NCBI GenBank assembly: GCA_021787435.1
Contig: JAJYLY010000006.1
Location: 62,001-126,000 of the forward strand
Length of the DNA stretch: 64,000 bases
Source: Pseudomonadota bacterium
GTDB lineage: Bacteria > Pseudomonadota > Gammaproteobacteria > Burkholderiales > Gallionellaceae
Direction of reading: 5' to 3'
Shown: positions 1-64,000 of the stretch, piece by piece
How the letters are laid out: every line of letters begins with the position of its first letter
How positions within the stretch are numbered: position 1 is the stretch's first letter
Notes under the pieces: generated by a model
Told to the model about the DNA's origin: nothing
Seen by the model: the letters and a program-made list of their open reading frames with translations, nothing else
The model's database searches: none
Translations under genes and position numbers: made by a program

Positions 1-593
1 TCTTCGCCGAGGATGAGGTTTTCCGGAAAACGGATATCTGCGAGTGCGTTTTTCCGATAGACGACGGTGGAGGTCTTGACCATCTGATTGCGCATGATGG
101 GGATCAGCGCATCGCCGACATATTCGAAAAGCCTTCTTTCGTCGTCGATGCAACGATGCTGCTCCAGGGAGAGACCCATCTGGGTAAACCGGTCCTTTTC
201 CCAGTCTGTGCGCGTGTAACCCGCGAAATAGAAATCGCAGCCAGCGTCGAATATCCTGAGTGCATTGGCAAGATGGTCGGTCGTCCACTCGTCGTCCGAA
301 TCTAAAAAGGCGACATGGGTCGTGCCTTCAGGCAGGTTGTCCAGTCCGGTATTTCTCGCATTGGCGGCGCCGCCATTCTTCTGCAGTATGATGCGGATGC
401 ATTCTTTGTGATCAGGGAAGTGCTCGGCGACGATGGGGGCGGCGGGCAACGGGGAGCTGTCGTCCACGATCAGCACCATGGGTCTTTCCACGTCCTGCTG
501 GGCGAGGATGGAACTGATAGCCCTCACGAGCGGTTCGGCCGATACCTGGTAGTAGGGAATGACCACGCAGATTGTTGGGCTGGCAGTACTCAT
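1..593 (-). CDS. family 2 glycosyltransferase, 3' end cut by the window edge
   Basis: A GT-A fold glycosyltransferase that would add a sugar from a nucleotide-sugar donor to the growing polysaccharide on the cytoplasmic side of the membrane. About 197 codons are visible. From the start the protein reads MSTASPTICVVIPYYQ, then a VLIVDDSSP stretch typical of the nucleotide-binding end of GT2 enzymes, NARNTGLDN, and FLDSDDEWT carrying the metal-binding DXD-like acidic motif. The start at 593 lies one base after the stop of the next glycosyltransferase gene upstream, which fits co-transcription. The C-terminus lies beyond the window, so acceptor and linkage cannot be judged. Confidence 0.85.
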   Translation of the reverse strand, partial: MSTASPTICVVIPYYQVSAEPLVRAISSILAQQDVERPMVLIVDDSSPLPAAPIVAEHFPDHKECIRIILQKNGGAANARNTGLDNLPEGTTHVAFLDSDDEWTTDHLANALRIFDAGCDFYFAGYTRTDWEKDRFTQMGLSLEQHRCIDDERRLFEYVGDALIPIMRNQMVKTSTVVYRKNALADIRFPENLILGE

Positions 594-594
594 G

Positions 595-1524
595 TCACCA
601 GTTTGGCTTCCAGCCCATGAAGCCTGCCGCGATATACGCCAGGTACTTCAGTTGCAAAGGGTTATTTTTCCATGCCTTCAGTAACGATTTGGACGCCGTG
701 CCCATGTTCCCCGTCTGCATGTGGTGCAGACCATATCCGGCATGGTGGGCCGCGAGCGCTCTGAGGAAAATATCCTTAGGGGTACATCTTCCATCCTGGC
801 TGCAATAACCCCATTTCTTCACTGTTTCTTCGAGCAGCACCGTCCTGTAGTCTATGTCTCTGACCACGAGGTTTCCCTGTTGGGGGTGCTGCCTGTAAAG
901 CGTGGTGGGACGTCTCAGATCGATGAATTGAAATTCACGGGAGATGCGTATCCATAGTTCCCAGTCCTCGCTGTAGGGCAGCGCCTCGTCAAACATGCCG
1001 CATTTTTCGAACACCTCCCTGCGGAACATCGCGGAGCTCGTGAGCATCCAGCAGTCGAGCAGGAACTGGTGGTATATCCATCCTGTGAATTCAGGGTCTG
1101 TGTCGTCGGGTATGGATGTCCGTTCAAAGCTCTCGGGCGGGGGGAAGCTGCCGCTCTCGTTCCTGTGCCATCGTATGAATTCGCTATAGACAATTCCTGC
1201 CTCCGGATGCCTTTCGAATTCCTCGATCTGCCTTGCAAGTTTTTCCGGATACCAGTAGTCGTCGTGATCCATCAGGCAGATGAATTCGCCTTTTGCCTCG
1301 CGTATGCCGCGGTTGCGAGCCGCACACACCCTCGCATTGGTCTGCCTGATGAGGCGCACGGGCTCGCCATAGCTCTCCACGATCTCACATGTCCTGTCTG
1401 TCGAGCCGTCGTCCACCACGATGAGCTCGATGTCGCTGAAAGTCTGGTTCAGGATGCTGTCTATCGTTTCCGCGATGTAGGCCTCGCAGTTGTAGCTCGG
1501 GATGATGACTGTGACTTTCGGCAT
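595..1524 (-). CDS. family 2 glycosyltransferase
   Basis: A 309-residue GT-A glycosyltransferase, complete. It opens with VTVIIPSYNCEAYI, followed by ELIVVDDGSTDRT (donor base binding), AARNRGIREA, and LMDHDDYWYPEKL, the acidic metal-binding motif. The middle contains SEDWELWIRISR, matching the usual E-D-x-x-L/W catalytic-base region of this family. It is soluble, with no clear membrane segment. It likely adds one sugar of the exopolysaccharide repeat. The gene is followed after one base by the partial glycosyltransferase at 1–593, so the two are probably translated from one message. Donor and acceptor cannot be read from sequence. Confidence 0.88.
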   Translation of the reverse strand: MPKVTVIIPSYNCEAYIAETIDSILNQTFSDIELIVVDDGSTDRTCEIVESYGEPVRLIRQTNARVCAARNRGIREAKGEFICLMDHDDYWYPEKLARQIEEFERHPEAGIVYSEFIRWHRNESGSFPPPESFERTSIPDDTDPEFTGWIYHQFLLDCWMLTSSAMFRREVFEKCGMFDEALPYSEDWELWIRISREFQFIDLRRPTTLYRQHPQQGNLVVRDIDYRTVLLEETVKKWGYCSQDGRCTPKDIFLRALAAHHAGYGLHHMQTGNMGTASKSLLKAWKNNPLQLKYLAYIAAGFMGWKPNW

Positions 1525-1679
1525 GCGCGTATTATCGTTTTAATGATTGCGTCGTGGGTACCCTGTTGATCATTATATAGCCTGTCAGCAAATAGTTTTC
1601 ATTCGTGCTTCTATAGCGCCTCCTGAGGTATCGAGGGACATCAGCAAGAACGGAAACTATCCCCGTTCACCGCGGCGCA
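1525..1679. other. intergenic stretch with one dispersed repeat copy
   Basis: This gap separates the stop of the sulfotransferase gene from the start of the glycosyltransferase at 1524. It holds a copy of the dispersed repeat at 1607–1653. On the minus strand a perfect TATAAT lies at 1577–1572, but no convincing -35 box was found at the right distance. A promoter for the two glycosyltransferase genes downstream is therefore possible but unproven. Confidence 0.4.
1607..1653 (+). repeat. dispersed intergenic repeat, copy 1
   Basis: The element reads GCTTCTATAGCGCCTCCTGA, continues GGTATCGAGGGACATCAGC and ends AAGAACGG. A near-identical copy in the opposite direction lies at 5434–5480 and a partial copy at 5350–5380. 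It lies wholly between genes and encodes nothing. Confidence 0.75.
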
Positions 1680-2681
1680 TCATACGTCGCGCCCGAACAA
1701 CCGTTCGACGAAGCGCACGGGCTTGCCGGCATATTTTGAGAAGGAGCGCTCCACGCGGTGTATGTAGCGCTCGGTCTCGCCGCGTCTCTTGCCTATCGCC
1801 TGCAGATGTTCGACCAGCAACGGGGAGAATCCGGCCTGGATTTCATGAAGCTGCCGCCAGAGATCGTCCGTGTCTATCCGCGCGTCCTGCGATGCTTTCC
1901 GCAATCTCGCTTCAAGTTCACGGGCCAGGCGCTCTGTCGGTGTTGCTGATTTCTTGCTGTCGCCACCCTTGTGGTTGCGCAGGTCCTTCGAAAGAAAACT
2001 GTCCAGGCATTCCTTCGCATCGGGGACGGGAACTGGAAACCTCACACCGAGCTGATGTTCGATCTTCAAGAGTTCGCCTGTCGGGTCCTCCAGAAAATTC
2101 TCGAACAGCACGAAGGTGCGCGGATGGCCGCGGCTTTCCTTTTCTGCTTCGAGGTAGTGAAGCAGCCACAGCATGAAGGATTTTTCGCGCGAGAAGCCGT
2201 CCCTTTTTTCGAGTGACCTGTATACCTCGTCGGGTGAACGGACGACAAAGACGAAATGCGGCGAGATGCCTTCATCCTTGAAGATTCCCATCCACCAGGG
2301 AAGCATGCGGCTGACCCGCGGGTCCTTGAGCGCCCAGAGCGGGATTTTTGAAAAGTCGCGCCTGATGTACTGTTTCATCTTCGCCGCAAACGGCTGCAGT
2401 TCCTGTTTCTGCCACCAGCCGTCTTCCTTCGGCAGGATGTCGTCCCACGACGAGCCCATGGAGAGCAGCGCAGCATCGTTCGTGTCCGCTATGTCGCTGT
2501 GCTCGAAGTATCCCTTCGCGTTGATGCCGCTGTGTCCGGCATAGAGTTTCTCGCCGAGCTGCACGCCCACGCACTGCATCGCGCCCGTAGTCGCTGAAGT
2601 GCCGCTTCTGTGCATGCCGACGATCACGAGCGCAGGCTTTTCGCGCGGCCCCGCCGGGTGTTGGTTAGCGATGGTTTCCAT
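1680..2681 (-). CDS. sulfotransferase family protein
   Basis: A 333-residue protein of the PAPS-dependent sulfotransferase fold. The 5'-phosphosulfate-binding loop is clear at residues 22–30 (GMHRSGTSA), and FVFVVRSPDEVYRSLEKRD matches the 3'-phosphate-binding region where a conserved Arg and Ser contact PAPS. LWALKDPRVSRMLPWW is another family landmark. Such genes are common in bacterial polysaccharide loci, where the enzyme puts a sulfate ester on a glycan hydroxyl. Here it lies among glycosyltransferases at the tail of the XrtA locus, so a glycan substrate is the likely one, but this is inference. The start overlaps the end of the HigA-like gene by 17 bases. Confidence 0.82.
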   Translation of the reverse strand: METIANQHPAGPREKPALVIVGMHRSGTSATTGAMQCVGVQLGEKLYAGHSGINAKGYFEHSDIADTNDAALLSMGSSWDDILPKEDGWWQKQELQPFAAKMKQYIRRDFSKIPLWALKDPRVSRMLPWWMGIFKDEGISPHFVFVVRSPDEVYRSLEKRDGFSREKSFMLWLLHYLEAEKESRGHPRTFVLFENFLEDPTGELLKIEHQLGVRFPVPVPDAKECLDSFLSKDLRNHKGGDSKKSATPTERLARELEARLRKASQDARIDTDDLWRQLHEIQAGFSPLLVEHLQAIGKRRGETERYIHRVERSFSKYAGKPVRFVERLFGRDV

Positions 2682-2928
2682 CAGGCATCATGCGGCGTGC
2701 GTCCGGAACAGCGGCTCGATCTTCGGACAGATGGGGTGCGATGCGGATATCGTAGTCGCTTTGCAGGTCCAGCCATATCTCAGGGGAAACGCTGAAATAT
2801 TTGCCGAGGCGCAGGGCTGTATCTGCAGTGATGGAACGCTTGCCGTTCACTATTTCGCTGATGCCTATGGGCTTCATGAATTCTTCCAGCAGAATCTCGC
2901 CGGGTGGAATCGGGTCGAGCAGTGTCAT
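2665..2928 (-). CDS. higA: HigA-family antitoxin-like protein with internal deletion
   Basis: An 87-residue protein of the HigA/VapI antitoxin family (XRE-type helix-turn-helix). The N-terminus MTLLDPIPPGEILLEEFMKP and the later EIVNGKRSITADTALRLGKY and PEIWLDLQSDYDI blocks are near-consensus. What is missing is the roughly 15-residue stretch that normally separates PxGIS from the second IS: here the text runs PIGIS directly into EIVNGKR. That stretch carries much of the helix-turn-helix, so DNA binding is doubtful. The start at 2928 is preceded by AAAGGA. No HigB toxin gene is present upstream, where it normally lies; only an in-frame trailing DYH-stop at about 2937–2948 might be its vestige. 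Probably a non-functional orphan. Confidence 0.7.
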   Translation of the reverse strand: MTLLDPIPPGEILLEEFMKPIGISEIVNGKRSITADTALRLGKYFSVSPEIWLDLQSDYDIRIAPHLSEDRAAVPDARRMMPDGNHR

Positions 2929-2984
2929 GTTTTTTCCTTTAGTGGTAATCCTCAAGCAGTCTATCGGCTTCATAGCATCACTTC

Positions 2985-3392
2985 CTATGCGGATCTTACC
3001 TCACTGAGAAGATCCGGGTGGCGATCCAGAACCTTGAGCAGTTTTACCAAGGCCAAGGGCGGCTTTGTTTTACCGTTCTCATAGCGCGAGAAAGCGTTAA
3101 TGCCGCCACCGAATATTTCGGAGGCTTCGCGCTGGTCGAGAGCAAGCTTCTTGCGCACGCTGACGATGTAACTTGGATCAACATAAGCGGCATTCACCTG
3201 TTTGTTGAATTGAAGCATCAATTCACTGGTGCGCGTCGATTCTCCGAGATCAAGAATTACCTCGCCACAAGATGGGCAGAAGTCGCCGGCCACCTCTGTA
3301 ATGGTAGTGGATTCACCCTTGTAGGTATAGGGCAGATCACGGGTGTCGTGAATCAGCTCTGCAGCACCGCATACTGGACATTTCATGTTCAT
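2985..3392 (-). CDS. mqsA: MqsA-type antitoxin (YgiT zinc finger plus XRE domain)
   Basis: A 135-residue antitoxin. The N-terminal half has two zinc-binding CxxC pairs (Cys5/Cys8 and Cys39/Cys42) as in MqsA/YgiT. The C-terminal half (about 65–130) is an XRE helix-turn-helix with the typical LDQREASEIFGGGINAFSRY stretch. The N-domain neutralises the MqsR RNase and the C-domain binds the promoter palindrome. The gene starts four bases before the mqsR stop (ATGA overlap), so the pair is translationally coupled in the toxin-first order typical of mqsRA. The predicted operator is at 3695–3711. Confidence 0.92.
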   Translation of the reverse strand: MNMKCPVCGAAELIHDTRDLPYTYKGESTTITEVAGDFCPSCGEVILDLGESTRTSELMLQFNKQVNAAYVDPSYIVSVRKKLALDQREASEIFGGGINAFSRYENGKTKPPLALVKLLKVLDRHPDLLSEVRSA

Positions 3393-3685
3393 AGCTCCTT
3401 GAACGACACAATCAGCACATCATCAATGACCGTCAATTTCAGATATACGTCTCCCGCCTGTGTGTTAGTTCGGTACACGTCCTGCCAAACTGTGTGATCG
3501 GCGTATGTGGTCATGCTCTTGTAAAAATCTGCTGGCGATAGTTTCATCACTACATTCAGCATATCTTGAAGGCAAAACCCCATTTGGGCTGCATCAAATT
3601 CCGCTGAGTAAGTGGTGCGAACTTTTCCGGACTCAACAAGGTTTTTGATGATTGACAGCTTGCAGTGCGGGGTTCGTTTCTCCAA
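3389..3685 (-). CDS. mqsR: MqsR-type mRNA interferase toxin
   Basis: A 98-residue RelE-fold toxin. The N-terminus EKRTPHCKLSIIKNLVESGK matches the MqsR family closely, and DFYKSMTTYADHTVWQDVY is the family's central block. MqsR cleaves mRNA, mainly at GCU sites in Escherichia coli, and is held inactive by MqsA. The likely initiator is TTG at 3685: it gives the family-standard MEKRTPH start, and no upstream ATG fits as well. The low-efficiency codon would keep toxin level down. The length is normal for the family and the gene looks intact. Confidence 0.9.
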   Translation of the reverse strand: MEKRTPHCKLSIIKNLVESGKVRTTYSAEFDAAQMGFCLQDMLNVVMKLSPADFYKSMTTYADHTVWQDVYRTNTQAGDVYLKLTVIDDVLIVSFKEL

Positions 3686-3691
3686 GGATAA

Positions 3692-3720
3692 ATATTAACC
3701 TAGTTGGTTAATTAAGGCAA
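3692..3720 (-). promoter_or_regulatory. mqsRA promoter with MqsA-type palindrome
   Basis: On the minus strand TTGCCT (3720–3715) and TAATAT (3697–3692) sit 17 bases apart, a good sigma-70 pair just ahead of mqsR. Between and over them lies a perfect inverted repeat, TTAACC–5 bases–GGTTAA (3695–3711). MqsA of E. coli binds AACCT/AGGTT palindromes in its own promoter. This site has the AACC/GGTT core and overlaps the -10 box, so autorepression is the natural reading. Confidence 0.65.
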
Positions 3721-4191
3721 GGTGAGGACTGCTCCGTATTGTGCAATCCAAGGTTGGTTCCAACCCCAGATTGCAAATAGCCGTTTTTTTAACCCTGTTT
3801 AACGTGTTCATTGGGTGCGCCATGGTTTTTCCAGAAGCGAATTTTCCGACCGGTTGCAATGACGCATCAGGGTGCCAATTTTCAAATTTTTACGCGAAGC
3901 AAGGTGACGAGTTGCCTGCATTGCGGAATCGACTTATGTCGGGCATTTCATTATCATCCGATAGTGTTCAATCCACCGGCATCATACTATGTTTGACCGC
4001 GCAGAACCAACCGTTCCGGGAATCATCCCGGATAGTCTATTAGAAAAATACTGTGTCATACCGGCGAAGGCCGGTATCCAGATGATTAACAATTCCCATG
4101 TAAGTGGGACAACATTTTGTTTGCTTCGCAGAATTTTTTATGGCTGGATTCCCGCCTGCGCGGGAATGACGGTGCTAATGGATTATTTGCG
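3721..4191. other. intergenic stretch with hairpins, no recognisable gene
   Basis: About 470 bases between the mqsRA promoter and the glycosyltransferase at 4192. Short open frames here (for example 3741–4043 on the plus strand) show no recognisable domain and no clear ribosome binding site. A perfect 7-bp inverted repeat, TCCGGGA–ATCA–TCCCGGA, lies at 4015–4032. The right third holds the paired repeat element at 4055–4170. Confidence 0.5.
4055..4170. repeat. paired palindromic repeat unit (REP/MITE-like)
   Basis: Two hairpin units face each other. The left unit at 4055–4081 reads GTCATACCGGCGAAGGCCGG then TATCCAG. The right unit at 4144–4170, read on the minus strand, begins GTCATTCCCGCGCAGGCGGG and ends AATCCAG. 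Each is itself a stem-loop (ACCGGC/GCCGGT; TCCCGC/GCGGGA) flanked by GTCAT and ATCCAG. The two are separated by 62 bases. This is a widespread proteobacterial intergenic repeat architecture, likely mobilised in trans. It ends 21 bases before the start codon at 4192. Confidence 0.75.
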
Positions 4192-5139
4192 ATGAAGCTG
4201 TCCGTAGCGATGTGCACCTACAACGGCGAGCGTTTCGTCGCCGAGCAGCTGCGCTCGATACTCGAGCAGTCGCGGAAGGTGGACGAGATCGTCGTCTCAG
4301 ACGACGGCTCTTCGGATGGAACGCTGGAGCGGGTCCGCGATGCGCTGGCAGCATTTCCCGGGCAGGCTCCGGAACTCAAGATTCTCACGGGCGAGAGGCT
4401 GGGGATAGTGCGCAATTTTTCCCGTGCGGTCGGGGCGTGCACCGGCGACATCATATTCCTCAGCGACCAGGACGATGTCTGGCTGCCCTCCAAAGTCGGG
4501 GAGATGATTTCCGTTTTCGGGCGCGATCCAGGTGCGCTGCTGGCATGCAGCGACGCGCATCTGGTGGACGGGAATCTCGCGCCTCTGGGAAGGTCGCAGT
4601 TCCAGATGGTGAGGATGACCGACGGTCTGCGCCGTTCGCTGGAAGGGCATGAAGGGTTCGAGGTGCTGCTGCGCCGCAATGTGGTGACGGGTGCTACGGT
4701 CGCGTTCCGTCGCGAACTGCTGGGCATTGCGCTTCCTTTTTCGGATTGCTGGCTGCACGACGAATGGCTTGCGATCATGGCTGCCGCGAAAGGCGGGTTG
4801 CGCCTGGTAGACAAGCCGCTGGTGCTGTATCGCCAGCACGGCTCCAACCAGTGCGGCATGAAGCCGGAGCCGCTCTCCGCCCAGCTCGTTCAGGCGTCCG
4901 TCAAGGCGCCCGAATATTCCGGAGCCAGACGCATACGCCAGGTGATGGAGAGGCTGGGAAGTTCGGGCAGCCGCAGGATTGCGCATCTGGAGTCCGCATT
5001 GGCGTTCGAGGAGAAGAGGAGTCGGCTGCCCTCGTCGCGCATCTCGCGCGCCTTCTCGATAGGCATGATGGCGGGAAAATACTGGCGCCATGCTGACGGC
5101 GCTCGCTCGGCGTTGAAGGACATGCTCGCGCGCCGGTAA
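4192..5139 (+). CDS. family 2 glycosyltransferase
   Basis: A 315-residue GT-A glycosyltransferase resembling rhamnosyl/galactosyl transferases of O-antigen loci. It starts MKLSVAMCTYNGERFVAEQL, followed by EIVVSDDGSSDGT and LSDQDDVWLPSKV, the acidic metal-binding motif, and WLHDEWLAIMAA in the catalytic-base region. I placed the start at 4192 because the family N-terminus begins there; the longer open frame to 4117 would read through the palindromic repeat. It is the only plus-strand gene in this accessory stretch and is separated from the neighbouring genes by repeats on both sides, as expected for an inserted cargo gene. Confidence 0.85.
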   Translation: MKLSVAMCTYNGERFVAEQLRSILEQSRKVDEIVVSDDGSSDGTLERVRDALAAFPGQAPELKILTGERLGIVRNFSRAVGACTGDIIFLSDQDDVWLPSKVGEMISVFGRDPGALLACSDAHLVDGNLAPLGRSQFQMVRMTDGLRRSLEGHEGFEVLLRRNVVTGATVAFRRELLGIALPFSDCWLHDEWLAIMAAAKGGLRLVDKPLVLYRQHGSNQCGMKPEPLSAQLVQASVKAPEYSGARRIRQVMERLGSSGSRRIAHLESALAFEEKRSRLPSSRISRAFSIGMMAGKYWRHADGARSALKDMLARR

Positions 5140-5552
5140 CAGCTGGCCATATGGTATGTCGGAGGATGATCACAATTTTCTCTCCGATTTCCAGGCTGCA
5201 TCCTGAACTTGAACAATCCCTGCTTGAAAAGTTCGGCGTGCGTACCGGCGCGCACGCATAGTCCGTGCCGCCTTGCATATTGACACGCCCGCCCTTCTAT
5301 ACATCAGGGCGAACGGACTAATAGATCATCTCCACTGCGACATGCCCGCCCTTCTATAACGCCTCCCGAGGTATCGAAGAACCTGTCCTGAGGTATCGAA
5401 GGGTTCACCAACCGGGTGAGTGCTTCAAAAACCGTTCGTGCTGATGTCCTTCGATACCTCAGGAGACGCTATAGAAGCATGGACGGTTTTTTATAGCTTC
5501 AACTGCGTTTTTTAGGTTCAACGGTTTTAAGGATCATAGATGCGCGGGGGTG
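5140..5552. other. gene-free stretch built of repeat copies
   Basis: Roughly 400 bases without a supportable gene. It contains a short CGCCCTTCTATA-type motif twice (about 5288 and 5347), a tandem pair of GAGGTATCGAAG-type copies (5369–5402) and an inverted full copy at 5434–5480. No promoter or recognisable coding remnant was seen. Confidence 0.5.
5350..5480. repeat. dispersed intergenic repeat, copies 2 and 3 as an imperfect inverted pair
   Basis: The left arm (about 5350–5380) reads CTTCTATAACGCCTCCCGAG then GTATCGAAG. A second partial unit, CCTGAGGTATCGAAGGGTT, follows at 5387–5405. The right arm (5434–5480) is the same element on the other strand; read there, it contains CTTCTATAGCGTCTCCTGAG then GTATCGAAGGACATCAGCAC. 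It matches the copy at 1607–1653 closely. The arrangement could fold into a long hairpin. Confidence 0.7.
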
Positions 5553-6023
5553 TTAAATCGGCAGGAACAATTTAAGCGGATGGTCCGACATCAGTTCAAA
5601 GCCGTACTGTTTGTAAAAGTCGATAGATGATGGTTTAGCGTTGACCACAATACCAACTCCGCCAACCTCCTGCGAAATGCGAGTAATTCGATCTATCGCA
5701 TCGAACAGCAATGACTCGCCTATCCTTTGCCCTTTATACCGAACTGAAACACCCAGCCTTCCTAACCGAAATACCGGAACCTTTTCAGGCAACCGTTTTC
5801 GATACTGCTCGGGAAGATCAACATTCATCAGCTCAGCAACCGTGATCGCGTAGTATCCGAGAACTTCTGCGTTCGTATTGTCCGTGGCTGCCACAAAAGT
5901 TGAAGAAACTCCTCTATCCTTGTGTTGCCTGGCTACTTGGGAAAACCAACGGTTTAGATCATCATTGCCACAATCAAAGCCCTTTCGGTCATGCTGGCTG
6001 TTCAGTGGTAGGATGATCATCAT
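5553..6023 (-). CDS. GNAT-family toxin (TacT-like acetyltransferase)
   Basis: A 156-residue GNAT acetyltransferase. FDCGNDDLNRWF near the N-terminus, VLGYYAITVAEL, then the acetyl-CoA loop in RLGVSVRYKGQRIGESLL, and FYKQYGFELM at the end are the landmarks of the TacT/AtaT toxin group, which acetylates the amino group of charged tRNA and stops translation. The gene overlaps by 35 bases the DUF1778 antitoxin gene upstream, the normal partner and order. Two adjacent ATG codons (6023 and 6020) could serve as start. The family function is well established; the tRNA target here is unknown. Confidence 0.88.
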   Translation of the reverse strand: MMIILPLNSQHDRKGFDCGNDDLNRWFSQVARQHKDRGVSSTFVAATDNTNAEVLGYYAITVAELMNVDLPEQYRKRLPEKVPVFRLGRLGVSVRYKGQRIGESLLFDAIDRITRISQEVGGVGIVVNAKPSSIDFYKQYGFELMSDHPLKLFLPI

Positions 6024-6291
6024 TTTTCATCTTCTGATACCGACTCATGGCCTGAAGGAATTTTTCATTCCTGGGTGGCGGATTTTCAATCAGTTCCAGC
6101 AATCGCAACGATTCCCGGCGTGTCAGCAGGATTGTTGATTCGCTTTCAATTACCTTGTCCGCCTTTTCCAGCGCTGCCTGTACTACAAACTGGTTCATCG
6201 TTGCACCAACAAGATCAGCTGCCATCTGCAATTTATCCTGCACATGGTCTGTAATACGTGTGGTGAGACGTTTCCCGGTATGAGCTAACAT
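5989..6291 (-). CDS. DUF1778 / TacA-type ribbon-helix-helix antitoxin
   Basis: A 100-residue antitoxin. KRLTTRITDHVQDKLQMAAD forms the N-terminal ribbon-helix-helix that dimerises and binds the operator, and LTRRESLRLLELIENPPPRN is the C-terminal toxin-wrapping segment of this family. The start at 6291 is chosen because a strong AGGAGG lies seven bases upstream; the longer open frame to 6348 has none. It partners the GNAT toxin gene, whose start it overlaps. The palindrome at 6333–6348 is the likely operator. Confidence 0.9.
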   Translation of the reverse strand: MLAHTGKRLTTRITDHVQDKLQMAADLVGATMNQFVVQAALEKADKVIESESTILLTRRESLRLLELIENPPPRNEKFLQAMSRYQKMKNDDHPTTEQPA

Positions 6292-6332
6292 GGCAGCCTC
6301 CTGTTTTGGCGAATGTTCAATGCGCCTAGTAT

Positions 6333-6348
6333 ATGACGATGGCGTCAT
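6333..6348 (-). promoter_or_regulatory. palindromic operator candidate for the GNAT/DUF1778 module
   Basis: A perfect inverted repeat, ATGACG–ATGG–CGTCAT, lies 42 bases ahead of the antitoxin start. On the minus strand a TATACT box (6334–6329) overlaps its end, and TTGTCA-like sequence lies on the far side, so a repressor bound here would block the promoter. Ribbon-helix-helix antitoxins normally bind such short palindromes. The promoter boxes themselves are weakly supported. Confidence 0.45.
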
Positions 6349-6458
6349 TTTGTCACCTCATGTTCATGCGCCCGATGATCCGGAGTCTGCAAATGCAAGT
6401 TGGTCAACTGAACTGCATCCACTGTTTAATCCGGCCCCCCTGAAATCCATCTCACAGC

Positions 6459-6530
6459 TAGCCAAAGTGGATGTCCTGCTGCCGGATGCTTGGGGTTTGG
6501 CGACGCTGACTGACTAGGCCAGACGCATGC
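6459..6530 (+). pseudogene. istB (IS21 family) fragment
   Basis: The plus strand at about 6459–6516 encodes LAKVDVLLPDAWGLATLTD followed by a stop. This closely resembles the Walker B stretch of IS21 IstB ATPases (LARxDVLLLDDWGLxxLTD). One substitution changes the acidic DD to DA, and the next codons after the stop (ARR) also fit the family. No other part of the transposon is recognisable. A short scrap, so the call rests on one motif. Confidence 0.45.
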
Positions 6531-6543
6531 TTCCATACATCAA

Positions 6544-7635
6544 TTATGTTGCCTTGATTCTGTGCACCCAGCGATTCTTTAATACTGAAACTATAGGTAG
6601 CTCGATGCGAAGTCCAATTAACATTGTCCCAGCTAAAGCAAATATTACCGCGCTAAAAAACACTGCCCATTCCGGTAACCGATGGTACAACCCAAGCTTT
6701 GCAAGTACTTGGTAAGTCAAGCCTATGAATAGAATGTGACCAAGATAAATTGAATATGATGCCGAACCTATACGCACTAACCATTTGGGAGTGTTTAATG
6801 CCTGTTGTCTTTCCAGTCCCACGAGAGTCGCCAGAATGGCGGCTGACGCAAATCCAAGTGCAAATCTTCCTATTGGAGCATGTCTGCCATAAGGCCCATA
6901 TACTTCAAACAAAACAGCGATGACAAATGACAATAGCACGAACACAAGAAGTAAAGGAGTTGCTCTTAGTTGATATTTGCGCGCAGCCACTGCCACGACC
7001 ACACCTAATAAAAACTCGAAGCAATGCGGACTATCCAAGTTCAGTGGCAACACGACATCCATGAAACCAAGTGCACGGGCGAGTATGACTCCTCCCCATA
7101 TTGTGAATACCATTACCCCTATCCTGGTACTTATAAATAGAAGGCAAAACGCTAAATAGAAAATCACTTCGTACTGGAGGGTCCAGGCTACGCCTACATA
7201 TTTAGGCTCCTCATGGCTCATCAACAAAAAAATAGTTCCAGGTATATCCGCAAATCCAATGTCAAATCCGGGTGGCTTGCCAATGGCAAGCTTTCCTAGC
7301 GTAACAGTCAAAACTGTAAGAATAAGGATCGTCCAGTAGATGGGGTAAATGCGTGAGAAACGCCGCCACAGGTAGCGAGGCAAGCGTTTAAAACTGCCCA
7401 ACTCCCCATAATGCACATAGGTAATGATGAAGCCGCTAAGCACAAAAAAGAAATCCACGCCGACATAGCCAAAATCAAAGACTCTCCCCATCCCATAGTG
7501 ACCAGTATATTGAACCTCTTTCATCATATTGGCTGCGTGCATAAACACCACCAGCAAAGCCGCGATTCCACGTGCGGCTTCTATTGAGTTCATTTTTGTA
7601 TTACCGAATGGATTTAATGCCAATTTTACGGGCAT
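6544..7635 (-). CDS. OafA-type membrane O-acyltransferase (acyltransferase 3 family)
   Basis: A 363-residue polytopic protein with about ten hydrophobic segments. NSIEAARGIAALLVVFMHAA near the N-terminus carries the family's essential Arg and His; GVDFFFVLSGFIITYVH and RRFSRIYPIYW are further hallmarks. Such enzymes transfer acetyl or other acyl groups to sugars of surface glycans. The start at 7635 has an excellent AAGGAGG five bases upstream. The gene is visibly richer in A and T than the adjoining operon and stands alone between the toxin–antitoxin module and the O-ligase gene, so it may have arrived separately. Substrate unknown. Confidence 0.88.
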   Translation of the reverse strand: MPVKLALNPFGNTKMNSIEAARGIAALLVVFMHAANMMKEVQYTGHYGMGRVFDFGYVGVDFFFVLSGFIITYVHYGELGSFKRLPRYLWRRFSRIYPIYWTILILTVLTVTLGKLAIGKPPGFDIGFADIPGTIFLLMSHEEPKYVGVAWTLQYEVIFYLAFCLLFISTRIGVMVFTIWGGVILARALGFMDVVLPLNLDSPHCFEFLLGVVVAVAARKYQLRATPLLLVFVLLSFVIAVLFEVYGPYGRHAPIGRFALGFASAAILATLVGLERQQALNTPKWLVRIGSASYSIYLGHILFIGLTYQVLAKLGLYHRLPEWAVFFSAVIFALAGTMLIGLRIELPIVSVLKNRWVHRIKAT

Positions 7636-7797
7636 ACTTCCTCCTTCTGTATCAGAAAAACATGCGCGGCAGTTAAGCCATTGAGCCCCACCTAATCATG
7701 GAGGGGAACGCAGGACGGCATTTATTCCGACTGAACTGGCAATCAAGATGCGAAGTCTGGATAATTCCAGACCTGCACAAGCTCGTAGTATTTCTCA

Positions 7798-9102
7798 TCA
7801 TCTGCCAGGCAATTGTTTTCGCAGTCTCTTGCCGTACTTCCTTTTCGGTTCGGGCGGCGCATCGGGGTTTCCCCCTTCCAGGATCTGCTCAAGCCAGCGG
7901 CGCGTCAGCACCACCACCACCATGATGTCATAGGGGAGGTCGAAGTAGGCGAGGCTCAGGAATGCGCCGCCCACCGCATATCCGACCAGGCTCACCTGGC
8001 ACATGCCGGCCAGCATTGCAGCCCATTCCGTATCGGGGTTTTTCCTCGCGTTCTTCCTGACCCAGTTGGCCGACTTCCAGGTCAGCCCCCATATCGAAAG
8101 GAAAAGGATCAACCCTGGGAAGCCGTGCTCGCCCAGAACCGAGAAGTAGATGCTGTGCGCGACATGTATTTCCTGCGGATGGGGCGCGTAGGCCGCGAAT
8201 GTAGGCGGGTTGTATATCTCGAAACCGCCGCCGGAAATGTTGTGCGTCGCGATGTTCCAGTTCATCATCCACGCGTTGATGCGCCCCTGGGCTGATGCAT
8301 CCTGCTGGTAATTGTCTATCGTGTCCATGCGCTGGTGCCATGAGTCCGGCATGAAGGCCATCAGCATCATGCCGCCGATGACTATGAACGTGCCGAACAT
8401 CAGCTTTTGTTTTCCACGCAGCCAAAGCAGCAGGATCATTGCGCCAAGCGCCAGAAATGCGCCTCTGGACTGGCTGCCGACGGAGGCTGTCGCGGTCAGC
8501 GCCATCGCCGCGAGCCAGACATTGCGCTGCCATATCTTCTTCGCCTGGTCGCGCATGAAATACATAAACGGGATGATCATGATCAGCGCGAGCGCTATCT
8601 CATTGTTGCCGCCGATGAAGCTTCCTTCCGGACCCCAAACGCGGTATGCGCCTCCTGTCATCAGCGTGAAATATCCTCCCTTCACTCCAAAAAAGCCCAG
8701 GGAAATCACCAGCACCCAGACGAACTGCATGATGTGTTTCCGGCTGTGGAGCAGGAACATCGTGACGAACACCATCAGGTCTATTTTCAGCACCTTGACC
8801 AGCATGTCCGTGCTTTCCTCGGGATAGAAGGAGAACGGCCAAGTGACGCATATCCACAGCACGAAGAGCAGCAGCGCTGTCGAAGGTGGGGATAGGAAGA
8901 AACTTTTCCTGTCCTTCGTCAGGAAAAGGCCGATCAGTGTGGCGATTCCGGTAACGTAAGCGAAGGGCAGCGGCCTGCCCCAGGTGTAGAGCTGAGGGTT
9001 CATGATGCTGATCCATGTCCACATCAGCACGCCGACATAGGGGTGGGCCAGCGCCCATGCCGAACCGAATGCAACTATCAGTATCAGAAGTCCCTGGCGC
9101 AT
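7798..9102 (-). CDS. XrtA-associated O-glycosylation ligase / O-antigen-ligase-like polymerase
   Basis: A 434-residue membrane protein with about ten hydrophobic segments, of the Wzy/WaaL superfamily. The N-terminus (HPYVGVLMWTWISIMNPQ) and the central SQSRGAFLALGAM match the family described as a probable O-glycosylation ligase linked to exosortase A systems. In the large periplasmic loop, DNYQQDASAQGRINAW and AHSIYFSVLGEHGFPGL carry the Arg and His expected for this fold. It would polymerise the repeat unit or attach glycan to protein on the periplasmic side. It is the last gene of the long minus-strand operon, three bases after the ligase gene upstream. Confidence 0.9.
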   Translation of the reverse strand: MRQGLLILIVAFGSAWALAHPYVGVLMWTWISIMNPQLYTWGRPLPFAYVTGIATLIGLFLTKDRKSFFLSPPSTALLLFVLWICVTWPFSFYPEESTDMLVKVLKIDLMVFVTMFLLHSRKHIMQFVWVLVISLGFFGVKGGYFTLMTGGAYRVWGPEGSFIGGNNEIALALIMIIPFMYFMRDQAKKIWQRNVWLAAMALTATASVGSQSRGAFLALGAMILLLWLRGKQKLMFGTFIVIGGMMLMAFMPDSWHQRMDTIDNYQQDASAQGRINAWMMNWNIATHNISGGGFEIYNPPTFAAYAPHPQEIHVAHSIYFSVLGEHGFPGLILFLSIWGLTWKSANWVRKNARKNPDTEWAAMLAGMCQVSLVGYAVGGAFLSLAYFDLPYDIMVVVVLTRRWLEQILEGGNPDAPPEPKRKYGKRLRKQLPGR

Positions 9103-9105
9103 CGC

Positions 9106-10464
9106 TCATGCCCTCCTTGCAGGCAGCCTGCTCACCACATAGCGGAACTTGCCCGAGGCTTCCTTCGGCACTTCCGCCATGCGCTCTATTTCGACAGTGA
9201 CATCCTGCCCCAGTCTCTTCTTCATGCCTGCTTCTATGCTGTGGCATGATGTTTCGTCGAATGTCCCGTCGGTTGCCATCTGGATGCGCACGAGGTCCAG
9301 GCTCTCCTGTATGATCCTGAACTGTTTCATGCCCGGCAGGTCGCGCAGTATGTAGATAAGTGCGAGGCCATGCATCACCGTGCCGTCCTGTGCCACGACG
9401 AAATCCGTGGTGCGCCCCTGTATCTCCTTCAACAGCGGCAGTCCGCGTCCGCATGGGCAGGGTTTTTCGTCGAGCACACCCACGTCTCCGGTGCGGTAGC
9501 GGATGAAGGGGAAGTCCCTGGTTGCAAGGTGAGTCACCACGATCTCTCCCGATCTTCCTGCTGGCAGGGGTTGGCCGTTTTCGTCCATGATCTCTACGAT
9601 GATGTCCTCCGCTGTGATGTGCATGCTGCCGGAAGGGCACTGGTGCGCGATGAAACCGGCATCCCTGCCGCCGTAGCCGTTTGCGACAGGGCAGCCAAAA
9701 ACGGTGGATATCGTTTCGCGCTGGTGGTCGTAGAGCGCCTCGGAAGTCACGAAGGCGACTCTGATGCCCAAGTCGTCCATCCTGATTTTTCTCGATTTTG
9801 CATGTTCCGCGATATGCGCAAGGGCGGATGGATAGCCGAAAAGCATCTTCGGACGCATCGCGCGTATCTCTGCGATGAAGGAGTCCAGTTTCGGTTCCGA
9901 CATTTCGAATGCCGGCAGCAGCCTGGTCCTGAGGAGCCTGTCGCGCAGCGCCTTGATCCTGTCCTGCTTGCCAAGCTCTATGGGCGAGCCCCACACCACG
10001 ATCTCGGGGTCTCCTATGTCCACGCCCCACCAGCGGGTCGCGCGCCATTTGGCCGCAACGTCGTGGCTCACGCGTTCAGAGCCTATGAAGAAGATCAGCG
10101 GCTCGCCGCTCGAGCCTCCGGTGTTGAACCGCGCAAGGCCCTTCGCGTCGTCTGCCTTGAGTTCTTCGGTGTGGGCGCGTATCTCGGCCTTGGCGAGCAG
10201 CGGCAGGCGTTTCAGGTCCGCGAGGCTTGTCACCCCTTTGGGGTCGAATCCAATTCTTTTGAACAGCTCGCGGTAATAGGGGACATGAGAGTCCGCATGC
10301 TGCAGCAGTTCCCTGAGCCTTGTAAGCTGCAATTCCTTAAGTCGCTTCTCGTCCCACCACTGCGAATCTTCCATCGCGCGGAAAACCTTCACGGTGCTGT
10401 GATGTTTCAGTCTTTCGTGCAGCGGAAAAAGGAACCCGGATGCGATGGCGGTGTAAATGCTCAT
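9106..10464 (-). CDS. PaaK/CapK-like AMP-forming ligase
   Basis: A 452-residue protein related to phenylacetate–CoA ligase and CapK capsule proteins. FNTGGSSGEPLIFF is the phosphate-binding loop, RYRTGDVGVLDE contains the conserved Asp that binds the ribose, and the CPCGRGLPLLKEIQGRTTD stretch with its CxC is typical of PaaK-type enzymes. The final PKEASGKFRYV holds the catalytic Lys. The enzyme should adenylate a carboxylic acid, perhaps for acylation or amidation of the polysaccharide. Its start overlaps the upstream glycosyltransferase stop by four bases. Substrate unknown; it is not expected to act on phenylacetate in this setting. Confidence 0.85.
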   Translation of the reverse strand: MSIYTAIASGFLFPLHERLKHHSTVKVFRAMEDSQWWDEKRLKELQLTRLRELLQHADSHVPYYRELFKRIGFDPKGVTSLADLKRLPLLAKAEIRAHTEELKADDAKGLARFNTGGSSGEPLIFFIGSERVSHDVAAKWRATRWWGVDIGDPEIVVWGSPIELGKQDRIKALRDRLLRTRLLPAFEMSEPKLDSFIAEIRAMRPKMLFGYPSALAHIAEHAKSRKIRMDDLGIRVAFVTSEALYDHQRETISTVFGCPVANGYGGRDAGFIAHQCPSGSMHITAEDIIVEIMDENGQPLPAGRSGEIVVTHLATRDFPFIRYRTGDVGVLDEKPCPCGRGLPLLKEIQGRTTDFVVAQDGTVMHGLALIYILRDLPGMKQFRIIQESLDLVRIQMATDGTFDETSCHSIEAGMKKRLGQDVTVEIERMAEVPKEASGKFRYVVSRLPARRA

Positions 10465-11543
10465 GGGTTCACCTCCGGGCGCAGAACGCGGTAGAGTTCA
10501 AGATACATGCGCGCCGAATTCTCTATGCCATAGCGCTGCAGCACATGCTGTTTTGCGGCCTGGCCCAGGCTGTTTCTTAACTGTGGCGAATCGATCAGGC
10601 GCGTTATCGCGGAACACAGTTGATTCCGGTCGCCGGGCTTCACGAAGAGCGCGTTTTCTCCGTCGGTCAGCACCGAAGGGATGCCGCCAACCGGAGTGAC
10701 GACGAGAGGCAGGCCTGCGGCCGCCGCTTCCAGCATCGAGATGGGGACGCCTTCGGCATAGGAGGGCAACGCGAATATGTCGGCCCGGTAGAGCCAGTCG
10801 AACTTGGCATTCCCGGTCAAGGGCCCCGTGAGCTCCACACGGTCTTTGCCTTCGCGTTCGAGCTGCTCGCGGATTTTTTCATTGATGCCGGGGTCTTCCT
10901 CGCCGCCTATCAGCACCAGGCGCGCGGCAGGCGGAAGTCTCCCCGCGCAGGCGAGCAGGTCCCAGACACCCTTGCGGCTGCACAGGTTGCCCAGAAACAG
11001 TATGATGATTTCGTCGGTTGCCTTCTCAGGCGATGTGCGCCCGGGTATCGAAACGCCGTTTTCGATCACGGACAAGGATGCGCCGGGCAGGCGCGCTGCT
11101 AGCTTCTTTTTCCACTCGTCGGACAGCACGACCACGCGGTTTGCGCGCCTTGCGATGAATCTTGCGACGGATAGCGGAAAAGGTGAAAGTCCGTCCAGAA
11201 AATCGTCGAAGCGCGCGCCGTGCACATGCAGCACCACAGGCACTCCCCTGAGGCGGGCAAGCGCCGCATATATGCCGTCAAGGAAATAGCTCAAGCCGCT
11301 GCAGGTATGGATATGAACCAGAGTCCGGTCAGTTGGGTTCATGGCTTTCCACCAGCAATGCCAAAGCGCGAACCTTGCAGTCACAGCCTTCAGAAGAGAG
11401 CGTCCTTCGGGCGTCTTCTTGGCCGTATTGAACAGCATGAGCTCAACATTTTCTGCAAGGCTGGAATGCGCGATGTCGTCGATCACGGTGGACATGCCGC
11501 CTATCATCGGAGGAAGCGGACCTGCCATCACCACGCGCATCAT
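10461..11543 (-). CDS. family 4 glycosyltransferase
   Basis: A 360-residue GT-B glycosyltransferase. It opens VVMAGPLPPMIGGMSTVIDD, the acceptor-side glycine-rich loop, and has VVLHVHGARFDDF in the N-domain. The C-domain contains ILFLGNLCSRKGVWDLL and ALPSYAEGVPISMLEAAAAG, where the E(x)7E motif binds the donor. I place the start at 11543, where ATGA overlaps the stop of the previous gene. A second ATG follows immediately at 11540, and the open frame extending to 11654 adds only non-conserved sequence read inside the upstream gene. Part of the long operon. Confidence 0.88.
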   Translation of the reverse strand: MMRVVMAGPLPPMIGGMSTVIDDIAHSSLAENVELMLFNTAKKTPEGRSLLKAVTARFALWHCWWKAMNPTDRTLVHIHTCSGLSYFLDGIYAALARLRGVPVVLHVHGARFDDFLDGLSPFPLSVARFIARRANRVVVLSDEWKKKLAARLPGASLSVIENGVSIPGRTSPEKATDEIIILFLGNLCSRKGVWDLLACAGRLPPAARLVLIGGEEDPGINEKIREQLEREGKDRVELTGPLTGNAKFDWLYRADIFALPSYAEGVPISMLEAAAAGLPLVVTPVGGIPSVLTDGENALFVKPGDRNQLCSAITRLIDSPQLRNSLGQAAKQHVLQRYGIENSARMYLELYRVLRPEVNP

Positions 11544-12751
11544 GAACGCCCGCCCATCGCGCTCTTGTAGACGTCCCTGTAGCGCGCAACGCTCGCCTTC
11601 CAGTTGCGCTCGTTCTCGACATACTGGCGGCCAGCCTGTTTCAACGCGGGCCATTTTTCCGTTGATTGCAGAAGATCCAGCACCCTGTCGGCCAGGGACT
11701 GCGCATCTCCGGATCTGAACAGAACGCCGGTCTCGCCGTCTTTGATCAGTTCCCTGTGACCGCCCACATCGGATGCGGCAAACAGTTTTCCCTGGGCCAT
11801 CGCTTCCAGGGGTTTCAGAGGTGTGACAAGCTCTGTCAGGCGCATCCTTTGTCTCGGATAGACCAGCACATCCACCAGGTCGTAATAGCGGTTTACATCA
11901 TGGTGCGGCACGCGGCCCGAAAATACCACCTTGTCAGAAATGCCGAGTTTTACGGCCTGCTGTTTAAGCGCTGCTTCCTGCGGCCCGCCCCCTACAAGCA
12001 GCACGCGCGCATCCGGCGCTTTTTTCAGCATGATGGGCAATGCGTCCAGCAGCAGGTCCAGACCTTCGTAGGCATAAAAGGAGCCTATGAAGCCCAGTAT
12101 GCGTGCGCCGGAAAGATTGAGTTTAGCCTTGAGTTCCTCGTCCGTGGTACCGCCTGTTGAAAATTTTTCGATATCGACCGCATTGGGGATCACGGTCACT
12201 TTCTGGGAAGGGATGCCGCGCGCGACGATGTCGCTTCTCAAACCCTCGCAGATCGTGGTGACCGCATCGGCGTTCCTGAAGGCATGGGTTTCCAGCGCGC
12301 GAGTCAGTCGGTAGCGCAGGCTGCCCTCGGTGGTCGTGCCGTGGTCTGCCGCTGCATCTTCCCAGAATGCGCGGACTTCGTATACCACTGGTATGCCGAA
12401 TTCCCGTCCCGCGCTGATCGCGGGCAATGCATCCAATACCGGTGAATGCGCATGCAGGATGTCAGGTTTCACGACAGGGATGATTTCCTCCAGTCGCCGC
12501 GATAGGCCCCGCATCACGGCAACCTGGTTCAGCACCGGAAGTTTGCTCAATATGCCGGTTTGTTTCGGCGTGCGGTAAAAATGCAGGCCGTCTGTTTCCT
12601 CTTCAGGCAAGTTGCAGTTGACCTGCTTCTCGCTGGTGAGATGGAAGGTCTCCCAGCCCAGAGCGCGCTGTTCTCTGAGGATCGCTGCGGTGCGGAATGT
12701 GTAGCCGCTGTGCAGCGGGATGGAATGGTCGAGTATGTGCAGTATGCGCAT
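11540..12751 (-). CDS. XrtA-associated family 4 glycosyltransferase (Daro_2409 type)
   Basis: A 403-residue GT-B glycosyltransferase. RILHILDHSIPLHSGYTFRT at the N-terminus is the signature of the glycosyltransferase subfamily that tracks with PEP-CTERM/exosortase A loci. The C-domain has ILGFIGSFYAYEGLDLLLDA and then PLKPLEAMAQGKLFAASDVG, the donor-binding stretch. The start at 12751 lies one base after the amidotransferase stop, and its own end overlaps the following glycosyltransferase by four bases, so these genes are translationally linked. The sugar transferred is not known. Confidence 0.92.
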   Translation of the reverse strand: MRILHILDHSIPLHSGYTFRTAAILREQRALGWETFHLTSEKQVNCNLPEEETDGLHFYRTPKQTGILSKLPVLNQVAVMRGLSRRLEEIIPVVKPDILHAHSPVLDALPAISAGREFGIPVVYEVRAFWEDAAADHGTTTEGSLRYRLTRALETHAFRNADAVTTICEGLRSDIVARGIPSQKVTVIPNAVDIEKFSTGGTTDEELKAKLNLSGARILGFIGSFYAYEGLDLLLDALPIMLKKAPDARVLLVGGGPQEAALKQQAVKLGISDKVVFSGRVPHHDVNRYYDLVDVLVYPRQRMRLTELVTPLKPLEAMAQGKLFAASDVGGHRELIKDGETGVLFRSGDAQSLADRVLDLLQSTEKWPALKQAGRQYVENERNWKASVARYRDVYKSAMGGRS

Positions 12752-12752
12752 G

Positions 12753-14648
12753 TCAGCTTGCCCCGTTCATCGCAAGGAAGGCATCGAACATCAGCAGCGA
12801 CCAGAGAGGAGCGCTGTAGTCGCGCCGCCCGGCCTCGTGTTCATCGACCAGATGGGTGAGGAATTCGCGGTTGAAGATTCCGCTGTCGGCAAGGCGGCTG
12901 CCGAGCACCGATTCCCTCATGCGATTTTTCAGAGGTCCCCTGAACCAGGCCGCCAGCGGCACTGCAAAGCCCATCTTGGGCCTGTAGAGTATGTCGTCTG
13001 GAAGACGGGATGCGAGCGCCTTCTTGAAGATGTATTTCCCTTCGCTGCCCCTGAGCTTCAAGTCCGATGGCAGGCCTGAAGTCCACTCAACGAACCTGTG
13101 GTCCAGCAGCGGGACTCTAACTTCAAGCGCATGCGCCATGCTGGCGCGGTCCACCTTGGTCAGGATGTCGCCCGGCAGATAGGTCTTCATGTCTAGGTAT
13201 TGCACGAGAGAGAGCGGGTTGTCCGTGGGAGACTCTGCCGCATGCTGCCTCAGCACTTCCACTGCGCGGTGGCCCTGCAGCTCCCTTTTGAACGGTGCGC
13301 TGTAGAGTTTTTCCCTCATGCTGTCCTTCATCACGGAAACGGTATGAAAATATCCCTCGACAGAGTCGCGCGCAAGCGCCTCGAAGGTGGTTTTCGCGCG
13401 GAATATCCTGGGCGCCCAGTCTGCTTTCGGGTACAGCGAACCCAGAAGCCCGAACAGCGGGCGCCGCAAGCCTAAAGGTAGCAGCGAGCGCATCTTTTCC
13501 TCCGCCATGTGGTGGCGGTAACGGCGGTAACCTGCGAGGTTCTCGTCGCCTCCATCTCCGGAGAGCGCGACAGTCACGCTTTTCTTTGCCAGTTCGCAAA
13601 CGCGGTAGGTGGGTAGTGCAGAGCTGTCCGCATAGGGTTCGTCGTAGAGCGTTGCCAGCCGGTCGAGCAGAGAGAAGTCGTCAGGATCGACCGTGCCTGT
13701 GCTGTGATGGGTTTTATACTGCGTCGCGACCATCCGGGCGTATTCCGCCTCGTTGAATTTCGGGTCGGTGAACGCGATGGAGCAGGTATTGACCGGATCA
13801 TCCGAGAGCTCCGCCATCATCGCGACCACGGCGCTTGAATCCACGCCGCCCGAGAGGAATGCGCCCAGCGGGACTTCGGCGACCAGGCGTATCCTTACCG
13901 CTTCCTTGAGCCTTGCGACCAGCTCCTCTTCTGCATCCGCCTCTGAAATAGGCCCCACGGACTGGAAAGGGACATCCCAGTATTTTTTTGGCTTGGGCAT
14001 GGGCCTGCCGCGCACGACCGTTAAGGTGTGGCCGGGGGGGAGTTTGAGCGCGCTTTTGAAGATGGTGCGCGGCTCCGGAACATAGCCGTAGGCGAAGTAT
14101 TCCTCGACGGCACAGGAGTCGATCTCGCGGCGCATTGCGGGATGCGCGGTCAGTGCCTTGAGCTCGGAGCCGAATAACAGCCTGCCGTCGTCGAGCAGCG
14201 CGTAATGAAACGGCTTCACGCCCAGCCTGTCGCGCGCGATGAACAGCGTCTGCCTGTTGCGGTCCCAGAGTGCGAATGCGAACATGCCCCTGAAACGGTC
14301 TACACAGTTTTCTCCCCATTCCTCCCAAGCGTGCACGATCACCTCGGTGTCGCAGTGGGTGCGGAAGGTATGGCCCAACGCCTTTAACTCGGGCATCAGA
14401 TCGATGAAATTATAAATCTCCCCGTTGAATACGACGACAACGCTTTCATCCTCGTTGAACAGCGGCTGCTGGCCCGATGAGAGGTCTATGATGGAAAGCC
14501 TGCGGTGTCCGAAACCCAGGCCAGGTTCGATATGGATGCCGCCCTCGTCCGGGCCTCTGTGGAACTGGGACTGGTTCATCGCCTCGAGCAGCTCGCGGTC
14601 TATCCCGCTTTCGCCTGTGGTGTCGAAGATGCCTGTTATTCCGCACAT
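12753..14648 (-). CDS. XrtA-associated asparagine-synthase-like amidotransferase
   Basis: A 631-residue class II glutamine amidotransferase. The start is fixed by chemistry: only the ATG at 14648 gives MCGITGIFD, leaving Cys as the N-terminal nucleophile after Met removal; the open frame upstream is not used. Residues 1 to about 200 form the Ntn glutaminase domain (SQFHRGPDEGG, FNGEIYN). The rest is an AsnB-like synthetase domain with the ATP pyrophosphatase loop FLSGGVDSS and VALSGDGGDENLAGY. In XrtA loci this enzyme is thought to amidate a polysaccharide precursor, for example a uronic acid, rather than aspartate. It lies between two glycosyltransferase genes. Confidence 0.93.
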   Translation of the reverse strand: MCGITGIFDTTGESGIDRELLEAMNQSQFHRGPDEGGIHIEPGLGFGHRRLSIIDLSSGQQPLFNEDESVVVVFNGEIYNFIDLMPELKALGHTFRTHCDTEVIVHAWEEWGENCVDRFRGMFAFALWDRNRQTLFIARDRLGVKPFHYALLDDGRLLFGSELKALTAHPAMRREIDSCAVEEYFAYGYVPEPRTIFKSALKLPPGHTLTVVRGRPMPKPKKYWDVPFQSVGPISEADAEEELVARLKEAVRIRLVAEVPLGAFLSGGVDSSAVVAMMAELSDDPVNTCSIAFTDPKFNEAEYARMVATQYKTHHSTGTVDPDDFSLLDRLATLYDEPYADSSALPTYRVCELAKKSVTVALSGDGGDENLAGYRRYRHHMAEEKMRSLLPLGLRRPLFGLLGSLYPKADWAPRIFRAKTTFEALARDSVEGYFHTVSVMKDSMREKLYSAPFKRELQGHRAVEVLRQHAAESPTDNPLSLVQYLDMKTYLPGDILTKVDRASMAHALEVRVPLLDHRFVEWTSGLPSDLKLRGSEGKYIFKKALASRLPDDILYRPKMGFAVPLAAWFRGPLKNRMRESVLGSRLADSGIFNREFLTHLVDEHEAGRRDYSAPLWSLLMFDAFLAMNGAS

Positions 14649-14655
14649 ATGTCTG

Positions 14656-15792
14656 TCATCTCTTGCGGCGTCTGCCGTCATATACCTGAAGGTAGGCGCG
14701 CACCATGGCGTCCATGCTGAATGATTTTTCCGCCTTCTGCCTTGCCGCGCTTCCGTGGCGCGCGATCAGGCGGGGATACTCGAGATATTTTATCATGGCT
14801 TGCGCGATCGCTTCAGGGTCTGCGGGCGGCACAAGAAACCCCGTTTCGTTTTCGTCGACCAGCTCTTCATTGCCGCCGACTCTGGTTGCGATCACCGGCA
14901 GCCCTGTCGCCATCGCCTCCAGTATCGTGTTGGATATGCCTTCGGAGAGCGAAGGCAGCACGAAGACATTCATCTGGCGCATGATGTCCGCCATGTCGTC
15001 GCGCGAGCCCGGCAGCCATGCAAGCTCCGGACAGCCTGCTTCCTCGAGCAGGGCGATGGCTGCGTTTCTCAATGGCCCGTCGCCTATCATCATCAGGCGC
15101 GCGGTATTCTTAAGCTGCGGGGCGATCTTTAGCATCCTGATGAAGGCGCGCGCCAGCGTGGTCTGGTCCTTGACCGCCTGCATGCGCCCTGCGGTCCCAA
15201 ACACGACGAGGCCGGGTTCGGAAAAAGGAAGTTCCGGATTTTTTCCGTCCGACGGATGAAATTTTTCCGTATCCACGCCGTTGTATATCTGCGTGATCTT
15301 GCGCCTGGGCACGCCTATTTTTGTGTGCATGTAGTTTTCCAGGTCGCGGGACAGCGCGATCGAATGGTTGACGGCTGGCATCAGGGTGCGGCGCAACAAG
15401 AGATGTTTCCTGTTGTCGCCTGCGATGTCGTTGAAGTCGCGGCCGTGTTCGCTGTGTATGCGCACCCTGACGCCGGTTAGCATGGCCGGAACGACCGCTT
15501 CCAGCGCTGCGAGATTGCGCGTGTGCACGATGTCGGGTTTGAGCGCCTTCAGATGTTTCCACAGCCGGTAGTAGAGCATGAGGTCGTGCCCCTCGCGCTT
15601 CTCGAGGTCTATGATCACCACGTCCTTGCGGCGTATCCTGTTGCGGAAATCCGAATAGCCCTTCATGCACAGGATCGCGTGCCTGTAACGGTCCTCGGGG
15701 ATGTGGTTGATCAAATTGACCAGGCCGTTTTCCAGTCCGCCGACATCCAGGCGGTGTATCACATGGGCGATCAGCGGCGCGCTAGTCTGCAT
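14656..15792 (-). CDS. XrtA-associated family 4 glycosyltransferase (TIGR03088 type)
   Basis: A 378-residue GT-B glycosyltransferase. IAHVIHRLDVGGLENGLVNL at the N-terminus is diagnostic of the PEP-CTERM/EpsH1-associated sugar transferase family. Downstream are RIHSEHGRDF, FGTAGRMQAVKDQTTL and LPSLSEGISNTILEAMATGL, the last carrying the donor-binding E(x)7E motif. Soluble, probably membrane-associated. It overlaps the end of xrtA by 11 bases and precedes the amidotransferase by seven, so it belongs to the same transcript. Confidence 0.93.
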   Translation of the reverse strand: MQTSAPLIAHVIHRLDVGGLENGLVNLINHIPEDRYRHAILCMKGYSDFRNRIRRKDVVIIDLEKREGHDLMLYYRLWKHLKALKPDIVHTRNLAALEAVVPAMLTGVRVRIHSEHGRDFNDIAGDNRKHLLLRRTLMPAVNHSIALSRDLENYMHTKIGVPRRKITQIYNGVDTEKFHPSDGKNPELPFSEPGLVVFGTAGRMQAVKDQTTLARAFIRMLKIAPQLKNTARLMMIGDGPLRNAAIALLEEAGCPELAWLPGSRDDMADIMRQMNVFVLPSLSEGISNTILEAMATGLPVIATRVGGNEELVDENETGFLVPPADPEAIAQAMIKYLEYPRLIARHGSAARQKAEKSFSMDAMVRAYLQVYDGRRRKR

Positions 15793-17305
15793 GGACTGCT
15801 TTCACTGCATTGTTCAGCGTGGATGCTATGCCGGGCAGCATCTGCGTTGCGAAATTTCCGAGAGCGGATTCTGCCTCGGCTCTTCCCTGCAACGGCGTTG
15901 CAAGGATCACCACGGCGGCATCGTCTCGCCCGTCGATGAGCCTTGACTTGACCTCCAGCAGCTTGGCAAGATAGGAATTGAGGACCCATTGCCCGTCAAC
16001 CCAGTACCATTGCCAGACCAGGAGCCGCATTCCAGGCGAGCGCAGGCTGGCCTCTACGACGGGAATGCGCACACCTGATATGAAGATTTTCTTCTCGGCT
16101 TCTCCCACATTGCCCCATTCCCTGTCATGTGTAGTCACGAGCTGGTTGGTCGATGTGACGAGTTCGAATCCGCGCGACTGGCCCCGGTAATAGCCTATGT
16201 AGAGGGATACCGCGTTGCCATCCCTGGTATAGGTCTGGCTGAGGCCTGCCCTGCTGCCAAGGTAGTGAGGCGTCCAGTCTGACAGCGGGCGCGGGTCCGG
16301 CTGCCATGGTCCGGAAGGGACTGAGAGGGAAAGCTCTGCGGGAGCATTCAGACTCTTGTCCAGATGCGTTGCATAAAGCGGGGAGGCCAGCGCAAGAACC
16401 AGGATTGCGGCAAGCGCGGGGATGAAATTGCCTGCTCCTTGCTGCTGTGCAGGGGCTGGCTGGCTGGCTGCATGCCCGTCCCGGTTGTCACGGAAAAAAG
16501 AGCCCAGCCAGAACAGTAGCAGCATCACGATGCCGAAGAACAGCCAGCCGTAGATCAAGTGGTCCACGCCGACGGCGAGCCTCATGCCGCTAAGATGCCC
16601 TATCATCACGATCATGTAGGCGCGCAGCCCGTTCGCGATGATGGGTATCAGTGCGGATATCGCGACGAAAGTCAGTCTTCTCCATGTGCTGCTGTAGGTC
16701 AGGTAGGCATAGAGCACGCCCAGCGTCAACGAAGAGACGAAGTAGCGCAGGCCGCTGCATGCCTCGACCACAGACCAGTTGCCGGAAGGCAGGCTGAAGA
16801 AAGTGCCTTCGCGGTAGACCGGGATGCCGGTGAATTGCAGCGCGGCGACGGTGAAATCCGCGGTGAAGTTCATCATTGGCGGGATCAGCGCCTCGCCGAA
16901 CGGAACGGCCAGCAGCAGGAAAAACATCGGGAATGTTATCTGGCGGAAGGCCGCACTGCCCAGCAGCGTCCAGACCGATGCGATGATCATGAAAACAAGG
17001 CTGTACTGCTCGACGACCATCGCGCCAGCCTGATATCCGAGTTGCCATAGCATGCCAGCGAGGATGACGGCAGCGATTCCCCGGTAGTCGGGCGAGGGGG
17101 ATATCGCGGAGAGGATGGCGCGCCTGCGCCAGACAAGCCACAGGCTGATTGGGAAGATCAGGAAGCCGTGCGTGTAGGTCCCGTTGTCCATCCATGTCTT
17201 CACGGTAAAGGCGGCAACGTCGCGATAGATGAAGAGCAGCGCAGCGACTGCTGCGAACACCGATGCGATGGCTTTTTTCCACTGTGCGTTCGATGCATCG
17301 CTCAT
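15782..17305 (-). CDS. xrtA: exosortase A (XrtA) fused to an EpsI domain
   Basis: A 507-residue inner-membrane transpeptidase-like protease. Residues 1 to about 275 carry eight or so membrane helices and the exosortase triad: Cys183 in EACSGLRYF, Arg228 in NGLRAY and His249 in DHLIYGW. It should recognise the C-terminal Pro-Glu-Pro–helix–basic tail of PEP-CTERM proteins, cut it, and pass the protein to the cell surface. From about residue 300 a second domain (DUF3485/EpsI) follows, with IGYYRGQSRGFELVT and LLVWQWYWVDGQW; in other genomes it is a separate gene. The start overlaps the previous gene by four bases. The only PEP-CTERM substrate in the window is a broken gene at about 40332–40773. 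Confidence 0.96.
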   Translation of the reverse strand: MSDASNAQWKKAIASVFAAVAALLFIYRDVAAFTVKTWMDNGTYTHGFLIFPISLWLVWRRRAILSAISPSPDYRGIAAVILAGMLWQLGYQAGAMVVEQYSLVFMIIASVWTLLGSAAFRQITFPMFFLLLAVPFGEALIPPMMNFTADFTVAALQFTGIPVYREGTFFSLPSGNWSVVEACSGLRYFVSSLTLGVLYAYLTYSSTWRRLTFVAISALIPIIANGLRAYMIVMIGHLSGMRLAVGVDHLIYGWLFFGIVMLLLFWLGSFFRDNRDGHAASQPAPAQQQGAGNFIPALAAILVLALASPLYATHLDKSLNAPAELSLSVPSGPWQPDPRPLSDWTPHYLGSRAGLSQTYTRDGNAVSLYIGYYRGQSRGFELVTSTNQLVTTHDREWGNVGEAEKKIFISGVRIPVVEASLRSPGMRLLVWQWYWVDGQWVLNSYLAKLLEVKSRLIDGRDDAAVVILATPLQGRAEAESALGNFATQMLPGIASTLNNAVKAVHAD

Positions 17306-18501
17306 GTCTTTCCTCCGCGAGGTGCAGTATCTTCCAGGCAGCTGTCGATTCCGGCAAGATTTTTTTCCCAGTCGTAACGGGATAATATCGCATCGCGCCC
17401 GATAGGGTTCGGCCCTGAATCCAGATTCTGCAGTATCCGGGCCGCGAATTCTTCGGCGCCGTTCGCGACATCGTAGCCCGCGCCGGCTTCTATGCCTTCC
17501 ACCGCCTGTTGAGATGCGATGACATGTTTTGCCATGGACATCGCCTCCAGCACCTTGTTCTGCACGCCACGCGCTATCCTGAGGGGCGCGACTGCAAGCC
17601 TGGCATGTGCGAGATAGGGGCGCACGTCGTTTACGCGCCCTGTGACGTTGACTCCGGCAAGCTTCTTGAGCTCAACGACCTGTCTTGCGGGATTCGACCC
17701 CACGATGTAGAAACGGGCATGCGGTTTTTCCTCACGTATCAGCGGAAAGATGTCCCGGGAAAACCATGTCACCGCATCGATGTTGGGCCAGTAATCCATC
17801 GCGCCGGTGAAGACCAGGACTTCCTCGCCCTCGCGATAGGGGTTTGCGTAATCGCGGTCAGGCGAGAAGTATTCCGCGTCCACCCCGTTGTTGAAATGAT
17901 GTATACGGTTCTTAGATTCCGGCGCCAGACTTCTGAAAAGCGCTGCTTCATGGGGGGATACGAAGAAGGAGGCATCGAAGCTTTCAGCTATCCTTCTCTC
18001 AAAATGCAGAAGCAGCCTGCCTTCCCTGCGGTATAGCCAGTTCAACGGCCAGGGCTTCGCTTCTGCGTACTGGCTCCACTTGTCCGAGTCTACATCCACG
18101 AAATCCATGATGCGCACCCCTTCCGCATCTGACACGTACTGGGCCATCGCGGAGGAGAAGACGACGATGCGGTCCATCTTCGTCTCTTTCAGCATGCGGT
18201 CTACCCAGGACTTGAGCGCCCTGTTCCTGTAATAGGGCAGCGTGAGCGCTTCGCCTTTGAAGAGCCCGAAAAGACTCTTTGGCTTTGCGGCTTTCGGGTT
18301 CATCGGAACCAGGCAGCATTCCTTGCATAACTGCTTTACCTCGTCCTCGTACTTCCAGTCGTTTTCATCGTCGACAAAGGCGCCCAGGTGGATTTCATAT
18401 ACCGAGGCCAGATGCTTCAACAGGTGGTATGACCTGATCTTGTCTCCCTTGTTGGGCGGGTAGGGTATGCGGTGCACAAGGTAGAGAAGTTTTTGGGGCA
18501 T
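17302..18501 (-). CDS. XrtA-associated glycosyltransferase (TIGR03087 type)
   Basis: A 399-residue GT-B glycosyltransferase. The start LLYLVHRIPYPPNKGDKIRS is the hallmark of the sugar transferase family tied to PEP-CTERM/EpsH1 systems. Later landmarks are FTGAMDYWPNIDAVTWFSRD, ARFYIVGSNPARQV and the donor-binding region RGVQNKVLEAMSMAKHV. Unlike most GT4 enzymes it lacks the classic E(x)7E spacing, as is usual for this subfamily. It overlaps xrtA by four bases and follows the FemAB gene by four bases. Confidence 0.93.
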   Translation of the reverse strand: MPQKLLYLVHRIPYPPNKGDKIRSYHLLKHLASVYEIHLGAFVDDENDWKYEDEVKQLCKECCLVPMNPKAAKPKSLFGLFKGEALTLPYYRNRALKSWVDRMLKETKMDRIVVFSSAMAQYVSDAEGVRIMDFVDVDSDKWSQYAEAKPWPLNWLYRREGRLLLHFERRIAESFDASFFVSPHEAALFRSLAPESKNRIHHFNNGVDAEYFSPDRDYANPYREGEEVLVFTGAMDYWPNIDAVTWFSRDIFPLIREEKPHARFYIVGSNPARQVVELKKLAGVNVTGRVNDVRPYLAHARLAVAPLRIARGVQNKVLEAMSMAKHVIASQQAVEGIEAGAGYDVANGAEEFAARILQNLDSGPNPIGRDAILSRYDWEKNLAGIDSCLEDTAPRGGKT

Positions 18502-18505
18502 CGCG

Positions 18506-19537
18506 CTATCCCAGATTCTTCACGATGTAGGGGCCGATATGGTTTGCCACCGGCAACGGGAGCTTGCGCCATGCCCTGATGAAGAGCTGGTATTTGGGGT
18601 TGAGCGGATTCTGGTCCGGCACTTTTTTCGAGCGGTGCAACTGGTATTCGTAGTGCAGCGGCTCGGGCTCGAATCCCCAGTTCTTCTTGAAGTCGAAGGA
18701 CCCGGTGCCGCGCTTGCTTCGCCCGTAGTCGAAAATCCTGCAGCCTTTCTCGCAGGCTCTCCGCATCAGCTCCCAGTACTTGAAGTCGTTGGCGGCAAGG
18801 CTGCGCGCCTTCAAGGTGTCGCCCGCATAGTAGGGCAGCACTTCGTCCTTGAAATAGAACGAGAGCACGCTGCTGACCACTTCATTGTCCTTCGTGACGC
18901 TCAGCACTTCGCAATTACGGCCAAAGACCTCCATCAGCAGTTCGAAATAACGCTTTGGCAGGGCCGGGGTGCCATGCCTCAGCATGTTGTCGGCAAACAC
19001 TCCGAAGAATCTGTCGACATCGGCATCAAGTTCGCTGATTAGCCCGTGCTTGATGCCGCTGCGCACCATCGCGCGCTGCTTGCGAGGGATGTTCTTCATG
19101 TTCTGATCTACATCGGGGTCCATCTCCTTCCTGAAGGTGACGTAGATGTCCTTGGTGGGCCAGTCTTCATGGAAGGGCCTCATGTTGCGGTATTCCAGAT
19201 GATCTACTTCTAGGTTTGCCGCGAGCCTTTGCGCTGCCTGGTCCAGCAATCCGTGCGCGGCTTCCGATTCTGCGGCTATGCCGCCATACACGCAGAAGGG
19301 AAGGGAGGACAGAGAATGGCCGAAAAGGAAGTGCTTTATCTCGGCAAGCGGCAGTATGCCTTCTATTTTGCCGCCGGCTTCCGCGAGCAGGAAATGCGTG
19401 CGGTGGCCGAACGCGCGCTCTATCACCTCTTTCCATCCGGAACGGTGAAAGAAAGTGGTATCAGCGCAGCGTTCGACGAACGCATCCCAGTTTGCCGCAT
19501 CGGAAGGCAGCATCGCTCTTACGGAAAGATTGCTCAT
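18506..19537 (-). CDS. XrtA-associated FemAB-like aminoacyl/acyl transferase
   Basis: A 343-residue protein with a double GNAT fold of the FemAB type found in exosortase A loci. TTFFHRSGWKEVIERAFGHR, YVTFRKEMDPDVDQNMKNIP and IFDYGRSKRGTGSFDFKKNW are the family landmarks. FemAB proteins transfer an amino acid from aminoacyl-tRNA to an amine on a cell-wall precursor; here an amino-sugar of the exopolysaccharide or a related lipid-linked intermediate is more likely. The start at 19537 is chosen because ATGA overlaps the deacetylase stop and the family N-terminus (MSNLSVRAM) begins there; the open frame to 19690 only reads through the upstream gene. A deacetylase next door would supply the free amine. 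Confidence 0.9.
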   Translation of the reverse strand: MSNLSVRAMLPSDAANWDAFVERCADTTFFHRSGWKEVIERAFGHRTHFLLAEAGGKIEGILPLAEIKHFLFGHSLSSLPFCVYGGIAAESEAAHGLLDQAAQRLAANLEVDHLEYRNMRPFHEDWPTKDIYVTFRKEMDPDVDQNMKNIPRKQRAMVRSGIKHGLISELDADVDRFFGVFADNMLRHGTPALPKRYFELLMEVFGRNCEVLSVTKDNEVVSSVLSFYFKDEVLPYYAGDTLKARSLAANDFKYWELMRRACEKGCRIFDYGRSKRGTGSFDFKKNWGFEPEPLHYEYQLHRSKKVPDQNPLNPKYQLFIRAWRKLPLPVANHIGPYIVKNLG

Positions 19538-20367
19538 GGTTCGAGGAAGATGTTGTCCATTCTGTCCCACTGGAAGTCGGCAAGCAAAGAAGTGATTTTG
19601 GCTTCCATCTGTGACAGATTGAGATAATGGCGGAAACGGGTCTTGAGACCTATGCCTTGCTGGCGGGGTTGGCCTGGGTCGATTTCCCAAGGGTGGAAAT
19701 AGAATATGCAGGACTCCCCATCTTTCGCATTGACCCTGTTCATCAGCCAGCGCGAGAACTGATAGGGCATCAGCCTGAAATATCCGCCGCCTGCGGCAGG
19801 CAGGTTGCGCCCGAAAAGGGATACGGTGGTCGCCGGAATCTCGAGTATGCCGTTTGATCCCGATGGGCGGAACCCGAAGCGCGGCGCATCGGGCATGCCG
19901 TAATGGTCGTGCCTTATCGGGTAGATGCTGGAGCTGTATTCGTAGCCTTCCTCATGCAGCACATCCAGCGCCCAGAGGTTCTTTTCGTTGATCGAAAAGC
20001 TGGGCGCACGGTAGCCTTTGACCTTCTGTCCTGCGATGTCTTCGAGCAGCGCCTTGCTGCTGCCTACGTCCTTCCTGAATTCATCCATCGTCTGTTCATT
20101 CGCCCTCAAATGGTGGTAGCCGTGGCTTGCAAGCTCGTGGCCGTTTTTCGCGATCTGCCTCACCATTTCTGGGTAGCGCTCTGCAATCCAGCCCAGCGTG
20201 AAGAAGGTGGCTTGCACCCTGTGTTCGTCCAGAAGCGAAAGGATGATGTCCATGTTGCGCTCGATGCGGCAGGGAAGATGAGGCCAGTCTGAACGCGAGA
20301 TGTGCTTTGCGAACGCGGAGACCTGGAAATAGTCCTCTACATCTATGGTCATCGCATTGCAGGGCAT
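19534..20367 (-). CDS. XrtA-associated polysaccharide deacetylase (DUF3473)
   Basis: A 277-residue NodB-fold deacetylase. It begins AMTIDVEDYFQVSAFAKHIS, which contains the metal-site Asp pair; HELASHGYHHLRAN supplies the two metal-binding His residues; GYRAPSFSINEKNLWAL and FYFHPWEIDPGQPRQ complete the site. The extra C-terminal DUF3473 segment is specific to exosortase-linked deacetylases. No signal peptide is present, so it probably acts on a cytoplasmic precursor such as a lipid-linked or nucleotide N-acetylhexosamine. It lies between wecB and femAB, with a four-base overlap to the latter. Confidence 0.94.
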   Translation of the reverse strand: MPCNAMTIDVEDYFQVSAFAKHISRSDWPHLPCRIERNMDIILSLLDEHRVQATFFTLGWIAERYPEMVRQIAKNGHELASHGYHHLRANEQTMDEFRKDVGSSKALLEDIAGQKVKGYRAPSFSINEKNLWALDVLHEEGYEYSSSIYPIRHDHYGMPDAPRFGFRPSGSNGILEIPATTVSLFGRNLPAAGGGYFRLMPYQFSRWLMNRVNAKDGESCIFYFHPWEIDPGQPRQQGIGLKTRFRHYLNLSQMEAKITSLLADFQWDRMDNIFLEP

Positions 20368-20369
20368 CT

Positions 20370-21485
20370 TCAGCGTCCTTTCGAAGTCAGCCAGGCATGG
20401 AGGATAGAGACGATGCGCCGTGAGGCATGGCCGTCCCAGTATTCGGGGATGTTGCCTGTTTTTCCGCCTGTCTCCATCACTTCTTTGACTGCAGTCAGTA
20501 TCTTTTCCCTGTTCTGGCCCACGATCACATTGGTGCCTTCGTCCACAGTGATCTGTCTTTCCGTGTTGTCGCGCAGCGTGATGCAGGGCACGCCCAGCGC
20601 TGTGGTCTCTTCCTGTATGCCGCCCGAATCTGTCAGGAAGAACTTCGCATCTTTCATCAGCCCCAGCATCTGCAGATAGCCCAGCGGCGGCAGCACCAGA
20701 AGCCGCGGATTTTCAAGCAGCGAACCCAGGCCGTATTCGTCGATCCTGCTCCTGGTGCGCGGATGCAGAGGGAAGGCCACGGGTATCATCGAACAGACTT
20801 CAGCTACGGTTTCAAGCAGCGATGACAGCGATTCCCTGCTGTCCACGTTCGAGGGACGGTGCAGCGTGAGTGCGGCATAGGGGCCGTCCGTGAAACCTGC
20901 CTGCGCGAAAGTCCGTGCTGCGGGGATCGCACTTGCCAGGTTGTTGTGTAGCGTGTCTATCATCACGTTGCCCACGAAATGGATGCGCTCCTCTGCGATG
21001 CCTTCCCTCTCCAGGTTGTCTTTGGCCAGACGCTCCGTGGTAAACAGAAGATCAGATATCTGATCAGTGAGTACACGGTTGATTTCCTCAGGCATGGTGC
21101 GGTCGAAGCTGCGCAGTCCGGCTTCCACATGGATCACCGGGACGCCCTTCTTTGCAGCGACCAGCGCGCACGCGATCGTGGAGTTCACGTCTCCCACCAC
21201 CAAGACTGCGGCGGGCTTTTCATGGTCGATCACAGGCTCGAAGCGTTTCATGATTTCGGCTGTCTGCACAGCATGGCTGCCAGAGCCTACTTCGAGGTTG
21301 ATGTCCGGCTTGGGTATGCCGAGATCGACGAAGAACTGGTGGTTCATCGCCTCGTTGTAGTGCTGTCCGGTATGCACTAACCTTGCGGTAAGCGGCGAGC
21401 TGTCAGAGTTGAGTTCGGCCATGATAGGCGCGATCTTCATGAAGTTGGGGCGGGCGCCGACCACGCACAGGATTTTATGGCTCAT
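20370..21485 (-). CDS. wecB: UDP-N-acetylglucosamine 2-epimerase
   Basis: A 371-residue non-hydrolysing epimerase converting UDP-GlcNAc to UDP-ManNAc in the cytoplasm. ILCVVGARPNFMKIAPIMAE at the start, VHTGQHYNEAMNHQFF, VHVEAGLRSFDRTMPEEINR and FLTDSGGIQEETTALGVPCI are all near-consensus, including the active-site acidic and His residues. The start is set at 21485 from the family N-terminus; the open frame to 21659 reads through the 3' end of the ATPase gene. The real start overlaps that gene by 11 bases. It indicates that ManNAc or ManNAcA is a component of the polymer. Confidence 0.95.
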   Translation of the reverse strand: MSHKILCVVGARPNFMKIAPIMAELNSDSSPLTARLVHTGQHYNEAMNHQFFVDLGIPKPDINLEVGSGSHAVQTAEIMKRFEPVIDHEKPAAVLVVGDVNSTIACALVAAKKGVPVIHVEAGLRSFDRTMPEEINRVLTDQISDLLFTTERLAKDNLEREGIAEERIHFVGNVMIDTLHNNLASAIPAARTFAQAGFTDGPYAALTLHRPSNVDSRESLSSLLETVAEVCSMIPVAFPLHPRTRSRIDEYGLGSLLENPRLLVLPPLGYLQMLGLMKDAKFFLTDSGGIQEETTALGVPCITLRDNTERQITVDEGTNVIVGQNREKILTAVKEVMETGGKTGNIPEYWDGHASRRIVSILHAWLTSKGR

Positions 21486-22497
21486 CGCCCTTGCCTTTCT
21501 TCTCCAGTATTTTTTCGAGATGGGGGGGCAGAAGTTTGCGCACCAGCACGGTGAGCAGGCGGTTAATCGATTTTTCCACGCCCTCCACCTTGCGTTCAAG
21601 ACGCGCAAAACCTTCGCGGTAGGCCGCGATCTCAGATTCCTGTGGAATGGAAGGCGCATGGGAGACGGGCGGGCTGTTCGTATGGGTGACTTCCTGGCCG
21701 AGATCGTTGATCACCTCTTCCACCATGTCTAGGTCGAACACATGTTTTTCCTCGAGCATCCCGAAGACCATCAGCCTGTCGCAGAGCGTGTTGATCTTTC
21801 TTGGAATGCCGCCGGTGAATTCGAAGATGCGCTTGTATGCTTCGTCCGTGAATTTCGGATCGCCCTTCCATCCCGCTGTGGAAAGCCTGAATTCGATGTA
21901 GTCGTGCGTCTCGGTCTCGTTGATCGGCCCAAGGTGATAGGAGGCGATCACGCGCTGTCTGAGCTGCAGCATCTCCGGGCTTTGCAGCGTGTTGCGGAAC
22001 TCCGGTTGTCCGAGCAAAAAACTCTGCAGCAGCGGTTGGTTTCCCATCTGAAAATTGGAGATCATGCGCAGTTCTTCGACTGCCTTGGGCGTGAGGTTCT
22101 GCGCTTCGTCCACTATCAGCAGCACGCGTTTTCCCTGGCGCTTGCAGTGCTGGAGAAACGCCTCCAGTTTGGAGAGCAAGGTCGCCTTGCTGAGTCCCTC
22201 GTGTGGCAGGCCATATCCTGCAGCCACGGTGCGCAGCGTGTCGTCCGCATCGAGCTGCGTGCTGACCAACTGGCTGATCACGATGTTGCCGTTGTCGAAT
22301 TCCCTGAAGAGGTTGCGCACCAGCATGGTCTTGCCTGCGCCGACTTCGCCAGTGATGATAATGAAGCCTTCTGCAAGGGAAAGCCCGTAGCTGAGATAGG
22401 CCATCGCGCGCTTGTGACCGCTGCTGGGATAGAAGAATCCGGGATCGGGGCTTAGCTGGAATGGCTTTGCAGTAAGGTTGTAGAATTCAGTATACAT
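21475..22497 (-). CDS. XrtA-associated ATPase (ExeA/GspA-like AAA)
   Basis: A 340-residue AAA ATPase of the family found in exosortase A loci. MYTEFYNLTAKPFQLSPDPG is the diagnostic start; Walker A is GEVGAGKT (residues 50–57) and Walker B LLIVDEAQNL (about 127–135). The sensor region FTGGIPRKINTLCDRLMVFG follows. The tail from about residue 270 is a weakly conserved, partly coiled-coil segment. It resembles ExeA, which helps assemble envelope secretins, so a role in assembling or powering the export machine is likely, without direct proof. It follows the outer-membrane barrel gene by two bases. Confidence 0.93.
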   Translation of the reverse strand: MYTEFYNLTAKPFQLSPDPGFFYPSSGHKRAMAYLSYGLSLAEGFIIITGEVGAGKTMLVRNLFREFDNGNIVISQLVSTQLDADDTLRTVAAGYGLPHEGLSKATLLSKLEAFLQHCKRQGKRVLLIVDEAQNLTPKAVEELRMISNFQMGNQPLLQSFLLGQPEFRNTLQSPEMLQLRQRVIASYHLGPINETETHDYIEFRLSTAGWKGDPKFTDEAYKRIFEFTGGIPRKINTLCDRLMVFGMLEEKHVFDLDMVEEVINDLGQEVTHTNSPPVSHAPSIPQESEIAAYREGFARLERKVEGVEKSINRLLTVLVRKLLPPHLEKILEKKGKGDEP

Positions 22498-22499
22498 CG

Positions 22500-24062
22500 T
22501 CAGAACAGATACATCAGGCCGGCGATGATTGCATTTTCACTGAAACTGTAACCTATGTTCGCAGGGGTCGAGTCCATCGTCTGGTGCCGGACCAGCAGAT
22601 TCCCACTCAACTTGGGGCTGAGCTTTCTATTTAGTCCAGCGGTGAAAGAGCGCATCTTTTCCTCGAGCACCTGGCCCGGGAAGGTGAAGTATGTCGTGTT
22701 GATGTTCGCGTTCGCGGTGAGCACAGGATTCAGTTGCTTGTTCCAGGAAAGAGTACCGCCGTACTGGTCGATGTTCATGTAGTTGTAGGCGCCGTAAGCC
22801 ACGGGGAGGAAGTTGACTGCCTGCTGCAGCGGTGCTGACTTGGTGTTGAAGATGGTCAGAAGGAAGGTGTCTTTCGGCAGGGTCAGCGCTGCGGATGCAT
22901 TGAAAGACTTAACCAGCAGGATCTGGTTGGTCATGATGTTCTGAGCGAACAGCATGCCCTGAGGGCCTAGAGCTGCAAGCATGGACTGCACGACCTGCTG
23001 ACGTGTCGCAGGATCGGGTATCTGCTGCTGCAGCATCAGGTCCAGCGTGACAGATGGCGGTACCGTCTGTTGCATCATCATCGTGGTGACATCCTGAATA
23101 TAGCTTGCGTTCCAGGAGGTCATGCGGGCGTAGTGTGTGAACTTGAGTGTGTGCGTTCTGCCGAAGAAGCGCTCGCCTTCTGCAACTTCCAGATTGGTGC
23201 GCACCGAAGGAGACCAGTCGAAGCCGAGGTTCCAGAAATTGCTTCGCGGATTCTGGCCTATATATGCGAAGGAGTCGTCTTCGTAGCCGCCTGTCGCGAT
23301 GACCTTGAAGCGGGGCGTGATCAGGTAGCCCAGATTGGCCGAGTACTGCGCGAGTGTCATCGGGGTCGTGCCCGCATAGCTGATCCTGGTGTTGTTGAGA
23401 TTCAATCCCCACAGCAGGTTGTTGAAGTCCGAGCCGCTGTTGAGGGTTGCAAGCGCGGTGTCGCTGGTCGAGTTGAACATGCCCAGCCCGTATGCACTAC
23501 CGTAGCCGTTGATGTTGGAAGGGCCTGCCTGGCTCAAGTCCATCGTCTGGTGCGTGTATCTGGCCATGCCTGTGGCGAAGGTGTTGAAGCGGTGCGTGAT
23601 ATAGGGACTGATGGAAGTTGTCGTGACGTTTTCAAGATTGCCATTGGCGCTCGTGTTGCCCAGGCCCATTGGACCTGCCATGTAGAGCGGCTGTTGGGAG
23701 ATGGAAGCACCCGCATCCAGGAACAGCGTCTGATCGACCAGCGTCGCATTTCCTGTCGCATTGAGCTGCTGGGTGATGTAGTCCATGCTGCTGTACTGCA
23801 GATAATTGATGTCCTGCAGGCTGTAATTGAGGCTGGCTTTGAGCCTTTCGCCGGTACCTGTGACAGTGATGCCGGGGGTGATCGTGGTGACGAAATCGCT
23901 CAGCTGATAAGGGGCGGGAGAAAGGAAGATGTTGTCCGAATACATCTCGCTTGCCCCTATCGAAGGCACGACTGTCCAGTCGGCGGCATAAAGCGGCGAT
24001 ATCGACAGCATGGCAGCAAGCGTCAATGCCGTTTGCAAATAGCCAGCTTTAGGATTTGCCAT
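22500..24062 (-). CDS. XrtA-associated outer-membrane beta-barrel protein
   Basis: A 520-residue secreted protein of the PEP-CTERM-system outer-membrane family. A signal peptide (MANPKAGYLQTALTLAAM then LSISPLYA) precedes the mature start ADWTVVPSIGASEMYSDNIF. The rest is rich in alternating, aromatic-ended strands and ends in IIAGLMYLF, with the terminal Phe usual for barrel proteins. I chose ATG 24062 over a TTG at 24086 because it places the signal peptide correctly. It overlaps the kinase gene by 14 bases. It may be the outer-membrane exit pore or a capsule-anchoring barrel for the polysaccharide. Confidence 0.88.
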   Translation of the reverse strand: MANPKAGYLQTALTLAAMLSISPLYAADWTVVPSIGASEMYSDNIFLSPAPYQLSDFVTTITPGITVTGTGERLKASLNYSLQDINYLQYSSMDYITQQLNATGNATLVDQTLFLDAGASISQQPLYMAGPMGLGNTSANGNLENVTTTSISPYITHRFNTFATGMARYTHQTMDLSQAGPSNINGYGSAYGLGMFNSTSDTALATLNSGSDFNNLLWGLNLNNTRISYAGTTPMTLAQYSANLGYLITPRFKVIATGGYEDDSFAYIGQNPRSNFWNLGFDWSPSVRTNLEVAEGERFFGRTHTLKFTHYARMTSWNASYIQDVTTMMMQQTVPPSVTLDLMLQQQIPDPATRQQVVQSMLAALGPQGMLFAQNIMTNQILLVKSFNASAALTLPKDTFLLTIFNTKSAPLQQAVNFLPVAYGAYNYMNIDQYGGTLSWNKQLNPVLTANANINTTYFTFPGQVLEEKMRSFTAGLNRKLSPKLSGNLLVRHQTMDSTPANIGYSFSENAIIAGLMYLF

Positions 24063-24927
24063 AATACCCGTATCCGTAATGGTCAACGCCTGCCAGATGC
24101 CTGGTCTTGTTGAGCAGGACCCATGTTAGTTCGCAGTCTTCTATCAGCGTGAGCGCCTGCCTCACGGCGGGTTGCGGCGTTTTCTCGGCCTCTACCACCA
24201 TCACGATCTGTCCCATGTGGGAAGCCAGCACGCTCGCTTCAGAGGTCACGAGCAGGGGAGGCGAATCGAAGAGTATGATGCGGTCGGAATAGCGCTGGGC
24301 CAAGTCATCCAGTAGCGCTGACATGGAGTCGCTCGCGAGCAGTTCGGTGGCATGTCTGTTGTGGCGACCGGCGGGCAGCAGTGAAAGGTTCTCGATATTG
24401 GTCCTGATGATCACATCGGAAAGTTGCAGCTTGTCATCCAGCAACAGATCGAGCAATCCCTGTTCGTAAGAGACCCCCAATGTTTTCAGCAGTCTGGGAT
24501 TGGGCGCATCCGCGTCGACCAGCAGCACGGTCCTGCCCATTTCCATCGCGATGCTCATCGCTAGGTTGATGGAGCAGAAAGTCTTGCCTTCTCCTGGTAG
24601 CGAGCTGGTGACCATGATCAGATTGCCGTTTTTGACCTTGATGCCATTCTGTCCGAAGGCGTTGTCCAGCAGCGGACGCTTGATCATCCTGAATTCTTCG
24701 GCGAGGCTGGAATGTTCTGCCTGCGGCGTGATGATGTTCTGGCTCTTGAGCTTGGCCAGGCTGAAATCGTGCCTCAGCGCAATCGTCTCCGGCGCCGCTT
24801 CCTGTTGCGGGATTTCCTGACGAATGCTTTCCTGTCGTGGAATTTCCTGATGGATGTTTTCTAAAGAGGGGGGCTCGGGCCTTTTCTGCTGGCCCAGTTT
24901 GCCGGCGGCTTTCTCGATTATGCTCAT
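24049..24927 (-). CDS. XrtA-associated tyrosine autokinase (CpsD/BY-kinase)
   Basis: A 292-residue bacterial tyrosine kinase. Walker A is SSLPGEGKT (108–116), Walker A' is VLLVDADAPNPR (134 onward) and ILFDSPPLL is the Walker B-like motif. The C-terminus DHYGYGYYGKS is the Tyr cluster for autophosphorylation. Residues 26–45 contain an imperfect tandem of HQEIP/RQEIP/QQE units of no known role. The kinase is separate from its membrane partner, the chain-length protein encoded nine bases upstream, and phosphorylation cycles of the pair regulate polymer length and export. Confidence 0.94.
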   Translation of the reverse strand: MSIIEKAAGKLGQQKRPEPPSLENIHQEIPRQESIRQEIPQQEAAPETIALRHDFSLAKLKSQNIITPQAEHSSLAEEFRMIKRPLLDNAFGQNGIKVKNGNLIMVTSSLPGEGKTFCSINLAMSIAMEMGRTVLLVDADAPNPRLLKTLGVSYEQGLLDLLLDDKLQLSDVIIRTNIENLSLLPAGRHNRHATELLASDSMSALLDDLAQRYSDRIILFDSPPLLVTSEASVLASHMGQIVMVVEAEKTPQPAVRQALTLIEDCELTWVLLNKTRHLAGVDHYGYGYYGKS

Positions 24928-24936
24928 GCTGTTCCC

Positions 24937-26466
24937 CTATGCGCCCTTGTTCATGATGAATTGTTGAGCCAGCAGTGCGCCATAGACGCAAAAAAGACCC
25001 AGCGCAGCCGCTGCATAAGTGCGCAGCCCCTTCCTGACCTTAATTTTTGTATCTGATGTCTCGATCATCGAGATCGTTCCGAGCATCGGGAGGTCGGTCA
25101 GCGCGAGCATGTCGAACCTGTTGTTGATCGTGGGCCTGATCTGGCTTATAAGGAACGCCAGCGCGATGCCGGCTGCAATTCCGCCCAGCAGCGCAAACGA
25201 GATCATCATGGGACGATTGGGATAGGAAGGGGTGAGCGGCACGCGCGGCGGATCGATGATCCTGAAGTCGACGGAATCTGTCTTGGTGTCCACCGCGCTC
25301 GACATCTGTGCAGACTCGCGTCTTGCCAGCAGTGAATCGTAATTTTTCTTGTAGACATCGTAATTTCTTGTCAGTTGGCTAAGCTCCGCATCCACTTCGG
25401 GCAGCCGGTTTGCCGCTGCCTTGAGCTGCGCGTAGCGGGACTGGTATTCGCTTAAGCGCGCCTTCATGGATGCGGCGTTTGCCTCAGCCTCGGCTAGGGA
25501 CATGTTCAGTTGCTGGTAAAACGGGCTCTGGGTCATGCTGCCTGAGGGCTTTTTCAGCGTAGCTTCCTTTGCCTTGTCGGCTTCGAGCTGGGCGATCAGC
25601 CTCTTCGTCGCCACCACGTCGGGATGCTGCTCGGTGTATTTCAGGCGCAGCGCATCGAGATCCTTATTCAGGGATGCGATGCGCGCGTCATATTTCGAGC
25701 TCGCGCTACTTTCTGATGCGTTGTCAAGCAGTGTCGGGTCGCTTCCCGAGAGTTGTTGCTTCAGAGAATTTCGTCTGTCTTCCGCCTCCCTCAGGGAGAG
25801 AGCGGCATCGTCCACTTGGCTCTTCGCGTCTGCAAGCTCTGCGTAGTAGTCCTGCCCCGTCTCGCCGCGCATCACGCCTATGTTGCGCTGTTTGAATTCC
25901 TTCAGCGCGTTCTCGGCATCGTTCAATTTTGCTTCATATTCCTTGAGCTGTTCTTCTATGAACTTCTGCGATGAGGCGATGTCCTTCCTGTTGCTGCCCA
26001 ACCCACTCTCGACGAAGATGTTAAGCAGCGACTGGACCACTTTCTTGGCCATCGCAGGATCCCTGTTCTCGTAGGAAATCGTGTAGTCGTCCGAACCAAT
26101 GGACCTTAGCTTGATCATCTCCGAGAGATTGTCGATAACCGATTCCATCTGGGTTGGGTTTTTTGCGTTCAGATCGAGGTCGGTCATCCTGGCGACCTTC
26201 TCCAGGTTGGGGCGGCTGATCAGTGTCCTTGCCATTACCTCGACCTGCTGCGTGGTGTTGGGCTGGACAGCGAGGCCGGCCAGCAGTGGTTTCAACAGGG
26301 ACTGGGTATCCACATAAACGCGGGCTGTCGCCTCATAGCGGTCAGGTACGCTGTAGACGACCGCCCACCCGGCTACCGAGATGATCCATGCAGCGATGAG
26401 GGCATGCCAGCGATAGCGCCACGTGGATACTGCATATCCTGTCAGTTGAGCAAACAATTCATGCAT
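24937..26466 (-). CDS. XrtA-associated chain-length determinant (Wzz/EpsF-like)
   Basis: A 509-residue inner-membrane polysaccharide co-polymerase. A first membrane helix lies at about 21–42 (WHALIAAWIISVAGWAVVY) and a second near 430–450 (MISFALLGGIAAGIALAFLI). A long periplasmic region between them is dominated by coiled coil (for example FIEEQLKEYEAKLNDAENAL). DPPRVPLTPSYPNRPMM is the Pro-rich motif preceding the second helix. A third hydrophobic segment near the C-terminus (YAAAALGLFCVYGALLAQQF) is typical of the exosortase-linked type. It sets polymer length together with the tyrosine kinase encoded next. Confidence 0.94.
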   Translation of the reverse strand: MHELFAQLTGYAVSTWRYRWHALIAAWIISVAGWAVVYSVPDRYEATARVYVDTQSLLKPLLAGLAVQPNTTQQVEVMARTLISRPNLEKVARMTDLDLNAKNPTQMESVIDNLSEMIKLRSIGSDDYTISYENRDPAMAKKVVQSLLNIFVESGLGSNRKDIASSQKFIEEQLKEYEAKLNDAENALKEFKQRNIGVMRGETGQDYYAELADAKSQVDDAALSLREAEDRRNSLKQQLSGSDPTLLDNASESSASSKYDARIASLNKDLDALRLKYTEQHPDVVATKRLIAQLEADKAKEATLKKPSGSMTQSPFYQQLNMSLAEAEANAASMKARLSEYQSRYAQLKAAANRLPEVDAELSQLTRNYDVYKKNYDSLLARRESAQMSSAVDTKTDSVDFRIIDPPRVPLTPSYPNRPMMISFALLGGIAAGIALAFLISQIRPTINNRFDMLALTDLPMLGTISMIETSDTKIKVRKGLRTYAAAALGLFCVYGALLAQQFIMNKGA

Positions 26467-26521
26467 ATTTCAGATCCCGGATTGTTGATGTTGCTAGTAG
26501 TGTAAAAGCACTTGGTTACAA

Positions 26522-27145
26522 TCAGAAGTAACTCTCCGGAATGATCAGCACATCTCCTGGCAGCATCTGTACGTTAGCTTTGACATCGCCGTCCCTCATC
26601 AGGCTTTCAAGTCTAACGTTAAGCTGCTCGCTCTTGCCATTCACCCTGCGCAGTATGGTCGCCTTGTTGCCTGCAGCAAAGTCGGTGATTCCGCCGACCG
26701 CAATCATCACGTCCATCAACGTCATATTCTCCCTGTACTGGAGCGCCTGCGGCTTGGCTGCCTGCCCTATCACGCGGATCTGCTGGCTGTAAGGGCCGAC
26801 GAAACCGGTGACGATGACGGTGACGACGGGGTCCTGGATATATTTTGCGAGGGATTTTTCAAGGTCGCGCGCAAGGTGGGAGGGGGATTTGCCCGCGGCC
26901 TGCAGGTCTTCGACCAGAGGTGTCGAAATTTTTCCATCGGGGCGCACTGGTATCGTCTCCGACAACTCAGGATTGTGCCAGACCACTATATTGACGTTGT
27001 CGCCCGGCCCAATGATGTAGTTGTATTCTCCAGGCTTTACGACTTCTGCGGGTGCCGGCGGATAGTTTGACGCGCATCCTGCGAGCGCTACTGACAGCAC
27101 GATCAAAGCCCACACTCGGTTCATGTCATTTAGTCTTGGTATCAC
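26522..27145 (-). CDS. XrtA-associated polysaccharide export lipoprotein (Wza-like)
   Basis: A 207-residue outer-membrane lipoprotein with two Poly_export/SLBB-type domains. The lipobox LAGC places the lipidated Cys at residue 24. The conserved export motif is NYIIGPGDNVNIVVWHNPEL, followed by VRPDGKISTPLVEDLQAAGK, VTGFVGPYSQQIRVIGQAAK and LMDVMIAVGGITDFA. I favour GTG 27145 as the start because AGGAGG lies five bases upstream; the in-frame ATG at 27124 lacks such a site but would also leave a usable signal peptide. It is the first gene of the 19-kb operon and forms the periplasm-spanning export channel. Confidence 0.93.
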   Translation of the reverse strand: MIPRLNDMNRVWALIVLSVALAGCASNYPPAPAEVVKPGEYNYIIGPGDNVNIVVWHNPELSETIPVRPDGKISTPLVEDLQAAGKSPSHLARDLEKSLAKYIQDPVVTVIVTGFVGPYSQQIRVIGQAAKPQALQYRENMTLMDVMIAVGGITDFAAGNKATILRRVNGKSEQLNVRLESLMRDGDVKANVQMLPGDVLIIPESYF

Positions 27146-27485
27146 AAATGCCTCCTGGTGTTAGTTGTTTCAACTTTAGTAATGAACGGGTGGCGTCAGG
27201 ATTGCCCGTCGGTTTTTGTAAGCGGATTGCGTCGTTGATTCCTTGGTTTTTCTAATTTAAAGCCGATCTGGAAACATTCTACATACATGCAATCTCAACT
27301 GATTGCTCTATTGCATTGTAGTGTGGGTTTTTGCCTGGGTCAACGACCCGTCTGGATGGTACGACTCGCCTGACTGGCGGAATTTGTTATGCGTCAGACA
27401 GGATTCGAACTTATTTTCGGTTAAAATCCGCTCGCCGGTCATGGATAAAAGCCGCTTGAATCATCATCAGGGCTCTTGTGTTATC

Positions 27486-27501
27486 TGGCACAGACATTGC
27501 T
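27486..27501 (+). promoter_or_regulatory. sigma-54 (-24/-12) promoter of the priming-glycosyltransferase/prsK/prsR operon
   Basis: TGGCAC (27486–27491), five bases, TTGCT (27497–27501): TGGCACAGACATTGCT matches the RpoN consensus TGGCAC-N5-TTGCW exactly, with GG and GC at the required spacing. It lies about 118 bases ahead of the glycosyltransferase at 27619. The same operon encodes PrsR, a sigma-54 activator, so positive autoregulation is expected. PrsK/PrsR control of sigma-54 promoters is established for related XrtA loci. Confidence 0.75.
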
Positions 27502-27555
27502 TTATAATCCGCTGGCAGCTGAATTTAAATCCCGCGTTATTTTCGAGGCGCGACC

Positions 27556-27618
27556 ATGAACAAGTATCGAGTCGGTACCGCAGTCCGCGCGGGTCCGATG
27601 AAAGGGGTTTTTCGCTAA
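27556..27618 (+). CDS. possible 20-residue leader peptide
   Basis: ATG at 27556 opens a 20-codon frame, MNKYRVGTAVRAGPMKGVFR, whose TAA stop abuts the ATG of the glycosyltransferase (TAAATG). A GAGG lies about seven bases upstream. The glycosyltransferase itself has only a distant AAAGGGG, eleven bases away, so coupled translation from this frame could matter. The peptide resembles nothing known to me; it may be chance. Confidence 0.25.
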   Translation: MNKYRVGTAVRAGPMKGVFR

Positions 27619-29019
27619 ATGATCATACGGTTTTTTCGACAATATATTCCCGGGAGCGTCCTGCTGCTCCTGATGCTGGAATTGCTGGTTTTTTCGGGTT
27701 CGGTCTATGTGGGGGGGATGCTCAGATCAGTTGGTTCTGAATATTCTTCAGTTGCGTTTTTTTGGCATTTCCTGCCCAAGGCTCTGCTCTTTGCCGTCAC
27801 CATGTCCACGAGCCTGATGCTCTTCCGTCTCTACGACTACTGGCAGTGGAGCGGCGGCATCCAGTACATGCTGCCAAGACTGGGGGCCGCGTTGACGATG
27901 GGTTTTGTCGCAATGACGCTGATCTTCTACCTGTTCCCCGACACCTTCATGGGGCGCGGCGTGTTTGCGATTGCATATCTGGTATCGGCATTGTTGGTCA
28001 CGCTGCTCAGGCTGATCGTATTTAGATGGGCAAACCTGGAGGGGTTGAAACGCCGTGTTCTCGTTCTGGGTACCGGGAGTAGGGCTGCCAGGATAGGCGC
28101 GATGTTTGAAAGCGGCACGGTCTCCCACAGGCTGAAGGTTGTGGGCTATCTGCCTTTGAACGGCACGCACCACTTCGTCGATCGCTCCATGATGCTGAAC
28201 GACAGGGGGCGTCTGAGCAAGATTGCCAGGCAGCACAATGTCAGAGAGATCGTGATCGCGATCAGGGACCGCCGCGGAGGATTGCCGCTTGCGGAACTGC
28301 TCGAATGCAGGCTGATGGGGATCAGAATCACAGAACTGTCCGCATTCTTCGAGAGGGAAACGGGGTTGCTGCCCGTGGAGTCCCTCAACGCGGGTTGGAT
28401 CATCCATGCGGACGGATTCGAAAACGGGATAGCCAGGGACATCAGCAAGCGCATCTTCGATCTTTGCGCTAGCGGTCTGCTGCTGATCGTCTCTTTCCCC
28501 GTGATGCTGCTGGCTGCGATGCTCATTTTCCTGGAGAGTGGGGCGCCTATTCTTTACCGCCAGGAAAGGGTGGGGCAGGACGATTATGTGTTTACCATCT
28601 ACAAGTTCCGCAGCATGAGGCTGGACGCGGAAAAGGCAGGCAAGCCGCAATGGGCCTCTGCCAACGATGACCGCATAACGCGCGTGGGCAAGTTGCTGCG
28701 CAAGCTGCGCATCGACGAACTGCCGCAGATATTCAACGTGTTCAGGGGAGACATGAGCTTCGTCGGGCCGCGACCCGAACGTCCTTTCTTCGTGGAGAAG
28801 CTTGCCAACGAAATTACTTATTACAAATACAGGCACAGCGTGAAACCGGGGATCACCGGATGGGCTCAGGTGCGCTATGCCTATGGCGCATCGATAGAGG
28901 ACTCGATAGAGAAGTTGCAGTACGACCTCTATTATGTGAAGAACCACGGCCTGTTTCTCGACCTTCTGATTATGCTTGCCACAGTTCAGGTCGTGCTTTT
29001 CGGCAAGGGCGCGCGATAA
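27619..29019 (+). CDS. XrtA-associated priming sugar transferase (polyprenyl-phosphate hexose-1-phosphate transferase)
   Basis: A 466-residue membrane enzyme of the WbaP/WcaJ family in its PEP-CTERM/XrtA subfamily. The N-terminal part has four hydrophobic segments; a CoA-binding-like domain follows (VLVLGTGSRAARIGAMFESG). The catalytic bacterial sugar transferase domain covers about 270–466: ISKRIFDLCASG, YRQERVGQDD, YKFRSMRLDAE, LRKLRIDELPQIFNVFRGDM and FVGPRPERPFFVEKL. It transfers a sugar-1-phosphate to undecaprenyl phosphate, starting each repeat unit. First gene of the plus-strand operon behind the sigma-54 element. Its stop lies 14 bases before prsK. Confidence 0.94.
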   Translation: MIIRFFRQYIPGSVLLLLMLELLVFSGSVYVGGMLRSVGSEYSSVAFFWHFLPKALLFAVTMSTSLMLFRLYDYWQWSGGIQYMLPRLGAALTMGFVAMTLIFYLFPDTFMGRGVFAIAYLVSALLVTLLRLIVFRWANLEGLKRRVLVLGTGSRAARIGAMFESGTVSHRLKVVGYLPLNGTHHFVDRSMMLNDRGRLSKIARQHNVREIVIAIRDRRGGLPLAELLECRLMGIRITELSAFFERETGLLPVESLNAGWIIHADGFENGIARDISKRIFDLCASGLLLIVSFPVMLLAAMLIFLESGAPILYRQERVGQDDYVFTIYKFRSMRLDAEKAGKPQWASANDDRITRVGKLLRKLRIDELPQIFNVFRGDMSFVGPRPERPFFVEKLANEITYYKYRHSVKPGITGWAQVRYAYGASIEDSIEKLQYDLYYVKNHGLFLDLLIMLATVQVVLFGKGAR

Positions 29020-29032
29020 GCATGAAGCCCGG

Positions 29033-31063
29033 ATGAACATCTCGCTGATCACCGCAAGCTATCTGTCTGCAGCGCTCGCCTTTGCGTTTCTGGGCGTGTC
29101 TCTTCTGGCCAGCTGGCGCGGACAGTATCGCGGGGTGTTGCTGACGCTGGCATGTCTTGTCACTGCTATCTGGGCTTTTCTGAATACGTTTGCCGGCGAC
29201 AGGTTCATTCTTGCCAGGGCGGCGATGGAGGTCATTCGAAGCGCTGTCTGGCTGTTCTTCATCTGGGAGGTGCTGGCCGGAGCAAAAGACATCGTCACCT
29301 TGCAGCTTCGCGCGTTTAGGGCTGCGCTGATTTCGGTTTCACTTCTGCTGCTGGCATTGACGGTCTATGTCCATTCAGTGCCTTCTGACCTGTCGATTTT
29401 CGACATCACGGGCCATGTGATGCTGGCCATTCTAGGCATGGTTCTGGTCGAGCAACTTTTCAGGAATACCCATCCGGACTCCAGGTGGGGAATCAAGTTC
29501 GTCTGCCTCGCCACGGGCGCGATGTTTGCATACGATTTTTTCCTCTATTCGGACGCGATGCTTTTTCACCGCATCGATCCGGACATCTGGATGGCGAGGG
29601 GGGTGGTGAATGCGATCATCTCGCCGCTGATCATGGTGTCTGCAGCGCGCAACCCGCAATGGTCGCTGCGCGTGCACATTTCACGCCATGTCGTCTTTCA
29701 TACTGCAACGCTGCTGGGAGCGGGCATCTATCTTCTGCTGATGGCGGCAGTGGGCTATTACATACGGATGTTTGGGGGAACCTGGGGTTCCGTTTTGCAG
29801 ATCGCATTCTTTTTCGGCGCGAGCATGCTGCTGCTCACCATCTTCTTTTCAGGGAGCATGCGCGCAAGGCTAAGAGTGCTTCTGAGCAAGCATTTTTTTA
29901 CGTCCAAGTACGACTACCGCGAGGAGTGGCTGCGGTTCACCCGCACGCTCCTGACATCCGGGCAAAATGGACAGATTTACGAGGCAGCGATCAGGGCGAT
30001 CGCGGTTCTGGTGGAAAGCCCTGCGGGCGCGCTTTGGATGGCGCAGGAACCTGGCTCCGCCTATGTCTGCGTCTCGCGCTGGAACATACCTGCGGCAGAA
30101 GCGGCCGTGTCTGCCGATGATCCCATGGTGATATTCATGGCGAAATCCCAGTGGGTGGTCAATCTCGACGAATATCAGCCCGATCGTGCATCCTATTGCG
30201 ACTTCGAGATTCCTGAATGGCTTATGCAATTAAAGGATGCCTGGATCGTGGTGCCATTGCTACTGCAGGAGCGGTTGCTTGGTTTCATCGTCCTGGCCCA
30301 GCCGCGCAGCAATATCCATTTCAACTGGGAAGTCAGCGACCTGCTGAAGACTGCGGCGCACCAACTGGCGAACCATCTCGCACAGAAACAGGCAACCGAT
30401 GCGCTGCTAGTTGCGAAGCAGTTCGATTCATTTAACAGGATGTCCGCTTTTGTTGTGCACGATCTGAAAAATCTCGTGGCGCAATTGTCGCTGATGCTGT
30501 CCAATGCTGAGAAGCACAAAAACAATCCGGAATTCCAGGAGGACATGCTGAGCACGGTCCAAAATTCTGTCGACAGGATGAATCGCTTGCTGTCACAGCT
30601 GCGAAGCGGCGGAACGTTGATGGTGAAGGAAGTCGCGCTCTTTTCCCTGCTTCGGTCCGTGCTCGAGACTAAGGCTGCCTTGAAGCCTCGCCCGATGCTG
30701 AAGGTCGAAGACGAGCGCCTGCATGTTAGGGCGGATGCTGATAAGCTGACGCGGGTCATAGGCCACATCGTGCAGAATGCCTGCGAGGCCACACACTATG
30801 ACGGAAGGGTGGACGTCAGGCTATACGCCCACGATAAATTCGCGGTGGTCGAGGTGGAGGACAGCGGCAAGGGCATGGATAAGGATTTCATACGCGACCG
30901 CCTGTTCAGGCCTTTTGATTCGACCAAGAATTCCGGCATGGGGATAGGGGCGTATGAATGCCAGGAATACATATGCGAGCTTGGCGGACGTATCGAAGTG
31001 AAAAGTATCCCGGATAAAGGTACACTGTTCGTGATTTTCATACCATTGTCGGATAATCCATGA
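29033..31063 (+). CDS. prsK: XrtA-associated sensor histidine kinase PrsK
   Basis: A 676-residue membrane kinase. The first 290 or so residues hold eight to ten hydrophobic segments, a GAF-like domain spans about 315–460, and the kinase core follows. His476 in the H-box VVHDLKNLVAQL is the phosphoacceptor. The ATP-binding boxes are IVQNACEATHYDGRV (N), VVEVEDSGKGMDKDF (G1), RPFDSTKNSGMGIGAYECQ (F/G2). ATG 29033 is chosen by the family start MNISLITASYLSAAL; the open frame to 28976 overlaps the preceding gene. It should phosphorylate PrsR, encoded 33 bases downstream. The signal is unknown. Confidence 0.95.
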   Translation: MNISLITASYLSAALAFAFLGVSLLASWRGQYRGVLLTLACLVTAIWAFLNTFAGDRFILARAAMEVIRSAVWLFFIWEVLAGAKDIVTLQLRAFRAALISVSLLLLALTVYVHSVPSDLSIFDITGHVMLAILGMVLVEQLFRNTHPDSRWGIKFVCLATGAMFAYDFFLYSDAMLFHRIDPDIWMARGVVNAIISPLIMVSAARNPQWSLRVHISRHVVFHTATLLGAGIYLLLMAAVGYYIRMFGGTWGSVLQIAFFFGASMLLLTIFFSGSMRARLRVLLSKHFFTSKYDYREEWLRFTRTLLTSGQNGQIYEAAIRAIAVLVESPAGALWMAQEPGSAYVCVSRWNIPAAEAAVSADDPMVIFMAKSQWVVNLDEYQPDRASYCDFEIPEWLMQLKDAWIVVPLLLQERLLGFIVLAQPRSNIHFNWEVSDLLKTAAHQLANHLAQKQATDALLVAKQFDSFNRMSAFVVHDLKNLVAQLSLMLSNAEKHKNNPEFQEDMLSTVQNSVDRMNRLLSQLRSGGTLMVKEVALFSLLRSVLETKAALKPRPMLKVEDERLHVRADADKLTRVIGHIVQNACEATHYDGRVDVRLYAHDKFAVVEVEDSGKGMDKDFIRDRLFRPFDSTKNSGMGIGAYECQEYICELGGRIEVKSIPDKGTLFVIFIPLSDNP

Positions 31064-31096
31064 CCTTGTGAGGCAGCTTAATCGCGCGGAGAAATC

Positions 31097-32449
31097 GTGA
31101 GTTCAATCAAAGAAACCTTGCTCCTTGTGGAGGATGATCCGGGACTTCAGAAGCAGGTGCGCTGGAGTCTGGATGAATACGATGTGCAGATCGCAGGCGA
31201 CAGGGAGAGCGCGCTTTCCCAAGTAAGGCGTTTCGAGCCTGCTGTGGTGATACTCGACCTGGGCCTGCCACCTGACGAGAATGGCGCAAGCGAAGGGCTG
31301 GCGACGCTGGAGCAGATCCTGATGCTCTCACCTGCCACCAAGGTCATCGTCGTGACCGGAAATCAGGACATGAGCAATGCGGTGCGCGCGATAGGCACAG
31401 GCGCCTACGATTTCTACCAGAAGCCTTTCGAGTCGGAGATGCTCGCGCTGATCGTGGGCAGGGCGTTGAGGCTGCACAAGTTGGAGCAGGAAAACTGCAG
31501 GCTGCGCATGAGGCAGCAGGATGCGCCCATGCAGGGCATCATCACGAGCGACCAGCAGATGCTGAAGATGTGCCGTACCGTGGAGCGGGTTGCGCCTTCG
31601 GACGCGACGGTGCTGGTCACGGGGGAGAGCGGCACGGGCAAGGAACTGTTCGCTCAGGCCTTGCACCAACTGAGTAGTCGCGCAGATAAGCGCTTCGTTG
31701 CGATCAACTGCGCCGCGATACCCGAAAATCTCCTGGAGAGCGAACTGTTCGGCTACGAGAAGGGCGCATTCACCGGTGCTGCAAAACAGACCATAGGACG
31801 CATCGAATATGCCAACGGAGGCACACTGTTTCTCGACGAGATCGGCGATCTGCCGTTTTCACTGCAGGCCAAACTGCTGCGATTCCTGCAGGAGAGGGTG
31901 ATAGAGCGCCTGGGCGGCAGGGGCGAGATACCCGTGGACACGCGCGTCATCTGTGCGACGCACCAGAATCTGCCCGATCTGATCAAGCAGGGCAAGTTCC
32001 GCGAGGACTTATATTACCGTTTGAGCGAGATCACCCTCTGCATCCCCCCGTTGAGGCAGCGCGACGGCGATGCAGCCCTGCTTGCGCACGCACTACTTGA
32101 GAAGTTCAACAGCCAGCAGGGGCGTTCCATCCGCGGTTTCAAGCCGGATGCGATAGAGGCCATCGAGAATCACGACTGGCCAGGCAATGTGCGGGAGATG
32201 CAGAACGTGATCAAGCGCGCAGTGATCATGGCGGAGGGCGCGCAGATCACATTGGAGGATCTGGCATTGAAGTCTGATCAGGAAGAGGCGGCGCCGATCA
32301 ACCTGCGCAAGGTCAGGGAAGAGGCAGAGCGCAAGGCGGTGCTGAGGGCCATGGCGCGGGCCAACGGAAACGTCGCGATGGCCGCCGACCTTCTGGGTGT
32401 GTCGCGTCCGACGCTGTATGACCTGATGAGCCGCCTGGACATGAAGTGA
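31097..32449 (+). CDS. prsR: XrtA-associated sigma-54 response regulator PrsR
   Basis: A 450-residue NtrC-type activator. The receiver domain (1–125) has Asp54 in AVVILDLGLPP as phosphorylation site. The AAA+ domain (about 145–380) has Walker A GESGTGKELFAQ and the sigma-54 contact loop GAFTGA in YEKGAFTGAAKQ. The C-terminal Fis-type helix-turn-helix reads NGNVAMAADLLGVSRPTLYD. It starts with GTG, preceded by GGAGA. In related bacteria PrsR activates sigma-54 promoters of PEP-CTERM and polysaccharide genes; here a matching promoter lies ahead of its own operon at 27486. Confidence 0.96.
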   Translation: MSSIKETLLLVEDDPGLQKQVRWSLDEYDVQIAGDRESALSQVRRFEPAVVILDLGLPPDENGASEGLATLEQILMLSPATKVIVVTGNQDMSNAVRAIGTGAYDFYQKPFESEMLALIVGRALRLHKLEQENCRLRMRQQDAPMQGIITSDQQMLKMCRTVERVAPSDATVLVTGESGTGKELFAQALHQLSSRADKRFVAINCAAIPENLLESELFGYEKGAFTGAAKQTIGRIEYANGGTLFLDEIGDLPFSLQAKLLRFLQERVIERLGGRGEIPVDTRVICATHQNLPDLIKQGKFREDLYYRLSEITLCIPPLRQRDGDAALLAHALLEKFNSQQGRSIRGFKPDAIEAIENHDWPGNVREMQNVIKRAVIMAEGAQITLEDLALKSDQEEAAPINLRKVREEAERKAVLRAMARANGNVAMAADLLGVSRPTLYDLMSRLDMK

Positions 32450-33534
32450 TGCATGTGACGGTCTACCAAAGTCTGGACGAGCTGCCGCCAAGCTGCGAGC
32501 AGCTTTTCGAGGAAGCTGGGAAAGCCAGTTTTTTCCTGACCCTCGAATGGTACCGCAATCTCGCAGGACAGGCATTGCCGGAAGACTGTCGTGCGCGTAT
32601 CTATGTGGCGCATGAAGGCGATGATGTGCTCGGGATATTGCTGATGAAGTTCGCCGCAGAGCGCGGCAGCCTATTTGCATGCAGGAAACTCGAAGCCCTT
32701 TCCAATTATTATTCCTCGCTGTTCATGCCTCTTGTCGCATCCGCCGATTGCCTGCAGATGATCGCCGATGAGATTGCGCGCGAGCACTGGGACAGTGTAG
32801 ACCTGCATCCCATGGCACAGGACTCCCCGCTTTTTGGCAGGCTTGAAGCGGCGATGAAGCATTCCGGCATGTCCGTGCAGCCGTATTATTGTTTCGGCAA
32901 CTGGTACCTGAAGGTCGACGGCCGTTCATATAGGGATTATTCGAATGCGCTACCCTCGAAACTCAAGAATACGCTAAAGCGCAAGGACAGGCAGTTTTCA
33001 GCGATGGCATCCAGGATGGAAATCATCACCGGCATCGACGGGGTGGACAGCGCGATTGCCGCATACCAGAAAGTCTATCATTCGAGCTGGAAGATACGGG
33101 AGCCACATCCCGATTTCATGCCGGGGCTGATTAGTCTCTGCGCCGAGCGCGGGTGGCTGAGGCTGGGGCTCGCGTATCTTGACGAAGAGCCGATCGCCGC
33201 GCAGCTCTGGATCGTGAAGGACGGGATTGCAGCTATCTACAAACTCGCCTATGACGAGAAATTTTCCAAACTGTCGGCGGGTTCGTTGCTCACCGCGAAA
33301 CTGATGGAGCACGTCATCGATGTCGACCATGTCAGCGAGGTCGATTACCTGACAGGAGACGACGACTACAAGAAGGACTGGATGTCGGACCGCCGCGAGC
33401 GCTGGGGAATCATTGCCTATAACAGACATACCCCGCGTGGGGTGTGTATGGGTGCGCTGAGCCGCGTGTCAGGCTATGCAAAAGGCGTGGTATGGAGCCG
33501 TGAGTCAGCCACGGTGAGAAGGAATTTCGGATGA
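32449..33534 (+). CDS. BioF2/FemAB-like GNAT acyltransferase
   Basis: A 361-residue protein with a GNAT acetyltransferase-like fold of the BioF2-like/CelD type. Landmarks are ASFFLTLEWYRNLAGQALPE, LPSKLKNTLKRKDRQF, KVYHSSWKIREPHPDFM and VDYLTGDDDYKKDWMSDRRE, the last being typical of exosortase-linked GNAT proteins. It probably transfers an acyl or aminoacyl group to an amino sugar. Start ATG 32449 shares one base with the prsR stop (TGATG); a GTG three bases earlier is possible. It overlaps the aminotransferase gene by four bases, which links it to amino-sugar formation. Confidence 0.82.
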   Translation: MHVTVYQSLDELPPSCEQLFEEAGKASFFLTLEWYRNLAGQALPEDCRARIYVAHEGDDVLGILLMKFAAERGSLFACRKLEALSNYYSSLFMPLVASADCLQMIADEIAREHWDSVDLHPMAQDSPLFGRLEAAMKHSGMSVQPYYCFGNWYLKVDGRSYRDYSNALPSKLKNTLKRKDRQFSAMASRMEIITGIDGVDSAIAAYQKVYHSSWKIREPHPDFMPGLISLCAERGWLRLGLAYLDEEPIAAQLWIVKDGIAAIYKLAYDEKFSKLSAGSLLTAKLMEHVIDVDHVSEVDYLTGDDDYKKDWMSDRRERWGIIAYNRHTPRGVCMGALSRVSGYAKGVVWSRESATVRRNFG

Positions 33535-34715
33535 GTGCGGCAGAAAAGATCCCCAAGAATCCGGTTATTTCCTGTCAGTCCTTCGGGCATGACAGGGAAG
33601 GCTTTCCGTCTGTGCTGGATGCAGGTGAAGCCCGGTATCTCAACAGGGGCAGTCTCGCAATCGCTTATGCATTGCAGCGGGTCGGCATCTCTAGCGGCGA
33701 TGAAGTGCTGATGCCGGCATACCATTGCTTGGCCATGGTCGAGCCGGTGAATTGGACCGGGGCAAACCCTGTATTTTTTCGCATAAAAGAAGATACTTCG
33801 CTTGATCTGGCTGACATCGAGCAGCGATTGACCGGATCGACCCGCGTTCTGATCGCCCCGCACTATTTCGGATTCCATCAGGACATGCCTAAAATACGCG
33901 CATTCTGCGATCGGCATCATCTCGTTTTGATAGAAGACTGCGCGCATGCCTTTCTTGGCAGGATGGCCGGCCATCCACTGGGCTATTACGGCGATTACGC
34001 GATCGGCAGCGCATGGAAATTCTTTCCTGTGGATGAAGGCGCGTGCGTCGTCTCTTCGCGAGGAGGTCTCTCCGGCGCCGCCACGGAACCGAGGGGGATT
34101 TTTTCCGAAATAAAGTCTCTCATGAATACGCTGGAATATGCGGTGGAATATCGCCGCCTGGGGTGGTTCAATCCGGTTTTCCGCTTGGTGTTCAGGCTCA
34201 AGGATGGGCTTTGGAATGTGCTGAAGCGCAGGCCGCCTACGTCTTTGCAGACTGTTGTTCGCCAAGAGAATCCGGGAGGTTCTACCGGATTTGACGAAAG
34301 CAGAGTAAGTCAGGCTATCTCGAGATCATCCCGCCTGATCATGACCGTTTCCTCGAAATCGAGGATGGCCCAGAACAGAAGAGAAAATTATCTGAAACTC
34401 CTGTCGCGCCTAGGCGATCTCCCGGGTTGTCGGCCGTTGTTTGGAAGCCTCCCCGATGGCGTGGTTCCCCATGTTTTCCCGCTCGTGATCGAAAATCCAG
34501 AGAAGATATTTCACAGGCTCAAGGACGAGGGGGTGCCTGTCATCCGCTTTGGCGAATATTTGTCGGGGGACATGCAAAAGGGACTATGCACGGTGAGCGA
34601 GGATTATTCGAGGCGGGTCTTTCAGTTTCCCTGTCATCAGGATTTGAAGGCTGAAGAACTGGAATGGATGATGGATAGGATCGCGGACATACTCTTGCGC
34701 TACGAACAGGAATGA
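33531..34715 (+). CDS. DegT/DnrJ/EryC1/StrS-type aminotransferase
   Basis: A 394-residue PLP enzyme that would convert a keto sugar to an amino sugar or act on a related substrate. LNRGSLAIAYALQRVG, DEVLMPAYHCLAMVEPVNW, LIEDCAHAFLG (with the PLP-binding Asp) and GSAWKFFPVDEGACVVSS are the family landmarks. The Lys in AWKFFPVDEG is the expected Schiff-base residue; the usual GEGG is changed to DEGA, as in other polysaccharide-locus members. It overlaps genes on both sides by four bases (33531 and 34712), so it is translated together with the two GNAT-like proteins. Confidence 0.85.
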   Translation: MSAAEKIPKNPVISCQSFGHDREGFPSVLDAGEARYLNRGSLAIAYALQRVGISSGDEVLMPAYHCLAMVEPVNWTGANPVFFRIKEDTSLDLADIEQRLTGSTRVLIAPHYFGFHQDMPKIRAFCDRHHLVLIEDCAHAFLGRMAGHPLGYYGDYAIGSAWKFFPVDEGACVVSSRGGLSGAATEPRGIFSEIKSLMNTLEYAVEYRRLGWFNPVFRLVFRLKDGLWNVLKRRPPTSLQTVVRQENPGGSTGFDESRVSQAISRSSRLIMTVSSKSRMAQNRRENYLKLLSRLGDLPGCRPLFGSLPDGVVPHVFPLVIENPEKIFHRLKDEGVPVIRFGEYLSGDMQKGLCTVSEDYSRRVFQFPCHQDLKAEELEWMMDRIADILLRYEQE

Positions 34716-35716
34716 AGATGAATTGGAAACTTTACCCCATCGATGAATTCGAACGCCATCAGGATGACTGGCAGAGGCTCAACCGGAAGGCGAAGGCTTC
34801 CCCTTTGCTTGATACTGCTTTTCTTTTTCCCGCCTTGAAGATGTTCGGCTCGGGCAAGGAGCTTCTCGCAGTGTATGGAGAGGAGCCGTGCGCAATGGCC
34901 ATACTGATGCCCAAAGGGGCGCTGGGATGGGCGACGTTCCAGCCTTCCCAGGCACCCATGGGCGCGTGGTTGCACGAGGATGGCATGGATTTGCAGTTGC
35001 TGCTCGCGAAGCTGCTGAGAGCGCTGCCCGGGTTGCCAGTCATCTTCGGACTGACGCAGCAGGACCCTGATCTTGTGCCAAGGCCGGCCGACAAGCCCGA
35101 TTTGAAGACGCTGGATTACATCGATACTGCGAGAATCACCGTCGAAGGCAGCTTTGACCAGTACTGGCAGTCGCGCGGGAAGAACTTGCGGCATAACATG
35201 AAAAAGCAGAGGAACAATCTGGAAAAGATGGGGATCGACACGAGGCTTGAGCTGATCACGGAGCCAGGGGATGTGGCGGAGGCGATCGCGGATTATGGCC
35301 GCATCGAAAGTGCAGGTTGGAAAGCGGAAGGAGGCACAGCCATCCATCCTGACAACGATCAGGGCAGGTTCTACAGGACGATGCTGGAAGCGTTTTGCAG
35401 GCAGGGGGCTGGGCGGATTTATCGGTATTGGTACAATGACAAGATCGCTGTGATGGATTTGTGCATCGAAGGAAACGGCAGCATCATCATACTGAAGACC
35501 ACATATGACGAGTCGGTGAGCAATGGGACTTCCCCGGCATTCCTCATGCGTCAGGATTCCTTCAGGCAGATATTCGATGAGGGAAGCCTGAAGAGGATAG
35601 AGTTTTATGGAAAGCTGATGGAATGGCATACGAAATGGAGCGAAGAAGTGCGAACCATGTATCATGTAAATTATTTCAGGTGGTCGTTTCTTCCGCGCTT
35701 GCGCCGCAGTGCGTGA
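34712..35716 (+). CDS. second BioF2/FemAB-like GNAT acyltransferase
   Basis: A 334-residue GNAT-fold protein. FDQYWQSRGKNLRHNMKKQR, IADYGRIESAGWKAEGGTAI, MLEAFCRQGAGRIYRYWYN and KTTYDESVSNGTSPAFLMRQ match the BioF2-like acetyltransferase family common in exosortase clusters. It is distinct in sequence from the protein at 32449 although both share the fold. Start at 34712 gives an ATGA overlap with the aminotransferase stop; ATG 34718 is an alternative. Together with the aminotransferase and the acyl-CoA ligase downstream it suggests N-acylation of an amino sugar. Confidence 0.82.
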   Translation: MKMNWKLYPIDEFERHQDDWQRLNRKAKASPLLDTAFLFPALKMFGSGKELLAVYGEEPCAMAILMPKGALGWATFQPSQAPMGAWLHEDGMDLQLLLAKLLRALPGLPVIFGLTQQDPDLVPRPADKPDLKTLDYIDTARITVEGSFDQYWQSRGKNLRHNMKKQRNNLEKMGIDTRLELITEPGDVAEAIADYGRIESAGWKAEGGTAIHPDNDQGRFYRTMLEAFCRQGAGRIYRYWYNDKIAVMDLCIEGNGSIIILKTTYDESVSNGTSPAFLMRQDSFRQIFDEGSLKRIEFYGKLMEWHTKWSEEVRTMYHVNYFRWSFLPRLRRSA

Positions 35717-35755
35717 AGTTACGATCCGCTGCGGAAGAACTGGAGATTTTGCGTC

Positions 35756-37318
35756 ATGGCAGAGCTTTTGCATGAACTGATATCCGAAACTGCTAAATGC
35801 ATGCCCGAAAGGGAGGCGCTGGTCTATCAGAAATCGCGTTTGAGTTATGGGGAGCTTGCTGCCGAAGTCTCCCGTGTCGCCGGCACACTGCTGGGTCTTG
35901 GGCTTGCAAAATCAGAGCGGGTCGCGGTCTATCTTGAGAAGCGCATCGAAACCGTCACCGCGATGTTCGGCGCGTCCGCCGCGGGTGGGGTGTTCGTTCC
36001 GGTGAACCCAGTCCTGAAAGCCGAGCAGGTGGCTTACATACTTAAGGACTGCAATGTGCGCATCCTAGTCACTTCCGCCGATCGGTTGAAGCTGCTTTCC
36101 GGACCCTTGCAGGACTGCCGCGATCTGCATACCGTTATCGTCGTGGGTGATGAAGTTCCCGGGATTGCCGGGCTCGATGTGCTTCAATGGGATGGGGCTG
36201 TCCGTGAGGGAGGGAAAGGGCACCGGATCATCAACAGCGATATGGCGGCGATACTCTACACTTCGGGTAGCACAGGCAAGCCCAAGGGGGTGGTGCTCTC
36301 GCACCTGAACATGGTGACCGGGGCGAAGAGCGTTGCGCAGTATCTGGAAAATACACATGAGGACCGCATCCTCTCGGTTCTGCCGCTGAGTTTCGATTAC
36401 GGGTTCAGCCAGCTCACGACTGCGTTTCATGTCGGGGCCACGGCCGTGCTGATGAACTACCTTCTGCCCAGGGATATTGTGAGGGCCGCGGAAAAGGAAC
36501 GCATCACCGGGCTTGCCGCAGTGCCGCCGCTTTGGATACAGCTTGCCCAGATAGAGTGGCCAATTGGTGCGGCAGGCCGGCTGCGCTATTTCACCAATTC
36601 GGGCGGCGCGATGCCCCTGACCACGCTAAAAGATCTGCGTGCCCATTTCCCCAATGCGAGCCCCTATCTCATGTATGGGCTGACCGAGGCATTCCGTTCT
36701 ACCTATCTGCCGCCCGAAGAAGTTGATCGCCGTCCCGATTCGATAGGCCAGGCGATCCCCAATGCGGAGATCATGGTGGTGAGGGAAGACGGTTCTCACT
36801 GCGCGCCCGGTGAGCCGGGGGAGCTCGTGCATCGCGGCGCGCTGGTCTCTCTTGGATACTGGAACGATCCTGAAAAGACCGCCGAGCGCTTCAAGCCTGC
36901 GCCCAACCGTGAAAGCGGGCTTACCATGGCCGAGATGGCTGTATGGTCAGGCGACACGGTGCGGGTGGACGAGGATGGGTACCTTTACTTCATCAGCCGC
37001 AGAGATGAAATGATCAAGACTTCGGGCTACAGGGTGAGCCCCACCGAGGTTGAGGAAGTGATCTATGCCACCGGGATGGCGGGGGAAGTCGCTGCAGTCG
37101 GCGTGCCGCATCCTGTGCTGGGGCAGGCGATTGTCGTGATCGTCGCGGCGCGAGAAGGGCTGTCCTTGGATGCAGATGCCCTCATGACCGAATGCAGAGA
37201 ACGCCTACCGGCCTATATGGTGCCTGCCGAGATCAGGCCTTATCCGGGCAGCCTGCCGCGCAACCCGAACGGAAAGATAGACAGGAAATTTCTCTTAAAT
37301 GAAATTCTGAACCAGTGA
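35756..37318 (+). CDS. XrtA-associated acyl-CoA ligase (AMP-forming)
   Basis: A 520-residue ANL-superfamily enzyme that adenylates a carboxylic acid and forms a thioester. Motifs: ILYTSGSTGKPKGVVLSHLN (phosphate loop), YLMYGLTEAFRSTYLPPEE, SGDTVRVDEDGYLYFISRRD (ribose-binding Asp), and PRNPNGKIDRKFL (catalytic Lys). It matches the exosortase A-associated ligase family. In other loci this ligase travels with a dedicated acyl carrier protein and a decarboxylase; neither is present here. It could activate the acyl donor for the two GNAT-like enzymes upstream. Last gene of the compact plus-strand operon. Confidence 0.92.
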   Translation: MAELLHELISETAKCMPEREALVYQKSRLSYGELAAEVSRVAGTLLGLGLAKSERVAVYLEKRIETVTAMFGASAAGGVFVPVNPVLKAEQVAYILKDCNVRILVTSADRLKLLSGPLQDCRDLHTVIVVGDEVPGIAGLDVLQWDGAVREGGKGHRIINSDMAAILYTSGSTGKPKGVVLSHLNMVTGAKSVAQYLENTHEDRILSVLPLSFDYGFSQLTTAFHVGATAVLMNYLLPRDIVRAAEKERITGLAAVPPLWIQLAQIEWPIGAAGRLRYFTNSGGAMPLTTLKDLRAHFPNASPYLMYGLTEAFRSTYLPPEEVDRRPDSIGQAIPNAEIMVVREDGSHCAPGEPGELVHRGALVSLGYWNDPEKTAERFKPAPNRESGLTMAEMAVWSGDTVRVDEDGYLYFISRRDEMIKTSGYRVSPTEVEEVIYATGMAGEVAAVGVPHPVLGQAIVVIVAAREGLSLDADALMTECRERLPAYMVPAEIRPYPGSLPRNPNGKIDRKFLLNEILNQ

Positions 37319-37424
37319 GCTGCGTCGAAGCGAAATAATACTGCATTTGGCGCTGACTTTCATGTCTTGCATTTTTGCGAACTGTTTCGCAATGGGAACA
37401 TAATCAATCAGGGAGACAAGAAGA

Positions 37425-38969
37425 GTGCTGTTTAATTCGGTAGAGTTCATTTTTCTGTTTCTTCCAGTGCTTCTCATTATATTTTTTCATCTAGGACGTT
37501 ACAGTCGTCGTCTGGCAGCACTCTGGCTTGCTGCGGGTTCGTTTTTCTTTTATGCCTGGTGGAATCCTTCCTATATTGGGCTTTTGCTTGCTTCTATAGC
37601 ATTTAACTACTCCGTGGGGTATGCGTTGGCACGCAGCAACGATATCGTTTCACCCAGGCGCAATCTGCTGCTGGCTCTGGGGGTAATCACCGACTTGTCA
37701 TTGCTTGGTTACTACAAATACGCCAATTTTTTTATCCAGACAACCAATGCTGCGATTGGGACATCTTATGGTTTTGCAGACATCGTTTTACCTTTGGGCA
37801 TTTCATTTTTTACCTTTACACAGATTGCATTTCTGGTGGATGCTGCGCGCGGCGAAGCACGGGAATTCAACTTCATCCATTACAGTTTGTTCGTCAGTTA
37901 TTTTCCCCATCTGATTGCCGGACCGATTTTGCATCACAAGGAGATGATGCCGCAGTTTGGGCGTGCCTCAACCTATCGTTTCAGTATGGATGATTTCACA
38001 GTTGGATTGACGATTTTTGCGCTTGGATTGTTCAAAAAAGTCGTTATCGCAGATGGCGTTGGACCTTATGCGGGCATTTTGTTTGCCTCTGTGGATCACG
38101 GTGATACTCTGGGCCTATTTCAGGCATGGGAAGGCGCGCTGGCCTATACCCTGCAACTGTATTTTGATTTTTCCGGTTATTCCGACATGGCTATTGGTCT
38201 TTCCTGCATGATTGGTGTGCGTCTCCCGCTGAATTTCAATTCGCCATACAAGGCCGCCAATATTGCTGATTTCTGGCGTCGCTGGCACATGACCCTGTCG
38301 CGTTTTTTGCGTGATTACCTTTATTTTCCGCTGGGTGGCAATAGAAGAGGTCAAGGTCGTCGATATGTCAACCTGATGGCGACTATGTTGCTTGGTGGCC
38401 TGTGGCATGGCGCAGGCTGGACTTTTGTTATCTGGGGTGGCTTGCACGGTGCTTATTTGATAATTCACCAGGTATGGCAGTCAATGAGGATCAGGCTAGG
38501 TTACGGCCACACATCTGCATCGGGTCGTTTCATGGGTGTGGGACTCACCTTCGTCGCAGTTGTTGTGGGTTGGGTATTTTTTCGCGCGCAAACTTTTCAT
38601 GGTGCCATATCTATGCTTCGCAGTATGGGCGGGCTTAATGGTGTCAGCCTGCCTGATGCCATCGCCTTGCATCTTGGGCCATTTGCCTCGCGTCTTAGCA
38701 GTTTAGGAGTGGTTTTCAATCCGGGTGGCGGACATGAATTTGTAATGAATGCCGTCTGGGTGTTTGTGTTGTTGCCGGTTGTATTTTTAGCGCCCAATAC
38801 CCAGCAGATTCTGTATCGATTCAGGCCCGCACTGGATCAACGAGCGGATGACACTACTGCATTGGGTTGGTCACCTGATTTGCGCTGGGGCATTGCCATG
38901 GCAATCGTGCTTGCTGCTGGCTTGTTGTCCCTCGCTCATCCGGGCGAGTTTCTCTACTTCCAGTTTTAA
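37425..38969 (+). CDS. MBOAT-family O-acyltransferase (AlgI-like)
   Basis: A 514-residue polytopic enzyme with about eleven membrane helices. The MBOAT landmarks are clear: FNSPYKAANIADFWRRWHMT with SRFLRDYLYFPLGGNRRG, and LLGGLWHGAGWTFVIWGGLH carrying the catalytic His. It passes an acyl group, usually acetyl, across the membrane onto a polysaccharide, as AlgI does for alginate. It starts with GTG behind GGGAGA. The next gene, ten bases after its stop, encodes an SGNH-like partner. Base composition and codon use appear more AT-rich than the XrtA genes before it. Confidence 0.93.
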   Translation: MLFNSVEFIFLFLPVLLIIFFHLGRYSRRLAALWLAAGSFFFYAWWNPSYIGLLLASIAFNYSVGYALARSNDIVSPRRNLLLALGVITDLSLLGYYKYANFFIQTTNAAIGTSYGFADIVLPLGISFFTFTQIAFLVDAARGEAREFNFIHYSLFVSYFPHLIAGPILHHKEMMPQFGRASTYRFSMDDFTVGLTIFALGLFKKVVIADGVGPYAGILFASVDHGDTLGLFQAWEGALAYTLQLYFDFSGYSDMAIGLSCMIGVRLPLNFNSPYKAANIADFWRRWHMTLSRFLRDYLYFPLGGNRRGQGRRYVNLMATMLLGGLWHGAGWTFVIWGGLHGAYLIIHQVWQSMRIRLGYGHTSASGRFMGVGLTFVAVVVGWVFFRAQTFHGAISMLRSMGGLNGVSLPDAIALHLGPFASRLSSLGVVFNPGGGHEFVMNAVWVFVLLPVVFLAPNTQQILYRFRPALDQRADDTTALGWSPDLRWGIAMAIVLAAGLLSLAHPGEFLYFQF

Positions 38970-38978
38970 TTCCTCGCG

Positions 38979-40244
38979 ATGAAACATTACCTGTTTTTTT
39001 GGCTGGCCTTAACCGCATGTCTGATGCTGGTTATGGGCGCAATCAATTTTGTCGTCGATCCTTATGGGATATTTTATGTTGTAGACAAAGTTGGTTTCAA
39101 TAGCGTTAAACCCGCAGCGGGTGGACATGGAGCTACGGGAAAGTATTACCGGGTGATGGGGGTTCAGCCACGCGGGGTGATTCTGGGCAATTCGCGTGCG
39201 GAAGTGGGGTTTGATCCGTTGTCTGCTGCCTGGCCCGAAAAAGCGCGCCCGGTATTTAATTTGGCATTGCCAGGCACGGGTCCTCGCTCTAGTCTGGAGT
39301 CCCTGCAGCATGTGCTGAACGATGCTCAAGAAGGCCATGCAGTAAAGCCGGAGGTGGTTGTATGGGGTATCGATTTTATGAATTTCCTTGACAACATTCA
39401 TGAGCCGGGCCAGTCGCCTCCAAAGAATAACAGACTGCTGGCTAGTTCTTTCGGTTCGGAATTTCCAATACATTTTCCAAGGCAGATAAAGGATTATGCG
39501 GACGCTACATTTTCGTTTGACGCTTTTGTAGATTCAATCAGGACGATTGCCAGTCAGTCAGATCCTTACGTCGAGAATTTAACAGCTTTTGGATTCAATC
39601 CCATGCATGACTACATAAAAATTTCTGCTGATGAAGGATATTGGGCTGTATTCCGCCAGAGAGATATTGAGAATGTCAAAGCGTATTTGCGCCGTTCGAC
39701 GAATTTATACGATGGCGCAGGCAACTCCTCGCCGGATTTGGATAATCTTCGCGCAGTGATACGCCTTTGCAGACAGCATGGCATTGAGTTGCACCTCGTG
39801 ATTTATCCGTATCACGCGCATTTGCTTGAAATTTTTCGCATTACAGGGCACTGGCCTGCTTTTGAGGCATGGAAGCGCGAGGTTGTGCGTATCGTTGCAT
39901 CCGAATCTTCGCAGAATAAAGATAATACTGTTTCATTGTGGGACTTTAGCCAGTTTAATGAACTGACTGAGGAGGCTGTTCCCGCCAAGGCAGACCGCAA
40001 GAGCAAAATGCATTGGTATTGGGAGGCGGGACACTTCAAGAAAGAATTGGGTGAGCTGGTTTTAGACAGGTTATTCGGTCATCAAGGTGCAAGAGAAGAC
40101 TTCGGGGTGCTGCTCAATAAGCAAAATCTGGAAGCGCATCTTGCCATAGAACGGGTTAGGGAGGCTGACTACCGCCGCAGATATTCCGCTGATGTTGAGC
40201 AACTGCAGAAGATCGATATGGAAATATTGTCCAGGAAGCATTGA
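38979..40244 (+). CDS. SGNH-like membrane-anchored protein, partner of the MBOAT acyltransferase
   Basis: A 421-residue protein with one N-terminal membrane anchor (FFWLALTACLMLVMGAINFV) and a periplasmic domain. GVILGNSRAEVGFDPLSAAW contains a G-N-S-R block in the place of the SGNH nucleophile motif. KMHWYWEAGHFKKELGELVL near the end supplies a candidate downstream His. The arrangement MBOAT plus SGNH-like protein recalls AlgI with AlgJ/AlgX, and PatA/PatB, where the second protein completes O-acetyl transfer to the glycan. I do not recognise an exact named family, so catalytic activity is inferred. Confidence 0.7.
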   Translation: MKHYLFFWLALTACLMLVMGAINFVVDPYGIFYVVDKVGFNSVKPAAGGHGATGKYYRVMGVQPRGVILGNSRAEVGFDPLSAAWPEKARPVFNLALPGTGPRSSLESLQHVLNDAQEGHAVKPEVVVWGIDFMNFLDNIHEPGQSPPKNNRLLASSFGSEFPIHFPRQIKDYADATFSFDAFVDSIRTIASQSDPYVENLTAFGFNPMHDYIKISADEGYWAVFRQRDIENVKAYLRRSTNLYDGAGNSSPDLDNLRAVIRLCRQHGIELHLVIYPYHAHLLEIFRITGHWPAFEAWKREVVRIVASESSQNKDNTVSLWDFSQFNELTEEAVPAKADRKSKMHWYWEAGHFKKELGELVLDRLFGHQGAREDFGVLLNKQNLEAHLAIERVREADYRRRYSADVEQLQKIDMEILSRKH

Positions 40245-40331
40245 ATCAGCACGTGATATTGGCCAACGTTTTTTTTCGTCATGAAAAAGGGCGGTTTCCC
40301 TCCCCATTCAACAAACTTTTAACTGTCAGGC

Positions 40332-40773
40332 TTAATACATCATTTTCTGACGACAAACCAGTCCCGTGAGGCCGATGCCAAGTAGCAGGATGCTTCCAGG
40401 TTCTGGTACGGTGACAGGGTATGTGTTCGTCGCGCTAGTTATGTAGCCGTTGGAACCAGCGGTAAATGTTCCGTTGACGTTTATATAATTGTCGTTGACG
40501 GCATTGGGTCCTGCCGAGGCTTTCTGCTGTGCTTGTGAGTGATGTGTTTGCGGCACTGGTAATTGCGTCAGAAATAATCTTGATCACAGTGGTGTCCGGA
40601 AGTTGTCCCGGAACGTTGCTGTCCAGACTGACATAGTGGACAGATTCACCATTCGAAGTCTTAAGCGAAATGAAGGGGTGAAGCTGCCTGACTGATTTCG
40701 GTGAGGATGAAACCTTGTATAAATTCATGAGAATAGGCTTGTGTAAGTTCTGCCGATAAGGCCGCTTTAGCAT
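40332..40773 (-). pseudogene. PEP-CTERM protein gene, frameshifted remnant
   Basis: The last 35 codons (40332–40440) encode a classic exosortase sorting tail: YPVTVPEPGSILLLGIGLTG then LVCRQKMMY. That frame is open only back to about 40580 and starts with an unconvincing GTG at 40556. A neighbouring frame is open from 40773 to 40435 and reads GESVHYVSLDSNVPGQLPD followed by a Ser/Thr/Ala-rich stretch, low-complexity sequence that would join naturally to NAVNDNYINVNGTFTAGSNG in the tail frame. A frameshift near 40500–40560 is the simplest reading. No signal peptide is seen. If intact it would be the local XrtA substrate. Confidence 0.6.
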
Positions 40774-40806
40774 TCTTTCCGGTTGGCCATTGCGGCATGA
40801 ATTGGC

Positions 40807-40834
40807 TTGACGATTCCGTATATTTAGTTATAAT
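40807..40834 (+). promoter_or_regulatory. sigma-70 promoter of the rpsF operon
   Basis: TTGACG (40807–40812), 16 bases, TATAAT (40829–40834). Both boxes are near-perfect and lie about 85 bases ahead of rpsF, as expected for a highly expressed ribosomal protein operon. Confidence 0.75.
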
Positions 40835-40878
40835 CCGCGCCCCTGCCAAGCCGACTAGAGGCTTGCAGCCTTGCTCCA

Positions 40879-40894
40879 CCGTCCTTCATGACGG
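40879..40894 (+). promoter_or_regulatory. leader hairpin ahead of rpsF
   Basis: CCGTC–CTTCAT–GACGG forms a stem-loop in the 5' untranslated region, followed by CACAAGGAG, the rpsF ribosome binding site. Many bacteria have an S6:S18-binding leader hairpin in this position for autoregulation. I cannot confirm that this stem has the required bulge. Confidence 0.35.
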
Positions 40895-40919
40895 GGGGCT
40901 TTAACCACAAGGAGATGCA

Positions 40920-41300
40920 ATGCGACATTATGAAATCGTGTTTATCGTGCACCCCGATCAGAGCGAGCAGGTTCCTGCAATGATCGAGCGCTATCGCACG
41001 CTGGTGACTTCCAAGGGAGGTCAGATCCATCGTCTGGAAGACTGGGGCCGACGCCAGTTGGCCTATGCCATCCAAAAAATCCACAAGGCACACTATGTGC
41101 TGATGAACATCGAATGCAACCAGGAAACGCTGGACGAACTGGAACATGCGTTCCGCTTCAATGATGCAGTCCTGCGCCATCTGACCGTCAAAACCAAGAC
41201 GGCCGTCACTGTTCCATCGGCAATGATGAAGGAAGAAAAATCCCGTTCAGTGCTGAGTGAGGATTTTGTTCAGAGCAGGGATGAAAGCGTCGAAGCTTAA
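40920..41300 (+). CDS. rpsF: 30S ribosomal protein S6
   Basis: A 126-residue S6. [40 protein letters not shown] and YVLMNIECN are near-consensus. The ferredoxin-like core ends near residue 97, and the rest is a polar tail. S6 binds S18 on the platform of the small subunit. A good AAGGAG precedes the start. It heads the operon rpsF–rpsR–rplI; rpsR follows after 29 bases with no priB in between, unlike many betaproteobacteria. Confidence 0.97.
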
Positions 41301-41329
41301 TTCGCACATATCATATTGAAGGGAATATC

Positions 41330-41605
41330 ATGGCTCGTCCATCCAGCAAAAGCACTGATGACAAGAAGAAGCGCTTTTCTCGCAACAACCTGTTCAAGCG
41401 CCGCAAGTTCTGCCGCTTCACAGTCGAGAAAATCGCGGAAGTAGATTACAAGGACGTGAATATCCTGAAGGAATTCATTTCCGAAAACGGCAAGCTGATT
41501 CCGGCTCGCATCACCGGCACCAAGACGCGCTACCAGCGCCAGTTGAGTACCGCCGTGAAGCGCGCGCGTTTCCTGGCTTTGCTGCCTTACACTGATTTGC
41601 ACTAG
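41330..41605 (+). CDS. rpsR: 30S ribosomal protein S18
   Basis: A 91-residue S18. [40 protein letters not shown] and [20 protein letters not shown] are the family signature. The basic N-terminal extension ([20 protein letters not shown]) is longer than in E. coli, where S18 is 75 residues, as in many relatives. Partner of S6 in the 30S platform. It follows rpsF by 29 bases and precedes rplI by nine. Confidence 0.97.
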
Positions 41606-41614
41606 GGGTATCGC

Positions 41615-42064
41615 ATGCAAATAATTCTGATGGAAAAAGTCGTCAACCTAGGTCAACTGGGTGACGTGGTCAAGGTCAAGAACGGTTATGCACGCAACTT
41701 CCTGATCCCGCAGGGCATGGCAAAGCGCGCAACATCCGCCAACATGGCGGAGTTCGAAGCGCGCCGCGCTGAAATCGAAGCTGCTGACAAGGCCAAGCTG
41801 GCCGATGCGCAGGCCAGAGGCGAAAAGCTCGCGGGGCTCACCGTGCAAATCACCCAGAAGGCAGGGGTGGATGGCCGCTTGTTCGGTTCTGTCACCAATG
41901 CGGACATCGCGACCGCGCTGGCAGCGCTGGGTTTTGAAATCGAGAAGTCGCAGGTGCGCATGGCTGAAGGTCACCTGAAGAACGTGGGCGATCATCCCGT
42001 GAGCATTCAACTGCACACCGATGTCGCAGCAGATATCACGGTCTCGGTGCTCGGCGAACAGTAA
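41615..42064 (+). CDS. rplI: 50S ribosomal protein L9
   Basis: A 149-residue L9. [20 protein letters not shown] and [20 protein letters not shown] form the N-terminal rRNA-binding domain; a long central helix joins it to the C-terminal domain with [17 protein letters not shown]9 binds 23S rRNA at the L1 stalk base and restrains frameshifting. Length and architecture are standard. It ends the ribosomal operon just before an intrinsic terminator at 42091–42114. Confidence 0.97.
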
Positions 42065-42090
42065 TACTGCTTTACTAGCGCGTTGTGAAA

Positions 42091-42114
42091 AAGGACTGGA
42101 AACAGTCCTTTTTT
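42091..42114 (+). terminator. intrinsic terminator after rplI
   Basis: AAGGACTG–GAAA–CAGTCCTT is a perfect eight-pair stem with a GAAA tetraloop, preceded by an A run and followed by a T run (TTTTTT from 42109). It closes the rpsF–rpsR–rplI operon ahead of dnaB. Confidence 0.88.
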
Positions 42115-42159
42115 GCGTTGGGCAAGGTAAAATGCGTTTCTTGAAGTCCGGATTCAAAC

Positions 42160-43536
42160 ATGCAAAACAATTCAGATGCGCAAATAGATCAAATCAAGCT
42201 CCCTCCGCATTCGGTTGAGGCAGAGCAATCGGTGCTGGGCGGCCTGATGCTGGAGTCCGCAGCGCTGGACAGGATCAGCGACCTGATTACTGAGGACGAT
42301 TTCTACCGCCGCGAGCATCGCCTGATCTATCGCCATATCGTGAGGATGAGCGAACAGGCCAAGCCGGTGGATGTGATCACCGTGGCAGAAGCACTCGAAA
42401 ACAATAGTGAGCTCGACAAGGCGGGAGGGCTTGCATACCTGGGCGGTCTGGTGCAGAACGTGCCTTCTGCTGCCAACGTGCGACGCTACGGCGAGATCGT
42501 GCGCGAGCGGTCCATCATGCGCCGCCTAGTGGAAGTGGGCACCGACATTGCTGCGAGCGCGTACAACCCGACCGGGCGCGATGCCGCGCAATTGCTCGAC
42601 GAAGCCGAAGGCAAGGTGTTCGAGATTGCCGAGTCCGGCGCGAAAGGAAAGCAGGGTTTCATATCCATGCCGCCTTTGCTGACACAGGTGGTCGAACGCA
42701 TAGAAACGCTGTACGGGCGCGAAGACGGCAGCGATGTGACGGGTACGCCGACAGGTTTTGCAGATCTCGACGGGATGACTTCCGGCCTGCAGGCAGGAGA
42801 TCTTGTGATCGTAGCGGGGCGCCCCAGCATGGGCAAGACGGCTTTCTCGATCAACATCGCGGAGAATATTGCACTGGACAGCAAGCTGCCTGTGGCCATC
42901 TTCAGTATGGAGATGGGGGCGGCGCAGCTCGTGATGCGTATGCTGGGCTCGGTCGGCAAACTCAACCAGCAAATTCTGCGCACGGGCAAGCTGGGGGATG
43001 ACGACTGGGGAAGGCTGACCCATGCGCTGGGAAAACTCAACGATGCGCCGATATACATCGACGAGACGCCCAGCCTGTCCTCGCTCGATCTGCGCGCGCG
43101 CGCTCGCCGCCTGCACCGCCAGCATGGAAAACTCGGGCTGATCGTGGTGGACTACCTGCAGCTGATGAGCTCGAATGTCGGCAAGGCCAGCGAGAACCGC
43201 GCAACGGAAATCTCGGAGATTTCGCGCGGACTAAAGAGTCTCGCGAAAGAATTGCATTGCCCCGTGATCGCGCTCTCGCAGCTCAACCGCTCGCTTGAAC
43301 AGCGTCCCAACAAGCGCCCGGTGATGTCGGATCTGCGCGAATCCGGCGCGATAGAGCAGGATGCCGACTTGATCCTGTTTATCTACCGGGATGAAGTATA
43401 CAACCAGGATTCCGCTGACAAGGGCAAGGCAGAGATCATCATCGGCAAGCAGCGAAACGGCCCGATCGGTACGGTTGCGCTGGCTTTCAGGGGGGAATAT
43501 ACGCGCTTCGACAACCTTGCTTCGAGCGGTTATTGA
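42160..43536 (+). CDS. dnaB: replicative DNA helicase
   Basis: A 458-residue DnaB. The N-terminal domain begins IKLPPHSVEAEQSVLGGLML; the RecA-like C-terminal domain has Walker A in VIVAGRPSMGKTAFSINIAE, DETPSLSSLDLRARARRLHR, VVDYLQLM (Walker B) and LSQLNRSLEQRPNKRPVMSD followed by LRESGAIEQDADLILFIYRD. It unwinds the fork as a hexamer with the DnaC/DnaG system. No intein is present. The gene follows the ribosomal operon terminator and precedes tRNA-Val. Confidence 0.97.
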   Translation: MQNNSDAQIDQIKLPPHSVEAEQSVLGGLMLESAALDRISDLITEDDFYRREHRLIYRHIVRMSEQAKPVDVITVAEALENNSELDKAGGLAYLGGLVQNVPSAANVRRYGEIVRERSIMRRLVEVGTDIAASAYNPTGRDAAQLLDEAEGKVFEIAESGAKGKQGFISMPPLLTQVVERIETLYGREDGSDVTGTPTGFADLDGMTSGLQAGDLVIVAGRPSMGKTAFSINIAENIALDSKLPVAIFSMEMGAAQLVMRMLGSVGKLNQQILRTGKLGDDDWGRLTHALGKLNDAPIYIDETPSLSSLDLRARARRLHRQHGKLGLIVVDYLQLMSSNVGKASENRATEISEISRGLKSLAKELHCPVIALSQLNRSLEQRPNKRPVMSDLRESGAIEQDADLILFIYRDEVYNQDSADKGKAEIIIGKQRNGPIGTVALAFRGEYTRFDNLASSGY

Positions 43537-43551
43537 ATCGCAGAATAAAGT

Positions 43552-43580
43552 TTGAAGTAAGCCCGGGTTTCGGCTACAAT
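43552..43580 (+). promoter_or_regulatory. promoter of tRNA-Val
   Basis: TTGAAG (43552–43557), 17 bases, TACAAT (43575–43580), 14 bases ahead of the mature tRNA. A GC-rich discriminator (GCGCGC) follows, as in stringently controlled stable RNA promoters. Confidence 0.65.
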
Positions 43581-43594
43581 GCGCGCTCTTCAAC

Positions 43595-43671
43595 AGGCGC
43601 GTAGCTCAGCTGGTTAGAGCACCACCTTGACATGGTGGGGGTCGTTGGTTCGAGTCCAATCGCGCCTACCA
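43595..43671 (+). tRNA. tRNA-Val, anticodon GAC
   Basis: 77 nucleotides with the CCA encoded. The acceptor stem AGGCGCG pairs fully with CGCGCCT. The D-arm GCTCAGCTGGTTAGAGC, the anticodon stem CCACC/GGTGG around the loop TTGACAT (anticodon GAC) and the T-loop GTTCGAGTC are all standard. It reads GUC and GUU valine codons. Confidence 0.96.
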
Positions 43672-43678
43672 ACAAAAC

Positions 43679-43713
43679 AACGGGTTAGATCAGAAACGGT
43701 CTGGCCCGTTTTT
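43679..43713 (+). terminator. intrinsic terminator after tRNA-Val
   Basis: AACGGG (43679–43684) pairs with CCCGTT (43705–43710), with an inner CAGA/TCTG stem, followed by TTT. It lies eight bases after the tRNA CCA end. Confidence 0.65.
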
Positions 43714-43804
43714 CATTTGAGGCGGCGATTTGATTTTTCCTTATGACGGATCATCATCATAAATGGCAAGGCAGGCCTTGAAGCCCGCAGGCGGCGAGTC
43801 TCAA

Positions 43805-45964
43805 ATGTCCATCGTTCGCATCGCGCTTGATGTACCCATACACACCCTGTTTGACTACATGGTGGATGAAGCCGTTGTGCCGGGACAGCGCGTGGTCGTT
43901 CCCCTCGGCCGCCGCCAGATGATAGGCGTCGTGATGGAATCCGTTGTATCCAGCGACGTGCCGCACGGGCGCATCAGAAAGGTGCTGTGTGTCTTAAACG
44001 ACAGTGAGCCGCTGTCAGTAGGTCTGCTGGAGCTGTTGAAATTCTGCAGTGATTACTATCACTATCCCATCGGGCCCACGGTGATTTCGGCTTTACCGAC
44101 GCGCCTGCGCTCTGATAAACCGCTTGTGGTCAGGCGGGATATTCACTATCGGCTGATACGGGATGCGGCAGACTCATTGCCCAGGCGCAAGTCTGTTGCA
44201 CGGCGCATAGTCGAGATGCTGGCAGCGCATCCATGCAGCCTTGCGCAAATCAAGGCACTGTCCGCGACGGCGGGTGCTCAGCTGAAATGGCTGGAACAGG
44301 AAGGCTGGGTCGAGCAGTGCGAAATGTCAGGTGAATTGCCAACGCCCGCGGTGCAGTTTGTCAATGCGCACAGGCTGACAATGGAACAGCAGCAGGCGGT
44401 CGATGCGGTCACGCAGTCCTCAAACTACGGGTGTTTTTTGCTGCACGGCATCACAGGTAGCGGCAAGACGGAAGTGTATGTTCATCTGATGAATTGCATG
44501 CTGCAACGAGGCGGGCAGATTCTGCTCCTGGTGCCGGAAATCAATCTTACACCCCAACTCGAAGGATATTTTCACAGCCGGTTCCCGGATGTTCCGCTTG
44601 TCAGTTTGCACAGCGGTCTTTCCGAGAATCAGCGACTGGATCACTGGCAGCAGGCGCAGACAGGATATGCGCATATCGTGCTCGGCACGCGCCTTTCGGT
44701 ATTTGCAGAGTTGCCTAAGCTCTCCCTCATCATCGTGGATGAGGAACATGACAGCTCGTTCAAGCAGCAGGACGGACTGCGCTATTCCGCCAGAGATGTG
44801 GCTGTCTTTCGCGCAAGCCAGCGCGGCATACCTATCGTGCTGGGTTCAGCGACCCCTTCGCTTGAAAGCTATCACAATGCTCAAATCGGTCGCTACAAGC
44901 TGCTAAAGCTGTCCGGGCGCGCAAAGGCTGACGCAAGGCTGCCTGCGGTCAGCTGCGTCAACATCAACCAATCCGTGATGACAGAGGGTGTGAGCGAAAA
45001 GCTTATGCGCGAAATAGCGCTGAGAATTTCGCGCAGTGAACAGAGCCTGCTCTTCATCAATCGCCGCGGCTATGCGCCAGTGCTGATGTGCACCGAATGC
45101 GGCTGGCTGTCGGATTGTAAGAATTGCGCAGGCAGGATGGTGCTGCATCTTGCGGACAGGAAGCTAAGATGTCATCACTGCGGCTTACAGCTCAACATGC
45201 CAACCTCATGCCCTTCCTGCGGCCACGCCGGACTTCACCCGGTCGGCAGCGGCACGCAGCGCGTGGAAAGCCTGCTGCAGGCAAGGTTCCCCGATGCGCG
45301 CATCCTGCGGGTGGACAAGGACAGCACGCGCAACAAGCGTTCATGGCAGAAAATGCGCGAGAAGATACATGCAAACGAGGTGGACATACTGGTCGGCACG
45401 CAGATGCTGGCCAAGGGTCATGACTTTCCCGAGCTGACACTGGTCGGGGTGCTGGGTGCGGACAGCGCGTTATACAGCGCTGATTTTCGCGCATCGGAAA
45501 AACTGTTTGCGCAACTGATGCAGGTTGCAGGTCGCGCCGGGCGTGCCGACAAGGCTGGTAGTGTGCTGATCCAGACCGCCTTTCCAGATCATCCGCTGTT
45601 CCGCTGCCTTGAGCGCCACGATTTCGACGAATGGGCAACGCTGCTTCTGGATGAACGCAGGATGGCGGGTTTTCCGCCTTTCGTGTTTCAGGCCATGCTG
45701 CGCGCAGAGGGAAAAAGTGAAAGCGATGTCTATACCTATCTTGGCAAAGCGCGCGCTGCAGCCATCGAATTGAAGTGCAAGGTCGAAGTTTTCGGCGTGG
45801 TGCCAGCGTCTTTGGCGCGTCGCGCCAATCATGTCCGGGCGCAACTGCTGATTCAGGCTGGGTCGCGCAAAATCCTGCAGCAGTTCCTGCGCGACTGGCG
45901 AATCGATGAAATACCCGCGCCCAGATTGCATTGTTCACTGGACATCGACCCGCTGGAGTTTTAG
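43805..45964 (+). CDS. priA: primosomal protein N' (replication restart helicase)
   Basis: A 719-residue PriA. The N-terminal DNA-binding domain begins MSIVRIALDVPIHTLFDYMV; the helicase core has Walker A in LHGITGSGKTEVYVHL, VDEEHD (motif II), SATPSLESY and AGRAGRADKAG. The zinc-binding region carries the expected Cys pairs (CTECGWLSDCKNC, then CHHCGLQLNMPTSCPSCG). It reloads DnaB at stalled forks. I place the start at 43805 by the family N-terminus; an ATG at 43763 would add 14 residues with no family match. Note that its usual partner priB is absent from the rpsF operon. Confidence 0.95.
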   Translation: MSIVRIALDVPIHTLFDYMVDEAVVPGQRVVVPLGRRQMIGVVMESVVSSDVPHGRIRKVLCVLNDSEPLSVGLLELLKFCSDYYHYPIGPTVISALPTRLRSDKPLVVRRDIHYRLIRDAADSLPRRKSVARRIVEMLAAHPCSLAQIKALSATAGAQLKWLEQEGWVEQCEMSGELPTPAVQFVNAHRLTMEQQQAVDAVTQSSNYGCFLLHGITGSGKTEVYVHLMNCMLQRGGQILLLVPEINLTPQLEGYFHSRFPDVPLVSLHSGLSENQRLDHWQQAQTGYAHIVLGTRLSVFAELPKLSLIIVDEEHDSSFKQQDGLRYSARDVAVFRASQRGIPIVLGSATPSLESYHNAQIGRYKLLKLSGRAKADARLPAVSCVNINQSVMTEGVSEKLMREIALRISRSEQSLLFINRRGYAPVLMCTECGWLSDCKNCAGRMVLHLADRKLRCHHCGLQLNMPTSCPSCGHAGLHPVGSGTQRVESLLQARFPDARILRVDKDSTRNKRSWQKMREKIHANEVDILVGTQMLAKGHDFPELTLVGVLGADSALYSADFRASEKLFAQLMQVAGRAGRADKAGSVLIQTAFPDHPLFRCLERHDFDEWATLLLDERRMAGFPPFVFQAMLRAEGKSESDVYTYLGKARAAAIELKCKVEVFGVVPASLARRANHVRAQLLIQAGSRKILQQFLRDWRIDEIPAPRLHCSLDIDPLEF

Positions 45965-46060
45965 AGTTAGAGTTGTCTTAAAAAATTCTCACGCGGGGAC
46001 GGCTTTGCTTTGCCAACTTAGGTTTTATCGTTCCGGCTTTATCAATAAACGGGAAACGTA

Positions 46061-47443
46061 ATGTCATCAGATTTTATTCAGGCTGTGAAGGCTGTCGTGG
46101 GAAGCGATGCGATGCTCACAGGACCAGAGGCAATGCCTTATTGTGAAGACAAACGCGGGCGCTATTCCGGCGATGCGCTGGCTGTTGTTTTCCCGTCGGA
46201 TGTGGATCGGGTATCAAGAGTTGTAAGATTATGCGCCGCACAGAACATCGCCATTGTTCCTCAGGGCGGCAATACCAGTCTGTGTGGCGCATCGGTTCCC
46301 TTGCCACGTGGGGAGCAGATTGTGCTCAACCTCTCGCGCATGAACCGGATACTTGCGGTCGATGCGGTGGACTACACCATGACGGTCGAGGCAGGTTGCA
46401 AGCTCGCATCACTTTACGAGGCTGCAGAGAAGGCAGATCGACTGTTCCCGCTGGGCCTGACCGCGATTGCGCCGCACTGCGAAATCGGCGGCAATCTTTC
46501 CACCAATGCAGGCGGGATAGGCGTGTTGCGCTATGGTAATGCGCGCGACCTGGTGCTGGGGCTGGAAGTAGTGCTGCCGGACGGGCGCATCTGGAATGGC
46601 CTGCGCGGCTTGCGCAAGGACAATACCGGCTATGACCTGAAGCATCTCTTCGTTGGCGCTGAAGGCACGCTCGGCATCATCACAAGAGCAGTGCTGAAAC
46701 TTTATCCGCGCCCGAAATCGACCTGCACGGCCTGTGTGGCGATAGACAGCCCGGAATCGGCAGTGCGTCTGCTGGCCTATATGCGCACATGCTGCGGTCA
46801 GTCGTTGAGCGGTTTCGAGATCATGTCGCGCAACTGTCTGGAGCTTGTCTTCAGGCATGTCGGGGATACGCAGGAGCCGTTTGAAAAACCGTATGCATGG
46901 TATTTGCTGATCAGGGCGGATGATGTGGAACAAAGCCTGATAAGCGGCGCACTGCGGGAATTCGGCGTTCTCGAATTTGCCGTTTCTGGCGATGCTGAGT
47001 ATGCGGAGCGCTGGTGGCGCCTGCGCAAGAATATCAGCGATGCGCAAAAGATCGAGGGCATCAGCATCAAGCACGATATCTCCGTGCCGGTGAGCCGCGT
47101 TGCTGATTTCATCGAAGCGGCAAGCCACGCGCTGCGCGACCGTTTTGCCGGCATACGCATCGTCGCATTCGGGCACATGGGCGATGGTAATATCCACTAC
47201 AATGTCTCCATGCCGGATGCTTCCAACGTCGCCTTCATCGAAAGGCACGAGTTTGAAGTGAACCGCATCGTCTACGAGGTGGTGCGGAAATTGAATGGCA
47301 GCATCAGCGCGGAGCATGGCTTGGGGCAGCTGAAGCGGGATACGATACGCGCTTACAAGGATCCGCTTGAGCTCGAGCTGATGCTGAAAATCAAGCATGT
47401 GATCGATCCTCAGGGATTGATGAATCCGGGCAAGGTGATTTAA
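46061..47443 (+). CDS. FAD-linked oxidase (D-lactate/glycolate dehydrogenase GlcD-like)
   Basis: A 460-residue flavoprotein of the FAD-linked oxidase C family. IAIVPQGGNTSLCGASVPLP is the FAD pyrophosphate-binding loop, IGGNLSTNAGGIGVLRYGNA and LKHLFVGAEGTLGIITRAVL are further PCMH landmarks, and IRIVAFGHMGDGNIHYNVSM and SISAEHGLGQLKRD carry the metal-binding His residues of the substrate domain. It oxidises a 2-hydroxy acid, most likely D-lactate, D-2-hydroxyglutarate or glycolate. It stands alone, 96 bases after priA, so the context gives no hint about the substrate. Confidence 0.9.
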   Translation: MSSDFIQAVKAVVGSDAMLTGPEAMPYCEDKRGRYSGDALAVVFPSDVDRVSRVVRLCAAQNIAIVPQGGNTSLCGASVPLPRGEQIVLNLSRMNRILAVDAVDYTMTVEAGCKLASLYEAAEKADRLFPLGLTAIAPHCEIGGNLSTNAGGIGVLRYGNARDLVLGLEVVLPDGRIWNGLRGLRKDNTGYDLKHLFVGAEGTLGIITRAVLKLYPRPKSTCTACVAIDSPESAVRLLAYMRTCCGQSLSGFEIMSRNCLELVFRHVGDTQEPFEKPYAWYLLIRADDVEQSLISGALREFGVLEFAVSGDAEYAERWWRLRKNISDAQKIEGISIKHDISVPVSRVADFIEAASHALRDRFAGIRIVAFGHMGDGNIHYNVSMPDASNVAFIERHEFEVNRIVYEVVRKLNGSISAEHGLGQLKRDTIRAYKDPLELELMLKIKHVIDPQGLMNPGKVI

Positions 47444-47538
47444 AGGCAGGGTTGAAGATACGGGATTCAGTAAAGTTGTCGATGGTCCATCTGCAATAAC
47501 TGCTTCCCGCTCACTACTAACCACTATCGGGGGTATAC

Positions 47539-48357
47539 ATGGCAGCGCAACCTGAAATGACCAACATGGCGCTGTTCTGCGATTTCGAGAACATAGCGCT
47601 CGGCGTGCGAGATGCGAAATATGCGCAGTTCGACATCAGAAAGGTGTTGGAAAGGCTGTTGCTCAAGGGCAGTATCGTGGTCAAGAAAGCCTATTGCGAC
47701 TGGGAGCGCTACAAGGAATTCAAGGCGACCATGCATGAGGCGGCGTTCGAGCTGATCGAAATTCCGCATGTGAGGCAAAGCGGCAAGAATTCGGCCGACA
47801 TCCGCATGGTCGTGGATGCGCTGGATCTTTGTTACACCAAGGCGCATATGGATACCTTCGTGATCATCAGTGGAGATTCAGATTTTTCGCCCCTCGTTTC
47901 CAAGTTGCGCGAGAACAACAAGCATGTGATTGGCATCGGCGTGAAGGATTCGACCTCGGACCTTCTGAGCGCTAACTGCGACGAGTTCATTTTTTATGAT
48001 GATCTGGTGCGCGAGCAGGAAGCCAAACAGAAACGCGCCGAGAAAAAGAAACCGGCCAAGGCGGGCAAGGCCAAACCACAGGCCGCGAAAAGCGAGGATG
48101 ACAAGCGCCAGGAGGCGCTTGATTTCATCGTGGAGACAGTCGAGGCGCTGATTGCCGAGCGCGGTTCGGATGAAAAAATATGGGGCTCCCTGGTCAAGAC
48201 CACGATGCAGCGCAGAAGGCCCGGTTTCACCGAGTCCTCCTACGGCTATCGTTCATTCAAGGAGCTGGTCGAGGATGGCGAGCGGCACAAGCTGCTTCTG
48301 GTCGTGCGCGACGAAAAATCCGGACAGTACACCATACGCCTGGCGGCGCCGGAATGA
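47539..48357 (+). CDS. NYN-domain ribonuclease-like protein with C-terminal LOTUS/OST-HTH domain
   Basis: A 272-residue protein. Residues 9–160 form a NYN (PIN-like) nuclease domain: ALFCDFENIALGVRD with the first catalytic Asp, SADIRMVVDALDLCY with the second, and TFVIISGDSDFSPLVSKLRE with further acidic residues. A Lys/Ala-rich linker (about 164–190, KKKPAKAGKAKPQAA) leads to an OST-HTH/LOTUS-type fold (about 192–272: GSLVKTTMQRRRPGFTESSY). All acidic residues look intact, so RNA cleavage is plausible. The LOTUS domain probably binds RNA. The bacterial family is conserved but its substrate is unknown. Confidence 0.88.
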   Translation: MAAQPEMTNMALFCDFENIALGVRDAKYAQFDIRKVLERLLLKGSIVVKKAYCDWERYKEFKATMHEAAFELIEIPHVRQSGKNSADIRMVVDALDLCYTKAHMDTFVIISGDSDFSPLVSKLRENNKHVIGIGVKDSTSDLLSANCDEFIFYDDLVREQEAKQKRAEKKKPAKAGKAKPQAAKSEDDKRQEALDFIVETVEALIAERGSDEKIWGSLVKTTMQRRRPGFTESSYGYRSFKELVEDGERHKLLLVVRDEKSGQYTIRLAAPE

Positions 48358-48375
48358 AGCCAGCGCCACTGGCTT
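48357..48375. terminator. hairpin between convergent genes
   Basis: AAGCCAG–CGCCA–CTGGCTT is a perfect seven-pair stem beginning at the last base of the NYN gene stop. It is not followed by a T run, so intrinsic termination is uncertain. Confidence 0.4.
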
Positions 48376-48393
48376 CCTGCAGTAAGTATACGG

Positions 48394-48951
48394 TCACAGA
48401 AAAAACGGTATAAATAGTTTTGTGCGAGCCATATATTGTCGGTACTGGGAACCAAAATAATCGAGGTTCTCGTTTTCCTCGGCGCGCGAGGTGAATAGCA
48501 GAAACACGCAGGCAACAAGCGCGATGCAGCCGTTAAGCCAGGAAATCTCCTTGAAGAGCAGCCCGAAGTCCAGAAAGATCAGCGAGCTGTAAATGGGATG
48601 GCGTATGTAACGGTAAAGGCCGCAGGTCACCAGCGACGTGGTTTTTTCGATGAGCAGCAGCGGCGCATCGTTGCGGTTTGCGTTGTGCTGTCCAAACAGA
48701 AACAAGGACAGATAGCCAAGAACAACCAGGATGAGCGAAATATTCATCAGCACTTCGCTGACAATCTGCTCCGGCGTATGCACGGCGCCGTCCCATCTGC
48801 CTAAGCTTGACACGATCAGAATCAGGATCAGTTCCCAAGCGAAGAACCGGTAGAAACCATGCGATTTTGGCACGCGTAAGGAAGCGCGCGAAAAGTAAGC
48901 CAGTACCGCTGTGCCTGCGATGAAGGTGAGCCATTTAAGCATGGATAGCAT
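48394..48951 (-). CDS. isoprenylcysteine carboxyl methyltransferase-like membrane protein
   Basis: A protein of about 185 residues with four to five membrane helices of the ICMT/phospholipid methyltransferase fold. CGLYRYIRHPIYSSLIFLDF carries the conserved R-H-P SAM-binding motif, and RAEENENLDYFGSQYRQYMA is the C-terminal Glu-rich motif. The substrate is unknown; bacterial members methylate small acids or lipids. The start is uncertain: ATG at 48951 or 48942 both fit, and the frame is open to 49017. It lies beside the aryl-polyene cluster but points away from it, so a functional link is only possible. Confidence 0.75.
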   Translation of the reverse strand: MLSMLKWLTFIAGTAVLAYFSRASLRVPKSHGFYRFFAWELILILIVSSLGRWDGAVHTPEQIVSEVLMNISLILVVLGYLSLFLFGQHNANRNDAPLLLIEKTTSLVTCGLYRYIRHPIYSSLIFLDFGLLFKEISWLNGCIALVACVFLLFTSRAEENENLDYFGSQYRQYMARTKLFIPFFL

Positions 48952-49017
48952 TCCAGAAACATACCGTGTATAAAGTTTACACGCGTTTTCAGAAGTTGGG
49001 GAATCAGGCAGAGCCAA

Positions 49018-49138
49018 TTATTGATAGGGCACCTGAATTGCAGGCAACACATAAGCAAGTGGAATTCAGACCTCGACCTGTCGATAGGCTGTCTGTTGGC
49101 AGGTCGATTAAGTTACAATCCGGATAAATATATATCTG
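49018..49138. promoter_or_regulatory. divergent promoter region with inverted repeat
   Basis: The gap between the methyltransferase-like gene and the chorismatase gene holds a perfect 8-bp inverted repeat, TCGACCTG (49073–49080) and CAGGTCGA (49100–49107), followed by TTACAAT (49113–49119), a good -10 box for the plus strand. No clear -35 box was found. The repeat would overlap the -35 zone, as for a regulator-binding site. Confidence 0.4.
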
Positions 49139-50236
49139 TTGTCACCTCATGAATATTTTGCAGTACCCCGGAAACGGGCTCGACTTTCCACCATGCGGGC
49201 GTGTGGCCACCGGTGCGGTGCTCTGATGCGCGATCCGGTATTGCATGGCGAATATCAGTCTGTCGCCGACATGCAAGAACAGCCCGACAGCGTGCTGGGC
49301 GCGATCTGCTTTTCATCCACGCCGCTGATGGTTGATCAGGCGCTTTGCCTGCATGTTCCGATGCAGAGGCTGGATCAGCCTGATGAGGCTGTCTGTGAAG
49401 TTTGGCGCTGCAGCGGGCAAGTCGCAGCGGGGCAATACGGCGACATCCGTTACCGTCAAGGCGATGGGGTATTATTTGGCGTCATTGCATTGCCAGAGCA
49501 TCGATTTGACGCGGGCAGGCCTTTGTTGCAGCAGGCCGCCGAGTCAGCCTATCGCCAAGTGTTCGAGCTGCTCAACAGACTCGAATATCATTATCTCTTC
49601 AGGTTCTGGAATTATATCGCAGACATCAATGCCGAGAGTTTCGGCATGGAACGTTATCAGCAGTTCAACATCGGCAGGCAGGATGCTTTCCTGGCTCACG
49701 GTCGGGACGTGCTTGGCAATGCCCCGGCAGCCTGTGCTCTGGGCATGAGAGAGGGACCGCTTGCCATCGCATTTATCGCCGGAACCGCACCGCCCTTGAA
49801 CATAGAAAATCCGCGCCAAATCAGCGCCTGCCGGTACCCGCAGCAATATGGGCCGCGCAGCCCGACATTCTCGCGCGCAAGTCTCGTGCGCATCGGTAAG
49901 GGGACGGTGTTGTTCATTTCCGGCACGGCCAGCATCGTAGGCCACGCAACCCTGCATCACGATGATGCCGTGATGCAGACGCGGGAAGCCATGGCAAACA
50001 TCAAGGCTGTGCTGGACGAGGCGAACCGTCAGTCCCCTGATTCATTCGACCTTGCAGGATTAGCTTACAGGGTATATATCCGGCATCCTGCCGATCTTGC
50101 GCCTGTGCGCGCAGAGCTCGTCAGAATCGTGGGCGAGCAGTGCACTGCGGTTTATCTGCAGGCTGACATATGCCGCACCGACCTGTTGCTGGAAATCGAG
50201 GCGGTGCATGCAACGAAATCCTTCGGGATGGAGTGA
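49139..50236 (+). CDS. chorismatase (XanB2/FkbO/Hyg5-like hydroxybenzoate synthase)
   Basis: An enzyme of up to 365 residues that splits chorismate. FRFWNYIADINAESFGMERY, QQFNIGRQDAFLAHGRDVLG and LFISGTASIVGHATLHHDDA match the FkbO/XanB2 family, whose XanB2 members yield pyruvate plus 3- and 4-hydroxybenzoate. In Xanthomonas this gives the aromatic head of xanthomonadin and feeds ubiquinone synthesis. Here it leads an aryl-polyene-like cluster. The start is uncertain: the frame opens with TTG at 49139, while ATG 49193 would give 347 residues, closer to family length. The PlsC-like gene follows two bases after the stop. Confidence 0.85.
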   Translation: MSPHEYFAVPRKRARLSTMRACGHRCGALMRDPVLHGEYQSVADMQEQPDSVLGAICFSSTPLMVDQALCLHVPMQRLDQPDEAVCEVWRCSGQVAAGQYGDIRYRQGDGVLFGVIALPEHRFDAGRPLLQQAAESAYRQVFELLNRLEYHYLFRFWNYIADINAESFGMERYQQFNIGRQDAFLAHGRDVLGNAPAACALGMREGPLAIAFIAGTAPPLNIENPRQISACRYPQQYGPRSPTFSRASLVRIGKGTVLFISGTASIVGHATLHHDDAVMQTREAMANIKAVLDEANRQSPDSFDLAGLAYRVYIRHPADLAPVRAELVRIVGEQCTAVYLQADICRTDLLLEIEAVHATKSFGME

Positions 50237-50238
50237 TC

Positions 50239-51012
50239 ATGCGCCTGATTATCAAGTTCTACGATTATTTGGTGCTGTATCTGGGCCTCATCTGGCTGGG
50301 TGCGCTGTGTCTTGCATGGACCCCAGTTGCGATGATCGCTTATCTTTTCCTGCCTGAACGCTGGGGGAGGGCGATCGGACGCTATGCGATCATGGTTGGA
50401 TTCCGATTGTATCTGGCAAGCATCAGCATTTCGCGCCGCTGCAGCTTTGATCTCTCGGCACTTGATGCGCTGCGCAACGAAGAGTCGCTGATTATCGCAC
50501 CCAATCATCCCTGTTTGCTGGATGCGGTGATGGTGATTTCCCGTCTGCCCAATGTGGCCTGCGTGCTTAAGACAGACCTGATGAACAATGTGTTTCTCGG
50601 TGCGGGTGCGAGGCTTGCGCGCTACATCTGCAATAATCCGGGGCATCGCATGGTGAAGAAGGCAACCGACGATTTCAAGTCCGGCAGCCATCTTCTGCTT
50701 TTTCCGGAAGGCACGCGCACGACCTCGTTCCCGGTCAATCCGCTCAAAGGGAGCATAGGGCTGATTGCGCATCACGCGAAGGTGCCCGTGCAGACATTGC
50801 TTATCGAAACGGATTCCGCCTATCTCACCAAGGGATGGCCCTTGTTTCGCAAGCCTGTGATGCCTATTCATTACCGCGTGAGTCTGGGCAAGCGCTTCGA
50901 TCCGCCGAAAAATACCCGGCAGTTCATGGCAGAGCTAGAACGCTATTTTTCTCAGGACCTGATTCGGGATGCAAAGATTTGTGCGCCCGATAAACAGGCA
51001 TCATCATGTTGA
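50239..51012 (+). CDS. PlsC-like 1-acylglycerol-phosphate acyltransferase family protein
   Basis: A 257-residue membrane-associated acyltransferase. The H(x)4D motif is in IAPNHPCLLDAVMVI and the substrate motif is LLFPEGTRTTSF; two hydrophobic segments occupy residues 5–45 (VLYLGLIWLGALCLAWTPVA). ATG 50239 is chosen by the family start and lies two bases after the chorismatase stop. In aryl-polyene clusters such acyltransferases are thought to place the polyene acyl chain on a lipid or sugar acceptor. A role in ordinary phospholipid synthesis is less likely in this setting. Overlaps the next gene by seven bases. Confidence 0.87.
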   Translation: MRLIIKFYDYLVLYLGLIWLGALCLAWTPVAMIAYLFLPERWGRAIGRYAIMVGFRLYLASISISRRCSFDLSALDALRNEESLIIAPNHPCLLDAVMVISRLPNVACVLKTDLMNNVFLGAGARLARYICNNPGHRMVKKATDDFKSGSHLLLFPEGTRTTSFPVNPLKGSIGLIAHHAKVPVQTLLIETDSAYLTKGWPLFRKPVMPIHYRVSLGKRFDPPKNTRQFMAELERYFSQDLIRDAKICAPDKQASSC

Positions 51013-51779
51013 ACGCATCGAGCTCACATCTTGTTCTCATCCCAAGCTATAACCCGGGGGAGAAGGTCTTTGAAACCGTGCGAGCTGCGCGCCAGCACTG
51101 GACACCTGTCTGGGTGGTGGTGGACGGCAGCACGGATGGCACCGCAGAGAGGCTCATTGAAATGGCAAAACTGGACCAGGGCTTGCGCGTGATGGTGCTG
51201 CCTGAAAACCAAGGCAAGGGCGCTGCGGTGCTGCATGGGGTAGAACTTGCGGCAGCCCAGGGATACAGCCATGTGCTGACCATGGATTCGGACGGCCAGC
51301 ATCCGGCCGATCGCATTGCCGGATTCATGGCTGCCTCGATCGAGCAGCCCGATGCGATGATACTGGGCCTGCCGGTGTTCGACGAACATGCGCCTTCGCT
51401 CAGGGTCAGGGGGCGACGCATATCCAACTGGTGGGCTAACCTCGAGACACTCTGGTCTGGCATAGGCGATTCACTGTTCGGGTTTCGCGTCTATCCAGTC
51501 GAGCCCTTGCGGCGCGTGATGAAAAGACAGCCATGGATGCGCCACTTCGATTTCGATCCGGAGGCAGTGGTACGTCTTTGCTGGTTGGGAATCAGGCCCG
51601 TCAATCTGGAAGCACCGGTGCGCTACTTCAGAAAGGACGAAGGGGGCGTGTCGCACTTTCGCTACCTGCGCGACAATATGCTCCTGACCTGGATGCATGC
51701 GCGGCTGTTCGCGGGCTTTCTGCTGCGCCTGCCTGTGCTCCTTGCAAGGAAGTCAGCTAGATCTCGCTGTGCTCCGTGA
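51006..51779 (+). CDS. family 2 glycosyltransferase (dolichol-phosphate-mannose-synthase-like)
   Basis: A 257-residue GT-A enzyme. LVLIPSYNPGEKVFETVRAA, VWVVVDGSTDGTAERLIEMA, NQGKGAAVLHGVELA and VLTMDSDGQHPADRI (the DXD-like motif) are typical of the DPM1/GtrB-like subgroup, without the C-terminal membrane helices of GtrB. It would move a sugar to a lipid or polyene acceptor. It overlaps the PlsC-like gene by seven bases at its start and, at its end, the convergent dehydratase gene by 23 bases. Glycosyltransferases of this type occur in xanthomonadin and aryl-polyene clusters. Confidence 0.87.
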   Translation: MLNASSSHLVLIPSYNPGEKVFETVRAARQHWTPVWVVVDGSTDGTAERLIEMAKLDQGLRVMVLPENQGKGAAVLHGVELAAAQGYSHVLTMDSDGQHPADRIAGFMAASIEQPDAMILGLPVFDEHAPSLRVRGRRISNWWANLETLWSGIGDSLFGFRVYPVEPLRRVMKRQPWMRHFDFDPEAVVRLCWLGIRPVNLEAPVRYFRKDEGGVSHFRYLRDNMLLTWMHARLFAGFLLRLPVLLARKSARSRCAP

Positions 51780-52209
51780 TCGCGTCGAGCATCACGGCAG
51801 CGCGCCCTTCCAGCAGCAGGTGGTCTTCTGAACTGACCTCGAACCGATAGAGTATGTTGTTTTCGCTACATGTGATAGCAATGGCTTTCACGATCAGATC
51901 GGCCGCGATGTCGTCCAAACGCAGCGCATAAAGCCTTGCGCCGCGCACGCTCACGAGATAGCCTGCGCGGGAAGGCTGGCCTGAGGCGCGCAGCGCGCCA
52001 TGCACGGCCATCGCCTGCGCAGCATATTCGATGCCGCAGGCGCTGCCTAATCTGCCGAAGGCGCGCAAAGGGTTGTCGGGGCTGCGGTGGCTGTGCGCGC
52101 GGCACTGTATCTGTTGTGCATCCCAGGAGTCGACGTGATCGAGCAGACACATCCCGCCCCGGTGTGGGATATGCGCGGCGATCCAGTCATGGTTGAGCAG
52201 GTTCAGCAT
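51757..52209 (-). CDS. 3-hydroxyacyl-ACP dehydratase, ApeP/COG4706-like
   Basis: A 150-residue hotdog-fold protein. AAHIPHRGGMCLLDHVDSWD carries the H-R-x-x-M-x-L-(I/L)-D block of the FabZ-like aryl-polyene dehydratases, and GSACGIEYAAQAMAVHGALR supplies the second active-site stretch. It would dehydrate the 3-hydroxyacyl intermediate to build conjugated double bonds. Overlaps the chain-length factor gene by seven bases. It is the last gene of the long minus-strand cluster operon, and a second dehydratase domain is fused to the adenylating enzyme at 59477. Confidence 0.88.
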   Translation of the reverse strand: MLNLLNHDWIAAHIPHRGGMCLLDHVDSWDAQQIQCRAHSHRSPDNPLRAFGRLGSACGIEYAAQAMAVHGALRASGQPSRAGYLVSVRGARLYALRLDDIAADLIVKAIAITCSENNILYRFEVSSEDHLLLEGRAAVMLDAITEHSEI

Positions 52210-52994
52210 GGTGAAATTACAACGGTAAGCGTCTTGTGATCCAGATAGTCGAGCACCACGCGGCCGTTTTTCCGCATCGCGATGGCGCTAAGCATAGGCA
52301 GGCTGCGCGCGGCAGGGATGGCAACGCGCAGCTTTTCGAGTTCGCCATCGAGCCTGTCTGCCACGTCATCGCTCAATGCAACGCTGATTTCAGCCAGTGC
52401 TCTGGGCGTTTTCATCGGGGATAGTACTAGCGCGATGCCAAATGCATCCGGAATGGGCCGTGCCGAGAAGAGCGGTTCGGGATAGGGCGTGTCACAGGCG
52501 AGCAGCACGGTGCGCGTGTGATCCACGATAACCTGGGCGAACGCTTCCAGCAATCCTGCGCCGAAACTGGCATCGAAGGCGCACAGTACCGATGAACTTG
52601 CCATCGCGCCAGTTGCAATGCTCCAGTACCCTGCGGCCGTGTTGTGCACCGAGTTGTGAAAGCGCGTAGGTGATATCTGGCGGTCGTTGGATGCCAGCAT
52701 CTCGCAGATCGCGTGGCAGTTTTCTCCATCGCCGCCTGAGGAAGAAAACACGGCTGGCAGATTAGCGGCATCGAGTCCTGCAGCTTGAATGGCTTCGAGT
52801 CCGACTGCGAGCGCGAGCTTGACCGGCGCGCCGCTGCGCCTGCGTTCTGCTGCAGGAAGCAATGCGGGCGCAGGCAGCAGAGTTTTCTGCGGGCTATAGG
52901 GAGTCTGTCCCTTGAGTATGGACTGGCTGTCAGGCCAGTTCGCAAGGCCCGGGCCTAAGAGTCCTATGCCTTCGATGTATGCGGCAAGCTTCAT
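52203..52994 (-). CDS. beta-ketoacyl synthase chain-length factor-like protein
   Basis: A 263-residue protein matching the N-terminal domain of ketosynthases (beta-ketoacyl synthase-like, COG-style chain-length factor). IGLLGPGLANWPDSQSILKG, AVFSSSGGDGENCHAICEML and ISPTRFHNSVHNTAAGYWSI are the family landmarks. The nucleophilic Cys of true ketosynthases is absent, and the length is only two thirds of FabF. In aryl-polyene clusters such a protein pairs with the active ketosynthase, as in KS–CLF dimers, and sets chain length. It overlaps the ketosynthase gene by four bases, consistent with a one-to-one complex. Confidence 0.88.
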   Translation of the reverse strand: MKLAAYIEGIGLLGPGLANWPDSQSILKGQTPYSPQKTLLPAPALLPAAERRRSGAPVKLALAVGLEAIQAAGLDAANLPAVFSSSGGDGENCHAICEMLASNDRQISPTRFHNSVHNTAAGYWSIATGAMASSSVLCAFDASFGAGLLEAFAQVIVDHTRTVLLACDTPYPEPLFSARPIPDAFGIALVLSPMKTPRALAEISVALSDDVADRLDGELEKLRVAIPAARSLPMLSAIAMRKNGRVVLDYLDHKTLTVVISPC

Positions 52995-54178
52995 GCGATC
53001 CGTCCGAGGATCAGGGTGCAGTTGGTGCCGCCAAAGCCGAACGAGTTGCTAAGCACGCGCTGAATTTTCTGTTCGCGGCTTTGCAGCAAGTAATCGAGAT
53101 TCAACGCCGGATCGATTTGCTTAGTGTTGATTCCTCCTGGCATGAAGCCATGCTGCAGAGAAAGCGCCGAAATCACAGCCTCGATGCCGCCAGCCGCCCC
53201 TAGCGTGTGGCCGGTAGCACCCTTGATCGAGCTGCAGGGTGTGTCCTGACCGAATAGTGCATGAACGGCAAGGCCTTCGGCCGCATCATTGCTGGGTGTT
53301 GCGGTGCCATGCAGGTTGATGTAGTCGATGTCAGAAGGTGCCAGACCCGCCATCGTCAGCGCATCCTGCATCGCGATCTTTGCGCCCAGGCCTTCCGGGT
53401 GAGGCGAAGACATGTGATAGGCGTCGCTGGATTCCCCTATGCCAAGCAGCATGATGCCATCGCAACTTTGCGGAGCTTTTTCCAGCAGCGCAAACGCCGC
53501 CGCTTCCCCGATAGACAGGCCGTTGCGCTCTGCGTCATAAGGACGGCAGGGTTGCTCTGACAGCAGGCCCAGCGAGCTGAAGCCATAAAGGGTGGTAAGA
53601 CACAAGGAATCAACGCCGCCCACCAGCGCCGCATCGATGAGCCCCGCTTCCATCATGCGCCGTGCCGAGCTGAATACCTTCGCACTTGAGGAACATGCGG
53701 ACGAGACCGCAACGGCAGGGCCTGAGAGATCAAAATAGCGGTGAACAAAATCCACGACGGAATATGTGTTGTGCGTTGTGCGATAGACGAAACCGGCAGG
53801 CAGTGTTCCTGTTTCGGGGTCGCGATACCGATAGGCAAGTTCGGTTTGAAAAATGCCTGAAGTGCTGGTGCCCAGAAACACGCCGATGCGCTGCCTGCCG
53901 TATTTTTTGATCGCGGCGCGCACGGATTCGTCAAAGCCGTCCTGCATTAGACCCAGCCATGCAAGCCGATTGTTGCGGCAATCGTATTCCGAAAACTGAG
54001 TGGGAAGGTTTACATAATCGAGCCCTGCCACTTCGCCGACAAAGGTTTTCAGGTCAACCGTGTCGAAGGTGCAGGGTGAGAGGCCAGAGCGTTGCTCCTT
54101 GAGTGCGGAAAGCGTCTGGTCAAGCCCGCGCCCGATGCTGCTGGTCGCGGTGAAATGGGAAAGCCAAAGCGGATTCAA
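52991..54178 (-). CDS. beta-ketoacyl-ACP synthase (FabF-like) of the aryl-polyene type
   Basis: A 395-residue condensing enzyme. Cys162 in AVSSACSSSAKVF is the nucleophile, with His290 in INLHGTATPSNDAAEG and His324 in GATGHTLGAAGG completing the Cys-His-His site. It extends an acyl chain by two carbons from malonyl-ACP. The start is a TTG at 54178 with no good ribosome binding site; the family N-terminus (PLWLSHFTATSSIGRGLDQT) begins there and no better in-frame start exists, so expression may be modest. It is separated from the PAP2 gene by 69 bases, the only real gap in this operon, so a second promoter is possible. Confidence 0.92.
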   Translation of the reverse strand: MNPLWLSHFTATSSIGRGLDQTLSALKEQRSGLSPCTFDTVDLKTFVGEVAGLDYVNLPTQFSEYDCRNNRLAWLGLMQDGFDESVRAAIKKYGRQRIGVFLGTSTSGIFQTELAYRYRDPETGTLPAGFVYRTTHNTYSVVDFVHRYFDLSGPAVAVSSACSSSAKVFSSARRMMEAGLIDAALVGGVDSLCLTTLYGFSSLGLLSEQPCRPYDAERNGLSIGEAAAFALLEKAPQSCDGIMLLGIGESSDAYHMSSPHPEGLGAKIAMQDALTMAGLAPSDIDYINLHGTATPSNDAAEGLAVHALFGQDTPCSSIKGATGHTLGAAGGIEAVISALSLQHGFMPGGINTKQIDPALNLDYLLQSREQKIQRVLSNSFGFGGTNCTLILGRIA

Positions 54179-54247
54179 AACAAAACCAACGTCAGGTTAT
54201 TCAGACAGATAACATTAACACAAATATTCACGATAAGGGGCGGGTCA

Positions 54248-54901
54248 TCATTTTTCCGCTGACTGCTTAAAGGACAGCCATGCTGACAGCATGCCTAGCG
54301 CGAGGCCTGCCAGTACATCGACCGCGACATGCTGGCGCGTGGCAAGCGTCGAATAGACGATCGCTATGCACCATACCCAGTTCAGGGTCAGCAGCCACAA
54401 AGGCGAGCCAAAACCGCGCAACAGGCGATGCAGCCAGAAGCCGGAAAAAACTGCGGTGACGACATGCAGCGAAGGGCAGGCGTTGCCCGATGCATCCATG
54501 TTTTTCAGGAAGTCGACGTCAGGATACTGCGACCAGTCTATGCCGGATGCAGGCACCGAGGTCGGCCAGAAGTAGAAGATGAGCAATGCGGCAATGCAGG
54601 TGGCGGCGATGCTTGCACCATAGGCATAAAGCTCCCGTTTTGTTGACAGCAGTGCAGGAGGCAAAGACACATATAGCCACAGAGAAACATAGACGAACAC
54701 AGCCTGCGGCGCAAAACCCACCAGATGGTCAAGCCAGATGGTGGGCATCACTGTCGAAGGGTGTATGGGATTTTTCAGAAGATAAAAGTAGGCTGAGAAA
54801 AACAGAGCAATGAAAAGCGTGGTTCCGAAAGCCTTAAGTATGGCCTGCCTGAATATCACTGCTGCAATCTGGCGATGCCAGTCCAACGTAACGGAAGTCA
54901 T
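54248..54901 (-). CDS. PAP2-family membrane phosphatase
   Basis: A 217-residue protein with five to six membrane helices. ACPSLHVVTAVFSGFW supplies the S-x-x-x-H-like C2 motif and STLATRQHVAVDVLAG the C3 motif of the PAP2 superfamily; the C1 motif K(x)6RP is not well preserved, as in the inositolphosphotransferase-like group. It could dephosphorylate a polyprenyl or lipid phosphate or move a phosphate-linked group at the periplasmic side. It overlaps the deacetylase gene by four bases, which places it firmly in the polyene cluster. Confidence 0.85.
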   Translation of the reverse strand: MTSVTLDWHRQIAAVIFRQAILKAFGTTLFIALFFSAYFYLLKNPIHPSTVMPTIWLDHLVGFAPQAVFVYVSLWLYVSLPPALLSTKRELYAYGASIAATCIAALLIFYFWPTSVPASGIDWSQYPDVDFLKNMDASGNACPSLHVVTAVFSGFWLHRLLRGFGSPLWLLTLNWVWCIAIVYSTLATRQHVAVDVLAGLALGMLSAWLSFKQSAEK

Positions 54902-55695
54902 GACAATGCGGACCGCAATGTGACAAAGCGCAGCCCAGCATGGTGCGCGGCCGAAAGTATGACCGGAAGTGCTTCGAGTATCACGGGGGTGCCATCCTTT
55001 GTGCGCGCCGCATTGCCGTCGTGCAGCAGCAGGATTGCGCCTGCCTTGAGCCCTTTGATCAGCTTTCTTGCGACGCGCTCAGCATCGTTCACGCGGGTGT
55101 CATAGGCGCGCACTGACCAGCTGGCAAGCTGCAGATTAAGTTTTGCAAGCGCAGGATCCAGAAAGGGGTTGCGCAGGCCTGCAGGCGCGCGAAAAAACAA
55201 TGGACGTTGGCCGGTGATTCCGGTGAGCGTTGCCTGAGCCGCTGTGAGTTCTCTGATGTAGCCAGAATAGCCCAGCAGAGAAAAATGATGACGGTGATGC
55301 TGGCTGTGGTTTTCTACCGCATGGCCGCGGGAAACGATTTCGCGGCACAATTCGGGATGGCGCAAAGCTTTTTCTCCTATGCAGAAAAAGGTTGCTTTTA
55401 CATTATGTCGGTCAAGGATATCCAGCACTTTCGGGGTCACGGCAGGATCCGGGCCGTCGTCTATGGTCAGCGCGATCTCGTTGCGGCATGCTTCGGGCAG
55501 TCTTGTCCAGTTCGGTCCCAGCCAGTCGCATCGCGGCAGGAGTCCTGTCAGCGTGAGCAGGGCATGATTGATAAGAAAGGCCGACAACGCGATTCGCCAT
55601 TGCATCGGCTGGACGATGAGAAGAATCGCGATCGTGACATGCAATAGCAGACTTGCGCGTATCAGAAGGGTGGGTTTCCAGCGCGCATCAGGCAT
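54898..55695 (-). CDS. polysaccharide deacetylase (NodB fold), membrane-anchored
   Basis: A 265-residue protein with an N-terminal hydrophobic pair (LIRASLLLHVTIAILLIVQP and ALSAFLINHALLTLTGLLP) and a NodB domain: EIALTIDDGPDPAVTPKVLD (catalytic Asp pair), HAVENHSQHHRHHFSLLGYS (metal-binding His) and FFRAPAGLRNPFLDPALAKL. It should remove an N-acetyl group from a sugar at the outer face of the inner membrane. ATG 55695 is chosen for its AGGAGG four bases upstream. It overlaps the MMPL exporter gene by eight bases and the PAP2 gene by four, so it belongs to the cluster. Confidence 0.88.
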   Translation of the reverse strand: MPDARWKPTLLIRASLLLHVTIAILLIVQPMQWRIALSAFLINHALLTLTGLLPRCDWLGPNWTRLPEACRNEIALTIDDGPDPAVTPKVLDILDRHNVKATFFCIGEKALRHPELCREIVSRGHAVENHSQHHRHHFSLLGYSGYIRELTAAQATLTGITGQRPLFFRAPAGLRNPFLDPALAKLNLQLASWSVRAYDTRVNDAERVARKLIKGLKAGAILLLHDGNAARTKDGTPVILEALPVILSAAHHAGLRFVTLRSALS

Positions 55696-58000
55696 GGGTC
55701 CTCCTGGCAAAAATGGCTGAATAGATAAGCGCAAGGACGACGCCGGGGGCTACCGTCACACCCATCGCCTGCAATATGGATACATGGGAAAATGCGAGCA
55801 GGCCAAAGCCTGCGACAGCCGTCAGATTGGCAAAAAGCATAGAGACCAGCGTTTTTGGCGAACAGTCGGAAGCGTTTGATTCGTTCCTGTCAAAGAACAG
55901 CGCGTAGTTGGAACCCACTGCGACCACAAGCAGCAGGCCCACCAGATGCATGATGATCAGCTGTTGACCGAACAAAATTAATCCTGCCGTGACGGTGGTG
56001 ACCGCGGCAGCGAGCGGCAGCACGATGTAGAACACGCGGACTGGCGAGCGCAAAGCAAGCAGCAAAAGCAGGATAATCAGCGCAGTCCCGCCCAGTGACA
56101 ACAGGATGGCTTCATGCAGATAGCCCGAATAAAGATGATCCGATTCGGCCTTCATGTCCACGAACAGCACGCCTTTCATGCCGGATAGTGCTGCGCGGAT
56201 GGCTGCTGCATCGATGTCTTTGCCGTCGACAGCGGTAAGCGGCAGCAGCGCGCTTGAACGATCAGCCCGATGGATGAGCAATGCATCGACTGCCATGGAC
56301 ATCGAGGTGTGATCCAGATCGGATCGCTGCAGGAGCGGCTGGAGCCTGGCGGCTTCAACATCGGATAAAAAAGGTGCAAAGCGTTCAGCCTTGACAGGCA
56401 ATCCCTGGGCTGCCAGAGACAGGCGGGATGCCAGGATGTCCGGGGCAGGCAGGCTGTTTTTGCGCATGCGCTGCGTTTTAAGGCTGGGCAGATAACGGCT
56501 CGGACTCTCAAAGCCTGAGAGTTCTCCGCGTTCGACTTGTAATTGCAGTATGGCAGATGCGCGTTCGGCAGACTGTAATACGGATTCTTGATCCTTGCCT
56601 GAGACGACCACCATGTAACGCACATCGGGTGCGCTGATGTCAGCACGGAGTTCCGCGTCGAGTGCGACATCTGATTGCGATACCGGACTCAACGAGGATA
56701 TCTTTTCATTCCACAGGTCGTTGCGGTGCATGAACAGGATGATGCAGGCTAGAAGCAGTAGCATGAAGGCTGGCCATCTCAATCTTGTTGCGAGCATTGT
56801 CAGGCGGGAGAGCATCCGGCCGATGACTGAAACATCGTGGATATGGAAATATTTAGGCATCAGATGAGGCAACACGAAACGGGTCATCAGCGCTGCCGTG
56901 ACGAGGCCCGAAATCGCATACAGGCCGAGTTGTGCGAGCCCCGGAAATCCGGACAGCATCAGCGCTGCAAAACCGGCTATCGAGGTCAGCACGCCCAGGC
57001 GGACGGTAGGCCAGAAGCGTCTGATCCAGTCTTGCTTGTCCTGTTCGGATTGCACGAACAGGTAAATGGAGTAATCCACTGCCTCGCCTATCAGCGCTGT
57101 GCCGAAACCTAGCGTAATGCCGTGCACGGTGCCGAAAACAAGGCCGACAAAGGCAACGCCCGCAAGCGCGCCACTAATGATGGGTAAAAAGCTCAGTACC
57201 AGTGCGGTGAAGGAACGATAAACCAGCAACAGCAGCGCTGCGATCAGCGCGATACTGATGACGGACAGACGGGTCACTTCGCTCTTTATCGTTTCGCGTG
57301 AGTTGACCGAGAACACGCCGGGGCCCGTCATCATGAGTCTCATGTCAGAAGCATGCGCCTCGTCGAATACCTGACGTACCGCAGCCATGGCGTGTTGCTG
57401 TGCATCGGTGTCCGAACCAGATGCGCGCGTTTGCAAAAGCATCAGTGCGCGCTTGCCGTCTTTCGATGCCCATGCGCCGTAGAGCATCCTCGGGCTGTTT
57501 TCCATCTGGCCCAGCAATTGCGCCATTTCACCCGTTGCATCGTGAGGCAGCAACGATTTGAAAAGCAGCCCTGCCGGAGAGGCGATGAGGTCTATGCTCT
57601 CGCTTAACGCATCGTGCAGACCTGCGACTTCAAAACGGGCGGGCGTGACTTTGGGGCTTAACAGATAACGATGGTTAAACAGGTAAGCGCGGTCGCGCTC
57701 GCCATTGATATCTTCGCCATTGTCTACGGTTGCAAAGCGCGGATCGGCGCGCAGCTTTTTGGCGATCTGTCTGGAAAGTGCGGCGCGCTTTTCTGCGTTG
57801 TTTCCCTCTATGCCTACCAGGATCAGGCGCGAAGCGAGGCCGTCCTTGATCTGTTCGAGCAGGAGTTGTTGCGCAGCGGTCGGATTGCGCGGCAGGAATG
57901 CGGAGAGGTCTGCGGTGAACCGGCTCTGGGTAATCGCGATGATGCAAGCCGCGATGAATGCCAGCCACAGGAATATTGCGCCCTTCTGGTTTGGCTTCAC
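55688..58000 (-). CDS. MMPL/RND-type exporter
   Basis: A 770-residue inner-membrane transporter. One helix at the N-terminus (AIFLWLAFIAACIIAITQS), a large periplasmic domain, five helices (about 245–415), a second periplasmic domain, and a final set of helices give the standard two-fold RND layout. GTALIGEAVDYSIYLFVQSE and LLVVAVGSNYALFFDRNESN are the paired proton-relay regions; the Asp/Tyr pair is clear in the first. Such exporters appear in xanthomonadin and aryl-polyene clusters and are thought to move the lipid product across the inner membrane. It begins with GTG, overlapping the LolA-like gene by four bases (GTGA). Confidence 0.92.
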   Translation of the reverse strand: MKPNQKGAIFLWLAFIAACIIAITQSRFTADLSAFLPRNPTAAQQLLLEQIKDGLASRLILVGIEGNNAEKRAALSRQIAKKLRADPRFATVDNGEDINGERDRAYLFNHRYLLSPKVTPARFEVAGLHDALSESIDLIASPAGLLFKSLLPHDATGEMAQLLGQMENSPRMLYGAWASKDGKRALMLLQTRASGSDTDAQQHAMAAVRQVFDEAHASDMRLMMTGPGVFSVNSRETIKSEVTRLSVISIALIAALLLLVYRSFTALVLSFLPIISGALAGVAFVGLVFGTVHGITLGFGTALIGEAVDYSIYLFVQSEQDKQDWIRRFWPTVRLGVLTSIAGFAALMLSGFPGLAQLGLYAISGLVTAALMTRFVLPHLMPKYFHIHDVSVIGRMLSRLTMLATRLRWPAFMLLLLACIILFMHRNDLWNEKISSLSPVSQSDVALDAELRADISAPDVRYMVVVSGKDQESVLQSAERASAILQLQVERGELSGFESPSRYLPSLKTQRMRKNSLPAPDILASRLSLAAQGLPVKAERFAPFLSDVEAARLQPLLQRSDLDHTSMSMAVDALLIHRADRSSALLPLTAVDGKDIDAAAIRAALSGMKGVLFVDMKAESDHLYSGYLHEAILLSLGGTALIILLLLLALRSPVRVFYIVLPLAAAVTTVTAGLILFGQQLIIMHLVGLLLVVAVGSNYALFFDRNESNASDCSPKTLVSMLFANLTAVAGFGLLAFSHVSILQAMGVTVAPGVVLALIYSAIFARRTHA

Positions 58001-58575
58001 GGCGTAGCCAGTCTTTCGATGGACATGAACGAGCTGTCGCCATCAGCCTGGATGATTTCGATGCTGCGCAAGGCATTCTGCTCGCCTGCAATACGGATTT
58101 GTTTGGCTACCTTTTGCATCTTCGGGTCTATGGGCAACAGTTGCAGCGTCCAATGTTCCGCCGTGCCTGAAAGATTGATCCGGTAGTTTCGTTCAAGTGC
58201 TGCGCGATCCCCTGATAGCGTGCTGCGTATGCTGTCGATGAAAGCGGCAATTTCCGGATAGCTTTGCAATTGCAGGCGATGTGTCTGGTGATTGCGTTCT
58301 ATGATCAGGGTGTCGCCATCCACTGTCAGCGATTCCGGTTTGGGTTTCAGCGTGCGCTTTTCCAGATGGTCAGGCGCAGTGTAGTAAAGCTCGCCGGATG
58401 ATTCCACGGGTTTGTCCAGCATCGCGATGGATTTCTTTTCAACAAAGCCTGCATGGTTGCTGCGGATTTTCGCAAGATTCTGCATGAGCTGGTCGAGATT
58501 CCACTCCGAGGCAAGCGCCATGACAGGTGCCAGCAGCAGCACGGCGAGAGACAGACGACATACAGTCTTGCTCAT
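57997..58575 (-). CDS. LolA-like outer-membrane lipoprotein carrier
   Basis: A 192-residue periplasmic protein. A signal peptide (KTVCRLSLAVLLLAPVMALA) precedes SEWNLDQLMQNLAKIRSNHA, and SGELYYTAPDHLEKRT and LDKPVESSGELYY match the LolA-fold family found in aryl-polyene clusters. It would carry a lipidic intermediate, probably the polyene product, from the MMPL exporter to the outer membrane. It overlaps both neighbours by four bases and is encoded directly before the exporter, which supports joint function. Confidence 0.9.
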   Translation of the reverse strand: MSKTVCRLSLAVLLLAPVMALASEWNLDQLMQNLAKIRSNHAGFVEKKSIAMLDKPVESSGELYYTAPDHLEKRTLKPKPESLTVDGDTLIIERNHQTHRLQLQSYPEIAAFIDSIRSTLSGDRAALERNYRINLSGTAEHWTLQLLPIDPKMQKVAKQIRIAGEQNALRSIEIIQADGDSSFMSIERLATP

Positions 58576-59480
58576 TCGCTCTCAGGGTGCCAGAAGTCGA
58601 AAAAATTGAACCAGTTGTATGGCGCCTTGCGGCAGTACTGGTCCAGCAACCCGGCGTAGCGGTTGACAGCATCCTGTATGGCCTGGTCCCGCCCGTCTGG
58701 CATCGCAACAGAGAAATCCGCCAGATGATCGAAATGAATAGCGTAACGGTTGCCGCCCAGATACAAACCGGTCATGAAGACTACGGGGCGCTTCAGAAGT
58801 GCAGCCATGCGGAACGGCCCTGTGGGCAGGTGCGCTGTCTCATTCAGGATTTTCACAGGACGACAGGCTTCGTTGCCCGGCGTGCGGTCAGCCAGCATGC
58901 CGACTGCATAGCCTTTGTTAAGCTTCGCCTCGACCTTGAGCATCGCATCGAGGTTGCCAAGGCCGATGATCTCCTGATTCGATTGCGGGTTGATCGCGGA
59001 AAGCACTGCGTTGATCTTTTGCGCATTGGCTTCGTGCATCAGCATTACGACGCGCAAGCCGGCGTTTTTTTTCCCGATCGCGCTGATCGCCTCGAAGCTG
59101 CCCAGATGAGCGCCTATCAGAAACAGTCCATTGTCCTTTTCTAGCAGGTGCTCGCCATGGATTTCAAAATCGAACAGATCGTAGCGTCGGTTGATCAGAT
59201 AGATGCGGTCGTGGATGGTGGAGGCAAAGGAAAAAAAATGCCGGTAAAGATCGCGCCAGCGAACTGGACGTTCCTGCGCGCGTTCGAGATATGCACGGGA
59301 TGCGCGACGGCTCTTGGGTGAAAACAGCAGAAAGTATGCAGTGATCGGGTACAGCGCGCAACGCGTAGCCTTCCTGCCGAATTTCAGGGAGCACCAGGTC
59401 ATGATACGCAGCATGGACAGGCTGCCGCGTTCCGGCTCTGCAGCCCAGCTGGCTTTCTCTAGGGTTGAATGGACTGTCAT
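58572..59480 (-). CDS. LpxL/HtrB-like acyltransferase
   Basis: A 302-residue membrane-associated acyltransferase of the lysophospholipid acyltransferase superfamily. GLFLIGAHLGSFEAISAIGK carries the H(x)4E-type motif, NKGYAVGMLADRTPGNEACR and LPTGPFRMAALLKRPVVFMT the acceptor region. Homologues are found in aryl-polyene clusters, where they are proposed to transfer the polyene acyl chain from ACP to a glycerol or sugar acceptor. It overlaps the LolA-like gene and the adenylating-enzyme gene by four bases each. Confidence 0.88.
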   Translation of the reverse strand: MTVHSTLEKASWAAEPERGSLSMLRIMTWCSLKFGRKATRCALYPITAYFLLFSPKSRRASRAYLERAQERPVRWRDLYRHFFSFASTIHDRIYLINRRYDLFDFEIHGEHLLEKDNGLFLIGAHLGSFEAISAIGKKNAGLRVVMLMHEANAQKINAVLSAINPQSNQEIIGLGNLDAMLKVEAKLNKGYAVGMLADRTPGNEACRPVKILNETAHLPTGPFRMAALLKRPVVFMTGLYLGGNRYAIHFDHLADFSVAMPDGRDQAIQDAVNRYAGLLDQYCRKAPYNWFNFFDFWHPESE

Positions 59481-61078
59481 GGAATTGGTGCGATGTTGCC
59501 GCTGGCAATTTTTCTTGAACCTGATGTGATGTCAAAGCGCATCGTACCATTGGGAAGGGTTGTCTGCTGGAAAAGCAGCCGGTCTCCTGGTCTGGCCGGG
59601 CTCGTGAACTTGACCGAGCTGATTTCATAGCGATCTGGGGTCATGCCATGCATTTGTGCAATGCGGTGCAACGCTTCATCCAGCAGCACCACACCCGGCA
59701 GTATCGGGTGACCCGGGAAATGTCCCGCAAAGGTGGGGTGGTCGAGTGGCACTGTCCAGACAGGGTGGTGAGCCTGAAAGAGCGCTTTTAGCGTTGAGTG
59801 GGGCAGTTTTCCCGTGCTGTTGCGCGGCAGTGCGTCGACAAACAGCAAAGGGCGTGGCAGAAAAACTGGGTCCAGATGTTCGCGCAGTGCGGCAAGCAGG
59901 GTCTCGGCATTTATTCCTGGTGCTACCACGGCTGCCGCAAGCCGCGTGACATCGGCTGTCTCGTCGGGCATGTAGAACGCACCATCCAGGATGCAGGGCA
60001 ATGAATTGAGCAGGTGGTTAAGTCCCGCCAGGGAATGACGCTTGCCGGCAATGTTGATCATGTCGGCCATGCGACCATGCAATAAAAACAAATCGTCGGC
60101 AACCGGCTCTATCATGTCATTCATCAGCACTGGGGGAACTATATGCAAGCCTGCTGCGCGCACACTGTCTTTTTCAATGAGCCACCTGATGCCGGGAAAA
60201 AGCTGCCACGCCGGCCCCTGGGTCGGCCTGCGGCTTGCGATCTGGCCTGTTTCGGTAGAGCCATAGATTTCTGTCAGCGGGCAGCTGCAACGCGCCTCGA
60301 TGTCGTGGGCGAGCTGTTCAGACAGCGGTGCAGTGGCGGACATGACATGCGCAAGTTCGGGTATCGCAAGCTCCGCGTTTAGCAGGGTGCGCAAATGCAG
60401 CGGCGAGGAGATCAGCACGCGGGGGGAGGGTACGCTGGATAGCGCATCGCAAATGTCAGCAGGAAAAAATGGCTGTGTATGGCTCAGTGCAAAGCCATTG
60501 CACCAGGCCATCAGCACGGTTGACTCGAAGCCGTACATGTGTTGCGGCGGGACCGTGCCGATGATGGTGGCATTGTCAAGGGCCCCCAGTCGCCCGGCTT
60601 CGAATTGCACGCTGTCAACCAGTCCAGCCCAAGTCTTTGGATGAGGCTTGGGAATGCCGGTTGAGCCAGAGGTGAACACGATGGCGATCTGCTGGCTGCA
60701 GTCGATTTGCGGTATTGCGATTTCTTCGGGCGGGCTGACGGCCATGGCCGGGTAGTTGAACCGCGGCAGGTCCACTGCACATTGTTCGCTGTCGGCCAAG
60801 CAAAATACGTCAGGCGCAAATTGCTTGATCTGTCGAATGACTTCGGGCGTCTGCGTCGGGGGCAACAAGCTGATCTTGTTCTTCAGTATCGCGGCTGCCA
60901 ATCCTACGCTGAAGCGGTAGCGATCGTTGCACAGATTGAGCAGATGCTGGCCGTCGGGCAGCTGTGAGGCAAGCTGATGCACTTCTGAAAGAAATTGCTG
61001 TCTAGTGACGGCGCCATCGGCGCGATAAGCGACGATGCTGTCGGCTCTGGGATGGGATAATAGAGGTAGTGCGGTCAT
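59477..61078 (-). CDS. aryl/acyl-adenylating enzyme fused to a FabA/FabZ-like dehydratase
   Basis: A 533-residue two-domain protein. Residues 1 to about 435 are an AMP-binding enzyme: IAIVFTSGSTGIPKPHPKTW (phosphate loop), LTEIYGSTETGQIASRR, LLHGRMADMINIAGKRHSLA and LPRNSTGKLPHSTLK (catalytic Lys). From about 447 a hotdog dehydratase follows, with FAGHFPGHPILPGVVLLDEA holding the active-site His. It would activate the hydroxybenzoate starter (or an acyl unit) and also dehydrate a 3-hydroxyacyl-ACP. In the E. coli aryl-polyene cluster the ligase (ApeH) and dehydratase (ApeI) are adjacent genes. Overlaps flanking genes by four bases. Confidence 0.9.
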   Translation of the reverse strand: MTALPLLSHPRADSIVAYRADGAVTRQQFLSEVHQLASQLPDGQHLLNLCNDRYRFSVGLAAAILKNKISLLPPTQTPEVIRQIKQFAPDVFCLADSEQCAVDLPRFNYPAMAVSPPEEIAIPQIDCSQQIAIVFTSGSTGIPKPHPKTWAGLVDSVQFEAGRLGALDNATIIGTVPPQHMYGFESTVLMAWCNGFALSHTQPFFPADICDALSSVPSPRVLISSPLHLRTLLNAELAIPELAHVMSATAPLSEQLAHDIEARCSCPLTEIYGSTETGQIASRRPTQGPAWQLFPGIRWLIEKDSVRAAGLHIVPPVLMNDMIEPVADDLFLLHGRMADMINIAGKRHSLAGLNHLLNSLPCILDGAFYMPDETADVTRLAAAVVAPGINAETLLAALREHLDPVFLPRPLLFVDALPRNSTGKLPHSTLKALFQAHHPVWTVPLDHPTFAGHFPGHPILPGVVLLDEALHRIAQMHGMTPDRYEISSVKFTSPARPGDRLLFQQTTLPNGTMRFDITSGSRKIASGNIAPIP

Positions 61079-61704
61079 GGCTTGGCCTTCCTGAACGAGC
61101 GCAGCGCATCGAGTATGTGCACATCACCCGCTTCGGGCAATGTGCATCTGCGCAACAGGTACTCGGCAATGAACATCAGGGTGATCAGGGGCAGCGTCAT
61201 GAAGTTGGCAAAAACTGACCAGATGGCAAGTGGCGCAAAAAAGAAAAGCAGCGTGGAAGTCAGCGCCATCGCGGCGAAGAACAGCGTCCAGGCGATGGTC
61301 ACATTGCGCGCATAGGTTTCATGCTGTCTGGTCAATGGCGCATGAGTCGCTTCTGCAAAGCGCACGCAGAGCGGTTTTTGTCCGCTGGCCAGGGTTCGGC
61401 CAAAAGTGATCAGCAAACCGAGCTGCATGCCTGTGTCTTGCAGCCAGTATATCAGTCCGAAATGCTGTTCTATCGCATGCCATTGGCTGTATGCCGCAAG
61501 GCTCGTGAGGGCCAGCGCAGCCAGCATGAAGTAGCGGCTGGAGGAATTCCAGGCCAGAAGCAGTGCGAAAAATGCCACCGGTGCGATCGCTGTCAGTGCG
61601 CCAAGGCTGCCGTTTTTTGCCGTGGTGTTGGTGTAATGCGCAAGCAGCGCATAGCCGACTATCGCGACTGCAATGCCCGCTGGGCGCACGATGCGGTTAG
61701 CCAT
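61075..61704 (-). CDS. COG4648-type polytopic membrane protein
   Basis: A 209-residue inner-membrane protein with about five hydrophobic segments (for example AVIVGYALLAHY-like start, FFALLLAWNSSSRYFMLAAL, VTIAWTLFFAAMALTSTLLF). It belongs to the small membrane protein family carried by most aryl-polyene clusters next to the acyl carrier protein. Its function there is unknown. ATG 61704 shares one base with the ACP stop (TGATG); TTG 61707 is less likely. It overlaps the adenylating-enzyme gene by four bases. Confidence 0.85.
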   Translation of the reverse strand: MANRIVRPAGIAVAIVGYALLAHYTNTTAKNGSLGALTAIAPVAFFALLLAWNSSSRYFMLAALALTSLAAYSQWHAIEQHFGLIYWLQDTGMQLGLLITFGRTLASGQKPLCVRFAEATHAPLTRQHETYARNVTIAWTLFFAAMALTSTLLFFFAPLAIWSVFANFMTLPLITLMFIAEYLLRRCTLPEAGDVHILDALRSFRKAKP

Positions 61705-61982
61705 CAAAGCGTTCTGTGCGCTGCGATATAGGTGGTAAGGCTGCGCAGCGAGCCGAAAATTTGTTTGTTGTCCGCACCATCGCTGCGCAACTGCAAGCCA
61801 TAACGCTTGGAGATTGCCAGCGAGATTTCAAGTATGTCGATCGAATCCAGCCCCAAGCCGTCGCCATACAGGGGGGTGTCGGGGGAGATTTGCTCTGCGG
61901 CAACTTCAAGATTGAGACATTCGACCATCAGTTGGGCGACTTCGTTTTGCAGCGTGCTCTCGGATTTTTGATTATCTTGCAT
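61704..61982 (-). CDS. acyl carrier protein
   Basis: A 92-residue ACP. GDGLGLDSIDILEISLAIS contains the phosphopantetheine-accepting Ser47 in the LDSIDI motif (DSL variant). ATG 61982 gives a family-length protein; the frame is open to 62072 but that stretch overlaps the promoter. It is the first gene of the minus-strand polyene operon and should carry the aryl and polyene acyl intermediates for the ketosynthase, dehydratases and acyltransferases. Aryl-polyene clusters usually have two such ACPs; only one is found here. Confidence 0.93.
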   Translation of the reverse strand: MQDNQKSESTLQNEVAQLMVECLNLEVAAEQISPDTPLYGDGLGLDSIDILEISLAISKRYGLQLRSDGADNKQIFGSLRSLTTYIAAHRTL

Positions 61983-62043
61983 GATACATAAATGGAATTT
62001 CAAAAAACAACCGGCCTGTGGACTGAATACATGCCTGCCGTGA

Positions 62044-62072
62044 ATACTACGCAACACTAAGGAATATTGCAA
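62044..62072 (-). promoter_or_regulatory. promoter candidate of the aryl-polyene operon
   Basis: On the minus strand TTGCAA (62072–62067), 17 bases, TAGTAT (62049–62044), about 62 bases ahead of the acyl carrier protein start. Each box departs from consensus at one or two positions; the spacing is ideal. Confidence 0.45.
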
Positions 62073-62215
62073 CGGTAGCGGTCACGATAAGCTCTTCATA
62101 TTATGGTCATAAGACGGGAGTAAGGTGAAAGAGCTCTGATGAGAAATGCCGGAATGATGAAACTTAATCTTTATGTATCGGTCTTACTCTAAATATTGGA
62201 TTGCGAGGAGTTATC

Positions 62216-62500
62216 ATGCCCAATCTTGTTGAGCTTTATACTTTCAATGGATCAGTTTATATCGACACCAGAGAGCTGGACAGCGGCATCACAAACCTGA
62301 AGGCCTACACATGCGAGGGTTTGTGGCCTCCTGATGCGAGGGTGCAGCGCGATAAACTGTTTGCGTCACGCGACCTTGCTGAGCAGGACTACAACCGCGT
62401 GCTCGTTGATTTGTGCAACCGGTCGCGCCGCCATACCGACAGGGTGTCTGCGGGCATCGGACGGATGCAGGATGACCTGCCATTCAGGGCTTTGCATTGA
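62216..62500 (+). CDS. hypothetical protein
   Basis: A 94-residue protein of unknown function. It begins MPNLVELYTFNGSVYIDTRE and is rich in charged residues, especially Arg and Asp (SRRHTDRVSAGIGRMQDDLP); there is no signal peptide, membrane helix or known motif. The start at 62216 is supported by GAGGAG seven bases upstream. It runs towards the DUF3106 gene and overlaps its end by 17 bases. A short conserved-looking start makes it more likely real than chance. Confidence 0.6.
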   Translation: MPNLVELYTFNGSVYIDTRELDSGITNLKAYTCEGLWPPDARVQRDKLFASRDLAEQDYNRVLVDLCNRSRRHTDRVSAGIGRMQDDLPFRALH

Positions 62501-62882
62501 CTTGAGGTACTGCGCTGGCGGGTTGCTGCATTCTTGCAGCGCGGTTCTGTTTGGCCATCTGCTTGATTTGTTCTCGCTTTTCTCTGGGGATTTGACTGAA
62601 GGCGCGATATTTTTCGCGCGCCGCCTGACGCTGTTCAGGAGTCAGGCTGGCCCATTTGGCCAACCGGTTTGAGAAGCGTTGTTTCTGATCCGGAGTCAGC
62701 TTCGGATACTGTTGAGCGAGGTGGCGGAAGTTATGCTGTGCTTTTTCGGGCAGTGTGTTCCATTGGGCCTGTATGGGCGCCAATGCCTGCTGCTCTGCCG
62801 GCGGGAGCGTGTTCCACGATTCGGGTGCGGCGTGCGCCAGCGTAGCGAAGCAGCAGAAAGCAGCAAGAAGAAGCGTTCTCAT
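62484..62882 (-). CDS. DUF3106 domain protein
   Basis: A 132-residue secreted protein. The signal peptide (RTLLLAAFCCFATLAHA) is followed by repeated W-x-x-L-x-x-x-x-(R/Q) units: SWNTLPPAEQQALAPIQAQW, FRHLAQQYPKLTPDQKQRF, KWASLTPEQRQAAREKYRA. This is the DUF3106 pattern, found in betaproteobacteria directly after a sigma factor and a DUF3619 gene. Function unknown; probably periplasmic, and it may respond to envelope state. ATG 62882 is set by the signal peptide; the upstream GTG at 62900 adds six residues. Confidence 0.88.
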   Translation of the reverse strand: MRTLLLAAFCCFATLAHAAPESWNTLPPAEQQALAPIQAQWNTLPEKAQHNFRHLAQQYPKLTPDQKQRFSNRLAKWASLTPEQRQAAREKYRAFSQIPREKREQIKQMAKQNRAARMQQPASAVPQVNAKP

Positions 62883-62886
62883 GCGG

Positions 62887-63228
62887 TCATTTGTCCACAA
62901 ATGCGTCTAAAGGCATATCGCCTGTCAGTATGGCCATGTCCGGACTCTGGCGATCCTGCATGTTCGACCAGAAAACGGCAGCACCGGAGATGATCGCCAC
63001 TAGCACAATGGCAGCAGCCACCCATTGATGGGTAGAGTGGGGACGCAGGTTGTGGGCGCGATGGCCGATCGCGCTGAATGAGAAAACCGGTTCGCGCATG
63101 CGCTGCTTCTGCAGCGCGTGCGCACGCTTTTCGCTAAGTGCTGACACTATGTCTTCATCCAGTTGCTGCGCGCTTTGCGTGAGCAGCGCGGCGATCTGCC
63201 GGTGGTCAAGTTGAGATTGATTTTTCAT
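62887..63228 (-). CDS. DUF3619 membrane protein (possible anti-sigma factor)
   Basis: A 113-residue protein with a cytoplasmic N-terminal half (about 1–66, QIAALLTQSAQQLDEDIVSA) and one membrane helix (about 69–87, WVAAAIVLVAIISGAAVFW), ending in DMAILTGDMPLDAFVD, the usual DUF3619 tail. It follows the ECF sigma factor with a four-base overlap. Gene order and topology fit a small anti-sigma factor, but that has not been shown for the family as far as I know. Periplasmic DUF3106 may be part of the same response. Confidence 0.88.
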   Translation of the reverse strand: MKNQSQLDHRQIAALLTQSAQQLDEDIVSALSEKRAHALQKQRMREPVFSFSAIGHRAHNLRPHSTHQWVAAAIVLVAIISGAAVFWSNMQDRQSPDMAILTGDMPLDAFVDK

Positions 63229-63794
63229 GATAGATTCACTCCTATTGCTGAAAGTACTGTCGACAATGCGTGGTTTGCCCTCGAACAGTGAGTTTTTACG
63301 CTGCCTTCCGTACAGCCCATGGCTTTTGCCGTTTCTGCCGTGTCCAGTCCATCCCAGTAACGCAGCAGGAAGGCTTCGCGTTGACGTGCCGGCAGATTAC
63401 TTAGCGCCTCTTCTATTCTGGCGATGATCTGTCTTTGTTCAAGTGCCTCGGGGGGGGTGGCGGGCGCGCTTTGATTGTCGCCATCTTCGAGGACATCTAA
63501 GGGGTCGAACTCCTCTTCCTCGCGTTTTCCCGTAAAGGCGGAAAACAACGTGATCCAGTTGCTGCGAACTTTTTGACGGCGGCAATGATCGCGTATGGTG
63601 TTTTGCAGGATGCGGTGAAACAACAGCGGCAGTTCGTCGGGCGGCTTGTCGCCATACTTTTCTGCCAGCTTGATCATCGCATCTTGCACGACATCCAGCG
63701 CCGCATGACTGTCGTGCATTGCAAATACCGCATGTTTATAAGCGCGGCGTTCGATGCGGCCAAGAAAATCGTTTAATTCGGCTTGTGTTGCCAG
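63225..63794 (-). CDS. ECF-type RNA polymerase sigma factor, probably with CTG start
   Basis: A sigma-70-family factor. Region 2 includes HAALDVVQDAMIKLAEKYGD and LFHRILQNTIRDHCRRQKVR; region 4 includes LSNLPARQREAFLLRYWDGL and TAKAMGCTEGSVKTHCSRAN with the helix-turn-helix. The acidic linker (KREEEEFDPLDVLEDGD) is typical of this betaproteobacterial group. The start is notable: family members begin near ATQAELNDFLGRIERRAYK, and here a CTG (63794–63792) lies six A residues after a perfect AAGGAG at 63806–63801. The frame is open to an ATG at 63935, but the extra 47 residues look non-conserved. Gives 189 residues. Confidence 0.88.
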   Translation of the reverse strand: MATQAELNDFLGRIERRAYKHAVFAMHDSHAALDVVQDAMIKLAEKYGDKPPDELPLLFHRILQNTIRDHCRRQKVRSNWITLFSAFTGKREEEEFDPLDVLEDGDNQSAPATPPEALEQRQIIARIEEALSNLPARQREAFLLRYWDGLDTAETAKAMGCTEGSVKTHCSRANHALSTVLSAIGVNLS

Positions 63795-63947
63795 TTTTTT
63801 CTCCTTCGGTGACGTAAATTGTAACCAATTGCAGCGAATTCTGCCATGAGTCATGCGGGTATGAGCGGCAAATGAGTTGACCAAACGGCCGCCAGCCTTT
63901 ATCTTACGCAGTTCTTCTTTTTTAGAATTAATCATAGGGTGTTAGTC

Positions 63948-64000
63948 ATGGAGATGACCGGCGCGGAAATAACCATCCGTTGTTTGCAGGAAGAAGGGGT
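63948..64000 (+). CDS. ilvB: acetolactate synthase large subunit, 5' end only
   Basis: The last 53 bases encode MEMTGAEITIRCLQEEGV, the standard N-terminus of biosynthetic acetolactate synthase large subunits (ME-SGAEI-VRCLQEEGVE in relatives). The enzyme condenses pyruvate in valine, leucine and isoleucine synthesis. It is divergent from the sigma factor gene; this neighbourhood is usual in betaproteobacteria. Only 17 codons and a part are visible. Confidence 0.75.
   Translation, partial: MEMTGAEITIRCLQEEG

Follow-up and report, generated by a model that had tools for sequence, protein, structure and literature searches.

A predicted sigma-54 promoter ahead of the epsB2-prsK-prsR operon lacks the PrsR box found at PEP-CTERM genes of the same genome

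In activated-sludge bacteria, floc formation requires PEP-CTERM proteins that are under the control of PrsK/PrsR; no statement on the control of PrsK/PrsR itself was found in the literature examined. Which activator switches on the operon that encodes PrsR? The locus described here lies in a 64,000-nt stretch of DNA, hereafter the window, where epsB2, prsK and prsR open a nine-gene run. The genes of the run and the element ahead of it are as follows.

27486..27501, + strand: predicted -24/-12 sigma-54 promoter element TGGCACAGACATTGCT (pattern match, kept in three relatives, 14/61 against 1/61 on the reverse strand)
27619..29019, + strand: epsB2, XrtA/PEP-CTERM priming glycosyltransferase (TIGR03013; family profile)
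29036..31063, + strand: prsK, histidine kinase (TIGR02916; family profile)
31097..32449, + strand: prsR, sigma-54 response regulator with GAFTGA (TIGR02915; family profile and domain match)
32446..33534, + strand: GNAT acyltransferase (PF13480; domain match), overlapping prsR by 4 nt
33531..34715, + strand: DegT/DnrJ aminotransferase family protein (domain match)
34712..35716, + strand: GNAT acyltransferase (PF13480; domain match)
35756..37318, + strand: exosortase A-associated acyl-CoA ligase (TIGR03098; family profile)
37425..38969, + strand: DltB-like protein (TIGR04091, below its cut-off; family profile)
38979..40244, + strand: final gene of the run, without a match in family and domain searches

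The matches to TIGR02915, TIGR02916 and TIGR03013 were above cut-off and the genome encodes PEP-CTERM proteins, which places the locus in the XrtA/PEP-CTERM system. The GAFTGA motif that the initial annotation had read in PrsR lies inside the Sigma54_activat domain. The genome encodes a single RpoN and six strong sigma-54 activators, among them PrsR, an NtrC that scored above its cut-off and a GlrR-like protein that stayed below. All nine genes are predicted to be co-transcribed. Just past the end of the operon, positions 40350-40773 on the - strand carry an 83-aa open frame with a PEP-CTERM tail (PF07589 over cut-off); it is preceded by an ORF in another frame, so that this stretch looks like a broken PEP-CTERM gene.

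The element TGGCACAGACATTGCT at 27486-27501 on the + strand has the exact GG-N10-GC spacing within TGGCAC/TTGCW surroundings. It ends 117 nt before the ATG of epsB2, a promoter position from which the transcript is predicted to start at about 27511-27513. The pattern TGGCACN5TTGCW matched the window exactly once, at this site. In the genome (2.73 Mb, 34 contigs) there were 7 exact matches to the 16-mer, compared with 0 for the reversed pattern; three of them were inside long open frames, and the others preceded epsB2, a pilin gene, a NarK-like transporter and a small ORF. The 16-mer by itself is therefore weak evidence. Between the element and epsB2 there is also a 20-codon ORF (27557-27619); its stop runs straight into the epsB2 start (TAAATG), and the ORF is not conserved among relatives.

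The comparison with related loci was more informative. A PrsK scan of genome contigs yielded 80 loci, and the three closest (L097, L098, and L099; epsB2 identity 86-94%) represent two genomes, since L097 and L098 come from one MAG. The aligned sites in these epsB2-prsK loci were TGGCATGGCTATTGCT, TGGCATGGACATTGCT, and CGGCATGGGCATTGCT, with GG-N10-GC kept in all three and an invariant ATTGCTTTATAATC directly after it. When 61 epsB2 upstream regions of 160 nt each, which are phylogenetically non-independent, were scanned, a -24/-12 site of at least 9/11 was found in 14 of them vs 1 on the reverse strand, and the shuffle control gave a mean of 1.23 and a maximum of 4. The conservation of the site in relatives indicates that the element is more than chance. 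Pattern match and conservation thus confirmed the exact, correctly spaced -24/-12 that had been proposed ahead of the operon, and the sigma-54 promoter predicted from it is probably real.

We also considered that sigma-54 does not use the 16-mer and that a sigma-70 promoter reads the operon, for example through the -10-like TATAAT at 27503-27508 or TAAAAT at 27422-27427. TATAAT shows no variation among the four close loci, the related loci L101-L105 have no -24/-12 but carry GGTARAAT near the epsB2 start, and the bare 16-mer occurs inside open frames elsewhere in the genome, all of which fit this explanation. However, a sigma-70 promoter scan of 27100-27700 reported no site on the + strand, and the alignment of the four close loci contained no conserved -35 hexamer 17 nt before TATAAT, whereas it keeps both the -24 GG and the spacing. 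Moreover, the -12 GC is followed by TTTA at other -24/-12 sites as well, for example at the pilin gene and in L113. A promoter of the sigma-70 type alone is considered unlikely. One further block stood out in the alignment.

27414..27429, + strand: conserved block TTTTCGGTTAAAATCC, 56 nt upstream of the -24, the best conserved upstream block in the four loci

This block showed 35/42 matches over the four loci vs a shuffle maximum of 30. It could be an upstream activator site, or else a second sigma-70 promoter could have its -10 there. In the latter case, an upstream sigma-70 promoter (TAAAAT, 27422-27427) would provide basal PrsK/PrsR and sigma-54 would boost it. A sigma-54 promoter that depended wholly on the regulator it transcribes would have no basal expression, and the two blocks are separately conserved in the four close loci, which speaks for such an arrangement; but the upstream block has no recognisable -35 and the sigma-70 scan was silent there, and we regard two promoters as quite improbable.

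The export operon on the other strand was compared in the same region.

26522..27145, - strand: polysaccharide export protein (TIGR03027; family profile), first gene of the divergent operon
27315..27343, - strand: putative sigma-70 promoter TTGACC-N17-TACAAT of the divergent export operon (sigma-70 scan and relatives)

TTGACC-N17-TACAAT was the only sigma-70-like site in 27100-27700. L019 and L099 keep identical hexamers and spacing, and the sequence of L098 aligns across the block. In L097, which has a 420-aa ORF between the two arms, the block is not kept. The export operon thus has a sigma-70-type site kept in relatives and no -24/-12, which supports the suggestion that the arms are under different control. 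The MAG that contains L097 and L098, BP5.bin129, has two epsB2-prsK-prsR clusters, in one of which the 420-aa ORF separates the export gene from epsB2.

If sigma-54 reads the operon, the activator has to be sought. Upstream of PEP-CTERM genes in proteobacteria, Haft et al. (2006) recognised two motifs: motif 1, 17 nt long with TTTACA at its end, which they took to be the probable PrsR site, and, on average 62.8 nt further downstream, the sigma-54 motif 2 (PMC1569441). In this genome motif 1, the predicted PrsR box, has the form TGTCGG-N5-YTTACA, which PrsR would bind. It was found before all 6 intact PEP-CTERM genes found (5 exact, 1 with one mismatch). A scan for -24/-12 elements before PEP-CTERM genes had been suggested, and it succeeded: at 5/6 genes a -24/-12-like site (8-10/11) lies 52-74 nt downstream of the box, one of the five having AG in place of GG, and the best candidate at the sixth gene was 7/11. 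Nine exact boxes occur in the genome, 7 at intact PEP-CTERM genes, 1 in an open frame and 1, at G000:C14:25380-25396 (L061), 323 nt before a 306-aa non-PEP-CTERM ORF, with no -24/-12 found between. The box was found in 10 of the 11 related genomes searched. A one-mismatch box was also recorded at 40742-40758, upstream of the 83-aa frame with the PEP-CTERM tail.

At the prsR operon the result was different. No box with up to 3 mismatches was found on either strand of 27146-27486. A PWM was built from 40 boxes gathered by exact pattern, which makes the matrix strict; over the epsB2 upstream region its best score was -5.6 vs a training minimum of 18.3, and 18% of random same-size tiles reach -5.6. 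A motif 1 at 32-92 nt before the -24/-12, as expected of a PrsR regulon promoter, is thus missing here, while the PEP-CTERM genes of the same genome serve as the positive control. The box was also absent upstream of epsB2 in the three closest relatives, whose two genomes have 8 and 5 exact boxes elsewhere. The search for PrsR-binding repeats upstream of the -24, which the initial annotation had proposed, returned no box and only one inverted repeat, a 7-nt pair about 170-200 nt upstream of the -24.

These results bear on positive autoregulation, in which PrsR would activate its own operon, either via a degenerate site such as 27414-27429 or from solution, with no good site on the DNA. PrsR is encoded in the operon that bears the exact -24/-12, and the 27414-27429 block, 56 nt upstream, is within the distance range of motif 1, and its TTTCGG departs from the left half-site TGTCGG at one of six bases, which makes a degenerate PrsR site conceivable. 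In Sapientia aquatica (L134), epsB2-prsK-prsR is preceded, at 418 nt, by an exact -24/-12 together with an exact PrsR box, the sole such locus among those examined. In several Sedimenticola loci, where prsK is on the opposite strand from epsB2, a box and a -24/-12 lead into a small ORF that lies upstream of epsB2 and shares its strand. On the other hand, the right half-site is missing in all four loci, and the PWM score is far below all true boxes. With a box at every intact PEP-CTERM gene but none at the prsR operon or in close relatives, the feedback loop through PrsR that the initial annotation had inferred is unsupported, and we consider autoregulation improbable in this clade, though it may operate in some lineages, as in Sapientia.

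The explanation we prefer, to which we give about an even chance, is that the operon is read from a sigma-54 promoter under an activator other than PrsR, and that PrsR acts one step lower. RpoN holoenzyme would read the -24/-12 at 27486-27501 and produce the epsB2-prsK-prsR-acylation transcript, switched on by an enhancer-binding protein other than PrsR (activator X). PrsR, once made and phosphorylated, would bind the TGTCGG-N5-YTTACA boxes and thereby activate the scattered PEP-CTERM genes, each through its own -24/-12. A housekeeping promoter would serve the divergent export operon. The order would be activator X, prsKR, PEP-CTERM regulon, which is a cascade and not a loop. What the sequence shows directly is the element and its conservation, the PrsR box, which this operon lacks, and the sigma-70-type site of the other arm; that the promoter is active, that an activator X exists and what it is, that PrsR binds the box and that all nine genes form one transcript are inferred. 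Zoogloea prsK and prsR mutants still made and secreted exopolysaccharide (PMC9012009), an indication that EPS genes there can do without PrsR; this, like the Aquincola evidence below, comes from species other than the window organism. Three observations count against the cascade: the box and -24/-12 before the same operon in Sapientia, the conserved 27414-27429 block as a conceivable degenerate PrsR site, and the fact that no binding site of another activator was identified in the window clade, where scans with NtrC- and GlrR-type consensus gave chance level.

A candidate site was seen in six other betaproteobacteria, which share CAAAACATCGTCAT at 115-124 nt before a -24/-12 that lies 60-78 nt before epsB2.

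CAAAACATCGTCAT positions: L110 3380, L113 3390, L114 3393, L116 3391, L123 757, L126 3380

TGACGA follows downstream in 4/6 loci. In each of the six genomes, epsB2 is the only place where an exact CAAAACATCGTCAT is followed by a good -24/-12; a further exact copy, in apparent coding sequence, is present in one of them. This operon specificity suggests that a non-PrsR activator drives the operon in that group. CAAAACATCGTCAT was not found in the window or the close loci; CCAAAATCCGTCATGAGGCTGACGGA of L098 lies at a similar distance, but the likeness is loose and not enough to call it a counterpart. It is possible, though we hold this more tentatively than the cascade as such, that the prsK-prsR operon is the single target of a dedicated, unnamed sigma-54 activator, that a two-tier cascade gates PEP-CTERM display, and that CAAAACATCGTCAT is the activator's site in one betaproteobacterial group. 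The preferred explanation predicts that a second sigma-54 activator, not PrsR, drives the prsR operon here, and the sharp PrsR box can be used for predicting regulons in this group.

Compared with the promoters of Haft et al. (2006), the one described here shares motif 2, the -24(GG)/-12(GC) element, and its genome likewise encodes PrsK/PrsR and PEP-CTERM proteins; it has no motif 1 upstream, however, and its target is not a PEP-CTERM gene but the priming-transferase/regulator operon (PMC1569441). A second comparison is offered by Aquincola tertiaricarbonis RN12, which has four RpoN paralogues. According to the available part of the report on this strain, it also has an epsB2-prsK-prsR cluster, and that part contains no mapping of the cluster's promoter (PMC9850573). 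Its pepA is described there as RpoN-dependent with a mapped start, and the RpoN-type element, TGGCAC...CTGCTT, resembles that of the window; the difference is that pepA belongs to the PEP-CTERM genes and has a predicted enhancer (PMC9850573).

Follow-up and report, generated by a model that had tools for sequence, protein, structure and literature searches.

As far as the excerpts of the cited reports go, several pigment systems resemble the locus described here. In Azoarcus sp. BH72, the chorismatase ArcB makes 3-hydroxybenzoate (3-HBA), and an analogue of 3-HBA entered the arcuflavin head group whereas one of 4-hydroxybenzoate (4-HBA) did not (PMC3949708). The arc genes are split over two loci, and Azoarcus also has the arcA halogenase, the arcM methyltransferase, the arcH reductase, arcC and dialkylresorcinol genes (PMC3949708). 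Clusters of this type were described in 2014 from Sideroxydans, Dechloromonas and Variovorax. In Xanthomonas, the xan/pig cluster likewise contains a chorismatase, XanB2, which gives the 3-HBA starter and additionally supplies 4-HBA for ubiquinone (PMC3949708, PMC5069965, PMC9499169); its ability to stand in for UbiC is already known (PMC5069965, PMC9499169). When the homologue was deleted in Lysobacter, about 90% of the pigment was lost, and it came back with 3-HBA (PMC3691225). In Ralstonia, xanB2 is absent from the xan-like cluster (PMC9542644). The aryl-polyene (APE) cluster of E. coli shares the type II PKS-like assembly and LolA/RND export, but its predicted starter is UbiC-derived 4-HBA, and the excerpts describing it mention no chorismatase (PMC8253772).

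The window (the whole 64-kb stretch of DNA that was analysed) carries a real and intact chorismatase gene in the open reading frame 49139-50236 on the plus strand. The product matched the Pfam family FkbO_Hyg5-like_N (PF21168, 5e-38) over the whole profile in its N-terminal half, and the C-terminal half resembled RidA/YjgF (PF01042, 4e-05, under the cut-off). NCBIfam TIGR04444 gave an E-value of 2e-67 with 227 bits, which is below the curated cut-off of 325. The solved chorismatases of Streptomyces, Hyg5 (5ag3/5a3k) and FkbO (4bps), matched with E-values from 1e-43 to 3e-42 and about 31-33% identity in the fold alignment, and these family matches are far beyond chance. The AlphaFold model, made with seven homologues (mean pLDDT 80.5), matched 5a3k, 5ag3 and 4bps best in a PDB fold search (TM 0.76-0.84), with the next family far behind. 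These results bear out the preliminary description, which had read the gene as a XanB2/FkbO-family member heading the plus-strand arm, and both motifs that it quoted, RFWNYIADIN and GMERYQQF, are present in the protein. Its reading frame also stands, but its TTG start at 49139 adds 29 extra codons. Because the same-genus homologues all begin with MRD/MRV where the window has ATG 49226, translation most likely begins at this ATG (MRDPVLHGE...), and the first 29 codons of the frame are therefore probably untranslated. A simple sigma-70-like promoter scan of 48900-49350 found no candidate.

The gene lies in an arc/xan-type aryl-polyene cluster spanning 49226-62072, in which a plus arm of chorismatase, acyltransferase and glycosyltransferase genes converges on a minus arm running from 62072 down to 51757 (Table 1). 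The arc/xan-type gene set was found in one neighbourhood: a chorismatase, a ketosynthase (KS) with a chain-length-factor (CLF)-like partner, an AMP ligase, an acyl carrier protein (ACP), acyltransferases, a glycosyltransferase, LolA and MMPL proteins. The cluster is an ordinary case of a known kind. It shares with Azoarcus, also a betaproteobacterial host, the chorismatase, acyltransferase, glycosyltransferase, KS, CLF-like protein, AMP ligase, ACP, LolA, exporter and deacetylase, as given in the excerpts on the arc genes (PMC3949708). Unlike arc, it forms one locus, lacks a reductase and a UbiE-like methyltransferase, and has an ICMT-like neighbour and a ligase fused to a hotdog domain. This domain is at the C-terminus of the ligase (59477-61078), and the excerpts list the arcT ligase and arcS dehydratase of Azoarcus as separate genes (PMC3949708). 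The best NCBIfam match of the fused protein was 4-coumarate-CoA ligase, under its cut-off. The true start of the ACP is probably downstream of TTG 62072.

Table 1. Genes of the aryl-polyene locus, with positions in the window.
Feature	Position	Strand	Evidence or remark
ICMT-like integral-membrane methyltransferase, divergent from chorismatase	48394..49017	-	PF04140 6e-07
Chorismatase (FkbO/Hyg5/XanB2 family), 336 aa	49226..50236	+	Pfam, NCBIfam, PDB sequences, AlphaFold fold; Gly233, Cys316, Glu323
1-acylglycerol-phosphate-type acyltransferase (ArcD-like)	50239..51012	+	PF01553 1e-13; ATG 2 nt past chorismatase stop
Family 2 glycosyltransferase (ArcE-like)	51006..51779	+	PF00535 1e-18
Probable dehydratase, ArcI position	51757..52209	-	No Pfam match; position and conserved homologues
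Ketosynthase N-terminal-like, chain-length-factor-like protein (ArcJ-like)	52203..52994	-	PF13723 2e-26
Beta-ketoacyl-ACP synthase (ArcK-like)	52991..54178	-	PRK09185 559 bits, cut-off 407
PAP2-family membrane phosphatase	54248..54901	-	PF01569 1e-12
Polysaccharide deacetylase (ArcN-like)	54898..55734	-	PF01522 3e-28
MMPL/RND-type exporter (ArcP-like)	55688..58000	-	PF03176 5e-20
LolA-like carrier (ArcQ-like)	57997..58575	-	PF19574 1e-27
LpxL-type acyltransferase (ArcR-like)	58572..59480	-	PF03279 2e-07
AMP ligase (ArcT-like, aryl-activating) fused to FabA/ApeI-type hotdog dehydratase	59477..61078	-	PF00501 9e-18, PF07977 1e-05
Membrane protein, ArcU position	61075..61707	-	No Pfam match; homologues at same place
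Acyl carrier protein (ArcV-like)	61704..62072	-	PF00550 4e-08

Alignment with the PDB sequences placed Gly233, Cys316 and Glu323 of the window protein at Hyg5 positions 240, 327 and 334. Glu323 is thus the catalytic glutamate, and Hyg5 Glu334 is described as the proton donor that initiates arene oxide formation (PMC7170507, in part). Hyg5 and FkbO are alike with the window protein in fold and catalytic Glu, and Hyg5 also in Gly240/Cys327; unlike the window enzyme, both are starter enzymes for type I PKS pathways in the parts of that report on them (PMC7170507). The preliminary description had named an FkbO-type active site as a finding that would speak against its reading; such an enzyme would make the 3,4-trans-dihydrodiol. 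The family and fold are the same, but FkbO (4bps) has Ala and Ala at positions 240 and 327, with Glu at 334, and both discriminating positions are Gly and Cys here, as in Hyg5; moreover, the pathway requires an aromatic starter. The CH-I (FkbO) subfamily was rejected on these residues, and a dihydrodiol product is extremely improbable. The marks given for CH-II, the 3-HBA-forming subfamily, are Nat-hyg5 164/231/318, equivalent to Hyg5 Gly173, Gly240 and Cys327 (PMC7170507, in part). Two of the three are present in the window protein (Gly240 and Cys327), and the Hyg5-173 position is Ala. The same Ala was found in 99 of 109 proteobacterial rows, so these sites cannot separate CH-II from CH-III (XanB2), which is defined by making both 3-HBA and 4-HBA.

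In the window genome (2.73 Mb, 98.6% complete) there is a single chorismatase, and a single ubiC (7e-30) lies at another locus, directly between recG and ubiA. Since ubiC is intact, the chorismatase is not needed for ubiquinone. The preliminary description had also counted against its reading the case that ubiC is missing and the enzyme serves ubiquinone synthesis only. Loci of the family that stand apart from pigment genes all come from ubiC-less genomes (16/16, see below), and family members can therefore take a ubiquinone role; in this genome, however, such a role is contradicted by ubiC beside ubiA, and the next pigment gene is 2 nt from the chorismatase, which makes a ubiquinone-only enzyme hardly credible. 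A search for aromatic ammonia-lyase (PF00221) gave no match in the window genome and matched 5 of 14 control genomes, and an ammonia-lyase-derived starter was rejected. One sub-threshold halogenase match (19.8 vs 21 bits) was found on another contig.

The best account of a second chorismate-consuming enzyme, in the cluster of a genome already making 4-HBA, is that its product differs and is 3-HBA. We consider it likely that this chorismatase belongs to the arene-oxide (Hyg5/XanB2) kind and serves only the pigment by yielding 3-HBA, with UbiC serving ubiquinone. In the proposed route, Glu323 would protonate the enolpyruvyl group of chorismate, and pyruvate would leave via an intramolecular epoxide to give 3-HBA. 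Loading of 3-HBA onto the ACP of the cluster would fall to its AMP ligase, and chain extension with malonyl units into an aryl polyene to the KS/CLF pair. The acyltransferases, together with the LolA and MMPL proteins, would place the product in the outer membrane; the 4-HBA for ubiquinone would come from UbiC. The 3-hydroxyphenyl head group that the preliminary description had favoured is supported by the non-FkbO active site, the presence of ubiC, the lack of an ammonia-lyase match and the analogy with ArcB, through a product that we infer. The novelty that it implied for a xanthomonadin-like head group in a betaproteobacterium does not hold, such cases having been in print since 2014.

A XanB2-like bifunctional enzyme was also weighed, which would make 3-HBA for the pigment and, duplicating the role of UbiC, extra 4-HBA to be secreted or used in ubiquinone synthesis. 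According to the excerpts on ArcB, its overexpression in E. coli gave both acids, but in vitro 3-HBA exceeded the background and 4-HBA appeared also without enzyme (PMC3949708). Ala at Hyg5-173 also occurs in clades from ubiC-less genomes, and same-genus sister chorismatases occur in ubiC-less genomes, which would agree with a bifunctional product; within the genus, however, ubiC is kept in 7/7 genomes of the window's clade vs 2/7 of the other clade (Fisher 0.021). We regard the bifunctional enzyme as unlikely, though it is by far the more serious of the rivals, and the dedicated 3-HBA enzyme as the better reading.

The distribution of the two genes was compared across genomes. Of the 37 genomes of the window's genus, 14 have a chorismatase and 30 have ubiC. 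The order sample had chorismatase in 57 of 399 genomes and ubiC, with its status taken from a list of positives, in 244 of 399; 41 of the 57 chorismatase genomes had ubiC. Chorismatase was found in 67 of 369 genomes of the class sample, and with the window's own genome set aside, just 17 of 66 had ubiC; stretches were examined for 39 of these 66. Neighbourhoods were analysed for 109 chorismatase loci, 82 of which were flanked by 7 kb or more on each side and were counted, the 27 with short flanks being dropped. A locus was taken as in cluster when at least two of the 13 other window cluster genes were nearby, and as stand-alone when there were none, judged by the flanks rather than the whole genome. 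The results showed that 65 of the 82 loci were in cluster (43 with ubiC, 22 without), one had a single cluster gene and ubiC, and 16 were stand-alone, all from genomes missing ubiC. The difference between 16/16 and 22/65 ubiC-less is significant on raw counts uncorrected for kinship (Fisher 7e-7); a tree-controlled test of stand-alone context against missing ubiC had 4 supported pairs, too few for significance, with about 1.1 changing the same way and 0 the opposite way. The best 80 of 573 candidates in the chorismatase scan of genome contigs included no Xanthomonas, and the 11 records found among plasmids belonged to Streptomyces, Pseudonocardia, Caballeronia, Aureibacter and Parabacteroides.

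In a 111-row tree, the window gene fell within a 49-row clade (SH-aLRT 99) in which ubiC is kept in 40 of 49 genomes: 38 members are in cluster with ubiC, 9 in cluster without, 2 of unresolved context with ubiC, and none stand-alone. Four of the nine members without detectable ubiC are from family f50. The one ubiC match of this family (genome G208, C153:3361-3810) scores just 6e-8, so the ubiC-less calls for genomes G170, G240, G300, G357 and G384 may be false negatives. Within the window's genus, 5 of the 7 ubiC-less genomes carry chorismatase, and a relaxed ubiC search (E up to 10) of these five found no match; the other two (81% and 88% complete) have no ubiA match either and are therefore possibly just incomplete. 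Genomes G007 and G013 of this genus have about 0.8 kb between recG and ubiA without UbiC similarity, and in G061 and G255 of the same family the recG-ubiA gap is empty (about 210 and 106 nt). Several of the family's genomes with no ubiC between these two genes thus carry the chorismatase clade to which the window enzyme does not belong. The comparison across genomes suggests that UbiC has been replaced by sister enzymes but not by the window enzyme.

One subclade forms a graded series, with both cluster and ubiC in G019, the cluster without ubiC in G061, and neither ubiC nor a cluster gene in the stretch around the chorismatase in G255. The direction of this series is one that we infer; a pigment enzyme giving some 4-HBA likely made ubiC dispensable and then outlived the pigment. 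The G255 genome is a single contig of 2.7 Mb that has lost ubiC, and its chorismatase (L140) has no pigment gene within about 9 kb; it is possibly a relic of a lost pigment cluster. We see about even chances that pigment clusters are a recurrent source of UbiC replacement, such that in the window's family one clade would be pigment-only beside ubiC, and a second would have taken over the 4-HBA supply, with ubiC deleted between recG and ubiA and the G255 chorismatase persisting without pigment genes. If so, the window's clade would hold strict 3-HBA synthases and the sister clade 3-/4-HBA enzymes, a natural experiment on product choice. When enzymes of ubiC-less genomes were compared with those of ubiC-bearing ones, the residues that stood out were Asn vs Cys/Ser in column 148 and Ala vs Tyr in column 182. 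Among nine independent pairs on supported branches, joint changes averaged 1.0 for column 148 and 0.6 for column 182; both columns follow the tree and are therefore leads at most.

What the window alone adds is modest: a likely head group and a likely start codon for a yellow aryl-polyene pigment cluster in a relative of the iron-oxidising Gallionella, together with an enzyme shown to be spare for ubiquinone. The comparison is of more use, and what merits an experiment is how chorismatases divide within the family into those that serve only the pigment and those that serve ubiquinone. Close sister enzymes appear to differ in whether 4-HBA must be among their products, which gives a handle on the residues deciding 3-HBA vs 4-HBA. 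This choice is not accurately predictable from sequence alignment alone, as stated in the excerpts of PMC3949708. Full-text literature searches, judged by title and abstract start and with most subscription papers outside their scope, returned no survey of ubiC loss vs pigment chorismatases. A full-text search of the same scope found no aryl polyene with Gallionella, and for chorismatase with Gallionella it found only PMC3949708.

The clusters of relatives differ from that of the window in several genes. The ArcE-like glycosyltransferase is the most frequent chorismatase neighbour among them. Their clusters also hold a FabG-like ketoreductase and a UbiE-like methyltransferase, both missing from the window cluster and from the related stretches L031 and L032; the relatives' ketoreductase had no match anywhere in the window. 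Chain reduction must therefore use an enzyme encoded elsewhere, presumably the fatty-acid FabG. A search of 136 stretches detected the ICMT-like gene in 5, two of them from the same genome; the window shares it only with its nearest relatives (L017/L031 and L032) and with L167. Because the window and its nearest relatives lack the usual ketoreductase and UbiE-like methyltransferase, the ICMT-like methyltransferase may be a swapped-in tailoring enzyme. At 51757-51779 the glycosyltransferase gene and the dehydratase gene converging on it share their last 23 bases; the same junction in L021 and L040 holds several kb with the ketoreductase and methyltransferase genes, and in L040 also a Na/H exchanger. 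In clade II of the genus, an outer-membrane-like protein of about 266 aa is encoded between chorismatase and acyltransferase (L023, 10602-11399; L026, 8420-9358), at the arcC position, and is labelled MipA-like by this position.
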